Shown here piece after piece: positions 1 through 64,000 of a stretch of DNA of 64,000 nucleotides. Source of the stretch: Hysterangium stoloniferum (taxonomy: Eukaryota; Basidiomycota; Agaricomycetes; Hysterangiales; Hysterangiaceae). The stretch covers positions 1-64,000 of the forward strand of contig WHVD01000190.1 in assembly GCA_015178975.1 (NCBI GenBank), given 5' to 3'. The notes beneath the pieces are model-generated. The model was given only the letters and a program-made list of their open reading frames with translations. It was not told where the DNA came from and made no database searches. Each line of letters starts with the position of its first letter. Positions within the stretch are counted from its first letter, which is position 1. Both the position numbers and the translations under genes were made by a program.

Positions 1-406
1 TCGTCTCATTATTACTGGATTCGGTATGTCATGCATTCCACGGTCTATATAAACTGGCAGATGTTTGTACATACAATCCAGTCAGAAAAATTAGCTTAGA
101 TTCCCCCCAGTAATCTAATACATTTTCCTCTCTAAAAACCCTACTCTCATCAGACCGCTCGCACTAGTCGGAGCCCACGGGCTCCGGCGCATCTATCTCT
201 CTCGACTATCTCGATTCACGACTCTCGACTCACGACCTACGACTCACGACCCACGAACCCCCGCCCGGACTCCCCGGGATTCCCGTCCGCCTGTCTGAAA
301 TTGGACAACACGATCTAGCGAGGGCGCAGCCTATAAGCTGAAGCCAAGTCCTACCGGATATCCCGCGGGTTTCTCCGGAAACCCGGCCTGAGTGTGTATC
401 CTAACA
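1..406 (+). repeat. 5' LTR, truncated by window start
   Basis: Matches 7281-7684 of the 3' LTR. It ends in CCTAACA at 406. It contains the TATA box (46-53), the predicted RNA start (80), a 34-nt core shared with other LTR families here (318-351), and an 8-bp-stem hairpin (366-385, loop TCCG). Confidence 0.95.
46..90 (+). promoter_or_regulatory. LTR core promoter and predicted RNA start
   Basis: TATATAAA at 46-53. Thirty-four bases after its first base, at 80, comes AGTCAGAAAA, whose complement lies just after the LTR (410-419). By analogy with Tf1/sushi elements this should be the 5' end of the RNA, which folds back to prime reverse transcription. The 3' LTR copy (TATA 7326, start 7359) gives a perfect 11-nt match. 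Confidence 0.7.
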
Positions 407-419
407 GTATTTTCTGACT
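407..419 (+). other. Primer-binding site, self-priming type
   Basis: Two bases (GT) after the LTR end, 409-419 reads ATTTTCTGACT, the exact reverse complement of 7359-7369 in the 3' LTR R region. In the 5' LTR copy 10 of the 11 pair before an extra A. No match to a usual tRNA 3' end (such as TGGTATCAGAGC) is seen here. Self-priming is established for the Tf1/sushi clade; its use here is inferred. Confidence 0.65.
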
Positions 420-442
420 AATACTCGCAGATTGTTTTCATT

Positions 443-1735
443 ATGCCACCAAGAAGAAGTACACGCGCACAGTCATCAATGCCTGGACCGTCGACTCTTC
501 ATTCCCCGTTAACTCTGTATACCAGTCAGACGCTTGCGAACCAGTCGGAACCCATGGAAGAAGCCCGCATCGAAGAAATCCCGGAAGACCTGGACGAATC
601 CGAGCGCGAGGACGATTCCGTGGCCCCCGACAAGGGCAAAGGTGTCGAAATCCCTCTTGAAAATCCTCCGCCTTTTCAACGACCAAACACGAGGGATCCT
701 ACTTCTGAGTTTTTAGCAGGTACTATAGATAAATTCATGACGCACCTGCTAGAAGAACGAAAAAGAAAGGAACAAGAACCTCCACGGTCAAAAGTCAATG
801 CTCCGGAACCCTTCACGGGTTCCAACCCAAACAAACTCTCTACTTTCCTCATGCAATGTCGCTTCAATTTCCGCGATCGCGCCGCTGCATTCTCCACGGA
901 CTCCCGAAAAGTCAACTACGCACTTTCATATTTGTCGGGATCCGCGTTGAAATGGTTTGAACCGGCTTTTAGCGGGATTACCGAGGAAGAGCCGCTCTGG
1001 CTTGAAAATTGGGAAGCTTTTGTTGAGGAGCTTGAAACCAACTTCGGCCCGTATGACCCGACAGGAGAAGCCGAGAATAGTCTCACAAATCTTCGTATGA
1101 AGGACACGCAGCGCATCACGGACTACATCGTCCAATTCAATAATCTTGCAGCTCGTTGTCAGTGGGGCGATCCCGCTCTCCGCCACCAATTCTACGCCGG
1201 TCTGCCGTCCCGCCTTAAAGACGAAGTCTCAAAAGGAGAAGATGGCAAGCCAAAAACCCTGTCCCGTATGCGCCTCAAAGCTCAAAACGCGGACGCACGT
1301 TATTGGGAACGTCGCGCGGAAGTTGCCCGCGAGACATCCGCGGACAAAATAAATAAGTCCAAGGACAAAAACAATAACACCAATTCGTCAACCAGCAACC
1401 AGAACTCCACGCAATCCGACAAGAAGAACGATAAAAAGTCTTCAAACAACAACAACAACAATAAGGACAATAAGGACAACAACAAGGGTCAACAGTCCGG
1501 CAAGCAAGCCGGAAAACCCGACCTCTCAGGCAAACTCGGACCTGATGGCAAATTAACTCCACAAGAAAGACAACGTCGTATGGACAACAACCTCTGTCTC
1601 TTGTGCGGGAAACCCGGTCATCGAGTCCCGGAATGTCCGCTGGCAAAAGCAAACTCTTCAAAGGGTCGAACAGCCAAGGCCTCCACGGAAACCCCGTCGA
1701 AGGACAAACCGGCTGCCGATTCGAAAAAAGAGTAA
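443..1735 (+). CDS. gag: Gag polyprotein of the chromovirus
   Basis: 430-residue structural protein that forms the virus-like particle and binds element RNA. The N-terminal ~75 residues are acidic and low in complexity. The capsid-like retrotransposon gag region covers about residues 110-285 (motifs ALSYLSGSALKWFEP and FYAGLPSRLKDE). A lysine/asparagine-rich linker follows (about 295-360), then a CCHC zinc knuckle with C385, C388, H393 and C398. The ATG at 443 is the first after the primer-binding site and is 36 nt from the LTR end. The ORF ends at TAA 1733-1735 and overlaps pol. A decayed homologue lies at 53120-54502 on the minus strand. Confidence 0.93.
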   Translation: MPPRRSTRAQSSMPGPSTLHSPLTLYTSQTLANQSEPMEEARIEEIPEDLDESEREDDSVAPDKGKGVEIPLENPPPFQRPNTRDPTSEFLAGTIDKFMTHLLEERKRKEQEPPRSKVNAPEPFTGSNPNKLSTFLMQCRFNFRDRAAAFSTDSRKVNYALSYLSGSALKWFEPAFSGITEEEPLWLENWEAFVEELETNFGPYDPTGEAENSLTNLRMKDTQRITDYIVQFNNLAARCQWGDPALRHQFYAGLPSRLKDEVSKGEDGKPKTLSRMRLKAQNADARYWERRAEVARETSADKINKSKDKNNNTNSSTSNQNSTQSDKKNDKKSSNNNNNNKDNKDNNKGQQSGKQAGKPDLSGKLGPDGKLTPQERQRRMDNNLCLLCGKPGHRVPECPLAKANSSKGRTAKASTETPSKDKPAADSKKE

Positions 1736-4700
1736 GCAACCCCGCGGACTCCGCGCGGGTTAGGGGTTGCGTTGCCTCTCCGCGCATTCAAGAGTTCACT
1801 CGCCTCAACGCATCCGCTCTTTCACATTCTGATTCATTTTTCGTTAAACTTATGTCTAATATGCTTCCGAAATTCGTTTTTTCAGCTCTCATAGATTCCG
1901 GCTCGACTCATTGTTTTTTAGATACAAAATTCACGCAAAAAAATTCTTTGTCAACTTATTCGATAAATCCCGTCGCTCTCCGCCTCTTCGATGGCACAAG
2001 TAATTCGGTTGTTACCCAAGCTTGTGATTTACCCATCAGTTTCCCTTGTGGAACATCTCAATTGGTCACTTTCTATGTGACCCAGTTAGACTCAAGTTGC
2101 TCGGTGGTTCTAGGACATAACTGGCTTACCCGCTACAATCCGTTGATTGACTGGATAGCTAACAGTATAACATTCCGAACTCCCGCGGCGACCGAGGAAA
2201 CTGCGCCTGTCTCGGCCTCCACGGCACCCATGGCCTTCCCGGCACCTGCAGTCTCGAGGACTCCTGTGATCCCTACGGCACCCACAGCTTCCCCGGAACC
2301 CACGGCACCTCCGTCCATTTCTCTGATTAATGCTGCAGCTTTTATTAGGGCTTCAAAAATGGATGGATCCCAGGCGTTCACTATCAACTTAAAAATTGAT
2401 GAAGCAACTGGACGTTTCTCAACCCCAGTATCCGAATCTGAGCAAGCTGCTGACCTAGAAGGCGTCCCGGAGAAATACCATGACTTCGCGGATGTTTTTA
2501 GCAAGCGAAAAGCTGACCGGCTTCCGCCTCACAGAGAATACGACTTAAAAATCGATCTTGAAGATGGCGCCCAGCCACCCCTAGGACATATTTACCCGCT
2601 TTCGTCCACGGAACTATCCGCAATCCGTGATTTCCTGGATGAACATTTGTCCATAGGTTTTATTCGACCCTCAAAGTCTCCTTTTGGAGCACCTGTTTTG
2701 TTTGTCAGAAAAAAGGATGGATCCCTTCGACTATGTGTTGATTTTAGAGGACTCAATGCTGTCACCAAAAAGGACAAATATCCACTCCCACTTATATCTG
2801 ACCTGCTCGATGCTCCGCGGAATGCCCGGATTTACACCAAAATAGATCTCAAGCATGCCTATCATTTGGTCCGGATTGCCGCGGGCGATGAATGGAAAAC
2901 CACTTTTAGAACCCGCTATGGGGCTTTCGAGTGGTTGGTCATCCCTTTTGGACTCACTAATGCCCCGTCTGTTTTTCAGCGTTTTATCAACGACATTTTC
3001 TCCGACATGCTCGATGTATGCGTCATTGTTTACTTGGACGACATTCTTATCTACTCCGAGAATCCCGCGGAACACGACAAACAAGTCCGTGAGGTTCTCC
3101 GGAGGCTCAGACAACATGGTTTATTCGCAAATGGTAAAAAATGTACTTTTGACACGGACTCCGTGGAATACCTAGGTTTCATGATGGGACCCGATGGACT
3201 CCGCATGGACGAAACTAAAGTGCAAGTCATCAAAGACTGGCCCGAACCCCGAAAAGTTAAAGATATCCAATCCTTCCTCGGCTTTGCCAATTTTTATAGA
3301 CGTTTTATCCGTGGATATTCCGACATCACGGTACCCCTTACCCGTCTTACGCGTAAGGGTACTCCGTGGAACTTTAACGATAAGTGTCAAAAAGCTTTCA
3401 ATCTTTTAAAAAATTCTTTTTCCACAGCTCCTATTCTGTCGCATTGGAAACCGGACTTCCCGCTCATTGTTGAAACGGACGCCTCCGACTATGCACTTGG
3501 AGCCATTCTCTCTATCCAGGACTCCGACGGAGAAGTTCACCCCGTGGCTTTTCTGTCCCGGACTTTTACCGGAGCAGAGCTCAACTACGACGTTCATGAT
3601 AAAGAACTTCTGGCAATCTTTTCAGCTTTCAAAGCGTGGCGACACTATTTGGAAGGTTCAGGAGCTCCTATTGACGTTGTAACAGATCACAAAAACCTGG
3701 AATACTTTTCTACCACAAAACTCTTGACCCGTCGGCAGGCCCGCTGGTCTGAATATCTCTCCGCCTTCAACATGATTATCCGTTTTCGACCCGGCCGTCT
3801 CGGCGGCAAACCCGACGCTTTAACTAGACGATGGGACGTCTATCCTAAAGAGGGGAGCAACGACTATGCAACGGTAAATCCGCACAACCTGAAACCTATC
3901 TTCACGAATCAACAACTTACCGCATCGGTCCGCGCAACTTTCCTCGTCAATCCCATTGTCCGTGGAATTATCATTATGGATATCGAAAAGCTACATCAAG
4001 ATATTCTATCGGCAATTCCGCTAGACCCAGTTACTAAAGCTCATCTGGACAATCCCGTGGACCCCGATCAACCTCGGTGGTCTCTTGATCAACATGGTTT
4101 CATTAGACTTGACGATAGGATCTATGTACCGGACTCCGACGGCCTCCGCCTCAGGATCCTTCAATACAAACATGATCATCCACTCTCAGGACACTTCGGG
4201 TACAACAAGACTCTATCATTAATAAGAAGAGAATATACTTGGCCCGGACTCCGTGGATTCGTTAAGCACTATTGTAAATCTTGCACTACTTGTCCCCGCT
4301 CGAAATCTCAGCGACACAAGCCATATGGCCTTTTGAAACAACTCCCGGTACCGGAACACCCGTGGAATTCTATATCTATGGATTTCATTGAACACCTGCC
4401 GGATTCCGAAGGCTTTTCCGCTATCCTAGTCGTTGTTGACAGATTCTCAAAACAAGGTATATTCATCCCTACTTATGATACAATTACGTCCGTGCAGTTA
4501 GCGGAACTTTTTATTATCCACGTATTTTCCAAGCACGGAGTTCCGTCCCACGTGACTTCCGATCGAGGATCAGAGTTCGTGTCTCACTTCTTTAGATCCC
4601 TCGGAAAATCCTTGGACATGACATTACATTTCACGTCCGGACATCACCCGGAAGGTGACGGACAAACCGAACGCGTCAACCAGACATTGGAACAATACCT

Positions 4701-5460
4701 CCGCGTATATTGCAACTATCAACAGGACAATTGGAAAACCTTGTTACCACTTGCAGAATTTGCTTACAACAATGCACCCTCGGCCACTACTGGCGTTTCC
4801 CCGTTCTTTGCAAATAAAGGATATAATCCAAATATTACAGTACATCCAGAACGAAATCTCGCCTCTGTTCGTGCTCAAGAGTTCACCACGGACCTCCACG
4901 AGCTCCACGAGGAACTCCGGACTGCAATATTGTCCGCCCAAGAGCAATACCAACATTCAGCGGACAAACACCGGATCCCGCCACCAAACTTCAAGATTGG
5001 CGACCGTGTTTATGTCAAAGCTCAATTCTTCCGGACTACCCGTCCATCAAAGAAGCTTGCTGAAAAATATTTAGGTCCTTTTGAAATTATCGCACAAGTA
5101 GGTTCAGTTTCTTGGACTCTACGGCTTCCGGATAGCATGCGCGCGGTACACCCGGTATTTCATGTCTCTATGCTAGAACCTTGTACTGCTAACACTATCC
5201 CGGATCGCGTGCAATCTCCGCCTCCTCCTGTCGTCATTGACGGAGAACCCGAGTTTGAAATCTCTCAGATTTTAGATTCAAAAATTGACAAGCGTCGACG
5301 CACTTGTAAACTGCTTTACTTGGTCAAGTGGGCGGGTTACGAGGGCACCGATGAAGAAACCTCATGGATTTTGGCCACGGAACTTGGTAATGCCACGGAA
5401 ATTGTTACTGACTTTCATACAGCTTACCCACTCAAACCTGGACCATTATCGTCTCTCTGA
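1603..5460 (+). CDS. pol: Pol polyprotein: protease, RT, RNase H, integrase, chromodomain
   Basis: Open frame of 1285 residues counted from the in-frame ATG at 1603, but more likely translated by -1 slippage from gag near 1727. Aspartic protease motif DSGST starts at residue 98. Reverse transcriptase has YLDD at 477-480. RNase H follows (TDASDYALGA). Integrase has an HHCC zinc region (about 850-895) and catalytic D927, D987 and E1023, giving the D-35-E spacing expected for retroviral-type integrases. A GPY/F-like module (KYLGPFEI) precedes a C-terminal chromodomain (about 1217-1275, LYLVKWAGYEGTDEETSW), which in chromoviruses directs integration to marked chromatin. No disabling mutation seen, so the element may be active. 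Confidence 0.95.
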   Translation: MRETRSSSPGMSAGKSKLFKGSNSQGLHGNPVEGQTGCRFEKRVSNPADSARVRGCVASPRIQEFTRLNASALSHSDSFFVKLMSNMLPKFVFSALIDSGSTHCFLDTKFTQKNSLSTYSINPVALRLFDGTSNSVVTQACDLPISFPCGTSQLVTFYVTQLDSSCSVVLGHNWLTRYNPLIDWIANSITFRTPAATEETAPVSASTAPMAFPAPAVSRTPVIPTAPTASPEPTAPPSISLINAAAFIRASKMDGSQAFTINLKIDEATGRFSTPVSESEQAADLEGVPEKYHDFADVFSKRKADRLPPHREYDLKIDLEDGAQPPLGHIYPLSSTELSAIRDFLDEHLSIGFIRPSKSPFGAPVLFVRKKDGSLRLCVDFRGLNAVTKKDKYPLPLISDLLDAPRNARIYTKIDLKHAYHLVRIAAGDEWKTTFRTRYGAFEWLVIPFGLTNAPSVFQRFINDIFSDMLDVCVIVYLDDILIYSENPAEHDKQVREVLRRLRQHGLFANGKKCTFDTDSVEYLGFMMGPDGLRMDETKVQVIKDWPEPRKVKDIQSFLGFANFYRRFIRGYSDITVPLTRLTRKGTPWNFNDKCQKAFNLLKNSFSTAPILSHWKPDFPLIVETDASDYALGAILSIQDSDGEVHPVAFLSRTFTGAELNYDVHDKELLAIFSAFKAWRHYLEGSGAPIDVVTDHKNLEYFSTTKLLTRRQARWSEYLSAFNMIIRFRPGRLGGKPDALTRRWDVYPKEGSNDYATVNPHNLKPIFTNQQLTASVRATFLVNPIVRGIIIMDIEKLHQDILSAIPLDPVTKAHLDNPVDPDQPRWSLDQHGFIRLDDRIYVPDSDGLRLRILQYKHDHPLSGHFGYNKTLSLIRREYTWPGLRGFVKHYCKSCTTCPRSKSQRHKPYGLLKQLPVPEHPWNSISMDFIEHLPDSEGFSAILVVVDRFSKQGIFIPTYDTITSVQLAELFIIHVFSKHGVPSHVTSDRGSEFVSHFFRSLGKSLDMTLHFTSGHHPEGDGQTERVNQTLEQYLRVYCNYQQDNWKTLLPLAEFAYNNAPSATTGVSPFFANKGYNPNITVHPERNLASVRAQEFTTDLHELHEELRTAILSAQEQYQHSADKHRIPPPNFKIGDRVYVKAQFFRTTRPSKKLAEKYLGPFEIIAQVGSVSWTLRLPDSMRAVHPVFHVSMLEPCTANTIPDRVQSPPPPVVIDGEPEFEISQILDSKIDKRRRTCKLLYLVKWAGYEGTDEETSWILATELGNATEIVTDFHTAYPLKPGPLSSL
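1723..1735 (+). promoter_or_regulatory. Putative -1 ribosomal frameshift site at gag end
   Basis: Gag reads TCG AAA AAA GAG TAA. Pol is open in the -1 frame across the same point (reading EKRVSN). A six-A run directly before the gag stop is a plausible slippery stretch. A slip from AAA-AAA to GAA-AAA is not a perfect heptamer, so I call it putative. The pol frame is open from at least 1603. Confidence 0.45.
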
Positions 5461-5670
5461 CCGCACTCCGCGGACCCCGTGTTACGTTTGGACTCATTTT
5501 CACTATTCCCTGTCGCCCTATGTCTCTCTTTGCTTTTACAGGTTCTGACATGTCTTGTCAAGTCTTTAAGCGGAATCCCCGCGGACTTTGGCTTTGACTT
5601 TTAATTCTTATGTTTTTTCTTTCACGCTTTGCTTTTATAATTCAAATTATTTTTATTCTACACTACTTTT
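5461..5670. other. Gap between the 3' ends of pol and the antisense gene
   Basis: The two reading frames converge on this 210-base stretch. It is T-rich (5600-5680), which would suit RNA 3' ends. No other coding signal seen. Confidence 0.4.
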
Positions 5671-6653
5671 TCAGTCTACATTTATGGGACTGTTCTTTTT
5701 CCCTGCTTCCTCAGCTATCTCCTCTGGGAGCTCCGCGACTTCCGCGGCAACCCCGTCCTCATCCGATCCGGCATCCTCGGAACTCCCGACTTGCGGCTCT
5801 TCAAAGACATAGCCGCCATACTCCGCCAGGAACTTCCAAAACTCCTCGCGGAGTCCGGACAGCTCCTTTGCCACCACAATTTGGACCTTGTTGCTCTTCC
5901 GGAGCAACTCGTTTTGGGCCTCGATGCCCTCGGCGATCCGTCCAAGGACCTCGTCCAACCCGGACAACCCGTCCGTCCCGCTTATGTCTCGCGCCCCGGA
6001 TCCCGTGGCCTGCTCGTGCACAAGCGAGCACCTCGCCTTGAGGTGCGCGCATTGATAACATCCCGGCCCCCGGCCGGCCTTTCGGTTGCATTCCGTGTTC
6101 CGGTCGTTGCAACCGGAACACCGCGGCTCGTTCCGCGTCGGAAGACGGACTGGCGCCGCCTTCCTTGCCTTCTGTTGAGTTGGTCAGTCTCCGCGGGTAT
6201 TCCATGGACGTGAGGCCTACCTTTTGGGGGCTCTCTGGCTCCCCCTCGGACTCGGACTCCACCTCTGTCGCTTTGCGCTGAAGATCACAAGTCAGTAAAC
6301 AATCGACAAGTGAATTTGGGACTTACTTTTCCCGCAACAATGGCGGCCCTCTCCGCGGCCAACCGGGCTTTCTCCGCAGCCACCCGGGCGTTCTCCGCGG
6401 CCACTCGCGCAGCCTCCTCCGCCTCACGTTCCCTCTCCTTTGCGGCCTCTTCCTCCGCGGCCAATGCTTCCTGGTACTCCTTGTCCAGGGCCTCCTCAGC
6501 CTCCCTCGCCTCTCTCTCTGCTGCTTCACGAAGCTGGCGCTGCTCTTCTCGCCGCGCCAACAATTGGGCCGCCGTCCACGGCGCCCGATACGGAGTGCCC
6601 GTGGAGGGCCCTGCTGTCGGCATTGGTTTGCGTGGTGTTGGTTTTGGTCCCAT
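5671..6653 (-). CDS. Antisense accessory gene: coiled coil plus Zn(II)2Cys6 cluster
   Basis: Three exons on the minus strand: 6653-6327, 6277-6221 and 6171-5671. Introns are 6326-6278 and 6220-6172, both 49 nt, phase 0, with donors GTAAGT and GTAGGC and CAG acceptors; the joined frame is open for 294 residues. Residues ~1-30 are basic and Pro-rich. About 30-105 is an Ala/Glu/Arg heptad-like coiled coil. Exon 2 is acidic. Exon 3 has C146, C149, C156, C166, C169 and C176, that is CX2CX6C-X9-CX2CX6C, which fits the fungal binuclear zinc cluster, followed by a second helical part and an acidic tail. It has its own TATA box. A similar gene is in the element at 48962-55244. A DNA-binding or regulatory role is inferred from the cluster only. 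Splicing is predicted, not observed. Confidence 0.78.
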
Positions 6654-6705
6654 AGTGACGAAGATGGGGGTAATAAAGAAGAAGAAATTTCTATTTTTTC
6701 AATTT

Positions 6706-6713
6706 TTTATATA
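6706..6713 (-). promoter_or_regulatory. TATA box of the antisense accessory gene
   Basis: Minus-strand TATATAAA begins 60 nt before the ATG at 6653. It lies inside the element, 151 nt from the 3' LTR, and points away from it. The second element has TATAAATA 55 nt before the matching ATG (51457-51464). Confidence 0.6.
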
Positions 6714-6850
6714 GGCTCGTCGCGTTTGAACCTTACCTTCCAGATCACATGACTCTTTGACACATACGTGTAACCGACATGACTTTTGACACATGCGCGT
6801 AGCCGACAAGAACCTTATTTAGGTCTAGAGCCTCTTTGGGACTTCGGCAT

Positions 6851-6863
6851 AAAGGGAGGATAC
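6851..6863 (+). other. Polypurine tract
   Basis: AAAGGGAGGATAC directly before the TGTTA start of the 3' LTR; the standard plus-strand primer of LTR retroelements. The second family has AATGGGGGAATAC in the same position. Confidence 0.85.
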
Positions 6864-7684
6864 TGTTACGACCCGGACAAATCCCGCCGGACTCCGGGCA
6901 CTAACTCGTATGCCTCCACGCGCTACAAGCACCAATCGTCTGTTTATAGGATTTCCCGCCCGGACTCCGTTACGTCAAGACTCGTTACGTTCGACCTCAT
7001 TAAGACACATATCAGTCACCGGACTTCCCCCGGACCCCGTCTCTGTCTATGTCCGTCTTCGTCCCACGCATCAGTCACCGGACCCGCTTAGAATCCCGTC
7101 ACCGCTCTAATCGAGCCCCGTTCCCGTTTTAGTCAAATGACCTGTCACGATTTAGGACTCCGCTCCCACTCCGTTTCCCGTTATGGGTTATGCTTTGTCA
7201 CGATTCGGACTCCGCTCCGTTCCGTCCCGTTCCTAACACCAATTTGGTGTTTACTATTCCCGTTTTATGTTTTGCTCGTCTCGTCTCATTATTACTGGAT
7301 TCGGTATGTCATGCATTCCACGGTCTATATAAACTGGCAGATGTTGTACATACAATCCAGTCAGAAAATTAGCTTAGATTCCCCCCAGTAATCTAATACA
7401 TTTTCCTCTCTAAAAACCCTACTCTCATCAGACCGCTCGCACTAGTCGGAGCCCACGGGCTCCGGCGCATCTATCTCTCTCGACTATCTCGATTCACGAC
7501 TCTCGACTCACGACCTACGACTCACGACCCACGAACCCCCGCCCGGACTCCCCGGGATTCCCGTCCGCCTGTCTGAAATTGGACAACACGATCTAGCGAG
7601 GGCGCAGCCTATAAGCTGAAGCCAAGTCCTACCGGATATCCCGCGGGTTTCTCCGGAAACCCGGCCTGAGTGTGTATCCTAACA
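6864..7684 (+). repeat. 3' LTR, complete (821 bp)
   Basis: Starts TGTTACGACCC and ends CCTAACA (5-bp inverted ends TGTTA/TAACA). TATA box at 7326-7333, predicted R start at 7359. The core motif at 7596-7629 is shared with other LTR families of this window. Confidence 0.95.
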
Positions 7685-8381
7685 ATCCACTTCCTTAGAT
7701 AATTAGGATAAACGTGCGTAGTAGTTTTTTTCATTATCGTTTTTACCTACCGTCACTATCGTGTACTGCCATCTCTGTTCTTAGATGAATATACTCGAGT
7801 CCTATCAACGTTGGACTGAGACTCAGTGAGGCTGCAATTGACGGCAGCCTTACACAAGGTAACATTCAATTCATCTTCAACTCTTTGACTCAACTCTTTG
7901 ACTTTGACTTGACCAATGAATTCAACTCAACTCTTATTTGACTTTCTTCAACAATATCAAATATCTTTGACATGTCTCATTTCAACATCATGAATGATTT
8001 CATTATTAAATCATAACATAGTCATAGGTAAATGATGGAAAGTATAAAAGGGCAATGAGAAGAGCAAAGGACCTCAGTCAGAAAATCTCTCCATTGTATA
8101 TTAGTTATCTGTATATTAATCTACCTCTTGATCTTGTCTTATGTGATTGTTGAAACTCTTTGACATTAACATCTGTGAGCCTTTGTGACTGGCATTCACC
8201 TCTCACTTCATCAACAGGATGAATCTATACTTTGTCAAATGAGGCTTCTGTATTCAGTTTTGTAGAATATATTACAATTATTATTTGAAATTCAATTCAT
8301 GTCACAAACAAGGCTTCTGTATTCAGTTTTGTAGAATATATTGCAATTATTATTTCACTTAATTGAAGGAATTTTGATTTG
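7685..8381. repeat. AT-rich non-coding stretch with 69-bp tandem duplication
   Basis: No gene seen. A direct duplication begins at 8242 and 8311 (period 69, copies start AGGCTTCTGTATTCAG). A TATAAAAGG motif at about 8043 and the general look suggest an old LTR, but I cannot place its ends. Confidence 0.4.
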
Positions 8382-9276
8382 TGTCGGAGCCCTAGAACAT
8401 GACACTACCACCCCAGCACCCCAAAACCTATTTTGTTGTAGATTACCTCTTTAGCTATTCCATTCCATCTCCATCCCAACACTCTCCCTTCATCCATTCT
8501 ATATGTAAATATTATTTGCCACCTCATACCTTTTAGAATACTCTTGCTACATTGCATTTAGTGTTGGAAACTCCAATACTCTGAAGACCCCACTTAGTTG
8601 TGAGTTCAATCCCAATAGTTTCAAGCCCAAAATAAGTGGCAAAAATAACTTGTATTTAGGGATTAAGAGGGATAAGCATTACTTAATATCTAGTTGGCCT
8701 ACCCCTAATGTTGGCTACTGGCCTTAAACAAGTCATAGGGGAGTTGCTACTGACCTTTGGGTTGGAGTTTACTTTATGATGGAAACCACTAAGCCAACAT
8801 TGGCTTAGTGGTTTCCAACATTTAGTTCTAGTTTGTTCCTCCATACTCTTTTGACCCATCGTGACTTCTTATTTCTCTAATTGGCCTTCCAATCATCTGT
8901 TACACTTATTATAAAGTCTTTCTCATGTATGCCACAGTTCTTTAGTTTGGAATTTGACTTACATAGATTACCCTTCTCTTGTTTAAAGTCCTCTTTACTC
9001 TTCTCTTAATACTCTTGAAGACATTGTTGGCAAACCACAACTCTTAGTATTTCAGCCCTCTCATCAATTGAGCTAAGTGTTGTCCTTAGTCTCCATCATA
9101 CTATCCACTCTGTTTGAAATACTAGAGCACCCTAACAGTTCTTGCAAGGGCACAACACATATGTTGAAGCCAAGCTCCACCTTGTCTTATAGAATTGAAC
9201 CTCCCAATTAGTACAATTCACCATTTTCAGACCTCTGAAATTATCCCCTTTTGCCCCTCTTGCTTAGATCTTAACA
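8382..9276 (+). repeat. Gypsy LTR, family 2, decayed, with a nested insertion
   Basis: Ends in CTTAGATCTTAACA like the other family-2 LTRs (read on the minus strand at 48962, 54545 and 56764). It shares long stretches with them, including the core motif at 9144-9178. The start (TGTCGGAGC) is less certain and no target duplication was found. It is interrupted by the insertion at 8562-8820. Confidence 0.65.
8562..8820. mobile_element. Small solo LTR (copia-like ends), 259 bp
   Basis: Inverted ends TGTTGGAAAC and GTTTCCAACA, with the 5-bp duplication TTTAG on both sides (8557-8561, 8821-8825). TG...CA ends with a 5-bp duplication fit an LTR; TGTTGGAA ends are common in Ty1/copia LTRs. Near the right end is a perfect palindrome, 17-bp arms at 8781-8797 and 8800-8816. 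Confidence 0.7.
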
Positions 9277-9744
9277 GGCCCAAAAGTGAGGTTCCTAATG
9301 GGCATCTGTAATTGGGGAAGAGTGAATATCCTACTTAAGACACAGAGATGACTGCTGATGTAGTGTTTAAAGATGTTATTATTGACCTGTGAGTAAGTAT
9401 CCAGGCCAGTTGCAAAGAGAGACTAATTTACATAGGTTCAATGAATTTAAAAGTATATAAAAGTATAGAATTGTGGATAACTAATAAAAGTCAATCAAGT
9501 TTCTGAGTTAGATCACATGCCCTGATAAATACTTAGAATTGTCGACACAAAAGTTGTGGGGTATGTGGGGATATAGTTGTTGATGTCAAGATTGAATGAT
9601 ATATTACTAGGTTCGCGTGCAAGCTGAGAGAGTAAAAGAATAGCCACTCGCGAAGTGTGAAGCGCGGCTGGCTTGAGCCGAACTTAGGCGTGGGAATGTT
9701 CAAACAGTGCCAACTGCTTTATTGCACTCGCTACAACGTTCTGA
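9277..9744. other. Non-coding stretch before the array
   Basis: AT-rich. No ORF, RNA or repeat that I can support. Confidence 0.4.
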
Positions 9745-9756
9745 CCTACCTGTACG

Positions 9757-9996
9757 ATGGGGAAGTCACGTCTCGCCGAGTTCGAAAAAGGTAACCAGGT
9801 GCTGGCCGAAGTCAACGCTGTGGCGCTATCGCATTGCGATACGAAGCCTGTCACCTCTAGAATGTGCGAGTGGCAAGGCATGTTCGGTAAATCTGCCGTC
9901 GTCACTCTCTCGGATGGAACAGAGGTGGCCTTTGTACTGGGTGGGAAACGCTTAATGCACATTAGAGAACTGAAGGAATATTGGTCAAAGACCTAA
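9757..9996 (+). CDS. Hypothetical short ORF or 3' exon fragment, 79 aa
   Basis: Unrecognised. The end (RELKEYWSKT, stop) is kept in three other cassettes as RELKKYWSKT-like frames (about 17937, 22979 and 29391), so the 3' end may be a real terminal exon of a duplicated gene or simply a boundary of the repeat. The first ~60 residues have no counterpart there. In-frame stop at 9742-9744 upstream. GC-richer than its flanks. Confidence 0.3.
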   Translation: MGKSRLAEFEKGNQVLAEVNAVALSHCDTKPVTSRMCEWQGMFGKSAVVTLSDGTEVAFVLGGKRLMHIRELKEYWSKT

Positions 9997-10129
9997 CCAA
10001 TAATAAAACGAGTACATACGAAGTACATAAGAGTGAAGACCAAGTTAGATAGCATTAGAAATCTGGAGGTTTATGAGCATAAAGAATGAAGTAAGCGTGG
10101 AAAACACTCGCATGTAAAGAAAAAAAGCT

Positions 10130-11258
10130 GTGTGAGAGTAAACATCAGTTTAGAGGATCATATTATAATTAAACTGCTGACAATCGTTTAGAAGAAACCA
10201 CACCAAACGACTTCCGTTATATGTCCCCAAACTTCTTCGTAGCCGTGCCGCTGGCCATACATAACACACCATGAGAAGAAACACCATGATCTGAAAGGCA
10301 AGTGAGATGATGTGCACCGCCATGTACTCTGATGTTATATCCAATTAGAACCATAAAGTGACCTCGAGTGGTCGTATTGACATACTACTGCCGAAAAAAA
10401 TATCAGTCGATAGGCTTTATTGACACCGTTGAGGAATAAATACAGAGGCTGCGGCCGTTCGGAAGGAAGATCGGTACATCTATACACAGCCCTACTGTAC
10501 TAAATGCCAATCAATATTATGTATTTGTGACAGACAGAAGTACTTCTCAAACCAACTCACAATTCCTGGGAATAAAGAAGCAACACTCAAAGCCATATAG
10601 ACCATCATGATGTATTGTGGGTATCTTCTCACAGAGCAACAGGCCTCCATCGTTAGACTAGCTAAATAGTGGGCAAACGAGGTTGAACGCCCGTATTAGT
10701 ATGATAGTTCATATAGTCTTACCGGCCATTCCAAGTTGCGAAATCTCGAAAGTAACCATGGCAAGTCCCATCCAACCTGTGCAACTGCAGACGGGATTAG
10801 TGGCTATATATTATGTTCTGAAAACAACACGTGCTATTACCACGACTAAGTTGATGGTAAAGCCTCACATAATTTTCATCAGCCACATACCTGAGGTGTG
10901 TTCTGCTTGATTATGACTTGAACGAGAAAAGGAACGACTCCGCAGTAGTGAGAAATCAAAAAATAAAGCCGGGGAGTTCAGTCGGACGTTTCCAAGGGTA
11001 CTCGATTTCCGTTGGAAGAGTCAAAAGATAGTCGTAGAGGAAGAAAGCTATGAAAGGGAGATCAGATCCACGCTTCTCTGATCAGATGATCAGACGTATA
11101 CATACTATTAGCAGCACTATGTAAATATACCTGTATTGCGCTGCAGATATTTGTAAGCCTGCTGTTTGGCAACAGGGAAAATTCCTGAATTAATTGACGT
11201 ACTTATCTCTTGTGTCCTGAATTAGCCGAGCAACATCAATTAGATTCGCTGAGGTCAT
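10130..11258 (-). pseudogene. DUF6533 membrane protein gene, copy 1, 3'-truncated
   Basis: Intact-looking start (MTSANLIDVARLIQDTRD then a donor). Downstream is a transmembrane exon at 10344-10150 (AFQIMVFLLMVCYVW). The final exon found in copies 3-5 (seventh membrane helix end and cytoplasmic tail) is absent, because the array begins at ~9960. DUF6533 proteins are a large mushroom family of seven-helix membrane proteins of unknown function. Likely a pseudogene. Confidence 0.55.
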
Positions 11259-12017
11259 GTTGTACTGGCAAGTGAGATGATATATGATGTTAAACATAAA
11301 GATAAGCACTTGTGATTGAAGATTTACGTTACTTCCCGTTTGTCCGTTAATACAAATACAGTTGTTGAGGGCGGCCGAGACTGTGAGCGTTGGATGGTGT
11401 TTTTGACAAGGTTGTAGTCTTTGGAGTCTGAGTGCAGACAGACTTTTATTGGGATGAGCAATGCGGTGCTGCTACCTAGATTAAATTAAGGCTCTGCCCA
11501 TGTCAGGGGGGTTCATATGGTATCAACGATCCTGTGTATGGGACTTCATGGAACTTCGCCACTGCCATCGGGTTTGAATAACAAGTTAGCGTGAAATAAA
11601 TAACATTTACCTTTATGCACGAAGACGGTTTGATTCATTCCGCTTGATTCACAGCAGAGTGGCTTGAAGTACTTGATGTTAGAATGTAGATTTTCTTGAA
11701 CCTCGGGCCGGAATGCTGTGTAGATGAGCAGTTGCCTGCCAAAGTGACACTCTTCTTCTCTCTTGTAACACTAATGCATCATAAACTCCTGAGAGTTCCA
11801 TGTCACATTAGAGCTGTGAATTTGAAACTGACATACCGTACAGGTGCAGATAAGGGGCTTATACAAACTTGGCTAGATAAATCCATGTCAGGCGCTTAAT
11901 GAATTGCACCGTCCACTACCATCCAAGATTTTATAAATCTTTTGGGAAGGCGGATGTGCCAACTTAGTCATCTCTGCTTCACTCATAGCTGTTGATTCAT
12001 TTTAATATCTCCTCGGC

Positions 12018-12746
12018 CTCTCCCATAATTACTTCAATAGCTCAGCATACTGTAGCTCGTGTAGCTTCATGATTAACCTCGTTGGCAGATCTGATCCTAG
12101 ATGCTCTCCCGAGAACTCCCAACAAATCAGTTTTCTTGTTTGGATCCAAAAGCCGTTTTGTATATTTTGCGGGGGAGTAAATTTCTTGAACATGTATCAG
12201 ATGTTGACTGCAAAGATTGGACCATTTTGAGGGCGACGCCCCGATCACGTACATCGTCATTCTCAAAGGGCACGAATGGCTTCAATAATATACACGGATA
12301 CGATAGAAATGACATAAAAAGTGGGAACCATCACGCCTCTCCCTCGCCTTCATATCTCACGCAGAAGTGTACTCCCCACTGTGGATTTCGATAACCTCTC
12401 TCTGGTACATAGGGGTCTTCCCCCTCTCAGATATCAGGTCCTTCAACTCTCACATGCACACTTAGCCAGACGTCAATGGATTACAAACACCTTTGCCATT
12501 TGACGCTGTGTGCGTTGCAAATTTCCCTCTTCTCTCCTCTTTCTCCTTCTAAAATCAATGGGCAGTCGTATGTATAGCACATATTCGTTCTCGAAAATAT
12601 TACGTAATGAGCAACAAAATATACAACCCTTTTCTTGGATATTGTGGCCGTTGTGTAGGCCGCTCCCGAGACCCACGGTTCAAGTTGGCACTCCTGGACA
12701 GGATCACCATTCAGAAGCACCCAGTCATTTTGAACTTTAGAGAGTT
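12018..12746 (+). pseudogene. Sulfite reductase 5' fragment, copy 1
   Basis: Matches the N-terminal coding region of the gene at 31458. The start codon is changed to ATT (near 12036), there is a ~25-bp disruption near 12070, and an internal deletion removes about 330 bp (jump near 12143). Frames are broken. Confidence 0.8.
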
Positions 12747-13399
12747 GTAAGGCGATCCACGTATCCTCTTTTGTTCCTGTGGGTGCCAACACAGCTTCCT
12801 TGTAGAACTCTGGCCGGAACCACATGGCCGTGCCAAATAGATACAATCTCGGGCGGAACTTGTTCGTCAAACTAGATGGACCGGCATGAGGGCCTCTTAG
12901 ATCCTGGCCGCCAGAATACCAACCATAATATATCGCAAGATGGCGTTACTATTCTTACTGTATACCCCTGATAAATTCCCGCTCTCCTTTTGACATACCT
13001 ACCATGATGACCCCCTCACGAAGTGTATATTGTTCTGTTTATCCCACCATGATGTACCTTGTTATCTTGCGTTAGAAAACGGGCATCTAAATTTATTTAT
13101 GACGCATGTGTTGTACAGCTGTACATTTGTATTGTATATTATTCATATTTAACGATACAATAGTCATTTTCAGCGGTTAATTTGCGAGATCAAAATTCCC
13201 GAGATAGATTGGCTTTGCGACAGGAGTCAAAGTCTAAATATCTCCACCTGCTGACCTAGCTCAATCTCTCTGTGGGCTGTCCTTAGTTGCGGAGATCAAA
13301 GTGTACGAGTATAAATCACAAGGTAGGCGTGAAAAATCCTCGCATGTAAGAAGAAAAGACTGTGGGAGTCGAACTCATTTTAAAGAATCATATCATAGT

Positions 13400-14450
13400 G
13401 AACACGCTAACCGTTGTGTAGAATAAAACTTGTTAAATTCCATCCCTTATATGCTATACTTCTTTGTAGCCGGACCGTTGGCCATGTATGACACACCATG
13501 AGAAAAAACACCACGTCTCAAAGGCAAGTGAGACCACGTGCGCAGCTATATTTTCTGATACTATATCCAATTAGAAACCGTAAAGTGATACTATTGCTGA
13601 AAAGAAAAACAGTCGATAGGCTTTATTAAGACCGTTTGGGAATAAATACAGATATTGCGAACGTTCGAAAGGACGATCGGTACACCTATATACAACTGTA
13701 CTCCACTAAATTCCAATCAATATATGTGGCGCACAAAAGTACTTCTGAGCTAATTCACAATTTCTGGCCCTAAGGAAGCAGCACCCAAACTCACGGAGAC
13801 CAGCACGACATATGTTTCCCTGAGCGTGAGGCAATGGGGTATATTCGACCTGTTAGACCAGCTAAAGAGAAGGGCATCCCCTCTACCACTATGATACTAC
13901 ACAGGCTCACCAGTCATTCCATATTGCGAAACCACGAAATCACTACTGGCGAGACGCATCCAAGTTGTACAATTGGAGACAGGGTTAGTGGCCGTATATA
14001 TTATCCTATGAAAATAAGACGTACTATTACCACAACTAAGTTGATGGTAAAGTCTCACATGATTTTCACGAACCACATACCTGTGGTGTGCTGCCGACTA
14101 TGGCTTGAACGAGAAAAACAACGACTCCGAAGTAGCGAGCGACCAAAAAAGAACCGCGGCAAGTCTAATCCGACGTTTCCACAAGTACAACAATTTCCGT
14201 TGGAAGAGTCAAAGATAATCGTAAAGGTAGACAACTATAAAAGGTGGATCAGATGCACATTTTCCCTATCAAATGGTGATACATATGCATACTAAGAACT
14301 GCGGTCTGTAAATACCCCTGTATCGCGCTAAACATTTTCGTTAGCATTCTGTTTAGCAGCAGTGGTTGGACGATATTTCAATTAATTTACGCACTCATAT
14401 TTCGCACCCTGAATAAGCCGGGTAACATCAGTTGCATTGTCTGAGGTCAT
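13400..14450 (-). pseudogene. DUF6533 membrane protein gene, copy 2, 3'-truncated
   Basis: Start region intact (MTSDNATDVTRLIQ) with the same first donor. Later exons are recognisable by similarity to copy 3. The tail exon is missing: at ~13298 the array jumps from sequence like 22035 to sequence like 23080. Integrity of the middle exons was not fully checked, so it could still be transcribed. Confidence 0.5.
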
Positions 14451-14763
14451 GTTGCACTCGCTATGACCCTAAATGTAATTTACTTGCGAATAGGATTTAC
14501 GTCACTGCCAGTTTGTGCGTCAATCCAAATACAGTTGTTGAGGGCGGCCGAGACTGTGAGAGTTGAATAGTGTTTTTGATAAGGTTATAGTCTTTGAATG
14601 AGTCTGAGTGCAGACAGACTTTTATTGGGATGAACAATGCGGTGCTGCTACCTAGCTTAAAGTGTTGCTCAGCCCGTGCCAGGTAAGTTCATAGTGTATC
14701 AACAGTCCTGTGTATAAAACGTCATAGAACTTCGCTACTGCCATCAAGATGGAATAAAATGTT

Positions 14764-15027
14764 GGAATTGGTGATGAAACCACCCTTTTCCTAGGGGCGG
14801 TTCACCCATTTCCTCGCTTTTTCATAGGAGGATGCTAATCGTGGACCATGCTTTCTGAGGTTAATGCATGCCAGAACCAGTGTACACCTAATCTAGCATC
14901 CTACCTATCATGTCAGAAGGTGATTCACTAACTGAGACATTGATTGACAAACAAGTACTATTATTACAAGTCTATTACCCACTTGTAGATTGTGTATTAC
15001 AATAAGCCAACTCATTCTATTTTTAAT
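14764..15027. mobile_element. 264-bp insertion in the copy-2 promoter region
   Basis: Absent from the other cassettes and flanked by a 10-bp direct repeat ATAAAATGTT (14754-14763, 15028-15037). Class unknown; the left edge reads TGTTGGAATTGG like a copia LTR, but the right edge is not CA. Confidence 0.5.
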
Positions 15028-15116
15028 ATAAAATGTTAGCGTGAGATAAATGAACCTTTTTATTTATGCATGGAGACGGTTTGCTTCAGTACTAGTCCGT
15101 TTGATTGACAGCACAC

Positions 15117-16044
15117 ACTGTAGGAAGTAAACGCACTTTATCTCAATGTCCAATACACTTACACTGAATCGCAGCGCCGACACTCACTGAAGTTAAGTGT
15201 TCAATTGTCACACGAATTTCCGAAAAATGCACCTTAACAAAGTGCATTTTATCACTTCATCTTAGTGTCTTTTCCGTCCAATTTTCACTGCACTAGTCCA
15301 GTTTTCGATTTTTGAGCAACTCATTTGAAGCTCCGTATGGAATGACCTCCACCACGCCGAACGACTATAGATTTTTGTTACTGCAAAATCCTCAGATGTT
15401 GGCTGACCTGAATGGTGAGTTACATGGTTGATATTTTCCAAATTTGACCGCAGCCTGGATCATTCCTCAGCGCTCACCACTGATAAAAGTCCTTCATGCT
15501 GGATATTGGTAACCAGTAAGTCGTCAGTATATTTATTCTATTACAAATTCTGACATTATGCTATTCTTATTTCAGGACTCCCGCCACTACCAAGGAGATG
15601 TAGTGTCTCGTTGAGCTGTTCCCACAATTCCAGTGCAGACCCCGATCAATAAGCATTCGCTGTGGATACAGACTAGTGGAGCTGGGATGGTGACAGGTGG
15701 CGGTGGCCGAGAGGGGGACATGAAGTCCAGGTGTACAGGTACATGTGATGCAGTGTGGGCTGTGGGCATTAGATGGCCTACATATGCACCTTGGACAATC
15801 TGGTCTGTTTCGGACTCTTAGGATTCCATGTGGCATCTAGCATGTGACTGCATATCGGGAGTGGCGCAGTTGCAGGTGTAGTAGGTGTAATTGGGATGTA
15901 ATTGGTGGTCAATGGAGATCATGAGGTGTTCCACCTCGTCACGGTTGTTGCAGTATAGATGGAGGAATATCAGGTGGGTATATGCATTCTGGGGGGACAC
16001 CAGACTTGGATATTTGTGTTGGTGGTATCGAATGGTCAGGATCT
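15117..16044. other. Unique stretch replacing the sulfite reductase fragment in copy 2
   Basis: No match to other cassettes. A motif at 15117 (ACTGTAGGAAGTAAACGCAC) recurs in altered form at 16911, so the stretch and the inverted block next to it may have arrived together. Short open frames only; nothing recognisable. Confidence 0.35.
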
Positions 16045-16960
16045 ATCTAAGGCTATCGTGCCATCGACCTCTGACGCCTAGTACATACCTGCGAGGGCGT
16101 GCCAGCAATGGCTCGTCTGACGAGCAAGTCGCTTCCCATACGATATCTGTTTGACACGATAATGTGGTTCGGGCCAGAGTTCAGCAAGGAAGCTGTGTTA
16201 ATTCTTATAGGAATGAAATAAATTGGGAAATGAATTCACTATTTCTTCCGATGCCCTGTGTTCACGTTAATATTTAACTCTGTATAGGGAAAGCAGAATC
16301 TCATACAATGAACCATGCCCATGTAGCATTCTGCTGCCACGCTCGAAAATGCTGTCCTCCTTGTGTCAGGCATCAAAAATCCTGCACACATACGAAAGGA
16401 TACAACTATACCAATTACATTTTCCCAACATTTTCGAAATATGAGAATGTCTGCCTATCAAGATATTGCCCGTCTTTCAGGGGTTGTCCATCTCCTAGAT
16501 TGGATTGATGGATACGACCAACATGTAACCCTAAGCTCTCTTCGGCATACCCTAATGAGATAAATAAAATTAGGCAATGCAACAAATGGTGACATTTATT
16601 GTACGTACTAAGGGCATAGTATGAGCCCTTTGAGGTCAGGATACGCACCACGCCCTCTTTCCCAAAGATATATAAATCCTTGCATGCTAGTGGATGGTTA
16701 CCAGTTCGAGACGGATTTGTCTAGCTGACTTGTATTAGCCTCTTATCTGTACCTGTACGGTATGTTAGGGTTATGATGCATTAATATCACAAGAGAGAAG
16801 AAGGGTGGCACTTTGGCAATTACTTATCTGCATGGCATTTCGCCTCGAGATCCAAGGGAAATCTACGCTCCAATATGATCATATGACGAAAATGTACTTC
16901 AAGCCGGTCTGCACTGTAGGAAGTTAGTGCACTTGAATGAAGCACTCTGGGCACTTCATC
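16045..16960 (-). repeat. Inverted cassette piece
   Basis: Reverse complement of cassette sequence: 16195-16600 corresponds to 21150-21520 and 27790-28130, and 16620-16900 corresponds to the promoter side near 24850-25110 and 31170-31390. The sulfite reductase body between these is deleted. Confidence 0.7.
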
Positions 16961-17374
16961 GAGGGGTGTGAAACACTTTAACACTGATTTAAAGCCGTCG
17001 TTAAGCGGTTGTTGGATGATGTATTTAAGACACTGAATCTAAGCATATCTTTGCACTTAATTTCAGTTCTGTATATATTAACGAACTGCTTTCAAGCCAC
17101 TTATCCGCACAAAAACGTCATACATGCATCGAAGTCAACGGTATCTACATTGGCTGGTGATCATTTATCTCACTGTAAACAATGCATTCTTCAGTTGAGA
17201 ACGAAGGGCCACCTTTTAAATCAGTAATCCAGGACTTCGATGAATCGCCTCATGAACAGTATGGAACTCGCTTAAACTTGAATAATTAACTTTCATCGGG
17301 TTGAGTGACTCCCCAGGGTCCAGGTCGATCTTGTCAGTGTCCGATTGAACTGGATCGAGAGCCATAGAGCCGGC

Positions 17375-19228
17375 CTACACAAAAACATTAACAGTCACTG
17401 TGAATAATATATCTGATTTACTAGTAGATTCACTACAGACCACTATTGTGTTCACACCGTGAGTACTGGAAAGCGTCGTGGTGCTCAAGCCAAAGTCTGG
17501 GGTTTCCCCCGAAGGCCTAAAGATTTGAGATGAATTTGACGAGAATGAAAATGTCGATGGGAATGTTTGTAACTGAAAACGTCTCCTAACTAAACCTTCT
17601 TCGATTATGCTGGCGTCGATTGTGCTGGTCTGAGATTCTTCACATGGCGTTGAGATTTGAGGCGCATCTGGCGAGAATAAAATATTGGTGAGAATCGCGT
17701 TTTCGATTTCAGTGGCTTCAACTAAGCCACCAATTGCGCTGAGGGCACGTAGGTTCAGAACGGCGCGGCATATAAGGAGCACGGATAGTCTTTAGATTTC
17801 ATATTTGCTTCAAAGCATCCTTCAAAGTATATAAGAGGACGCTTACGGGTGGCTTAGTTGAGCTTCAACGGTAGTAAACAGTGGCTAATGTTTCCATGTC
17901 AATATCCAGTGTTGGACCATTTCCTCTTACGTACGTTAGAGAGCTGAAGAAATATTGATCAAAGACCTCACAGATAATAGAACAAGTACGTACAAAGTAC
18001 ATGAGAGTGAAGACCAAGTTGGATAGTATTACAAATCTAAAAGGGTATGAGGATAAATAACAAGGTAGGCGGGGAAAATACTCGCATGTAAGAAGAAAAA
18101 GCTGTGGGAGTCAAACTCAGTTTAAAATATCATATGATAGTGAACACGCCAACCGTCGTGTATAATAAAACATTGCAAGCTCTGTCGGTTATATTCCCCC
18201 AAACTTCTTCCTAGCCATATTATTTTCCATGTATGATAAACCATGAGAAGAAACACCACGATCTCAAAGGCAAGTGAGGCCACGTGTGCGGCTATGTTCT
18301 CTGATGGTATGACCTATTAGAACCAGTGAAGTGAGCTCGAAAGCTTGTATTAACATACTACTGCCAAAAAAAATTAGTCAAGAGGCTTTATTATGTAAAG
18401 TCGATTGGGAATAGATACAGGTATTGTGAACGTTCGAAAGGAATATTGGTACACCTATACACAATTGTACTCCACTTAATGCCAATCAACATCGTGTACA
18501 TGTGACTTAAAGCACTTCTGAGCCAACTCACAATCTCCGGCCCTACAGATGCAATACCCAAACTCACGGTGACCGGCATGATGCATCGGCTACTATGGGA
18601 AATGGCATATATTCGGAATATTAAAATAGCTGAAGAGAGGACATAGAGACGAGGTTGGACCCCTTTACTGGTATGATAGTACACTTAAGCTCACCAGTCA
18701 TTCCATACCGCGAAACGACGAAAGCGCTACTAGCCATACGCATCCAAGTTGTGCAGCTGCAGACGTGGTTAGCGGCCAAACATGTATTATGTTATATAAA
18801 AAGACGTGCTAGCACACGAGTTGGTGGTAAAGTCTTGCGTCATTTTCACGAGCCACATACCTGAGGTGTGTTCTGCCCGATGGTGACTTGAACGAGAGAG
18901 GGAACGACTCCGAAGTAGCGAGCAGCAAGAAAACAAAGTGAGTAAACTCCAATCCGACGTTTCCAAAGGTACTTGATTTCCATTGGAAGAGTCAAAAGAT
19001 AATCGTAGAGGAAGAAAGCTATGAAAAGGGGATCAGATGCACATCTCATTGACAATATGATGGCATACATACTAAGGGCTGCCGTTTGTAAATATCCCTG
19101 TATTGCGCTGTACATTTTCGTGAGCTTCCTCTTTGGCCGCAGCGGCTGGAAGGTGGTCAATTAATTACGCACTTGTCGTTCCTATTCTGGATAAGTCGAG
19201 CAACGTCAGTTAGATTCTCTGAAGTCAT
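17375..19228 (-). CDS. DUF6533 domain membrane protein, copy 3
   Basis: Multi-exon minus-strand gene. Exon 1 reads MTSENLTDVARLIQNRND. The DUF6533 core (LYDYLLTLPMEIKYLWKRR) follows a 53-nt intron with donor GTATGT. Then come exons with CTTWMRMASSAFVVSRYGMT and AILIFRIYAISHSSR, the typical run of helices, and the last exon 17782-17375 with the end of a helix (LLICRAVLNLRAL) and a Ser/Thr-rich tail. Splice sites checked at the first several junctions keep one frame. Probably a plasma-membrane or endomembrane protein; function unknown. Shares its promoter region with the sulfite reductase fragment at 19933. The exons at 17800-18390 were not resolved. Confidence 0.6.
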
Positions 19229-19932
19229 ATTTTTCTGGCTAGAGAGATGATATATGATTTTAAACATAGAGATAAGCACTTGTTATTGAAGATTTACATT
19301 ACTGCCAGTTTGTCCGTCGATCCAAATACAGTTGTTGCGAGCGGCTGAAACTGTGAGAGCTGGATGGTGTTTTGGACAAGGTTATAGTCTGTGAATGGGT
19401 CTGAGTGCAGACAGACTTATATGGGGATGAACAATGCGGTGCTATTACCTAGACTTAAACGTTGCTCAGCCCGTGTCAGGTAAGTTCGTCAACAGTCCTG
19501 TGTATAGAACTTCATCTGTCATCGGGGTTGAATAAAAACCTAGCGTGAATGAATAAACATCTTTCTTTATGCACGAAAACGGTTTGCTTCAGTCTGTTTG
19601 ATTCACTAGAGTGGCTTGAAGTACATCATCGTCATAATAGAATGTAGATTTGTCTTGAACATGGGGGAAGAATGCTGTTCAGATAAGTGGTTGCCAAGGC
19701 TCCACACTTCTTCTGTCTTGTAGTTTTCTAACTAATTTCATAAACCTGACACAATGTACAGGAAGGGCTAAATACAGACCGGCTAGATAAATCTGTAGGT
19801 AATGCGCGCTTGATTACTTGCACAGCCACAAGAATGTATAAATCTTTTGGGGAGGCGGGCGGGATGCGCGAGCTTCGTTATCTTTGCTTCACTGTTCATA
19901 GCTTGTGGCGTCATTTTCATATCTGCTCGCTG

Positions 19933-21155
19933 TCTCCCATTATGACTAAACATGTTAAATTTTGGGAATTCGGTATGCGGGCTACAAGGAAATCGAGCCA
20001 TACGATGGATATTAGCCAGCGGTTACCAAGCTTTATAAGGATGAGTTGTCTTTTGTAGTACTCATCCGTTTACAACGAGTTGGCCGTGACCTAATCAGAC
20101 AAACGGAAAGTTATACGGTCTCGGAACATCACCACGAAAACTTAACACAACATACTGTAGCTCGTGTAGCTTCATTAGCCTTAGATCTGATCCTAGATGC
20201 TCTCTCGAGGGCTCCCAACAAGTCGGTTTTCCAACATGGCTTTAATAGGACCTTTGTTATATTGAGCATTTATCATGGTGTCGATCTCGGGTCTGTGATT
20301 TTGTCAAACTCGGACGTTGAACTCATTTCGGTCACCAGATCTTCCTCAAAGGATATATTTGGCAGTTTCATCCCAAATGTCGCAGAACTTTCATGATGAC
20401 TGGTGGTTATACATGCCGCTGTGGATGATGATGACCTTTCAAGCGTACTACTTTTACAGTCATCGTTGCCATTTGTTTTACATTCGGCTTCAGCCCAGCA
20501 GACTCATGACCATACCTTGTTAGCATCTAGATTAGCTCGTTTGGAGCGAAAAACCGTTTTGCATTTTCTCCACGCCCGTAGATTTCATGAACATGCATCA
20601 GAAGTTGACGCTACAAACATTGAGCCGCTGCTGAGAGCGGAGCGTCGCCGATGACGTACATGATCAATCTTTAACGGCACGAACAATTTCAATAATCCAC
20701 ACGGATACAATGGAAATGACCGCCCTTCTCTCACCTTCATTCCCCACATCATCTCACCCGGAAGCAGATTCGTTACTTTGACGCCTATGAAGCCGCCTCT
20801 TTCGATCCCCTCTCCCTCGTACATAGGGCTCTTCCCCCTCTCACATACTCAGATACATCATGTCCCACTCAGCCAGACTTCAATAGATGACAAACAGGCT
20901 TCCCACTTGAACGCTGTCGGTGTGTTGCAAATTTCTTTCCTTTCCCCTCTCCCCCCTTCGAAGATCAGCGAGCGAACCCGGTCGTCTATATCGCACATGT
21001 TGATTCTCGAGCAGACAAGGCAATGGCCAACAAAATATAAATTCCTTTTTTGAATATTGTGACGCCATGTAGGTTTGCTCCCCGAGGCCCACTGTTCAAG
21101 CTGGCACTATTGGACCGTATCACCATTCTTCAACAACCCAGCCATTTTGAATTTT
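19933..21155 (+). pseudogene. Sulfite reductase 5' fragment, copy 3
   Basis: Retains an ATG (19942), but the coding part is split at once by a small LTR (19953-20147) and then broken by frameshifts. It is alignable to codons up to ~357 of the gene at 31458 and ends at the common breakpoint near 21150. Confidence 0.85.
19953..20147. mobile_element. 195-bp solo-LTR-like insertion
   Basis: Starts TGTTAAATTTTG and ends ACTTAACA. Flanks AAACA and CAACA (one mismatch) look like a 5-bp target duplication. It interrupts the sulfite reductase copy right after its start codon. Confidence 0.6.
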
Positions 21156-22399
21156 AGCGAGCTGTAAACCGATCCTCTATCCAATGGCTCATACTATATG
21201 TCACTATTTGTTGCTTTCCCTGACTTTGGACAAGACCTGAAAAGACGAGCAATACCCTACCCAGCAGACATGTTGGCAAAATATAATTGGTATAGTTGTA
21301 GCCTTTTGTAGGTGTCGTCTGAGATTTTTGATGCCTGATACAAGGAGGACAGCATTTTTGAGCGTGGTAGCAGAATGCTACCCGGTGCATGAGATTCTGT
21401 TTTCCATATACAGTGTTGAATATTAACGTAAACACAGGACATCGGAAGAAATAGCGAATTCATTTCCAATATTATTTTATTCCTATAAGTATTAACACAG
21501 CTTCCTTAGAGAACTCGGACCTGAGCCACATGATCGTGCCAAGCAGCTGTAGTATGGGACGCGACTGGCTCTTCAACGAAACATTGCCGGCACGTCCTGG
21601 CGCGGTATGTACTGGGCATCTGAGGTCGATGACATGATGGCTTCTGACATCCTGGCCGCCGGAATATCAAAAATGACATATCGCAAGATGGCGCTACTGA
21701 CACTCTTACTAAATATGCCGTATAAATTCCCCGCTCGCTTTTTCGGCATTCCTACCATGACGACCCTCAGGAGGCGTATAGTATTCTGTTTTATCTCACC
21801 GTGATGTCTCAGTCATCCTGTTGTCTATACATTAGGAAGCGGACATCCAGATCCATCGATGTCATTGGGCATGTGCTCTACATTTGTATTGTATATTATT
21901 CGTATATCCTACCGATAAGATAAATTCGTCTTCAGTCGGTTGCTACATATTCTGAGATAAAAAATCCATAGATTGGCTTTCCAAGTAGTCAGAGTCTAAA
22001 TATCTCCACCTGCTCACCTTCCTTTATCTCTCTGTGGGTTATCCTTAGTTACGAAAATGATCGCCGTATATGTTAATAAACTGTTTTCAAGTCACTTAAC
22101 CCCATAAAAACATCATATATGCATAGAAGTCTACAGTATCTACATTGGCTGATGATCATTTATCTCACTGTGAACAGTGCATTCTTCAGTTGGAAACGAA
22201 GGGCCACCCGTTACCTCGATAATTCAGGACTCCTATAACTTGCCTCATGAACAGCGTGGAACTCGCTTGAACTTGAACCGTTAACCTTCATCGGGTTTCC
22301 AAACATGAATAACTCCTCAGTGCCCAAGTCGATCCTATCAGCGTCCGATCGATCTTGATCCAGAACTGTAGACCCAGCCTACACAGAAGCATTAACAAA

Positions 22400-24374
22400 T
22401 ACTGTGAGTGATATATCATTTATTAGTAGACTCATTACAGACCACTATTGCGTCCACACCGTGAGTACTGGAAAGCGTCGCGGTGCTCAAGCCAAGGTCT
22501 GGGGTTTCTCCTGGTGGCCTAAAGATTTGAAACGGATTTGACGAGAATGAAAATGTTGATGGGAATGTTTGGAACTGAAATTGTGTCCTGACTGAACCTT
22601 CACTTTCGATTATACTGATGTCGCTTGTGCTGATCTGAGATTCTTCACAGGGCATTGAGGTTTGAGATGCCTCTGGCAAGAATACAATATCGGTGAGAAT
22701 TGTGTTTTCGCTGGAATCCTTCTCTTGTATGAACCTTTGGTTTCGGCTTCATTGGCTTCGGTTCCGTAAATTAGGGAATTGAGTTCACGTAGCCCCGAAA
22801 AGGAGCGGCAGGTAAGGATCACGGATAGTCTTTGCATCTCAAATTTACTTCAAAGCATCTTTCAAATCATATAATGAAGTAGCTTACGGTTGGCTAAGTT
22901 GAGCTTCAACGGTAATCAGCAGTGGCTAAGGTCTCTATGTCAATATCCAGTGTTGGTCCATTTCCTCTTACGCACGTTAGAGAGCTAAAGAAATATTGGT
23001 CAAAGATATAACGTACAATAGAACGAGTGCGTACGAAGTACATGAGAGTGAACACCAAGTTGGATAGTATTACAAATTTAAAAGTGTATGAGCATAAATC
23101 ACAAGGTAGGCGTGAAAGATACTCGCATGTAAGAAGAAAAAGCTGTGGGAGTTGAACTCAGTTTAAATGTAATCCCGTCGTCAATTGGGATCACTGGCGG
23201 TCACACAAGTTGACAGGACCACGGTGTATTGTCCAGAGCAGAACAAGATACAGGCAAGTGCAGCGTACGGTAAGATCTAAGGTCCTGAAAACTTCCCGGC
23301 TACTTATACCGTAAAACACGGTGATTATGTAATCACGTAAAACTAAAGGGTCCGTGCGTAAGACTGGGGGCACCAGGATTACATTAAAGCATCATATCAT
23401 GGCGAGCACACCAACCGTCATGTAGAAGAAACATTGTTATACTCGGTCGCTTATTTCCTATACATCTTTGTAGCAGGACCGTTCCCACTGTATGAAACGC
23501 TATGAAAAAAAACACCATGGTCTCAAAGGCAAGTGAGACCACGTGCGCCGCTATGTTCTCTGATGTTATATCCGATTAGAAACCGTAAAGTGACCTCGAG
23601 AGCTCGTATTGGGAAGATTGGTACACCTATACACAACTGTACTCCACTAAATGCAAATTAATATTATGTAAATGTGGTGCACAAAAGCACTTCTGAGCCG
23701 ACCCACAATTTCTGGCCCTAAGGAAGCAGCACCTAAACTCACCACTATCACCATAACGGAGACCAGCACGTATCTTTTCCCAGGATATGAGCCAACGATG
23801 TATGCTCGGTATATTAACACAGCTAAAGAGAAGGGATATAAATGAGGGTTGGACCCCTCTCCCACACTGGCAGTACAGATGGGCTCACCAGTCATTCCAC
23901 ATTGCGAAGCCACGAAAACGCTACTAGCAAGTCGCATCCAAGCTGTGCAGCTGCAGATAGAGTTAGAGCTCAACCATGTATTATGCTATAAAAATACGTG
24001 CATCATTTTCAGGCGCCACATACCTGAGGTGTGTTCTGCCCGACTGTGACTTGAACGAGAAAAGCAACGACTCCGAAGTAGCGAGCAGTCAAAAAAAGAA
24101 CGGCAAGGTTAATCCGACTTTTCCACAAGTATTCGATTTTCGTTGGAAGAGTCAAAAGATAGTCGTAGAGGTAAAAAGCTATAAAAGATGCACATCTCCC
24201 TTTCCAAAAGGTGATACGTGTGCATACTAAGAGTTGCTGTCTGTAAGTATCCCTGTATTGCGCTGTACATTTTCGTGAGCCTGCTCTTTAGCAGCAGCGG
24301 TTAGAAGATGTTACGCACCTGTCTTTCGTATACTGAGTAAACCGAGCAACGTCAGTTGGATTCTCCGAGGCCAT
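22400..24374 (-). pseudogene. DUF6533 membrane protein gene, copy 4
   Basis: Start intact (MASENPTDVARFTQ). The donor after the DUF6533 core is changed (GGCGCCTGA where copies 3 and 5 have GGCTC then GT), giving an in-frame stop. The last exon has lost a base near 22433, ending it early (CNESTNK). A 216-bp element sits just downstream (23168). Likely dead. Confidence 0.65.
23168..23383. mobile_element. 216-bp MITE or short solo LTR
   Basis: Inverted ends TGTAATCC and GGATTACA with the duplication TTAAA on both sides (23163-23167, 23384-23388). Absent from the other cassette copies, which gives a clean empty site for comparison. Confidence 0.75.
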
Positions 24375-25184
24375 GTTGTTTTGGCTGGTGAGATTATATA
24401 TGATGTTAAACATAGAGCTAAGCACTTGTTATTGAGTATTTTACATTACTGTCAGTTTTTCGGTCGATCCAAATACAGTTGTTGCGGGCGGCTGAAACTG
24501 GGAGAGTTAAATGGTGTTTTTGAAAATGGTATGACCGTTGAATGGGTCTGAGTGCAGACATAATTATATGAGGATGAGAAACGCAGCGCTGGTACCAGAT
24601 TTAAGTGTTGCTCGGCCGGTGTCAGGTAAGTTCATAGTGTATTAGGTGCGCAGCCAGGGTGAGGTGAGTTTATAGGGTATCAGCGATACTGTGCAGAGAA
24701 CTTCATAGGACATCGCGGCTGCCATCAGAGTTGAATAAAAAGCTACCGCGAAACGAATAAACATTTTTTATTGTGCACGAAGACGGTTTCCTTCAGTCCG
24801 TTTGATTCACAACAGAGTGGCTTGAGGTACATTACCATCATAATAGAACGTAGATTTCCCTTGAACCTCGGGGCAGAGTACTGTAAGAATAGGTAGTTGC
24901 CAAATTTCCACCCTTCTTCTCTCTTGTGAATTTATAATTAATTTCATAAACCTGACACCACGTACAGAATGAAAAGAGTATTTATTAGGAACAATTCAGT
25001 TTAGCTAATATATATTAGTTGCAAATACTCTATACAAACCGGCTAGATAAATCTGTCTCAAACAGGTAATGAGCGCTTGATGAATTGCACTTCCACAAGC
25101 AGGGAAGGCAGGCGGGATGCACAATCTTTGTTATCTCTGGTTCACTGTTCACAGATTTTGCATCATTTTCATATCTGCTCGCTG

Positions 25185-27762
25185 TCTCCCATAATCACTA
25201 CAACATCTCAACATACTGTAGTGTTGGAATCTGCAAGCCTGGGGAATCACAGTATGAGGACTCTTGACTGTTGGAGTGTAGCCACTTAGAGTAGAGCAGT
25301 GTAGAACTAAACCGGTGATATAACTAGGCTTCCAGATGAGGTTCTACTCTCATCTGGAACGAACTATATGTAAGGATATGCAATGGGATTTCATGTGGGT
25401 GAGGGGATGACAAAGTCCCTACCTAAATACATCCGATGACTAAGCTACTGTATAGTACACAATTAGCCGAGCGTCGACGACATGCAACACTAGGACTTCT
25501 AACACACCCACTTGACTTTGCATGCCATTGAGAGCCCATAGTAGATCCATACATACCGGCCAAAAATTAAACATCCTTTTAACACAAAAAAAAATGCACC
25601 CACTTGGCACAAAATCTGTCCAAAAAATCTGTCTGAAAATCCATCCGAAAATCTTGAAACTACCCGCTGCGCTGCGCCCACTAGATGCAAGATTAGATGC
25701 AATATTCGTCCAAAACTTGAAAATACGCTGCGCCCACTAGATGCAATCCATCTGGTACTTTTGGTGTCAAATCGAACCTTGGAGTGACTCTTGCTCCTAG
25801 AACACATTCCCCCAACATCCCAGACCACACCTCTGCTACATTAGTGTCGAATGGTACCTTCAGCTCACAATTCCTAGTACACATCCTCCTAACCTCCCGG
25901 ATTTCACATGCTAGACTGCAGAGCCCTGCTCACAACTGCTAGTCCCCACGAATAACAGAATACTTCAGCCTGGCCACTCGTGGGACAACAGGCCTACTTT
26001 GCAAAGGTCAGTTCGCAGAACTCAAAGTCGAATGTTGTTGTCTTCATCAAATCCAGGAACAGGTACAACAATCTGTGAGTCCATTCCCAATAAACCATGC
26101 TCCATATTCCACTGCCACTCCACAGTATCTTTAGTCCCAATACCACACTTTGTAAGTTCACTTCTCATTGTGCCAACAAAAATTTTCAAAATAGGAGCAG
26201 CAATGTTGACAATGACAAAGGGGTGTAGTTTAGATATAGCAGCAGTAGATAAGCAAATTAGAGGCAACTGGTGGGGCCCATAACCTGTAAGGATATGCAA
26301 TGGGATTTCATGTGGGTGAGGGGATGACAAAGTCCCTACCTAAATACATCCGATGACTAAGCTACTGTATAGTACACAATTAGCTGAGCATCGATGACAT
26401 GCAACACTAGGACTTCTAACACTATATACTAGTATACATGGTCTGTGCAGTGGTCTGTGCATAAACCTTGTTACCAAGGTATGCCGGACTACAGAACCTT
26501 AGACTAAATATAACTATCACATGACATGAACTGGTCCGAAATATACAATCACAAGACGAGTTATGATATCATACTTATGGTATGTTATCATAATCTAATG
26601 TAGTTCGTATAACCTCATTAGCCTCAAATCAGATCCTAGATGCTCTCCCGAGGGCTCCCAAAAAGTCGATTTTCCAACATGGCTTTCACCGGACCTTTGG
26701 TATGTTGAGCATTCCTCATGGTGTCGATTTCGAGTCTGTGATTTTGTTAAACTCGGGCGTTGAACTCATTTCACACCATATCTTCCTCAAAGGATATACT
26801 TGGCAGTTTCATCCCAAATGCCGGAGAACTTACATGCCGACCGGTGGTTATGCATGCCGCTGTGGATGATGATGATTCAAGCGTACTACTTTTACAGTCA
26901 TCGTTACTATTTGTTTTGCATCTGGCTTCAACCCAGCAGGCTCATGACCATACCTTGCTGGTGTCTAGATTAGCTCGTTTGGAGCGAAAAACCGTCGCAT
27001 ATTTTCCACGCCCGTAGGGTTCGTGAGCATGTTTCACAAGTTGACGCTACAAACCTTGGGCCGCTGCTGAGAACGAAGCGTCGCTGATGACGTACATTGT
27101 CAATCTTGAACGGCACGAATTATTTTAATAATTTACACGGATACAATGGAAATGACATGAACAGTGGGAACGATCATACTCCCTCCTATTAGAATGAAAA
27201 GGGAGGTGCATGTGAAGCACTAGGAGCTCGGACACGGACACGGACACCAACGAGCGAATGAAGTTTCACCAGAGTTAACTATGGACCCACATTGATACAC
27301 AACATGTAGCTGATGTGCCGAGTCACTAAATCTAATCCTTCATCCATCATCTCACTGGAAGCAGATTAGTCACTTCTTGACGCCTTTGAATCCGCCTCTT
27401 TCAATACGCTCTCACCCACTCGTACGTAGGGCTCTTCCCCCTCTCACAAACTCAGGTCTTTCATTCTCATATGCACACTCAGCCAGACTTAATAGATGAC
27501 AAACAGCTTTCCTAATTGGGCGCTAGTGCGTTGCAAATTTCCCTTCTTTCTCCTCTCCCCTCTTCGAAGCTCCGTGGACGATTACCGTCGTCTGTCTCAC
27601 ACATGTTCATTCTCGAGCAGTCAAGGCAATGGCCAACAAATATAACTCCGTTTTTTGGATATTGTGACTGGCATGGGGGTCTGCTCCCCGAGGCCCACTG
27701 TTCAAGTTGGCACTATCGGACCGTATCACCATTCTTCAACACCCAGCCATTTTGAATTTTAG
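25185..27762 (+). pseudogene. Sulfite reductase 5' fragment, copy 4
   Basis: Start codon changed to ATC (25190). It is split by a 1377-bp insertion (25222-26598) and by about 170 extra bases near 27180-27350, with multiple frameshifts, and ends at the common breakpoint. Confidence 0.85.
25222..26598. mobile_element. 1377-bp insertion with internal direct repeats (TRIM-like)
   Basis: Flanked by TGTAG (25217-25221, 26599-26603), a sequence present once in the other copies. It contains a ~133-bp direct repeat (from 25371 and from 26286, both ending GACTTCTAACA) separated by ~780 bp without a recognisable transposase or polymerase. A small non-autonomous LTR element is likely, but ~178 bp lie beyond the second repeat, so it may be two insertions. 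Confidence 0.55.
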
Positions 27763-27789
27763 CGTGCTGTAAACCGATCCTCGTATCCA

Positions 27790-28690
27790 AGGACTGATAC
27801 TATATTTATAAAATGAATGCCACTATTTGTTGCTTTGCCTGATTTTGGACAAGACCTGAAAAGACGAGCAATACCCTGCCCATATTTCAGACATGTTGGC
27901 AAAATATAATTGATATATTTGTATCCTTTTGTAGGTGTCGTGTAAGATTTTTGATGCCTGGCACAAAAAGGACAGCATTTTCGAGCGTGGCAGCAGAATA
28001 CTACCCGGGCGTGGTTCAGAGAGCCTGCTTTCTGTATGCGGCGTTGAATATTAAGGTGAACACAGGACATTGGAAGAAATAGTGAATTCATTTCCCGATT
28101 TATTCATTCCTATAAGAATCGACACAGCTTCCTTTGCTCTGGCCCGAACCACACGATCGTGCAAGACAACTGCAGTATGGGACGCGACTGGCTCATCACA
28201 CCAGCTATTGCCGGCATGTCCTGACGCGGTATGTACTGGGCATCTCTGGTCGATGGCATGATGGTCTCTTAGATCTTGGTCGCCGGAATATCAAAAATGA
28301 TATATCGCAAGATGGAGTTACTGCCATTCTTACTATATATCCCTTATAAATTCCCCGCTGGCCTTTTTGGCATACCTACCATGATGACCCTCACGAAGCA
28401 TATAATATTCTGTTTTATCTCACCATGATGTGTTTCTTGTTGTCTATGCATTAGGCAGCGGACATCCAAACCTATCGATTTCATTAGGCATGTGCTCTAC
28501 ATTTGTATTGTATACTATCCGTATATCCTACCGAGAAGATAGATTTGTTTTCAGTCGTTTGCTATATATCCTGAGATAAAAAATTCACGAGATACTTAGA
28601 TTGTGTTTGCAGGTAGTCAAAGTCTGGATATCTCCACCTGCTCACCTACCTTTATTTCTCTGTGGGCTGTCATTAGTTACGAGAATTATC
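27790..28690. other. Non-coding cassette spacer
   Basis: Shared with 21170-22060 and, inverted, with 16195-16600. No gene recognised. Confidence 0.4.
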
Positions 28691-29006
28691 GCCGTATATA
28701 TTAATAAACTACTTTCAAGCCACTTATCCTCATAAAAACATCATATATGCATCGAAGTCAACCGTATCTACATTGGCTGGTGATCATTTATCTCACTGTG
28801 AACAGTGCATTCTTCATTTGGAAACGAAGGGCCACCTGTTACCTCGATAGTTCAGGACTCCTGTGACTTGCCTCATGAACAGTTTGGAACTCGCTTGAAC
28901 TTGAACCGTCAACCTTCATCGGGCTTCCAAACGTGAGTAGCTCCTCAGTGTCCAAGTCGATCTTGTCAGCGTCCGATCGATCTTGATCCGGAACTGTAGA
29001 ACGGCC

Positions 29007-30695
29007 CTACACAGAAACATCGACAGAGGCTGTGAATAATATATCGGATTTACTAGTAGACTCGTTACAGACCACTATTACGTCCACACCTTGAGTAATG
29101 CGAAGACGGTCTGGGGTTTCTCTCTGTGGCCATGGCGTTGGCATTCGATTTATCATCTCGATTTCAGTGGTTTGGATTCCGTTAGTTAGCTCATTGAATT
29201 CACGTAACTCTAGGAAGGAGCGGCAGGTAAAAATCACGGATAGCCTTTGTATCTCAAATTTACTTAGCATCTTTCAAATCAGGTAATAAGGTCGCTTACG
29301 GTTGGCCTAGTTGAGCCTCAACGGTAATAAGCAGTGGCTAATGTCTCTATGTCAATATCCAGTCTTGGTTCCTTTCCTCTTACGCACGTTAGAGAGCTGA
29401 AGAAATATTGGTCAAAGACATAACGTATAATAGAACGAGTGCGTACAAAGTACATGAGAGTGAAGACCAAGTTGGATAGTATTACAAATCTAAAAGTGTA
29501 TCAGCATAAATCACAAGGTAGGCGTGAAAAATACTCGCATGTAAGAAGAAAAAGCTGTGGGAGTTGAACTCGGTTTAAAGCATCATATCATAATGAACAC
29601 GCTAACCATCGTGTATAAGAAAACTCGCGACATTCTGTCCGCTACCTTCCCGCGAACTTATTTGTAGCCGACTCGGTCTCCTTAGATGATACATCAGGAG
29701 AAGAAACACCATGGTTTCAAAGGCAAGTGAGGCCACGTGCGCCGCTATATTCTCTGATATTATATCCGATTAGAAGTCGTAAAAGTGACCTGGAACTCGT
29801 ATTGACATACTACTGCCGAAAAAATATCAGTCGTTAGGCGTTATTAAGAGCGTTTGGGAATCAATACAGATATTGCGAGCGTTCGAAAGGAAGATTGGTA
29901 CACCTATACACAGCTGTACTCCACTAAATCCTAATTAATATTATATATATGATACAAAAGATCCTTCTCAGCCAACTCACAATTTCCGGCCCTAAAGAAG
30001 CAGCACCCAAAATTATACAGATCAGCAGGATCAGCACACCATATTTTTTCCACCAGACAGCGCAGTATGTTTGGACTATTAAAAAGGCTAAAGAGAAGGC
30101 ATAGAAATGAGATTGAACCCCTCTACCACTATGGTAGTACACACAAGCTTACCAGTCATTCCATATTGTGACGCCACGAAAGCGCCACTAGCAAGTCGCA
30201 TCCAAGTTGTGCAGCTGCAGACGGCGTTAGTAGCCAGACATGTATTACGGTATGAAAGAAAACGTGCTAGTACACGACTGAGTTGATCGTAAAGTCTCGC
30301 ATGATTTTTACGAGCCACAAACCTGAGGTGTGTTCTGTCTGACTATGACTTGGATGAGAAACGCAACGACTCCGAAGTAACGAGCAAGCAGAAAACAAAG
30401 GGAGACAAGTTTAATCTGACGTTTCCAAAGGTACTCGATTTCGGTCGGAAAAGTCAAGAGATAGTCGTAGAGGAAGAAAGCTATGAAAGGGGGATCAGAT
30501 GCACATCTGCTGACAATACGATGACATGTATGCATACTAAGGGCTGCGGTCTGTAAATACCCCTGTATTGCGCTGTACATCTCCGTGAGCCTGCTGTTTA
30601 GCGGCAGCGTGTGGAAGATGTTTAAATTAATTTACGCACTTGTCTTTCGTATACTGAATAAGCCCAGCAACGTCGGTTAGATTGTCCGAGGCCAT
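29007..30695 (-). CDS. DUF6533 domain membrane protein, copy 5 (next to intact sulfite reductase)
   Basis: Minus strand, divergent from the sulfite reductase gene (762 bp between starts). Exon 1 MASDNLTDVAGLIQYTKD; DUF6533 core FFLYDYLLTFPTEIEYLWKRQ after a GTATGC...CATAG intron; donor GTAAAA after VCGS; then CTTWMRLASGAFVASQYGMT; later helices near 30142-29924; tail exon 29270-29007 (LSVIFTCRSFLELREFNEL, then a shortened tail). The seven-helix layout is that of the mushroom DUF6533 family, function unknown. The tail has an internal deletion against copy 3. Likely the ancestral or retained copy. Not every exon boundary was resolved. Confidence 0.55.
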
Positions 30696-31457
30696 ACTGT
30701 TCTGGGTGGCGAGATGATATATGATGTTAAACATGAAGATAAGCACTTGTTATTGAGCATTTACCTTACTGTCAGTTTTTCTGTCGATCCAAATACAGTT
30801 GTTGTGGGCGGCTGAAACTGTGAGAGTTAAATGGTGTTAGGGTATGGTCTTTGAATGGGTCTGAGTGCAGACAGACTTATATTGGGATGAGCAACGCAGT
30901 GCTGTTAGCTGGATTTAAGTGTTGCTCAGCCCGTGTCAGGTAAGTTCATAGTATTAAGTGCGCAGCTTGGGTGAGGTAAATTCATAGTGCGTCAACAGTC
31001 CTGTGTATAGAACTTCATAGAGCATCGCTACTGTCATCGGTGTTGAATAAAATCCTAGCGTGAATGAAAAAAACATTTTTGTTATCCACGAAGACGGTGT
31101 GCTTCACCAGAGTGGCTTGAAGTACATCATTGTCACATTAGAACGTAGATTTCCCTTGAACCGGAATGCTGTGCAGAGTAGTAGTTGCCGAAGTTCCATC
31201 CTTCTTCTTTCTTGTGAATTTATAATTAATTTCATAAACCTGGCACCACGTACAGGTACAGGTAAGATGCTAATACAAACTGACTAGATAAATCTGTCTC
31301 AAACAGGTAATGGGCGCTTACTCAGTTGCACCATCCACTAGCATGCCTGAATTTATAAATCTTTTGGGAAGGCGGGCGGGATGCGCGAACTTTGTTATCT
31401 CTGCTTTGCTGTTCACAGCTTTGGTGTCATTTTCATATCTATTCACTGTCTCCCATA
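30696..31457. promoter_or_regulatory. Divergent promoter region between DUF6533 and sulfite reductase
   Basis: This 762-bp region is repeated, diverged, ahead of each cassette copy. The blocks most constant between copies are around 30840-30930 (GGGTCTGAGTGCAGACAGAC) and 31230-31400. No TATA call made. Confidence 0.4.
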
Positions 31458-34400
31458 ATGACTACAACATCTCAACACGCTGTAGCTCGTGTAACTTCAT
31501 TAGCCTCAGATCTGATCCTAGATGCCCTCCCGAGGGCTCCCAACAAGTCGGTTTTCCAACATGGCTTTCACCGGACATTTGGTATATTGAGCATCCGCCA
31601 TGGTGTCGATATCGGGTCTGCAATTTTGTCAAAATCGGACGCGGAACTTATTTCGGTCACCATATCTTCTTCAAAGGACATACTTAGCAGTTTCATCCCC
31701 CACCTCGCAGAAATTTCATCACGACCGGTGGTTTTACATGTCGCTGTGGATGATGACCTTTCAAGCGTGCTGTCTTTACAGTCAACGTTGCCATTTGTTT
31801 TATATTCGGCTTCAGCCCAGCAGGCCCATGACCATGCCTTGCTGGCGTCTAGATTAGCTCGTTTGGAGCGAAAAGCCGTTTTGCATATTTTCCACACGAG
31901 CAAATTTCCTGAAGATGTATCAGAAGTTGATGCCACAAAAGTTGGGCCGTTTTTGAGCGCGGAGCGTCGTCAATCACGCACAACGTCAATCCTAACCGGC
32001 ACGAATGGTCCCAATAATCTACACAGATACAATGGAAATGATAAAATAACTGGGAACGGTCATGCCCCTCCCTCGCCTTCCACCCCCACACCATCTCACT
32101 CGGAAGCGGACTCGCCACTTTTTGATGCCTTTGAATCCGCCTCTTTGGATACGCTCTCACTCGTTCGTAGGGCTCTTCCCCCTCTCACATACTCAGGTCC
32201 TTCACGGCCATCCACTCTCATATGCACACTCAGCCAGACTTCAATAGATGACAACCAGCTTTCCCACTTGGACGCTGTCGGTGCGTTGCAAATTTCCCTT
32301 CTTTCTCCTCTGCCCTCTTCGACGATCCGTGGACGAATCCCGTCGTCTGTATCGCGTATATTCGTTCTCGAGCAGATTAGGCAGTGGCCGACGAAGTATA
32401 CACCCCTTTTCTTGGATATTGTGACTGCTATGCAGGTCCGCTCCCCGAGGCCCACTGTTCAAGCTGGCACTATCGGACCGTATCACCATTCTGACACACC
32501 CAGCCATTTTGAACTTCAGAGAATTGTGAATACAGGAGTTTCAGAACCCATCCATATTGGGCCCGGATTTCCCACCCCTGGCCCGCAGACAACTCACGTT
32601 GAAGTTCCGTCACATGAGTCAACGTATACGAAGATTCTCGCTGATCTCTTTGGAGAGAGATTGCGAGTAGAGAATGCTCCTAATCAATTACCTCATTATG
32701 GAGATGTCGCTACTCGTCCCGAGTTCGCATTGGGGCGGGCTCACGTGCAAGTTGAGGGGCGCGAAGAGCTTGTACATGCCGTCAAGGACGTCTTACGACC
32801 TGATGCATCCCTCTCGCTTCCTCAAGACCTCACGGTTCTTCTCGGTAAATGGCTCATCGCAAAAGACGACGGTACCCAGTCCCGTGTACTTGCAGACCAG
32901 ATCATCCCTTTACTCGAGTCGATTCCCGCACTTTCCCACATACTATCATTACGTACTCACTTTTCCTTTCCTTCACGCTGGATAATCGGTTCAGACGCAT
33001 GGTCTTACGATCTCGGCGCATCGGGTTTCCACCACCACCTCTCGTCCAACTTAAACGTGAATCTCCTTCTACTCGACACAATTCCTTACACACGCCGTGA
33101 TTCGTTCCCCGAGGCGCGTCTGAAGAAGGATGCGGGGCTCTACGCCATGAACCGTGGCAATGTGTATGTAGCCAGCGTAGCCGTGTACTCATCCTACGGA
33201 CAAGTCCTGCAGGCACTCGTCGAAGCAGATAAATATCCAGGCCCCAGTGTTGTTTTGGCCTATTTGCCGTATGAGCTCCCCGACAATGTGGATGCAGGTG
33301 CGCTCCAGGTGCTCAAGGAGACGAAGTTGGCAGTGGATGCCGGCTACTGGCCCCTGTACCGTTGGGACCCGGCGAAGGAGCGGGATGGGAAGGATCCATT
33401 CTCGTTGGATTCAGAGGCCATCAAGGCGGACCTGCAGCAGTTCCTCGATAGGCAGAACCACCTGAGTCAACTCGTTCGAAGCAGCCCGAGTTTTGCCTCG
33501 GAGCTTGTTGGTGGGCTTGGAGAAACGTTGAAGGAGGTTAGTCACCGTTTAGCAGGGATGCCTGTCTCCCAATCATTGACTGTGTGCATCGTTTCAGGCT
33601 CGGAAGAAAAAGGCTCAGCAAGCGTACGACGACCTTCTCAACTCTATGGACGGGCTTCCCTTGCTTGTGCTCTATGCATCCGATAGTGGCACTGCCGAAA
33701 AGATCGCCAAACGTCTCGCAATGCGAGGGAGGGCCCGTGGACTTGCCACGCGTGTTCAGTCATTCGATTCATTCGCCTTCGCCGACCTCGCTCAAGAATC
33801 CCACGTTGCTTTCATCACCTCCACTTCAGGTCAGGGCGAGCCTCCGCAAAATGGACGAGATATGTTCAAGGCTATCAACGCTGCTGTTTCGCGGAAAGAG
33901 AGACCTCTGACCTCACTTAAGTATTCTGTGTTCGGATTAGGTGACAGTCATTATTGGCCAAGACCAGAGGATAAGCATTATTACAACAGGCCAGGAAAGG
34001 ACCTTGATGGGCGATTGTCTGCAATTGGAGCAGAGCGTTTTGCGGATTTGGGGTTAGGAGACGACCAAGACGCGGACGGTCCACAAACTGGTTATAAAGA
34101 TTGGGAGTCCATGCTTTGGAAAGGCCTCGGCGTGGATACCGTCGAAGTCTCAGAGGCTGAACCGGAGGTGATCACAAATGAGCATATCAAAGTTGCGAGC
34201 AACTTCCTCCGTGGCACAATCAAGGAAAGCCTTGAAGACACCAGCACCGGTGGTCTCGCTCCCTCTGATTGTCAGGTCACGAAGTTCCATGGCTTTTACC
34301 AGCAAGACGATCGCGATATCCGAGACGAACGTAAAGATCAAGGGTTGGAACCCGCGTATGGGTTTATGATCCGTGTGCGGTTGGCTGCCGGTGTATGTAC

Positions 34401-36232
34401 GCCTGAACAATGGCTTGTCATGGACCGGATAGCGGATGAAAGAGGGAATGGCACATTTAAGTTGACTACCCGACAAACCTTCCAATTCCATGGCATACTT
34501 AAACATCATGTCAAGCCTTCGATTCAGGCTATAAACAGAGCGTTATTGGACACAATTGCTGCTTGCGGTGACGTCAACAGGTGAGTACAGACTTTTGGTT
34601 ACTGTCTTCAGGATTAATCGGCTTTGGTAGGAACATCTTGTGTCCATCGATGCCGCCGTTGAAGCATTTGCACGCTGAGATGTACGCATTTGCCCATCAA
34701 CTTAGCGAGAGACTCTTGCCGCGCACTACTGCTTATCACGAAATCTGGCTAGACAAGAAGCTGGTGGCCGGAGATGCCGTTAAGGACTTTGAGCCGATTT
34801 ATGGCGAGGCTTATTTACCTCGCAAGGTGCATATGTTTCCTTTCGTTCAGTACCGATTTGTCTGATAAGCCTCTCATCCAGTTTAAGATGGCGATAGCTT
34901 GCCCACCCCATAATGACGTGGACGTCTTCACAAATGATGTTGGATTTATCGCCATTGCCGATAAACAGGAGCGTCTCACAGGTTTCAACGTCATTGCTGG
35001 TGGCGGGATGGGTGTGACTCATGGAAACAAGAAGACATATCCTCGATTAGGGGATCTCCTCGGTTTCGTCACAGTCGAGCAAGCATATGTAATGGCTGAG
35101 TGCATATTAACAATACAACGCGACAACGGAAATCGTCAAGAGTGAGCACATGTCCATTGTTTTATTGCACATGTAAAGCCGACTCATTATTTCTGTCTAG
35201 CCGTAAGGTATTGAAACATTTTTTTATTGTACTCCCGGTAATAGTGCTGAGTCCATCTACAGATTGCCCGATTGAAACACACAATTGATCGCATGGGGCT
35301 TGACGTTTTCATAGCTGAGGCAGAGAAACGTGCTGGTTTTTGCTTCGAACCTGCTCGCCCTTTTAGCTTTGATTCAAATATCGACGTTTTTGGTTGGACG
35401 GACGGCCTGAATGACACTAAGCATTACACGTGCTTCATTGAGAATGGTCGGGTCCAGGATGAACCAGGTCGCCACTTCAAGGCCGGCCTGCGGGAGATTG
35501 CGCAAGTCCACAAAGGCACATTCCGACTAACCAGCAACCAGCACCTTATCATCGCTGAAATACCCAATGACCAAGTCCCCGTGATCGAGAAACTGTTATC
35601 CAAGTACAAGCTTGATAGTGTCTCACATTCTGGACTTCGTTTGGCATCGTCGGCATGTGTGGCCTTCCCGACGTGTGGTCTCGCTATGGCCGAGTCTGAA
35701 CGTGTAAGTGCACCCGCTGTGGCTGTCCAGCGTGCAGTTTGTTGATTTTTTGTCAGTATCTTCCGTTCCTGATAGATAAAGTGGAAAGAATCTGTGAAGA
35801 GGTTGGTTTGCGCAATGATTCGATAGTCATGCGTATGTCAGGTTGCCCTAATGGTTGTTCTCGGCCGTACGTTGCTGGCAAGTATTCCTCCCTTCTTTGT
35901 CTTTAACAGCTCTGAATGTACTCTCCAGAGGTGGCTTTCGTGGGGAAATCGCCTGGAGTTTACGTGATGTTGCTCGGGGGTGGATATTATGGTCAACGAT
36001 TGAACAGAATATACCGAGGTGTGTTCATTTCCGTTTTGCCGTTATTGTTGCGCTAATAGTGCTGTTGATGCCTTCTTCAGAATCTGTGACTGAGCCTGAA
36101 ATTCTCGCCATACTACGGCCGATGATCAAACGCTACGCTCTAGAAAGATTGGAAGGAGAGCGATTTGGGGATTTCACAATTCGTGCAGGATATGTCGCAC
36201 CCGCGATTTCGGGCAAAGGATGGTATGATTAG
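31458..36232 (+). CDS. MET5: Sulfite reductase (NADPH) hemoprotein beta subunit
   Basis: Reduces sulfite to sulfide in sulfate assimilation, with a Met10-type flavoprotein partner; cytosolic. Nine exons: 31458-33536, 33598-34580, 34631-34826, 34882-35141, 35201-35207, 35263-35703, 35757-35877, 35929-36018 and 36081-36232. They sum to 4329 nt (1442 aa) in one frame, close to yeast Met5. The N-terminal ~690 residues are pyruvate-ferredoxin-oxidoreductase-like; a flavodoxin domain begins about residue 712 ([11 protein letters not shown]); the siroheme/4Fe-4S domains run from about 870. Cluster cysteines are C1307, C1313, C1352 and C1356. The ATG at 31458 is chosen because the similarity to the other copies and family begins there. 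Exon 5 is only 7 nt, and the intron at 35878-35928 has a GC donor (G|GCAAGT). Appears intact. Confidence 0.93.
35201..35207 (+). other. 7-nt microexon of the sulfite reductase gene
   Basis: CCGTAAG lies between a CTAG acceptor and a GTATTG donor. Including it gives the join [18 protein letters not shown]; skipping it runs into TGA after five codons. So it is required by the reading frame. Confidence 0.75.
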
Positions 36233-36338
36233 ATCACGAGGTGAAGGAGAGAACCATGCAGACATCTTATGCACATGAAATGAATTCATTGAAGCTGTGA
36301 TTCTATGCCTGTAACTACATGTATGTTATCCGAGTCAC

Positions 36339-36586
36339 TTATATTTCGCGTTCTTCACTTGCTGTATGGCGCTGAGCGAGTGTGTCGATTGTGCCTCTTT
36401 GCGCGTCCGCCACCACAGTAGGGCCAACATGTCCAATCCGGAAACACTTGTCTATGAGTACGGATGAATTCAAGAAGATGGAGCAAAGATAAAAAAGGCA
36501 CTAACCCTTGATCTCGACGTAAGGGCCACCCGCCACAACGGTATCTTTGTTCCTTAGAGTTGTGAAGCACACGTCTTTAAGCAAGA
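36339..36586 (-). pseudogene. Relic of the C-terminal end of an alanine-glyoxylate aminotransferase
   Basis: Two pieces, 36586-36506 and 36452-36339, joined by a plausible 53-nt intron (GTTAGT...CATAG), read VVAGGPYVEIK-DKCFRIGHVGPTVV, which resembles the C-terminal end of class V aminotransferases of the AGXT type (family feature: an EIK-D-Y/F-FRIGHMG-like stretch). Nothing upstream encodes the catalytic domain, and the 5' edge runs into the end of the next minus-strand gene. Probably a leftover gene fragment. Confidence 0.5.
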
Positions 36587-36594
36587 ACACACCA

Positions 36595-37328
36595 TCACGC
36601 CTCTCTCCCTCTTCCTGAGCGCGCCCGTTCTCTCACCCAAACATCCCTCACATCCGCCTTCAGCAGATCCTTTACATCCACCGGCCGTGGCTGATCTCCC
36701 AACCCCGCAGCATTCGGCTCACCCACACCGCCAAGATAATTCCCCGACACAGTAATGATACCACTAGTCGGGTCGGTCGCCGTACTTGCTCGATGTGTGA
36801 AGTTCTTCATGGAGCTTTCGAATAATTCTTCTTCTTCAAGCTCTGCGACACGTTTCCGGAGGGAGGCCATGACGACCTCGTGGAGCGCTGGGTTAATTTG
36901 TCGGTGAGGTAGCGTGCCGGCTTGAGGAAACGATTTACCTTTTTCCTCTGCTTGGCTTCTGGGTATGGGTATAAGCGATAGCCACTCCGATCGCCTATCC
37001 GCGGGCGACCAGTTGCTCATCAAAACAGAATTTTTACCAATGCCTATACCGTCAAGGACTTCTTCTTCAAAAATTTCGTTCTATAATGGGAATGCGAGGA
37101 ACCATTAATGAACAACAACAATAACGAATATTGATGCAATGATAATCTTACAGGAATAACCCAATCTTCCGGAGATTCGTCTCCCTTCGTTTCCCCCGTT
37201 AAACTTTCGCGATCTGGGTCATCATCTTGGTGGTAAGAAGGATATCCTCCTGATTCGGGAAATGGCATGTGCACTTCAGGTTGACCATAAGGTGCATCTG
37301 AACGGTGGATTGGATGGACACCAGCCAT
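36595..37328 (-). CDS. Unrecognised protein, 220 aa, two exons
   Basis: Exons 37328-37152 and 37080-36595, intron 71 nt with GTAAGA and TAG; phase 0. The joined frame reads DWVIP-NEIFEEEVLDGIG across the junction. The N-terminal ~55 residues are Pro/Asp-rich (disordered-looking). A middle block has WSPADRRSEWLSLIPIPRS and a short helix ASLRKRVAELEEEELFESSMKNF that could form a coiled coil. No signal peptide or membrane helix. I do not recognise the family. It is tail-to-tail with sulfite reductase, separated by the aminotransferase relic. Confidence 0.6.
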
Positions 37329-37524
37329 GATATGTAAGGTTGAACAGACGGAATCACGTGATACAGGCTTCCTGACTTTTCTCGCGTGCATTCAGGTTAA
37401 ATAAATCAAATCTACTAATGTGGCATATAAGTACAGATATCGATATCGACATTAGAGACAATGCAAAACAGAGCTGAACGACATCAATCCTTCTGAAAGA
37501 CAACGATTCTTTTATCCCTGTGAT

Positions 37525-40500
37525 TTAACCAGAGCACATTAGACAAGCCTCCTTATTCTCTAATGAGCAATAAAGTTTAGCCTCCTCAAGTTCACGATCA
37601 CGTTGTCGCTGCAATGCAGCAGCGAACTCGGGATCTTCTGCAGCGGCTCTTGCTGTCCTGGCATCGCTGGTTTCAAGAGTAGCGTCGGATGTCGTAAGTG
37701 TTGGAGAAGCGTCTGAGGGCGAGGGCGTAGGTGAGGGCGATGGTGGTTCGACGGCCTTGAACTTCTTCAGGACTGGGGTTTCAGGTTCTTCTTTGACGAT
37801 AACCTTTTCGGTGGCTGCTACCGCAACCTCTTGTTTAACTTTCCCCGATGGCGATGGTGAGGGCGACGGTGTTGGGATGGCGGCGGTTACCGTCTTTTTA
37901 AGATAACTTTGGTCGACTGTGAATTGAATGGCTTGCGCTGCGGGACGTGTGCGCAAATAGCTATGACTTGGGTGAGATTGTGGTTGTTTATCGAGTGATT
38001 GATGACTTACTACATGCCCGTCTTGAGACCTTTTTGCCATCCGTAGAAGTGCATGCTTGTCTGAGTTGGGATTAGCATAGGCCGATGTCATGTGTATAGA
38101 CTACTCACCAACTGTTTCTTAGTCGGGTTGGATAAATGTACGTTCAAACTTTGACTTTGGCAGATATAAGCACCACGATCGGCAGCGAGCTCAAGGATCT
38201 TCTTCTGGCTAATCTCCCAGACAGTCTTGTAGATTGCCTTAACATCGTCGGGAATCTCTGGAATGTTCTGTATGGAACCTAAACAGCACTGTCAACAAAG
38301 GAGACAGTAAGCGACAAATGCCCTCCTACCATTATGGGCAATGATTCTATTCTTCATATCGTCATTCCACAGACCAAGCTCAACGAGCTCCTTAAGCAAC
38401 CATGGGCACACGACCTGGAACTCGCCGGCCAAGACACGTCGAGTATAGATATTGCTGTGCAATAGTCAGCAACAATCAGACGAAGAGAATAAGGTATACA
38501 ACGTACTTGGTATACGGCTCGAAACACTCATTATTACCCAAAATCTGACTGGTAGACGCAGTAGGCATAGGAGCACATAGCAACGAGTTACGCATGCCGA
38601 CCCGCTGAATACGCTCCTTAAGACTCGTCCACTCCCACAAGCCCGTAGGGGTTACGCCCCACAGATCGAACTGCAGTTTGCCCTTGCTAGCAGGACTACC
38701 TTCGAACGTCTCATAAGGTCCATCTACCTCAGCCATGTCTACGCTAGCTTCAGCGGCAGCATGATAGATTGTCTCAAAGATCTGGATGTTGAGCTTCTTA
38801 GCTTCGGGCGACTCGAAGGGCATGCGAAGGGCCATGAAGGTGTCTGCGAGACCTTGGACACCAATCCCGATGGGGCGGTGGCGCATGTTGGACTTTCGCG
38901 CCTCAGGGACCGGGTAGTAGTTAACATCGATAATGCGATTGAGGTTGTATGCGACGACTTTGGTGACATCATGGAGTTTTTGGAAGTCGTAGGTCCCAGA
39001 CTTGGCGTCGACATAGCTTGGAAGAGCAATAGAGGCGAGGTTGCACACAGCGACCTCGTCGGGAGCAGAGTACTCAATGATCTCAGTGCAGAGATTAGAT
39101 GACTTGATCGTACCAAGATTTTGTTGGTTGGACTTGGCTGTGATGAACGTAAGAAAGCCGTGAGGAAAATGCGAATGTGAAGAGTACAAACCGTTGGCAG
39201 AATCCTTATAACACATGAATGGACCACCGGTTTCCACTTGTGATTCCAGAATAGCGTACCAAAGTTTCTGGGCATCGATGGTCTTCTTAGCACGACCTTC
39301 GCGTTCGTACTTCTCATAGAGGGCCTCAAACTCTGCACCGTGAACTTCGTGCAAGCCAGGTGCCTCGTTTGGACAGAACAAGGACCATTTACCGTCGGCC
39401 TGGACACGCTTCATACTGTGATAACATACGACTGAGTAAAGGTTGGAGGGGGACAATAGTCATGACATACAAAAGATCGGGAATCCAAAGAGCATAGAAG
39501 AGATCCCTCGCGCGCGCTTCCTCTTTACCGTGGTTTTTCCTAAGGTCAATGAACTCAAAGATATCCGCATGCCAGGGCTCGATATAAATAGCGAAAGCAC
39601 CGGGACGCTTATTACCGCCCTGGTCGACATATCGTGCAGTGGCGTCATATGCACGCAACATGGGAACAATGCCATTGGAGTAGCCATTAGTTCCTGCGAT
39701 GTACGAGCCAGTAGCACGGATACAATGGATGCTAAGGCCAATGCCGCCAGCAGTCTTGGAGATCATGGCACAAGTCTTGAGGGTGTCATAAATGCCCTCG
39801 ATGGAGTCTTCCTTCATCGAAACGAGGAAACAAGACGAGAGTTGTGGGTTCGGTGTCCCAGCATTGAATAATGTCGGACTGGCATGTGTGAAGAATCGTT
39901 GACTCATCAAGTGGTATGTTTCAATGGCACGTTCAATGTCCTTGCCATGAATACCGACAGACACTCGCATGAGCATGTGTTGCGGTCGCTCGGCAACACG
40001 ACCATTGATACGAAGCAGATAAGAACGTTCCAGGGTTTTGAAGCCAAAACTGATACAACAATGTCAGTAGAAGAACACGAGAATAAACATGTCAACGAAC
40101 AAGTTATAGTCGAAGTCACGGTTGTACACGATGGCAGAGTCAAGTTGCTCGGCATTTGCACGAACGATTTCATATATCTGTTGTGAGATCATACCAGCAG
40201 CTTTACCGTTCTTGGGGTTAACTGGTCCAAGCCGTTGAGACAACTAGGAAATGTGGGATAGCATTGACATTACCATAGCGATATAGGTCATCAATGACCT
40301 CACTGAATTTCTTCTTGGTTTCCTTGTGTAGGTTGGAAATGGCGATACGCGCAGCTAAGATAGCGTAGTCAGGGTGTGAGGTGGTAAGGTATGCAGCTGT
40401 CTCGGCGGCAAGATTCTATACAACGCAGAAATTCAGAGACATTGGGCTGTAATATGGAGCAATACATACATCAAGTTCGACGGTAGTGACACCCTGGTAA

Positions 40501-41022
40501 ACACCAGCGATGACCTTCTTGGTAATTCTGGAAAGTAGTTAATTAGCACTCGTTAACGCGTTAGACGCGCTACAGACGCGTCCTAGGAAAAAAAGTCACG
40601 TACTCTATGGGTTCAACATGGTCGGTATCCAAACCATAGCAGAGCTAGCAGGAAACGCCTTATCACAATCATGATAGCCCGTAGAGAAGACAGTTACAAA
40701 CCTTGCTGATTCTTGAGGTGATCTGTTTGAAGACAATTAAATAGGTCATGAAAGATGAAGACGCGTCGACATACCTTATCGAAGGCGACGCGCTCTTTCT
40801 GTTTAAAGAAAGTTAATATAACATGGCAGAGGCAAATATGAACGCGATAAGACTTGCCCGACTAGAGAGAGGAAAAACGGGGTAGTCAGTGTCAATACCG
40901 TGAATTCGACGCGTCAACTCACCCGTCTGTCAAGAGCATTGCGAAGAAAGATGCATTCAAAGTAAGCAATGGAAATTTTATGGAGGATACAAAGACATAC
41001 CGCGTTTATATACGAAAGCCAT
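37525..41022 (-). CDS. RNR1: Ribonucleoside-diphosphate reductase large subunit
   Basis: Class Ia RNR catalytic subunit; makes deoxyribonucleotides with the small R2 subunit. Many exons. The ATP cone begins [18 protein letters not shown]. Barrel motifs: PQLSSCF (first redox Cys), NLCTE (Asn-Cys-Glu catalytic set) and AVCNLAS (second redox Cys). The Tyr-Tyr radical-path pair is in [10 protein letters not shown], and the C-terminal CX2C tail is [11 protein letters not shown]. Between barrel and tail lies a ~110-residue Ser/Pro/Glu-rich linker. First exons: 41022-41001, 40926-40923, 40861-40858, 40798-40775, 40722-40702 and 40644-40604. The two 4-nt exons are needed to build the conserved DGR; the second has a GC donor. 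Every junction I checked to the stop keeps frame. Divergent from tRNA-Phe and Sen54. Confidence 0.95.
40858..40926 (-). other. Two consecutive 4-nt microexons of RNR1
   Basis: ACGG (40926-40923) is bounded by ACAG and GTGAGT; TCGG (40861-40858) is bounded by CTAG and GCAAGT. With the last G of exon 1 they spell GAC GGT CGG (Asp-Gly-Arg) before AAA GAG CGC. No other in-frame path was found. Confidence 0.7.
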
Positions 41023-41250
41023 TGGTGAAAAGGAGGATGAGGTATGAGTCAGAGGATATGGGTATGGTTGTGGTGGGAGACAAGGAGTCAAGGAACCAAA
41101 ACGCGTCAATTTATAAGAACGCGAAAACTAATCAAGGTAACAAAAACATGTACAAATACTGGCGTTTCTTTGTCAGACTCAAATTCAAACATGTCACGCG
41201 GATAAATTATTTGTTTAATAATTACTCCGGTTGTTGACTGGTTGTTGTCC

Positions 41251-41323
41251 GGCGCGATAGCTCAGCTGGGAGAGCGACAGACTGAAGATCTGCAGGTCCC
41301 CGGTTCAATCCCGGGTCGTGCCA
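41251..41323 (+). tRNA. tRNA-Phe (anticodon GAA)
   Basis: 73 bases, no intron. Acceptor arms GGCGCGA and TCGTGCC pair (one G-T), followed by discriminator A. The D-arm matches the A box (TAGCTCAGCTGGG), and the anticodon loop has GAA at positions 34-36. The T-arm contains GGTTCAATCC (B box). T-rich downstream sequence suits Pol III termination. It sits between the divergent RNR1 and Sen54 genes, 228 bp and 115 bp away. Confidence 0.95.
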
Positions 41324-41438
41324 TTTCTTTTTGTTATTTTTGTGCATATGTGTGACAACGTCACACTGGGTGACTCAACGAAGTTGTCTACAAATAACTT
41401 TTTGACTCTTCGGACTGCCCAACCGAGTCTACGGGATC

Positions 41439-43099
41439 ATGGACGACAATCTAGGACAGCCAACCTCGGTACCGCCCAAAATTCACGAAGAGGAAGGAAA
41501 CGATGACTTTTCGGGAGATGAGGATGAGGGCCCAGATTGGACCAAGTTCAAGTGAAAATATTCCTCACCGCATGATGTGCCATTCTTATATTATTTTTTC
41601 AGATCTTTTGCATCCTCATCAAAGCCGTCTCTTCCGAAGCGTGGAGATAAAGAATTTGAACCTTCAGTCACTGGACCAACGGATCTTCAGACGTTCTCGT
41701 TAAACCGTACTCGAGATGCCATGTTCGGTGCTCTGGAGGGAGACCGAGGGATATCAAAGTACGTTCCTTGCCGTTGGTACCTACTTCATGCTAATCAAAT
41801 CTCCCAAAGCAAGTCTGTAAGTTATGGCGTGTGGTATCCTACTTTGGCCAGGACAGAAGTGACACAACAGCGTGGTGTTCTTTTCAATGGTTTGGGTCAT
41901 TCCGCACCACGCCCTGTCGTTACCACTGGAGATAATGAAGGTGGAAAAGCCAAAATGCACAAACGAACGGAGCTACTTCCAGAAGAAGCTTTGTACCTCA
42001 TTGAAAGAGGGAGTCTTTTCTGCTGGAAAGATAGCCCGGCGATTCCTAGCGATAAGGATGGAGACACCATGGGAGAACATGAGATACGTGGCTCGCCAAT
42101 GAGCGTACAGCAAGCGTATACAGAGATGATTGGAAAAGAGGATTTAACGTTGGACCGATATCATGTGCGCTGCGACCCGTTTTTAGCCTCGAATGCATGT
42201 TAATATTGTCCATAGGCGTATGCGTATCTAAAGCGTCTAGGCTTCCATGTACTTCGCGCAAATCCGCCATCACCCCATTATCCTGTTTCTCTGCCAATGT
42301 TAACGGCATCAAAGCAACCAAATTTCCTCGCTCGAATACTTAGTCCTTTCTTAGATCTTCTATCAAGGGTTAAGGCATTCTTATTTAGTCGCAAAATCGA
42401 CTGGTGGCGGCCTGTTCATTTTGGTTGGCTCTTAGGATGCGCACCGAATTACCGTAGGTTTAAGCATACTTCATGAAAATTCTGTTAGAAACTCATCCCG
42501 ATAATACCAGCATCTATCTACCGCGCGCTTCGCATCATTCCCTCTGGCCATAACCTCCCACTCCACATGCCTCCGCCTCACCCCGAATCGCCTTACGAGA
42601 TTTTTTATCACATATACAAGCCAAATACGCCTTTCCGTAAAAGCGCACCGCCACCCCCCGACTTCTCCCTGGTGGTCGTCAAGTAAGCTCCCTACAGTCC
42701 ATTTCATTTCCACCGGTTATAACCATCCTTCTTTCCAGTGCTCGTACAACTATTCTCCCCACTCTCGATGAACTTACCCGTCTTTGGTCCGTCCTCCCAG
42801 AAACTGGACCACCAGTTCCCCGTCAGAAGCACCATTCCAAATCGCAGCTTTCTGCCAAGCCTCCCAAATCAGTTCCGAATCATGTTGCACCTTCTCCAGA
42901 ACCATTACGATTCACCCATTTATTGTCGTGGTTCCGCAACCGTGAGCCTCAAGATAACGGCCCGCCTCCGTTCAAGCCGCATCCGTTTGCGGTGTTAAAA
43001 GGCGGAAAGAAGACGGTTGTTATCGGTGTTGTTGATAGTGGGACTGTTGGATTCTATAGATTTGGCATGGGGGCCTTTGAGGAGATGCCGATGATATAA
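41439..43099 (+). CDS. SEN54: tRNA-splicing endonuclease subunit Sen54
   Basis: Structural subunit of the four-protein endonuclease that cuts introns out of pre-tRNA. Exons: 41439-41551, 41603-41758, 41810-42164, 42216-42453, 42511-42682 and 42739-43099; introns are 51-57 nt. N-terminal Sen54 domain: KFEPSVTGPTD-like block, GVWYPTLARTEV, and LLPEEALYLIERGSLFCW. The AYAYLKRLGFHVLRA motif opens the C-terminal nuclease-like fold, and the end is KKTVVIGVVDSGTVGFYRFG. The third exon could also run through the second intron (51 nt, divisible by 3), but its splice sites are good. The neighbouring tRNA-Phe itself has no intron. Confidence 0.9.
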
Positions 43100-44310
43100 C
43101 TGTTTAAAGAGGAAGGCGTATTTCATGGCACTCATCGAATGCTAGCTTATGTACGCTCACTTGTTTGAGTTCCTGGGCACCGTAGCCATGCCTCCGAACC
43201 ACACCTGGGGTGATGCAGTGGAAGCAATCGTAGAAAACCACTATTCCGAGCTTCTTTATCGTGAATCCCTGGAGAAGAGAGAAGATCGAGTGTCTGTGAG
43301 ACCCTTAGTGCATGGCTCCTATTACCTCCTACATCCAACAAAATATTGCCAAACGACTTCGCCATGAAAATGTAAAGGTGAAGATTCAACTATATTGGTT
43401 CCTCGCGAAGTCAAAAAATCATGCGTAATGCAGCCGGTTCCGCCTTCGAGTCGTATATTCTATGCAATATGTTCGAGGAAAGGATTTCGCTGGATCTCTG
43501 CCCGATAGTAAAGAGTCAAGCAAAATTGTATGTCGGAAGAAGCCTCGATGGCGCTTAGCTATTCTCTTCCCCTCACAATTAAAGGGTCTGCGTGGGGAGG
43601 CAATTGCTGATTAGGAAAAAGTCGATATAATACCAATCAACATCATCGATCACCCGGGCGAGAAATCGATCGACAACCAGTCCGACGTTCTATTTTCCTG
43701 AGAAATCAAATGAATGTGCTATCGATGCCCTCATTTTTTCCTGCGGAAAACTATACCCTTTTTAGCTCACTATTACACACACCCAATCCATTGACGCTGG
43801 GATCACCAGACTGGCTGTTAAGTACGGATTTCTACCACAAAAGGACTGGTCCTTTGTGTTTGTGATTCCCTCTTAACTGTTCCTCAACAACCAGTAATCA
43901 AGGAACTCTGTCCATCTGTAGCTTTAGTCAAAATTGATGAGTTAAAAAAGTGATTTACACTCTGATTCTTCCTAGTTTCCATTGTATCCAATAATGTACC
44001 TTCGGTAATGAACTTGAAGAGCACTAACTACCAGATTCTATTGTACCATAGGTATGGTGTGATTTAATTACGCCTTGCTGTGCTTGCGACTGAACCTTGA
44101 ACCTTGAGTGTGATATTTATTTCCTTTATTTTGACGGGCCTGCCCTTTGTTTCTAAAGATCATCATTCAATTGCATGGCTGACACTACTAGGACAGTGAT
44201 CATGGTCTAAATACATCAGGTGGCCATTATTTGTTAAACAAGTTGCAATCATGGAACATAAATGCGTCAAAGATGAAGGACCGATGGAGTCTGGTATGGT
44301 GAACGCTCAC
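43100..44310. other. Intergenic, no gene supported
   Basis: Only short frames (for example 43149-43367). No repeat ends or RNA seen. Confidence 0.4.
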
Positions 44311-44314
44311 GTAG

Positions 44315-44890
44315 ATGATCTCAAGTCAATTTCAGACCAGACCAACACATTTGAAGAGCCAAAAATCTGGAATCTGCCAATTTAGCCTCTCTTCACATTT
44401 TTCAAAATTAGGTCCTTTGCCTATCCCGCTGATAAAAAAAAGAGTTGTATCACATGCAAAACTAAAACTAAAACGTTCGGGTGAAATCCATTTTCTATTG
44501 TCAGACCTCTTGAAGAGCAATGAGGAAGAATGTCAGAAGATAGTGTCAGAGTTTTTGGTCTATTTTACAGATAATGAGTGGAAAAGCCATGTTTCTTGAT
44601 CTACGAGGTTCTACTTTGCATCACATCTTGCCTACATGTATTGCATGGAACCGTTTCTTTCTAGTCTGACACATTCTCACCTGATGGCAAGCACATAGTC
44701 ACTGGCTTGGAAGATAGAACAATTCCAAAATCTGGGGTGTGGAGTCCAGAGAAGCAGTTATAAGGCCCTGTCAAGTCTAGTCTGATGGCAAGTTTGTTGT
44801 TTCGGGCTCATGTGATGGAATAGTTCGGTTCTGGGATGTGGAAGCTGGGACACCAGTGGGAGAGTCATTCCAGGGACATGGACTCTCTGT
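44315..44890 (+). pseudogene. WD40-repeat gene relic
   Basis: Broken frames at 44670-44870 translate to FSPDGKHIVTGLEDRTI and a second blade with SDGKFVVSGSCDGIVRFWDV and VGESFQGHG, typical WD40 blades of large fungal NACHT/WD40 proteins. Stops and frameshifts interrupt it. The 44315-44599 open frame just upstream is unrecognised and may be part of the same relic. Confidence 0.65.
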
Positions 44891-45547
44891 CAACTTTATT
44901 TGGTGGGATACATCAGGAAATTGGGAAATACATGCATACCCGAGCTAGCGTGTACAATAGGCAACCCAGCTATATACCGAGTGGTATTTTTAAACACCAA
45001 GTGGCTCTATCTCAAGTGTCTGTTAGCTAGCCATAGCTAGGCCATGCAATTATTATTTTATTTTATTTTTTCTCATAGACAGCCAAATACACTGGTTGTC
45101 TCATTGCTTGTAGGATAAACATTGTTCACAGCTTTTTTACTCACTTATTTATTTAATTATTATTATTATTATTTGGGTCTAAGGTTTGTTTAGTATCTTA
45201 AAATACATAAAATGACCCACTTCATCTCCCCATCCCATCCTTGAACTTCCCACCCTTCCATTTCATGTCTCCTGTTAAGCTCTGGGCTTATGAGCAGGGT
45301 CTGGTGGGAAACCCATGGATAGTCTGGTGTGCAGTGTTAAGATCTAAGGCAAACAGGGAGAGGAGGCTCTAAGTCAGGGGACTGATGATGGTAACTAACA
45401 CTGCTGGGGTGAACCACTTTTGGAGCACCACAAAATCCTTTGCAGGGATGTCAAATTTTGTTAGAATTTAAGAAATGGATTTTTGTTATGACCGTGTCGC
45501 AGCCGTTCGGCCCCGAGGTTATTGCCACCTATCGACGATTCAAGTTA

Positions 45548-47139
45548 CAGTGACCCAAAAAAGCATCCGGATGTTTGGTGAAATTGGGAAGATGGGTTTA
45601 CAGCTCCAGAAATAAAATAGATAAAATTCTGAATAAATCAGAGGTAAGAGGTATACATCTGACCTACATGATGACATAAGCATGACATCATAGCTTTTCT
45701 TATCAGGGAAGTAGGAAATGAACAATGGACATGGTGCATCCGGACATTTTTTTTGCTCTGTCAACTGATACATGAAACTCAACTAAGGTTCATATAACTG
45801 TGGGAATTTCTGGTTAGGTTCAACAATGTCATGTGACCACATGTTTAAATAACACATTTACATGAACCTTTGCCTCAATTCACCCCCCCACCACATGATG
45901 AAGAAGCACTCTACTGAAACAAGGCTCTCTGTCATTTCTCTTCTCCAGGAAGGTCACTCCTGCAGAACAATTGCTTCTAAACTTTATATTGGGCACTCTA
46001 CAGTATCAGAAATTCACTCCCAACTCCCTGGTCCACTTCCAACACCTTCCAGAGGTTGTCCTCCCAAACTCTCCCCCAGGGATTATCACCTGGCTTGTTC
46101 TATCACCTCTGGACAGGTTGATAATGCCTCCCAAGCCAAGTCCCACCTCTCCCTCAATGTCTGCACACAGACAATTAGAAATGCATTGAAGAAAGAGAAT
46201 TTGAAGGCTGTGGTGAAGGCCAAAAGACCTCTTCTTGCCTGTCGACACATCAAGGCTCAATATGAGTTTGCTATCAAGTACTAGCATTGGACTGAGGAGG
46301 ACTGGTTTAGGGTTATCTTCTCAGATGAGACCAAAATCAATCATTTGGGCTCTGATGGGAGGTTGTGGGTATGGAAAAGACCAGGTTCTGCACTCACTCA
46401 GCAGCATATCAATGGAACTATCAAATTTGGAGGGGGGAGTCTAATGATTTGGGGATGTATGACAGCACATGGTGTGGGGTACATGTGCAAGATAGATGGG
46501 AGGATGGATGGGGAGATGTACAAGGACATATTGGAGGACTATATCTTCAAAACAGTGGAGTATTATGGGATGGACAGGGCAATGTTTGTCTTCCAGCAGG
46601 ACAATGACCCTAAACACACTTGCAACTTGGCCAAGGATTGGTTCAAGGACCATCAGGTGGAGGTTTTAGACTGGCCTGCACAGTCTCCAGACCTGAATCC
46701 AATAGAACACTTATGGTGGGAGTTGAAGAGAAGGCTTGGAACATACCCTGAGGCACCCAAGAGCATATTGGAGCTCTGGGAGAGAGTGGAGGTGGAATGG
46801 GAGGGTATTCCAAGGGAGAAATGCCTTGAATTGATCAAGAGCATGCCTAGAAGGGTTGCTGCAGTACTAAAGGCCAAGGGGGGATACACTAAATACTGAA
46901 ACTGGTAAAAACTAGTAATTAATTACAAGAGCAAAAAAAGTGTCCGGATGCACCATGTCCATTATTAATTTCCTACTTTCCTGATAAGAAAAGCTATGAT
47001 GTCATGCTTATGTCATCATGTAGGTCAGATGTATACCTCTTACCTCTGATTTATTCAGAATTTTATCTATTTTATTTCTGGAGCTGTAAACCCATCTTTC
47101 CAATTTCACCAAACATCCGGACGCTTTTTTGGGTCACTG
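45548..47139 (+). mobile_element. Tc1-type DNA transposon with ~220-bp inverted repeats
   Basis: 1592 bp between TA dinucleotides (45546-45547, 47140-47141). Ends CAGTGACCCAAAAAAGC, with inverted repeats about 220 bp long and nearly identical. Carries one transposase gene. Confidence 0.92.
45862..46899 (+). pseudogene. Tc1 transposase with a single in-frame TAG
   Basis: 345-codon frame with a helix-turn-helix N-terminus (RTIASKLYIGHSTVSEI) and a DD34E catalytic core: SDETKIN, FQQDNDPKHT, SPDLNPIEHLW. The only defect seen is TAG at 46282-46284, between the DNA-binding and catalytic parts. Cut-and-paste transposition at TA sites is established for the family. Confidence 0.88.
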
Positions 47140-49111
47140 TATCGCTCAAGTCACCACATCGGAAACCATCACCCCCGATGCTGACGTATGCTTTTGTGGT
47201 GATCAAACTCCATTTATGCCCACGTCAAAATATACTCGTACTATCTGGTTAAACTTTTGATACGTCCCTTTTATTATCATGATCTGTTCTATCCTATGTT
47301 TCACATATGCCTATTGTGAAGGGTATGCTTTTACCACAGTTTCATTGTGGTAAAACACTCCTTTTATTTTATTTATATTTTACATATTCTATTCATATTT
47401 TTCTATCTTTCATATTCTTCAAATATTGCATATTTCATTAGTTCGAAGCATTGTGTATACTTGTGGGTGCACTCAGCACCAATTGGAACTCAGACACACT
47501 TTAACCCAAGAACCACCACTCGTAAGACACAAACTAGGTCTACTACGAGCGGTGATCAGGGTAACGTGTCAGCTACTGCATAAGTAGCAATATCTGAACT
47601 ACTAAACACTTCTGGCCTCGAACTATAACAGTCGAGGCCTCCACTTGAACCATCACACTCGTTGACTCCTTCGTCATCTTGTGCTCTTTCTCTCATTTTC
47701 TCTTATATTGCACCGAATAGGTCAATATCCTCCTTTTCTACTCATTTCTTCGTATATAGAACGGTCTGAACTTCTACCACTCTTCACACCTATATATACT
47801 TGTAACCCTCGAACTATTTCCTTTTCCCGTAATTATGCTCTCGGTTATCTCTTCGGCCTCCGAACTAATCATAAACTTCCTGTTCCTAGTCAGGCTTATT
47901 GTCAATACCCTGTTCCGCTCTTCTCCTAGTTAGTATTTTCTAGATGCCTGATACTTGTATATGAACCTGCTGTAGTTGTAGTTACTAGGCAATCAGAATA
48001 TCGACTCAGAATACCCTCTTACACCTCTAGCAGTCTTGTACTAAGAATCCCCTCATCCACCTTTGCGTGCGCTCGTCCACTCTCGGTCACCGACCCTTGG
48101 CCCGACATTTGACTTAACCTTCGGTCCTGATCGGTATCTCACTGAAAGGAACTCATTAGGATTAGTCTTCGCCCGCCCGAAATTTAAGGACACTCAACAG
48201 ACATTTGCGAGGGCACAGCACATAAGCTGAAGCCAAGTCCTTCCGATCGGTCCCTGTCGGCCAACCGACATCAGTCAGTTTTCAGTTCTTAACAATTTTG
48301 TGCACTACAAGATTCTATTAATTTCCTTATAAGGAAATCAATTTGAAATTTTGTGGCAAACAAAATCCATTTCTTAAATTTCACCTCACTGAGAAGGATT
48401 TTGAGTGTCCCCTACAGGGGATCAGCCCAGCAGTGTAAGTCAATCAGGGGGCTGACAATAGAGATCATACTAGTCAGGAGGTTTGACTCTATAAATGTAG
48501 TGGAGCTTGGCTTCAACTTATGTGTTGCACCCTCACACAAATTGTTAGGGTGCTCCAGTATTTCAAACAGAGCAGATAGTACAATAGGAATGAAGATCAA
48601 CACTTAGCTCAATTGACCGGAGGGCCAAATTACTAAGAGTTGTAGGGTAAGGGATTGTGGCTTGCCAAAGATACCTTCAAGGGTATTAGAATAGGAGTAA
48701 TAGGACTGAGAACTAGAAGGGGGTAATCTAAGTTGATATTTGAACTGGAGAACTGTAGCATACATGGAAAGAGCTTTATATTACTGTGAGATGGATGATC
48801 AGGGGGCTGATCAGAGAAGTGAGAGTGATGACAAGTTAAAAAGACATAGGGGAAGGAACAGGGATCTAAATGAGACTAAATACAATATAACAAAGCATTC
48901 TGAAAAGGTATGAGGTAGCAAATGGGATGTACTGTATAGTATACATGGAAATGGTGATGGGTGTTAAGATCTAAGCCAGAAAGAGGGGGAATGCTCTAGT
49001 CAGAGGGCTGATAATGGGAAATGAGTTAATTGGGGGGCTGACGATAGAGATCATACTAGTTGGAGGTCTGACTCTATGTATAACTGTAGTGGAGCTTTTC
49101 AACTTACAGTA

Positions 49112-50728
49112 CAGTGGCTCAAAAAAGTGTCCAAATGTTTCAGACTTTTTCAAAGAAAATCCAATACCAAATTACATAGGGCATCTATAATCATTATATA
49201 ATGGTAGAAATTGAACTTTAATATCTCAGCTACAAAATGATTCCAACTCTGTCCTAGTCCAATCAGAATTGGTGGAACTATAAACTTTTGAAAACATAAG
49301 CACACTTGGACACTTTTTTTTGAGCATCATTTTTTAAATACAAAACAACGGTTCAGTACTTTGTATTGCCTCCCTTCACCTTAATTACAGCTTCCAACCT
49401 TCTGGGCATACTTTCTATGAGTCCCTGACAATCTTCTTCAGTGATATGTATTCCCTCACTCTGTTGATGCCCACTCCCATAATTCCCAAACTCTCTTAGC
49501 TGGTACCACATAATCCAAAATCTTCCTTTTCAAGGTAGTCCAGAGATGTTCAATGAGATTGAGGTCTGGGGATTGTGCTGGCCAGTCCATAACAGTGATA
49601 TTTTGATCTTAAAACCATTTCTAAGCAATTTTTGAGGTATGCTTGGGATAATTGTCCTGTTGGAATATTAATTCCCCTTCCATAATTTCCAATTCCCCAA
49701 TGCTTCTCAGAAGACCATGCTCCCAAATGCTCACATACTGTTTGGCATTCATCTTTCCCTCAACCTTACAAAGAATTCCAGGCCCATTCCCCATGCAACC
49801 CCAAACCATCCTCCAAATTTGACAGTCACTTCCACCTCCCTGTCTCCAAGTGGTTCTCCAGGCCTTTTCCAGCAATAATGGTGTCCATCTGACCCAAATC
49901 TATTGATTTGGTCTCATCTGACCAGATAACTCACTTCCAGTGCTCTACTGTCCAATTTTGGTGCTTCTCAGCAAAAGCCAATATGGCTTTATGGTACCTG
50001 GGAGAGAGAAAAGGCCATTTCTTCTTTGCATAAGACTTGTAACCCTCCTGCTTGAGTGTATTTCTGATGGTTTGTACAGAAACAGGGTCCTGCAGGATGG
50101 AGTTGATGTGTTTGGCAGCTGCAATAGCAGTATTAGCCTTGCCAGTCCTGACCAAGGTGTGCATGGCTCATTGATTAACAGCTGATAGTTTCTTGGGATG
50201 TCCATATTTGATGTTTTCCTTCTCAGAGTCATGGATTTTGTAAACATTGGAGACTGTACTCTCTCTAAACCAAGCTTTTTGGCAAGTTTCCTGGTAGAAT
50301 AGCCAGAAGAGAGGAGGGAAATAATGCTCTCATATACACATATATAGCAGTGGAGGCAGGCTTTATTGGGCTAAGTAATGGATAGAACATGAATTCAACC
50401 ACTTTATATACTGATTGAACAATAATGATGTCATAGGTATCCATGACAACCAACATCAACTTTATATTAAGGCACACATAGCCTGTATTAAATAGATTTG
50501 TATATGAAAATAGTATACTCAAAAAAGTGTCCAAGTGTACTCATATTTTTGAAAATTTATAGTTCCAGTGATTCTGATTGGATAAGGACAAAATTGGGCT
50601 CATTTTGTAGTTGAGATACTAAAGTTTAATTCTTACTATTACATAATGGGAATTCACACTTTGCATGATTTGTTATTGGATTTTCTTTGAAAAAGTCTGA
50701 AACATTTGGATACTTTTTTGAGCCACTG
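49112..50728 (-). mobile_element. Second Tc1-type transposon, different family
   Basis: 1617 bp between TA dinucleotides (49110-49111, 50729-50730). Ends CAGTGGCTCAAAAAAGTGTCC, long imperfect inverted repeats (200 bp or so). Related in end sequence but not the same family as 45548. Confidence 0.88.
49340..50260 (-). pseudogene. Decayed Tc1 transposase
   Basis: Minus-strand pieces include VQTIRNTLKQEGYKSYAKKK (N-terminal part), GELIFQQDNYPKHTSKIA (second catalytic Asp) and a [10 protein letters not shown] block with several stops and frameshifts. Not functional. Confidence 0.8.
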
Positions 50729-51326
50729 TATGTGTTATGCCCTTACACGAACTGTCAGGGTGCTCCAGTATTTAAGAACAGAGCAGATAGTATGATATGA
50801 GTAAGAGTCAACACTTACATAGCTTAATCGACTGGAGGGCTGAATCACTAAGAGTTGAGAGGTAGAGAGTTGTGGCTTACTGTAGACCACTCTTTAAGAA
50901 TGTAGTGATGAGAGGGAATGGCAAAAACTAAGAGGGGCTAATCTAAGTTGATATTCAAACTGAAGAACTGTAGTGTACATAAAAAGAGCTTTATACCACA
51001 TTGAGACAGGTGATGGGAAGGCCAATCAGAGAAGTGAAGTGTAGGATGGATCAAAGGGAAGTGATGATGAGGTAGGGAGTGATAGAAACTAATGTATAGT
51101 ACTAAGAAACAATTTTAGGTGGCAATAAGGAGTATATGTGGAGATGGGGACAGAGGAGCAGATGGAGTGGAGATGGAATGGTTGCTAGTTCATTATGAGC
51201 AAGTATCAGGGGAGCTGTGAGGGGTAATGACATATATATGTAGGTGGCAGCTCCAATAATGAGATGACAAGGGGTTTTTTAGTGAAAAACAAGTCGTGGG
51301 GGGTCCAAAATGACAGGATCCTAACA

Positions 51327-51339
51327 GTATTCCCCCATT
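51327..51339 (-). other. Polypurine tract of the gag-only element
   Basis: Minus strand AATGGGGGAATAC directly before TGTTAGGATCC; same place and form as 6851-6863. Confidence 0.75.
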
Positions 51340-51456
51340 AGGTCAAGACCCTTTGAGACCTTTCTAGAAAAATGACATTATTTTGATTTTTTATGTACTC
51401 ACTTACTTGAATATTTTGTGCCTATGAGTTTTTAGTCAAGATGGGCACTAGTAGAA

Positions 51457-51464
51457 TATAAATA
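51457..51464 (+). promoter_or_regulatory. TATA box of the second accessory gene
   Basis: TATAAATA 55 nt before the ATG at 51512; mirrors the arrangement at 6713/6653. Confidence 0.5.
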
Positions 51465-51511
51465 TTCAAAAAATTGCAAGGGATAAAAAATCATTCTTGT
51501 CTTCTCATTTT

Positions 51512-52153
51512 ATGGCTCCTCCTTTCTTCTTACCCAGTCTTAGTGAAGAGGACAACATTGAGGTCCTTCATCAACAGTTACAGGAAGCCAAGGAGAAGAA
51601 ACAACTCTGCAAGGAATGGGAGGCCACCAAGAAGAAACAAAAGGAGGCAGATGATTGTAAGATGGTGATGGCATTGAAGAGGAAAGCTGCCAATGATGTG
51701 AGGGGTAGAGATAGTGATAGAGGGAGAGGTAGAGGAATGGCAGGGTCCAAGGTGAGTATGTGTTTCTTCTTGTATGAACCTTGGCTGATCATTCTACAGG
51801 TGAAGAGGAGGCATATGATTGTGGATGATGAGGATGATGATGAGGAGTATGAGGAGGAGGAGGTCAGGGGTCTAAACAGTAAGTAATGTCCTTTTATTCC
51901 ATTTTTTTGTTTTGACACTTTTCCTTATAGGAAGACTCCTGTTTTGGGGGGTCCATTGTGTGTGGGATGCACAACTGTGGGCATCTGTTGCACTCCCATG
52001 GGCTTTAACAGATCCTGTGCACAGTGCAACAGGAGGAAAAAGAGTTGTAGTCTGGCAATTGTGTCATTGGAGTCAGTGGTGGAGCCACTGAAGGAAATTG
52101 GGGAAGCCCTCAAAGGAATCTTAGAAGTTCTAGAGGCAATGGCATACCATTGA
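51512..52153 (+). pseudogene. Accessory zinc-cluster gene of the gag-only element (likely decayed)
   Basis: Exons 51512-51751, 51800-51878 and 51931-52153; introns GTGAGT...CTACAG (48 nt) and GTAAGT...TTATAG (52 nt). Exon 1 is a charged coiled-coil-like segment ending Gly-Ser-Lys at a phase-0 intron, then a basic/acidic exon (KRRHMIVDDEDDDEE). Exon 3 (51959-52048) encodes CX2CX6C-X8-CX2CX6C with NRRKKS in the last loop, then an amphipathic helix. The simplest splice of exons 2 and 3 is one base out of frame, so a frameshift or other splice exists. It is antisense to gag, next to the 3' LTR, as at 5671-6653. Confidence 0.65.
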
Positions 52154-53119
52154 GCAGAGGGGTGGTGGGCCAGGAATGACAGTAGGACAGAAATGGGGGT
52201 ACCAGTAGGAGCAGGGATACTGATGGACAGTCAGGATAATTTTGGACTTATAAATTGGTCTGGGCCAAATCTACTAGCTCCAAGGAGGAGTAAGTCAGTG
52301 GATGGTGAGGGAGAACCAGAGGGGCCAACAATAGAAACTTTGCAATATAAAATATAGTTGTTTTAATAGTGACATGGATAATCAGTCTTAAGACAACAAG
52401 AAAACAAGGAAAAGTGGGGAGCAGAGGTATTAAGCCAGCAAGTACAACTATAAGTTGGAGAAGCCAAAATACAATGGGAAAGCTAAAAAGAAAAGAAAAA
52501 GAGACATAAGGTGACAAGGAGTAATAGTAATGTGTCCAAGGGTATTGGTATTGAGAACCTTTTGGGGGTCCAAGGGGCTGGTTTGTTGAGTGCATGGTCC
52601 CTGGTAAGGCAAATGTCCCATCATCTAGCCATAAGTCAGTGTGCCAAAAAAAGGATGCAAGTGAGGTTTAAAACTGAAAACAGGGTGAGTATAGGTCTGG
52701 CCTTAAACATAAAAAGGTTTCAACAGACTGTATATTGAAAAAGGTAACCAACAAAAAACAGATTGTAAGTGGGTGGGTGACATCTAAGGACTGCTAAAAA
52801 AACAAGAACTAACTTTGTTAAAAAGACTTAAAAATGTTTTCCTTGCAGAAACAGATGACCGAAAAATGGAGTTTTCAGGTGTGTCCAAGTGTACTGAAGA
52901 GAACTGGGTCAACTGGTAGAGCTGAAGAGCAAAGCAGGGGAGCTGAAAAAACAATAAGACCAGGAGAAATGCAAGGAGGGCTTAAGTAGTAAGGAGTGGA
53001 TGTGTTGCAAAGAGGGATTGAGCAACTGTCATACAGGAACATACCATGCAATTGTTACATGTATGGGGGCCTGGGGGATTGCTTTATGCTGTTTTTGACT
53101 TGGTCACCAGTGTCAGTGT
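52154..53119. other. Stretch where pol would be expected
   Basis: Between accessory gene and gag. No protease, RT, RNase H or integrase motif on either strand; short frames only. Confidence 0.5.
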
Positions 53120-54502
53120 GTCTGAGGGCTTTTCAGCCTTAGCAGCTTGAGCTTTGGTGTTGTTGAGAGGACACTTGTTTGCCATGTGTCCCAGGGTGCC
53201 ACACCTGAGGCAGAGATCATTGTTCCTTTCATCATTGCCTATCCTCAGGTGTCAGCTTACTGTCAGTACTGAGTATGGAACTTAAATCATCCTTTGGCTT
53301 GGTCACAGAAGTTCCAGTTTTGCTGTTTGAGGCTGCTGTGTTGTTAGGGGTTGAATCAGTCCTATTTTTAATTTTGGACTTCTTCAAGGAGTTGTTGCCA
53401 TTGTTGTTGGTCAACAAGGGTTGTTCACTGTTTTGGTTCATCTTTGCCAGGTGGTCTGAGGAGGTTTCTCAGTTGATTTCAGCATGCCATTCCCAGTATT
53501 GAGCATCACATTGCTGAGCTTTCATGCACATGTCAATGAGTGTAGTTGGCTTGCCATCACCTCGATAGATGTTATCCTTAATATGAGATGGAAGGCCTGA
53601 ATAAACCCTATGATGTAGGGCAGAGTCACCCCAATCGATGAGTGTAGCAAGGGAGTTACATAAACTGAACAATGTATTTGGTGATCCACTGGCTGTCTTT
53701 CATTTTAGTATTGGCTAAAGTGGTTTCAGCATTGCCAACTGCATCATGGGGTCCAAAATTAAGTTTGAGCTTTGTAATGAAAAATGGATAGTTGTTGAGC
53801 CAGCTGGGTTGATAGACATTGAGATTTATTGAGTGCCAGTTTGAACCAATTCATGGTGGTGCCCCAAAGAAATGATAAGGCAAATATAACCTTGCTTCTG
53901 TCAGTAGCAAATTCATCAGGGCAGTTGTTGAAAGTTAAACTGCATTGCATAAGGAATGGCCACAGTTTTGAGGTATCAGTTCCATGAAAAATATTGGGTT
54001 CCTTAACCTTGGCTCATCGGGCAGTCTGCCCTCAATTATTTTTGAGGAAAGTGGTGAGTCCTTCAAATGCTGTTCTAAGACTAGTCAGTGATTAGTGGAG
54101 TACCATGAGATGTACCTGCTGAACTATTTCCAGAATGATGAGAACCAGAATGTGGGCTGTGGTGTGAATTCAGAGGTCCACCACCTTGGGGGCTTACCAC
54201 CAAAACTGTGATGAGAACTGGGAGGTCCACTACTGTGGGAGCTATGTAGGTGGGCCACCACTGGGGATACTACTGTGATGTGAGCTGTTGTGGATTGACT
54301 GGGGAGGGTTTGAGAAGTGCTGGAAAATGCTTCCACCTGGGCTCAAGGGAACCAGAAGAAGCTTGGTGGGCTCACTGGGGTCCAAGCATTGGAGGTATAT
54401 ATGGTCCAGAAGTGTTGTCATCAGGGATCTGACATACTGTTGATCAGTGGTATAAACTGTAACCCTTCTGATAGCTTCTTGTCTAGCATCAAAGGGGTTC
54501 AT
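53120..54502 (-). pseudogene. Decayed gag of the gag-only element
   Basis: Minus-strand pieces align with the gag at 443-1735: 53950-53759 (MQCSLTFNN..., matching MQCRFNFRD...), 53672-53469 (YSGLPSHIKDNIYRGDGKP, matching FYAGLPSRLKDEV), a linker with KLTPEDRQ, and a CCHC knuckle near 53216-53170 (CLRCGTLGHMANKC). Frameshifts separate them. Confidence 0.85.
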
Positions 54503-54531
54503 AATTAGAGAAATAACAGTTTGTGAGCTTG

Positions 54532-54544
54532 TGTTTGAATATAC
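54532..54544 (-). other. Primer-binding site of the gag-only element, self-priming type
   Basis: Minus strand GT then ATATTCAAACA, directly after the LTR end. Complementary at 10 of 11 positions to AGTTTGAATAT at 54886-54876, which begins 34 nt after the first base of a TATAAAG (54920-54914) in the same LTR. Confidence 0.65.
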
Positions 54545-55244
54545 TGTTAAGATCTAAGCTGGGAGAGGGGGAATGCTCTAGTCAGAGCACTGATGATAGA
54601 GATTGTACTAGTTGGGAGGTCTGACTCTATAAGTGTAGTGGAGCTTGGCTTCAACTTATGTGTTGTGCCCTTACATAAACTGTCAGAATGCTCCAGTATT
54701 TCAGAACAGAGCAGATAGTACGATATGAGTAAGAGTCAACACTTAGCTTAATCAACCAGAGGGCTGAATCACTAAGAGTCAAGAGGTAGACGGTTGCAGC
54801 TTGCTGAAGACCACTCTTTAAGTATGTAGCAATGAGAGGGAAAGGTAAAAAACTAAGAGGGGCTAATCTAAGTTGATATTCAAACTGAAGAACTGTAGTG
54901 TACATGAAAAGAGCTTTATACTATATTGAAACAGGTGATGGGAAGGCCAATCAGAAAAGCAAAGTGTAGGACGGATCAAAGGGAAGTGATGATGAGGTAG
55001 GGAGTGATAGAAACTAATGTATAGTACTAATACTAAGAAACAATATTAGGTGGCAATAAGAGTATACATGGAGATGGGGATGGAGGAGTGGATAGAGTGG
55101 AGACAGAATGGGTTGCTCGTTCAATATGAACAAGTATCAGGGGAGCTGTAAGTAATGATGTGGGTGGGGGCTCCAATAATGAGATGACAAGGGTTTTCTT
55201 AGTGAGAAACAAGTCACAGGGGTCTGAAACAACAGGATCCTACA
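54545..55244 (-). repeat. 5' LTR of the gag-only element
   Basis: 700 bp, TGTTAAGATCTAAGC...GGATCCTACA (one base lost at the end). Contains TATA and predicted RNA start as above. Confidence 0.85.
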
Positions 55245-57291
55245 ATGGGGGAGTGAATGGCATGGAAGGCTAAGAGGCTAAGCTACAAATAAACAAGTGT
55301 TAGGGGCACCATGAGCAGTGATACTGTGAGTAGGGGTACCAATAGCAGGATGTTAGAGGGTTATGAGACTAAAACAGGTTGTGGGGGTCCAAAAATGACA
55401 GGGATCCTAACATGCAGGTAGGACTTGGCTTCAGCTTATATGCTGCACCCTTGCAAGATTGTTGTGTCCAATTTCAAAGGGACAAATGGGAAGTCTGAAG
55501 GGACAAAGGGATAGTGATGGGAAGTCTGACAGCTCTCAGGTGGAGGACCCATGGGGTCCAAGGGTACAAATAGAGGTTTAATTAATGCAAGGTATGGGGG
55601 TAACTTAGTTGATTTTCTGATTGGATTGTAAACACAAATGTGTCTGGTTTATACAGATGAGTCATACTACAATCCAGGAACATACATACTAGTTGAACAG
55701 ACAACCAGGTACCACAACTGATTGAGGTAAATATTTCATATATTGTGAGAGCTGGGATCTCCAGGTGGGTTCAAGTCACTGATCATACAAGAAGGGAGTG
55801 ATGGAGACATGTAAGGGACCTGGTGGGTTGTCTGATCCTAAATTTAGTTCACTTGACTGGAGGGCCAAAATGCTAAGGTCATAGGGTAAAGAGTTGCAGC
55901 TTGCTGACAATGTCTTTGAGGATGTTAAAGAGGGAGTAAAGTGGCTGAAGACTAAATGGGGGTAATTTAAGTTGATATTAGAACTGAAGAATAGTAGCAT
56001 ACATGGTAGAAACTTTATATGAAGGTGTAACAGATGAGCAGAGGTCCAATCAAGGAAGTGAGATGTAGTGACGGGTTGAAGGAAGCATGGAAAGGGTAAG
56101 GATCACACTAAAAGTGAATACAATGTAATTAAAGTATACTAAAAGGTATGAGGTGGCAAAGTATTGTTTACACATTGAGCAGATGATGGGAGGGTATCAG
56201 GATGGAGATGGGATGAATGATGAAAGGGGTGATCTACAGCAAAACAAGTGCCAGGGCACTGTGGGCAGTGACACCATGGTTGGGAGTACTGATAGTGGGA
56301 TGTGAGAGGGTGAGGAGGTTAAAACAAGGTTGCAGGGGGGTGAATGACAGGGATCCTAACACATAGCAAAGCCTGCTTTGATCCAAACTGTGCTGGCAAT
56401 GGTAGCCAGACTTGACCTCAAATTGCATCAAATTGATAATTGTACAATCATTTCTACTTTGAAGGATGCCATCATCACCTTTAAACAGGATGTCACTCGT
56501 TACATTAAGATAAGTGACTTGGGTGAGCTTCATTGGTTGTTAGGAATAGAGATTATGAGCCCAGTAACAACATACCTTACACTTGTCACAATGCTCTTAC
56601 ATTGAGTCCATCCTTTGTCATTATCACCTTGAAGACCTTAAACCATCTCCACTCCGATGGACCCTAATACACACCTGTCATCCCACAATGCCCCATGACA
56701 ACTCTTGAAAGTGCTGAAATACATGACATACCCTATCATGAAGCTGTTGGTTCCCTGATGTATTGTTAAGATCTAAGCAAGGGGGGCAAAAGGGGATGTT
56801 TTTGGAGGTCAAAAAATGGTGAATTGTACTAATCAGGAGGTCCAATTCTATCAGACAGAGCAGAGCTTGGCTTCAACATTTATGTTGTTCCCTCACATGA
56901 ACTGTTAGGGTGCTCTGGTATTTCAAACAGAGCAGATAGTACAATAAAGACTAAAGATGACACTTAGCTCAATAGACTGGAGGGCCAAAAATACTAAGAG
57001 TTGTAGAGTAAAGAGTATTAAGAGGAATGTAAAGAAGACTTAAACAAGAGGAGGGTAATCTATGTAGGTTGAGTTTCAAACTAAAGAACTGTAGCATACA
57101 TGAGAAAGACTTTATACTTAGTGTAATGGATGATCAGAAGGCTGATTAGCAAAGTGAGAGGTCATGATGGATCAACAGAAGTATGGAAGTGAACAAGGAA
57201 CAAACTAGAATTAAATATGATGTAACAAAAGTATTATAAAAGGTATGAGGTGGCAAAAACATTTACATGTAGAACAGATGAAGGGAGAGCA

Positions 57292-58246
57292 TGTTAAGAG
57301 CAGAAACTGACAGATGTCGGCTGGCCGACAGGGACCGAACGGAAGGACTTGGCTTCAGCTTATGTGCTGCGCCCTCGCAAGTTACCGTCAGGTGTCCTTA
57401 AATTTCGGGCGGGCGAAAACTAGTCCTGTCAAGTAAACCTCTCGGTAAACTACCGATCGGAAACTGAAGGATAAGTTGAGGGTTGGGTTGAGGGGTCAGA
57501 GACCAAGAGTCGGAGGCTGAGAGAGTCAGAGACTGAGAGAGTCGGAGACTGAGAGTCGGAGACTGAGACAGTCGGAGACTGAGACAGTCGGAGACTGAGA
57601 CAGTCGGAGACTGAGACAGTCGGAGACTGAGAGTGTCGGGGACTGAGAGTCGGAGATTAGAGGTTGAAGTCGTAAATGTAGGTTGAATCGTAAATCGGAT
57701 GGAGTCGGAATGTGGTGGTCGTGAATAGATAATGGAGTCGGAAATTAGAGGGGTATCTAAGTTGATCTAAGTCGATATTCTAAGTCGATATTCTGATTGT
57801 CTAATAACTACATTTACAGTGGGTTTATATATGAGTTATCGGCGTCTAGAAACTACTAACTAAGGGAAGAGCGGAAAACGGCATTGACAAATAAGCTTGA
57901 CTAGGAACCGGAAGGTTACGATAAGATCGGAAGCCGAGATTTAGCCAAGAGTGGAATTACGAGAAAAGGGAATAGTCCACGGGCTACAGGTATATATGGG
58001 CATATGTGAAACATAGAGTAAAATGGATCATCATAATGAAAGGGGACGTATCAAAGCATAACCAGATGGTAGAGTATATTTTGACAGGGGCGTAAACGAG
58101 GTTTGATCGCCGTGAAGGTATACATCAGTGTCGGTATTCCGAAGGTTGCCGAAATGATGACTTTATCAATAACTTCGAACATTGATAGACTGTAGTATTC
58201 TCGGAGACCATCGGGTTGCGACATGGGTTACGACACGGTCGTAACA
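57292..58246 (-). repeat. Family-3 gypsy solo LTR, third level of nesting
   Basis: 955 bp. On the plus strand TGTTAAGAGCAG...GACACGGTCGTAACA. Duplication GAGCA at 57287-57291 and 58247-58251. Inverted relative to the copy at 45484. Core motif at 57345-57378. Confidence 0.88.
57507..57650. repeat. Minisatellite, 16-bp unit
   Basis: About nine copies of CAGTCGGAGACTGAGA and close variants inside the family-3 LTR. Not expanded in the copy at 45484. Confidence 0.75.
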
Positions 58247-58854
58247 GAGCATCAGAATGGAGGCAGAATGGAAACCTAAAGGGTAAACTACAACACAACA
58301 GGTTTCAGGTGCCAATGAGGTGGTGCCATGTCCCAGGGCTCCAATGTTGGGGTGCTGGAGGGTTACAAGGGTAAGAACAAGTTGTGGGGGCTGCAAGACA
58401 GGGATAACAACATATGTACACTAAAGTGTTGGGGTCCCAGAAAGGTTATCAAAGTAAGACCAAGTTGTGGGGGTCCAAAAGGGTGAGGATCCTAACATGT
58501 ATGCTACATTGGGTACTTGTCCTGACATTGCTTTTGCCATGCAGGTAGTTTTGTGATTCTCAATCAACCCTGGCCACACCCACTGGGAGGCTGTGAAGTG
58601 AATTTTTCACTATTTGAAAGGTACAAATGATCTTTTGGTTAATGTACAGAAAGCACAAAAATAATGGGAAACTTACCAGGTATGTGGATGCTGATGGTAG
58701 TATGGCAGAGGATCATTGAAAATGGTTCAATTCACCTCATTTACTGTCCAACCGGTGACATGGTTGCTGATACATACACTCACTAAGCCACTCCCTTCCA
58801 CTAAAGTCAATCACTTTGCTTCTGAATTGGGACTATCTACAGCATGAGGGGGAG

Positions 58855-59236
58855 TGTTGGATTATCAAGCATGTTATAGTCCAGTATATTTGGAGTTATT
58901 GCAGGGTCAAGAACAATGGTCCACCACATATTCTTTAGTCTTATGTACTTGTTCTTTTGTGCATTGTGTATTGTTCTTTTGTTACCACATTATTTTTGTT
59001 CCTAGATAGCTTAAAAACAAGCCATCCTAGTTGGCTTCACTTCAGCTATTTGGCATCTACCATGCAAATACTGAGGTGAGATACTTGCTATTGACCTTTA
59101 TTTAGTTCTTTCAATTATTGCATCTATCTATTTATTGTTTGCATCTAGGTAAATCAATATACATAGTTATTGTTTGTATCTAGTATTTTGCACTTTTCAT
59201 TTCTCACAAGCTGGCATAGTCAAAATACTGACATAC
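58855..59236 (+). repeat. Copia 3' LTR, right end uncertain
   Basis: TGTTGGATTATC follows the purine tract. A possible end is ACTGACA near 59236; no duplication can be checked. Confidence 0.5.
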
Positions 59237-62200
59237 CTTTTGATTCAACTGGTTCTGGCTGAATGGATGTGTTACATTTCATATTCTTCTTCAGGCCAGT
59301 TTCCATTGCTTCCAAACCTTCTTCCAGGTCCTCATCATTTTTGAGAGCTTGATCTTCCTACCAGACACTCACTTCCCTACTTTTTGAGGTACATAGATGC
59401 TCAATTGTATGAGGGTGATATTTTGGAACCCATGAGGTGAGTCATGTGCTACACAACATCTCCTATCTGTTTGTTATACCTCATGCCCAGTTGACATAGG
59501 GATACTCAAGCAGTTACCTGGTGCCCATTATTTTCGACCCTGTTCTACAGCTCATTTCCTTGATGAATTTTGAGGACTGTCAAGCTCATCTACCAGCACA
59601 AAACTGAAAGTCTCTGGCTGCTTGATCCAAGACCTGTAGAGAGACAGCATAGTGCATCATGTTTTAAAGGAGCATCAAAGAGTCATAGTGCAATTGCATA
59701 TGTTTTTAACCTTCTTAGAAATTCAGCTGCTCATCATCTTGTGCTTTCAGTAATAGGCCTGCCTAAACCTCATTCCTCGGAATCTATGTCAGATACCTTT
59801 GCTTACCACTTAACTCGTAACTGTCTTGTAGCTGTGTCTCCTGACTCACAAGATCCCTTGGGACAACTTTGGCCAACATACCCCTTCCCAGATACCAAAA
59901 TCCTTCATACCTGCAGGATGATGACACACACTCTCTTTGCTCAACTTCTATCTCATCTAGCTTTGTGCATCTTTATGCAAATTTTGACCTCCTCCATGTA
60001 TGTAGGTGGCTCCCCCTCATATCAGGCAGCAGCCCATCAAAATCATGAATGAAAGCAACCTGTACAGCATGCACAGCTGCCATCTCCTACACTTTCAAAC
60101 CTTCCTCCCCATCACTTGAGTGGGCCAGAGTCGAGTTCCAGTTTTGATATTATCTGACCTCCTGCTTTGGCCCCTGTGATACACAAAACATTTGAAGGAC
60201 TCTCCCTTCACCCTGTTTTGACAATTTTTTTTCAAGTGCATTTGTGTGTTGGGAATGATGCTGAAGCCCATTTGTGACAGCTTCTTAGTTGATCTGGAGT
60301 GTATTACAGCCATGGGATATATGCTGGCTGATATGTATCTGTGATGTCTGATATGTTGTAGTTCCATCTAACTTCTGATTTGCTTAGATGACATGTATGT
60401 GCATGGCTAAAAACAGTCAGAGTGACCAGAATGGCAGATATACATATGATGTGGGTGGAAGTTGGAGTCAGCTAGCCTTCATTTCTGTCCCTCCCTTCAT
60501 TTCCCCCTAAACTTATGTTTGTTTTATTTCTGTATAGGTGTAAGTCTCGAATGCTACCTACCAATCAATAAAGTGATGTTTTTTGGAACAACCGGTGACA
60601 TGGGTCCCATTCTTCGATGATGATGTAGATGTGATTATATTCTTGGCACTGATTAGTGCATTTTATTAGGCATTAGTGGTATGTTTAATCTATTTGCCTT
60701 CTATCTTCATCCATTCCTCTTCTCATGGCCTCTGGGGATGTGAAATGCTACTGTGGTAAGGCCTTGGGTCAGGAGGCACCACACAGCAGGAACAGGGACT
60801 TAGAGGGCTCTGGGGCTTTCATACTTACTAGATAGTGACTTTATATACATAATCTGAAGCCCTATATGTCTGAAAATACAACAGAGCTAATGTGAGTGAG
60901 TTTTTCAAATAAATGCATACAAACTACTCTCATACAGATTCACAGCAGGTATTTAGACTACAACAGCCAGGCACTGTCATTTTTTGCTCTCTAGATACAT
61001 GTAAAACAACATATGTATTACAAGCTCATTGGGAGTGACACATCTGTTGCCTCATGAATGAGTTTGCAAGCTCTCTACTGATACATGTCAAACTTTACAA
61101 AGCATACTGTAACCTAAAATAGTCACAATAGATCACCTTCTGGTCACAAGCTTTGATATTTTCTCTTCCAGGTGTTCAAATTCTGTGATTAATAGTTTGA
61201 AAATTTTGTAAAAAAATAGGTAGATTCAGAATAAATTCACAATAGTATAAAATATCTTGGAGATCTCCTGTAAGTCTATCTTGGAATTGATATTTTAGAG
61301 TGACCATTGGCATACATACCATGATTCTGAAATATGTAGTCCATTGAGGCATATAGGATTTTGGGCTATACATAAATAGTTTATTAGTAATTTACACATT
61401 TTAAAAAAATTTTGAACCATCTGTGAAGGAGATTGGATGATACCTTGTAGAAATATCTAAAGTTGTGGTAGGAATATTTTGTTGATGTGGGTAGAATGTT
61501 CTAGTACTGTGGTGAAAAGCACTTATTGTTGTGACTGTACTAGCCATTCATTTAACAGAACAAAGATGTTCATAACCTCTTCTGACATGTATCATAGCAT
61601 ATAATTGGATAAAATATTATCCCTATTAAATTGAACATTTTCACTTAATACATGCTTTAAGATTTGTGGTTCCATCGATTGATACAGGCATTCAGTCTAT
61701 AATTTTGAGGAATACATAATCTATTAAGGTGTATGGATATATTGTAAATTTGTTAGTAATCCACACATTTTTAAGAAATTTCAGAGCCATCTATGAAGGA
61801 AATCAGTCAAGTCACGGTGGTGATCTCTAAAGTTGCGGCAGGAATGTTTTATTAATGGGAGCCGGAATGAGTGCTTATTGCTGTGACAGGAATGGCAAGT
61901 TCGATGATCGGCAGCGTTAGGTGGTGTGGCGGCGCTCCGTTGATCCGCTATGTGATCCGTGGCGCCCGTGTTAGGTCTGCCTCTACGAATGCCTGCGTGG
62001 CAAACGATGATATTGCCACCGTGTCGAGCCGGACGTGGTCTATAAAAGCGCTTGCGAAATACTAGCGGGAATGCTGTTTTTGATATGAGACACCATTCAA
62101 CCAGGTTGCTGGTATACATTACTTGCAAATACAAGGAATTCAGACCTTGTCCTCATTCAACGGACTCGGGGCACTCTAGCCAGCAAACGGAAGACCGACA

Positions 62201-62477
62201 CCTAGAACAGGATGGGGTGGGATAGAATGCGGGCCTGGATTGTTATAGTGCGGTAAGACTTTCTCAAATGCCTAGCTGGCGAGACAATGCCACCAAAAGC
62301 CTGCCATACTTGACAATTTTGATGAGATTCATTATTTCACTATATATTTGTTGGATTTTTCTTGTCTGACCGCTTTGCTGTTATTCCAGCTGCCCCTCTG
62401 CCAGTGAGCCTGAGTCTGTTGTACGGGTATCTTGCTTTTTAACAGCCAGGACTGTCGTTGTTTAAAGGCATACCAAT
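59237..62477. other. AT-rich stretch, no gene supported
   Basis: One open frame at 59570-60052 (160 codons) is unrecognised and uses local low-complexity sequence. Diverged direct repeats: 61390-61510 and 61755-61875 share TAGTAAT-CACACATTT and AAAGTTG-GGCAGGAAT-like segments, period about 365. Nothing else recognised. Confidence 0.4.
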
Positions 62478-64000
62478 ATGCAGTGGCAGCTATCATTGTG
62501 TTTTCTGCTTGCAAATAACGTCGTTGCTTATGGGCTATCGACCGCCACGAGGACTCCGGCGCGTTCTCGGAATTCAATGTACTCCAGGTACGCTTCTCGT
62601 GCACATGACGAGAAACGTCTGTCTCATCAATTTCTCAAAGAAATACTCCCTCAACACTTCCCCAGGCAGGCTGCGAACCTGCAGAACCTGCCAATACCGT
62701 GACAGAACGTCTTAACGGGCTGTTAAGCTCAGGCGGAGCCGGCTACGTTCTTAGCCTTTGCCCTAATCAGAATTATAGCATCACCGCCCCTTTGCAATTT
62801 ACCGCACCCAACCAGGAGATAAGCACGCAAGGGCTGCCTACAGATAATTCACGAGCCATGCTAATCATCAGTGGCCCTGTTCTGCAGCCCGGACAGGCCA
62901 ATCACACCAGCGCCGTCTCCGGACAGTGCGCGACATGCAATGGTGTCAAACTTCGACATGTTCAGGTAGGCCCCCACTTATTCACATCTTGTCATTCTTA
63001 TCAAGGTATCAGATAAACGGCTCCCGTAATGGCGCGCAAGCCGTCCACGGCGATGCGAATATAGAAATGGGCGGGTCCAATACCGGACAGCTCATCGAAT
63101 TCGTCCGCTCCTTCGATCCCCGCTCATGGTCCTGCCTCCATGTATCACAGGGTACACTGGACTGCGCTCGTGCGACCGTCCAGAATAATGATATCGGTCC
63201 TTGCGGCTCGGATGCACCTGGACAGTGGGCGGATGGCATTTCTATTGCCTGTGCCAATACAACCGTACAAAATAACCATATCAACAGTCCCACGGACGGC
63301 GGGATCGTTTTGTTTGGGTCTCCAGGCTCTGTCGTGGAGAACAATACGATATGGATCGAGACGGTGAGCAATGTTATGACACGGACCAGCCAGAGAGCTG
63401 TCCTCACGTATTTTTTATCAGAAAACGCTTCTGGGAGGAATCGTGAGTATATGTGGTGCTCTTTCGTGGGGCAAGTGTTGAAAGTCTTCCAGAATTTAGT
63501 AGATTACAATCCATGGAACGGTAATTATAACGGAACTGTTGTGCGAAATAATGATATCGTCGGAGGGTTTGCAACCGACTCCATAGATGACGCGGTAGAT
63601 AACAAGGGCACTAATAGCGGGTCTGCGATTATCAAGTAAGTGCGATATATTCTAACGAAGAATTTATCCCGAATAAATACGCAGAATCGGTATTGCAATG
63701 GGGCCGCACGTTTGGTTCGGAAATTCCTACAAAGTCAATATATCACAGGGCGCACTGGTGGTGGACAATCGGTTTCAAGGAGCGGTACGCAAGTTTCAAA
63801 GATCCCCTCTCCGCCGTTCTCTTACCCTCCCTTGTTGACAGTTTGGCTATGCAATGGCCATGTCTTCGGTTGCCAATTTCACAGTGCTGAATAATGTTCT
63901 AGTAGGAGATACTGCATTCATCGGTTCGATTGGTCCGAAATGTTCTAATGCGCAAGGCCGGACACCCCCTGCACGACCATTTGTCGTGCAGCAGAGCCTT
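62478..64000 (+). CDS. Secreted right-handed beta-helix protein (pectin-lyase-like fold), 5' part
   Basis: Begins with a likely signal peptide (MQWQLSLCFLLANNVVAYG). Later exons: from about 62661 to 62965, 63013-63363, 63422-63442 (21 nt), 63493-63635, 63685-63784, and 63842 to the window edge; introns 47-58 nt. The body has the parallel beta-helix pattern of repeated V-x-N-N-x-I turns (ATVQNNDIGPCGSDA, TTVQNNHINSPTDGGIVLFG, VVENNTIWIE, VVRNNDIVGG). The join of the signal-peptide exon to the frame EPANTVTERLNGLLSSGGAG is not resolved: the obvious GTACGC...CCCCAG intron leaves the wrong phase. Fold is clear; substrate unknown, polysaccharide likely. Truncated by the window end. Confidence 0.75.

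Follow-up and report, generated by a model that had tools for sequence, protein, structure and literature searches.

An antisense, intron-bearing gene of chromodomain gypsy retrotransposons in Hysterangium stoloniferum that looks like an exchangeable cassette

The first element of the window and its antisense gene

The window analysed here is a 64-kb stretch of contig WHVD01000190.1 from Hysterangium stoloniferum, a truffle-like fungus. We class its first element, which with its copies is called fam1, as a young chromodomain gypsy retrotransposon. The pol domains above the Pfam cut-off are, in order, RVP_2, RVT_1, RT_RNaseH, Integrase_H2C2, rve and Chromo, and with this gypsy domain order and a chromodomain at the end of pol the element counts as a chromovirus. 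The gap between pol and the 3' LTR holds a gene on the opposite strand (5459 < 5671-6653 < 6864), so that the layout is as follows.

1..406, plus strand: 5' LTR, truncated by the contig start; 404/406 identical to 7281-7684, with two 1-base gaps
443..1735, plus strand: gag (Retrotrans_gag), from Pfam and the open reading frame; its zinc knuckle is below the cut-off
1852..5459, plus strand: pol, with protease, RT, RNase H, integrase and chromodomain, from Pfam; frame open from 1546
5671..6653, minus strand: antisense accessory gene, three exons, 294 aa (gene model; 60 copies)
5671..6171, minus strand: exon 3 (gene model), with a basic stretch, the six-cysteine module, a long helix and an acidic tail, stop included
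6172..6220, minus strand: intron 2, 49 nt, phase 0, GTAGGC..CAG; GT..AG in 59/60 copies and GC..AG in 1/60, 48-52 nt
6221..6277, minus strand: exon 2, acidic, RKATEVESESEGEPESPQK; RK start and proline-lysine end as in fam3
6278..6326, minus strand: intron 1, 49 nt, phase 0, GTAAGT..CAG; GT..AG in 60/60 copies, 48-64 nt
6327..6653, minus strand: exon 1 (gene model), 109 aa, charged, rich in Ala, Glu and Arg, ending ..AGK
6707..6713, minus strand: TATATAA box, 60 nt before the ATG; exact in 56 of the 58 copies having the region
6740..6764, minus strand: conserved upstream block TGTGTCAAAGAGTCATGTGATCTGG; 99.7% mean identity in 58 copies
6851..6860, plus strand: polypurine tract AAAGGGAGGA; L086 (fam3a) and L108 (fam3b) have a similar tract in the corresponding position
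6864..7684, plus strand: 3' LTR, TGTTACGA..CTAACA, from its match to the truncated 5' LTR

A preliminary description of this DNA had proposed a three-exon minus-strand gene between pol and the 3' LTR, with its own TATA box and a six-cysteine cluster; the model was reproduced and 60 copies support it. The ATG is at 6653, both introns are in phase 0, and residues 146-176 of the protein form the module, C-X2-C-X6-C-X9-C-X2-C-X6-C. By eye, basic patches adjoin the exon joints of the protein. Lying between pol and the 3' LTR and antisense to gag-pol, the gene would belong to the class of antisense genes known as aORF-3R.

The upstream region has counterparts in two related families, fam3a and fam3b. 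The TGTGTCA/CATGTGA core of the upstream block is common to them and fam1 (by eye), and a TATA-like box stands at -57 in fam3a and, by eye, in fam3b, where the scripted pattern overlooked it. This gives promoter boxes common to the three families on the same visual comparison. Low identities at 6765-6864 were set aside, as the compared copy stretches end there. We infer that transcription starts at a TATA promoter belonging to the gene and that the transcript is spliced.

Selection, relatives and the encoded protein

The copy set consisted of the window's gene and 59 others, aligned, and dN/dS was calculated from 40 near-intact ones of the 60. The ratio was 0.243 (codon bootstrap 0.183-0.317), as compared to 0.182 (0.119-0.278) for the end of pol. 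Off-frame ratios were 1.17-1.55, with the exception of one antisense frame at 0.32, which mirrors the codon positions. The ratios for CpG-free codons (0.107/0.069) are conditional on the dropped codons and tell us that the result is independent of CpG decay, nothing more. The motif cysteines are kept in 358/360 cases over the 60 copies. In 49 copies the mean identity of the introns is 0.932-0.941 versus 0.970-0.986 for the exons (intron 1 0.941 versus exon 1 0.975; intron 2 0.932), and indels not divisible by three make up 58/68 of those in introns and 11/32 of those in exons. The gene can thus be taken as protein-coding and under purifying selection. A chance open frame was ruled out by the 60 copies, the kept splice ends, the dN/dS of 0.24 and the 358/360 cysteines. 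The preliminary description had read selection from a plan kept while the sequence drifts and had asked for the gene in other copies and for a dN/dS away from 1. The kept splice ends and cysteines bear this reading out, as do 59 further fam1 copies carrying the gene and a ratio of 0.24 (0.18-0.32). Pol adjoins the gene in 59/59 of these other copies; the copies were retrieved through the antisense gene, so gene-less ones would escape the count.

These figures bear on three other accounts of the locus. The first, to which we give almost no credence, is that the plus-strand frames 5641-6210 and 6214-6711 are the real gene and the minus-strand gene is a shadow. Those frames are long and open and the mirrored frame has a low ratio (0.32), but frame 6214-6711 crosses intron 1, whose length of 48-64 nt varies by indels mostly not in threes that break the frame in many copies, and it is the minus strand that agrees with the splice ends, the Cys motif and the promoter boxes. 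It was therefore rejected. In the second, the gene is passive cargo, a captured host gene carried without use. An intron-bearing antisense cassette is what genomic gene capture would leave, but purifying selection in the 60 fam1 copies and between fam3a and fam3b speaks against it, and with a dN/dS of 0.24, not near 1, we rejected what would be a highly improbable case. The third makes the antisense RNA the working product, with convergent transcription silencing gag-pol through double-stranded RNA, as the preliminary description had also suggested. The convergent layout and conserved promoter region would suit this, and the part of PMC7264820 consulted considers an action of this kind in plant elements. 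However, the dN/dS of 0.24, the kept cysteines and splice ends and the exon indels mostly in threes go against it. As the sole action, silencing by antisense RNA is very improbable and was rejected because selection acts on the protein; RNA action and protein action could both hold together.

Homologues lie antisense behind pol in the fam1 subfamilies, fam3a and fam3b, with an opposite-strand downstream pol in 19/23 sequences; in the other four (L082, L099, L102 and L109) pol was not found within the stretch examined. In L086 (fam3a) and L108 (fam3b) a polypurine tract and LTR start lie upstream of the gene. The fam1 and fam3 proteins are only 30-36% identical but agree in the six cysteines, in where the introns lie and in the promoter boxes, with all six Cys common to 5/5 aligned rows in the exon 2-3 alignment. 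BLASTP with the low-complexity filter off gave E values of 1e-6 and 7e-9 over stretches that include the helix. Because of these E values, the same cysteines and the same intron places, the likeness is ascribed to common descent. Between the fam3a and fam3b genes pN is 0.195 and pS 0.70, which indicates purifying selection there too. Three-exon models could be built by script in 11/23 sequences, two of which (L103, L109) are implausible; the others are decayed or different. In these 23-sequence models a 61-nt choice of intron 2 was dropped for a nearer acceptor.

A second, older family (fam2) in the window is represented by the following pieces, a pol match outside the first element being absent from the 64 kb.

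50729..51323, minus strand: piece of the fam2 3' LTR, 86.2% over 603 aligned columns to 54657-55242
51512..52153, plus strand: decayed relative in an old gypsy family (fam2), C-X2-C-X6-C-X8-C-X2-C-X6-C
53123..54013, minus strand: fam2 gag remnant, from tblastn with fam1 gag, 43-54% identity
54657..55242, minus strand: piece of the fam2 5' LTR, from LTR-LTR comparison

The fam2 element is on the minus strand, and therefore its gene is again on the 3' LTR side. The gene had been described as antisense to its gag; it does run antisense to the element, but there is no overlap with the gag remnant (54013-53123). Compared by eye with its relatives, this copy ends early and has its second splice out of phase by one base, so it looks decayed. 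Among 20 fam2 loci an opposite-strand gag was found in 5 and pol in 1, on the gene's strand and upstream. Against the other groups fam2 reached E values of 0.05 to 0.75, and its link to fam1 and fam3 appears weaker, resting on plan and motif. The proposal of two gypsy families with a common plan concerned fam1 and fam2, for which it holds by plan and motif (E 0.05-0.75); homology is seen between fam1 and fam3 (E 1e-6, 7e-9).

Searches further afield returned little. The fam2 protein homology search (2 candidates) gave none at E up to 10, and no significant match outside H. stoloniferum was found among 5.8 billion proteins by a search that needs shared 5-residue words. An ENA protein, P0004, has C-X2-C-X6-C-X8-C-X2-C-X6-C followed by a charged stretch and is a possible relative at a non-significant E = 0.71 in a profile search. 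A profile search of viral contigs gave 109 pattern matches, 0 of them confirmed. A genome probe with the pattern TATAAA-N14-ATG gave fewer matches (803/823) than its reversed control (1180/1165) and was not used.

Fungal Zn(II)2Cys6 domains have the spacing C-X2-C-X6-C-X5-12-C-X2-C-X6-8-C. The six-cysteine module follows it (PF00172), with a third spacer of X9 in fam1, X10 in fam3 and X8 in fam2. The curated cut-off of Pfam Zn_clus (PF00172) is 21 bits, and in every form tried the score stayed below it: whole proteins gave 8.0 in fam1 and 8.5 in fam2 (whole fam3 proteins are not listed), and cut-out modules gave 13.9 in fam3 and, at best, 15.5 in fam1. Pfam scans of the antisense proteins gave no family above cut-off, and sequence searches against solved structures gave nothing relevant. 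In an AlphaFold2 model of exon 3, block pLDDT is 43-56 over the cysteines and so uninformative there, including for short helices at residues 19-24 and 39-44, one per module half; a helix at exon residues 66-121 has block pLDDT 79-94 from 71 to 120. Exon 1 alone was modelled as one long helix over residues 28-108, with an average pLDDT of 88 and blocks of 90-98 from residue 31. The predicted layout would then be a long charged helix, an acidic stretch with basic patches, a zinc-cluster-like module and a second long helix. Of the claim that the cluster is the DNA-binding domain of fungal regulators, the spacing stands; the Pfam score falls short (15.5 versus 21 bits) and the model is uninformative over the cysteines.

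Exchange of the gene and its possible function

Divergence along the elements is uneven. Between fam3a and fam3b (L086 and L108) the pol end shows 9/125 synonymous differences in its first 182 codons and 34/55 in its last 79, and the gene shows 144/204; Fisher p values for these contrasts are 2e-14 and 2e-32. The diverged block takes in the final, chromodomain-bearing part of pol, and the first part of U3 co-diverges with the gene. Between the window and L096, synonymous differences are 100/198 in the gene versus 26/179 in pol (p 8e-14), and here U3 is in common while the genes differ. Tree-topology (AU) tests of exchange were not significant (p 0.128 and 0.065). The fam3 figures used L086 with stops masked. 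The pol figures obtained with L085 (0.26 synonymous, 0.167 non-synonymous) were set aside since a stop in that copy upset them, and L088, which looks broken, was left out as it differs from L108 over all the stretch upstream of the middle of the gene. The antisense gene looks like an exchangeable cassette that has recombined between element lineages, and the divergence contrast shows that one putative exchange, in fam3, took part of U3 along. That it seems to be exchanged among elements whose pol ends hardly differ suggests that the gene has a part in specificity.

Zinc-cluster proteins recognise CGG triplets, and U3 fragments and CGGACTCCG-type words are candidate DNA targets of the six-cysteine domain. 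In the internal region of the window element CGG-N3-CCG occurs 17 times versus 2.2 expected and CGG-N5-CCG 22 times versus 1.9; these counts are preferred because those for the whole element (N3 23/2.6, N5 28/2.4) take the shared LTR part twice. For CGG-N3-CCG, observed over expected is 7/0.7 in fam3a and 10/0.8 in fam3b. Gag alone has few such words, partly not significant: N3 2, N5 5 and CCGCGG 1, numbers reached in 5, 1 and 60 of 300 shuffles. Several other CGG spacings are enriched too, N3 and N5 are both unremarkable in four fam1 subfamilies (L092, L094, L096 and L098), and the enriched words partly differ between fam1 and fam3. All counts cover gene-bearing families only.

Our best explanation, plausible but held tentatively, is that the gene encodes a DNA-binding accessory protein of chromodomain gypsy elements that keeps its own family's LTRs active against host silencing. 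The gene would be read from its own TATA promoter beside the 3' LTR, against gag-pol, and then spliced. Since the gene and its introns run antisense to the genomic RNA, retrotransposition leaves the introns in place, and the only source of the protein would therefore be transcription of integrated copies in the nucleus. Most likely the protein goes to the nucleus and pairs by means of its helices; it may bind its own family's DNA within the U3 of the LTR, and perhaps also at the many CGG words that the element contains, and this binding would keep the LTRs active. A promoter separate from the LTR would let the gene work while the LTR is shut, and gene exchange between lineages would be expected of a module that sets family specificity.

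For this anti-silencing reading speak the protein-level selection (dN/dS 0.243), the same cassette and promoter boxes in the fam1 subfamilies, fam3a and fam3b, the gene-versus-pol contrasts, the enriched CGG words and the helix model. Against it are the Zn_clus score below cut-off, the pLDDT of 43-56 over the cysteines, the lack of a significant match outside H. stoloniferum and a three-exon model in 11/23 sequences only. Additionally, words in pol would stay behind when the gene is swapped, the window and L096 have the same U3 despite different genes, the AU tests gave p 0.128 and 0.065, and CGG enrichment extends to other spacings, with no prominence of N3/N5 in L092, L094, L096 and L098. 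The preliminary description had the element encoding its own regulator. Of this, the selected, spliced antisense protein gene stands, with conserved promoter boxes and relatives in further gypsy lineages; the regulatory role is what we infer.

The protein could instead lower transcription. As a self-repressor or immunity gene it would bind its own U3, limit copy number and exclude like copies, and a cassette swap would free the element from resident repressors, as in the heteroimmune regions of temperate phages. We consider this rather unlikely. The gene exchanged with part of U3 in fam3 and the deep cassette divergence next to near-identical pol ends favour it, and antisense regulators of retroviruses exist, such as HBZ. 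However, restraint is harder than activation to maintain in a selfish element, and the window and L096 differ in gene, not in U3. Present sequence evidence does not separate an activator from a repressor. Less probable still is an integration or nuclear-entry factor that takes the pre-integration complex to the nucleus or towards selected chromatin, aiding the chromodomain. The basic patches by the exon joints (by eye) and the fam3 diverged block over the last part of pol with the chromodomain would agree with it, as would the Grande antisense protein, reported nuclear in the part of PMC7264820 consulted. On the other side, in the window-L096 pair the pol end is similar to either side of any such border, and the pol end may be in the fam3 block merely as a neighbour.

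It is conceivable, if doubtful, that the gene is an exchangeable specificity module whose protein recognises its own family's U3 and CGG words and which is swapped with or apart from U3. If so, the copies that a family activates or excludes would change, in parallel to temperate-phage immunity switches or changes of VANDAL anti-silencing targets. The pairs fam3a/fam3b and window/L096, with similar pol ends and different cassettes, allow a direct functional comparison.

Comparison with known systems

The nearest class is the aORF-3R of plant gypsy elements, described for Grande gene23, RIRE2, Retand and PvRetro13 in the part of PMC7264820 consulted, where Grande gene23 has its own promoter and a nuclear antisense protein; TRP28 of Retand, a non-chromoviral element, is said to be probably DNA-binding (PMC11963269, seen in part). 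Position, antisense orientation, conservation across copies and a proposed nuclear or regulatory role are alike. The plant genes carry other domains (TRP28, SMC), whereas here we have a fungal chromodomain element, three exons and a six-cysteine module. Signs of cassette exchange are found here, and the parts of the literature surveyed make no mention of them for plant aORF-3R elements.

The most important precedent is brtn, an antisense gene carried by the Boty-like gypsy elements in Botrytis cinerea (Zhao et al. 2011 Virology, as cited in the parts consulted of PMC8365987 and PMC4227169). It is listed among antisense genes between pol and the 3' LTR, in a chromodomain element (PMC7264820, PMC4227169, likewise in part), and in the literature covered by our search for a fungal six-cysteine antisense retrotransposon gene it was the sole fungal precedent met. 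By description, both are fungal chromodomain gypsy elements with an extra antisense gene; the host of brtn is an ascomycete, unlike H. stoloniferum.

VANC of the Arabidopsis VANDAL elements is, in the part of PMC5735166 consulted, an element-encoded anti-silencing factor with fast divergence and factor-target co-evolution, and VANDAL DNA has dense short words in one orientation, mainly in non-coding parts. An element-encoded factor, fast-diverging relatives and dense short words in its own DNA recur here, with binding that is putative. VANDALs are, however, DNA transposons with another protein, and here the words are also in coding parts.

Like Gal4-type Zn(II)2Cys6 proteins (PF00172), the module has C-X2-C-X6-C-X9/10-C-X2-C-X6-C and then a helix. 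Unlike them it scores below the cut-off, its first half aligns to positions 16-31 of the 39 in the profile, which make up the family's later half, and the lysine-bearing half is second in H. stoloniferum.

HBZ of HTLV-1 is a bZIP protein that acts on the viral promoter. It shares with our gene its place as an antisense gene of an LTR element, a likeness by layout with no homology claimed; it differs in belonging to a retrovirus and in a promoter within the 3' LTR. It is described as an antisense nuclear regulator in PMC11963269 and its antisense promoter as inside the 3' LTR in PMC7264820, both seen in part.

The function of aORFs is open according to the part of PMC7264820 consulted, and to this class our analysis adds an intron-bearing protein gene with purifying selection, a cysteine module and a conserved promoter region. 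Antisense extra genes between pol and the 3' LTR were already known; what appears to be new here is the behaviour of this gene as an exchangeable cassette.

The window element and its antisense gene

The window is the initial 64 kb of a contig of 146 kb, from a genome of 111 Mb in 554 contigs, and begins with a chromodomain gypsy element (family fam1) and its antisense gene:

1-7684, fam1 element with gag, pol, polypurine tract and LTRs
6653-5671, minus strand, three-exon antisense gene, 294 amino acids

The pol contains protease, RT, RNase H, integrase and chromodomain, each above its Pfam cut-off. The 5' LTR is truncated by the contig start, and the insertion is young, 404 positions of the remaining 406 bases agreeing with the 3' LTR (two 1-base gaps). 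The minus-strand gene of the preliminary description was reproduced, with three exons, two 49-nt phase-0 introns, good splice signals and 294 codons, and the TATA box was confirmed 60 nt 5' of the ATG. Two 27-nt direct repeats, 29 nt start to start (TTTGACACATACGTGTAACCGACATGA and an 85% copy), lie directly upstream of the antisense promoter at 6756-6811.

The gene was also expected in other copies, and this was borne out. A genome search with exon 3 gave at least 150 matches (1341 candidates), the 19 best of which, the window among them, are identical across 166 residues. We compared 59 further fam1 copies: all but one of the 30 best matches, plus 30 that were more divergent, chosen from the 150. 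The pol adjoins the antisense gene in all 59, which were fetched by the gene, so that gene-less copies would escape. Across 49 copies, mean identity to the window was 0.941 and 0.932 for the two introns, against 0.975, 0.986 and 0.970 for the three exons; the spacer on the pol side had 0.956, the one on the promoter side 0.989, and the pol end 0.986. The ends of intron 1 are GT..AG in 60 of 60 rows and those of intron 2 in 59, the remaining row having GC..AG. Most intron indels (58 of 68) have lengths not divisible by three, most exon indels (21 of 32) lengths that are, and 358 of the 360 cysteines of the six-cysteine module in exon 3 are retained in the 60 rows.

Selection on the protein had been suggested, and dN/dS is not near 1. 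The pairwise pN/pS of the antisense gene was 0.259 (46 of 50 rows, without in-frame stops in the reference columns; 744 pairs at least 1% apart) and that of the pol end 0.180. Wrong frames gave 1.17 to 1.55 in four of five cases, and 0.32 in the fifth, which mirrors codon positions. Copy pairs are not independent, so the codon bootstrap is the fairer statement of error: omega was 0.243 (0.183-0.317) for the antisense gene and 0.182 (0.119-0.278) for the pol end in the 40 near-intact rows of 60. Judged by its sequence, the antisense gene is a protein gene. Action through RNA only and carriage as passive cargo are both disfavoured, because it is the protein that is under selection.

Relatives, promoter and protein features

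The second such gene of the preliminary description, in another gypsy family (fam2), lies at 51512-52153. The shared plan held up. Its position relative to the element is less sure than in the other families: of 20 loci, 5 have gag on the opposite strand, and only 1 yielded a pol piece, which is on the gene's own strand. The fam2 element is old, with LTR pieces 86% alike, and its exon 3 has 56 matches in the genome, many containing stops. In three fam2 copies (L064, L066, L035) the stretch of the acidic exon 2 became long repeats coding Glu/Asp or Gly-Glu-Asp runs. Two inverted-end stretches, at about 45550-47140 and 49110-50730, resemble Tc1/mariner-type transposons by eye, the latter adjoining a fam2 LTR piece.

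A third group emerged from weak matches (E 0.05 to 0.75) of a fam2 exon; its three-exon models have 292 residues in fam3a (e.g. L085, L086) and 300 in fam3b (L108). Exon 1 ends in GK, an acidic exon 2 starts with RKA and ends with SPK, and the six cysteines come next, invariant in a five-row alignment. Between fam1 and fam3 proteins, identity is 30% across 178 aligned residues and 36% across 131 (BLASTP E 1e-6 and 7e-9, low-complexity filter off). Exon 3 of fam3a and of fam1-like copies each gave at least 150 genome matches (518 and 954 candidates). The pol lies antisense downstream of the gene in 19 of 23 sequences of these groups and was not found in L082, L099, L102 and L109 within the stretch examined. 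A scripted three-exon model was obtained for 11 of the 23, though those of L103 and L109 are implausible; clean full-length models come from the window, L094, L096, L085, L086, L106 and L108.

Upstream of the ATG, fam1, fam3a and fam3b have in identical order a GTCGG-TAC word, TGTGTCA, CATGTGA and a TATA-like box 57-60 nt from the ATG, with diverged sequence between the boxes (aligned by eye; the fam3b box escaped the script's pattern). Among fam1 copies TATATAA is exact in 56 of the 58 having the region, and a stretch of 25 bases around CATGTGA reaches 99.7% identity. The common boxes support the view that the antisense gene has its own promoter beside the LTR.

The module (in fam1 C-X2-C-X6-C-X9-C-X2-C-X6-C) matches fungal zinc clusters in its spacing, as the claim of a Zn(II)2Cys6 protein had it, but Pfam membership did not follow (8.0 to 15.5 bits against a cut-off of 21), and we thus call it zinc-cluster-like. 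AlphaFold2 predicted from a single sequence that residues 28-108 of exon 1 form a long helix (block pLDDT 90-98 from residue 31). For exon 3, modelled from six sequences, it placed a long helix behind the module with confidence, and a short helix of low confidence in each half of the module, an arrangement expected of zinc clusters though no proof of one.

Outside this genome, a search dependent on shared five-residue words gave no match beyond P0004 (E 0.71), an unnamed ENA protein from a 1300-base contig with 17 member sequences. It has C-X2-C-X6-C-X8-C-X2-C-X6-C and a charged stretch, and is a possible relative. The remaining matches, P0001-P0003, are H. stoloniferum models that by eye contain only parts of such genes; with public models this partial, protein searches may overlook the family.

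Exchange between elements

The gene and its surroundings differ in divergence. Compared with L092 or L096 (fam1 subfamilies), the window has identities per 100 bases of 85-97% on the LTR side and in pol, but of 65-82% inside the gene; the change falls near the ATG at one edge and shortly beyond the stop at the other. L108 compared with L086 or L090 (fam3a) shows 94-100% per 50 bases across about the last 670 pol bases examined, 78-92% in the 300 bases closest to the gene, 40-84% in gene and promoter, and down to 48% in the first part of U3; the LTR beyond this is 94-98% alike between L108 and L086. Synonymous differences, compared with Fisher tests, number 9 of 125 in the first 182 codons of the L086-L108 pol end, 34 of 55 in its last 79 and 144 of 204 in the gene; for window and L096 they are 100 of 198 in the gene versus 26 of 179 in pol. 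Across 584 pairs with 95-98% identical pol, gene identity falls as low as 73% (73 of 90 sequences passing the length filter for both parts). One history with a single mutation rate does not yield this contrast, so recombination must have exchanged or homogenised parts between elements, in one direction or the other. Topology tests on 16 sequences were not significant (p 0.128 and 0.065), so it is the divergence contrast that carries the claim. L104 and L108 against L086 and L090, with near-identical pol ends and strongly different 3' ends, form a natural pair for testing the 3' module.

Possible role and known systems

The CGG words CGG-N3-CCG, CGG-N5-CCG, GGACTCC and CCGYGGA are abundant in 1-7684, coding and non-coding, beyond dinucleotide shuffles. 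The internal region has 17 CGG-N3-CCG where 2.2 are expected and 22 CGG-N5-CCG where 1.9 are expected, and several other spacings are also raised. With synonymous codons shuffled, pol has 9 versus 1.6 (N3) and 12 versus 1.8 (N5), reached in 0 of 300 shuffles; the excess is weaker in gag. The N3 excess recurs in fam3a (7 versus 0.7) and fam3b (10 versus 0.8), where the N5 excess is absent and the top heptamers differ from fam1. The fam1 subfamilies L092, L094, L096 and L098 have neither, perhaps through CpG decay. All families counted carry the antisense gene, and the words could be a field of binding sites.

The antisense protein is most likely an accessory protein that would bind DNA and act in trans on elements of its own family, keeping their LTRs active by anti-silencing or activation. 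Self-repression or immunity is a rival, and nuclear entry or integration targeting another. We prefer such upkeep of LTR activity to repression, since a selfish element gains from it directly under selection and since the antisense promoter is separate from the LTR.

Antisense extra genes are already known (PMC8365987, PMC4227169, PMC5987419), among them those of plant elements such as Grande, RIRE2 and Retand and of the fungal Boty, and a review (PMC7264820) describes their function as unknown. A term search through the body text of a survey on LTR elements in fungi (PMC3248453) did not return "antisense". Searches of the open-licence literature brought up no six-cysteine, intron-bearing, exchangeable basidiomycete version, so this appears to be a new form of the known genes, and one that offers a good handle on function. 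A comparable case would be the VANC anti-silencing proteins of Arabidopsis VANDAL transposons, for which one paper (PMC5735166) describes a field of binding words in a single orientation. The element DNA is word-rich here too, with a plus-strand preference for GGACTCC (+9/-1 in the internal region, +5/-0 in the LTR), whereas the other words have no strand preference.
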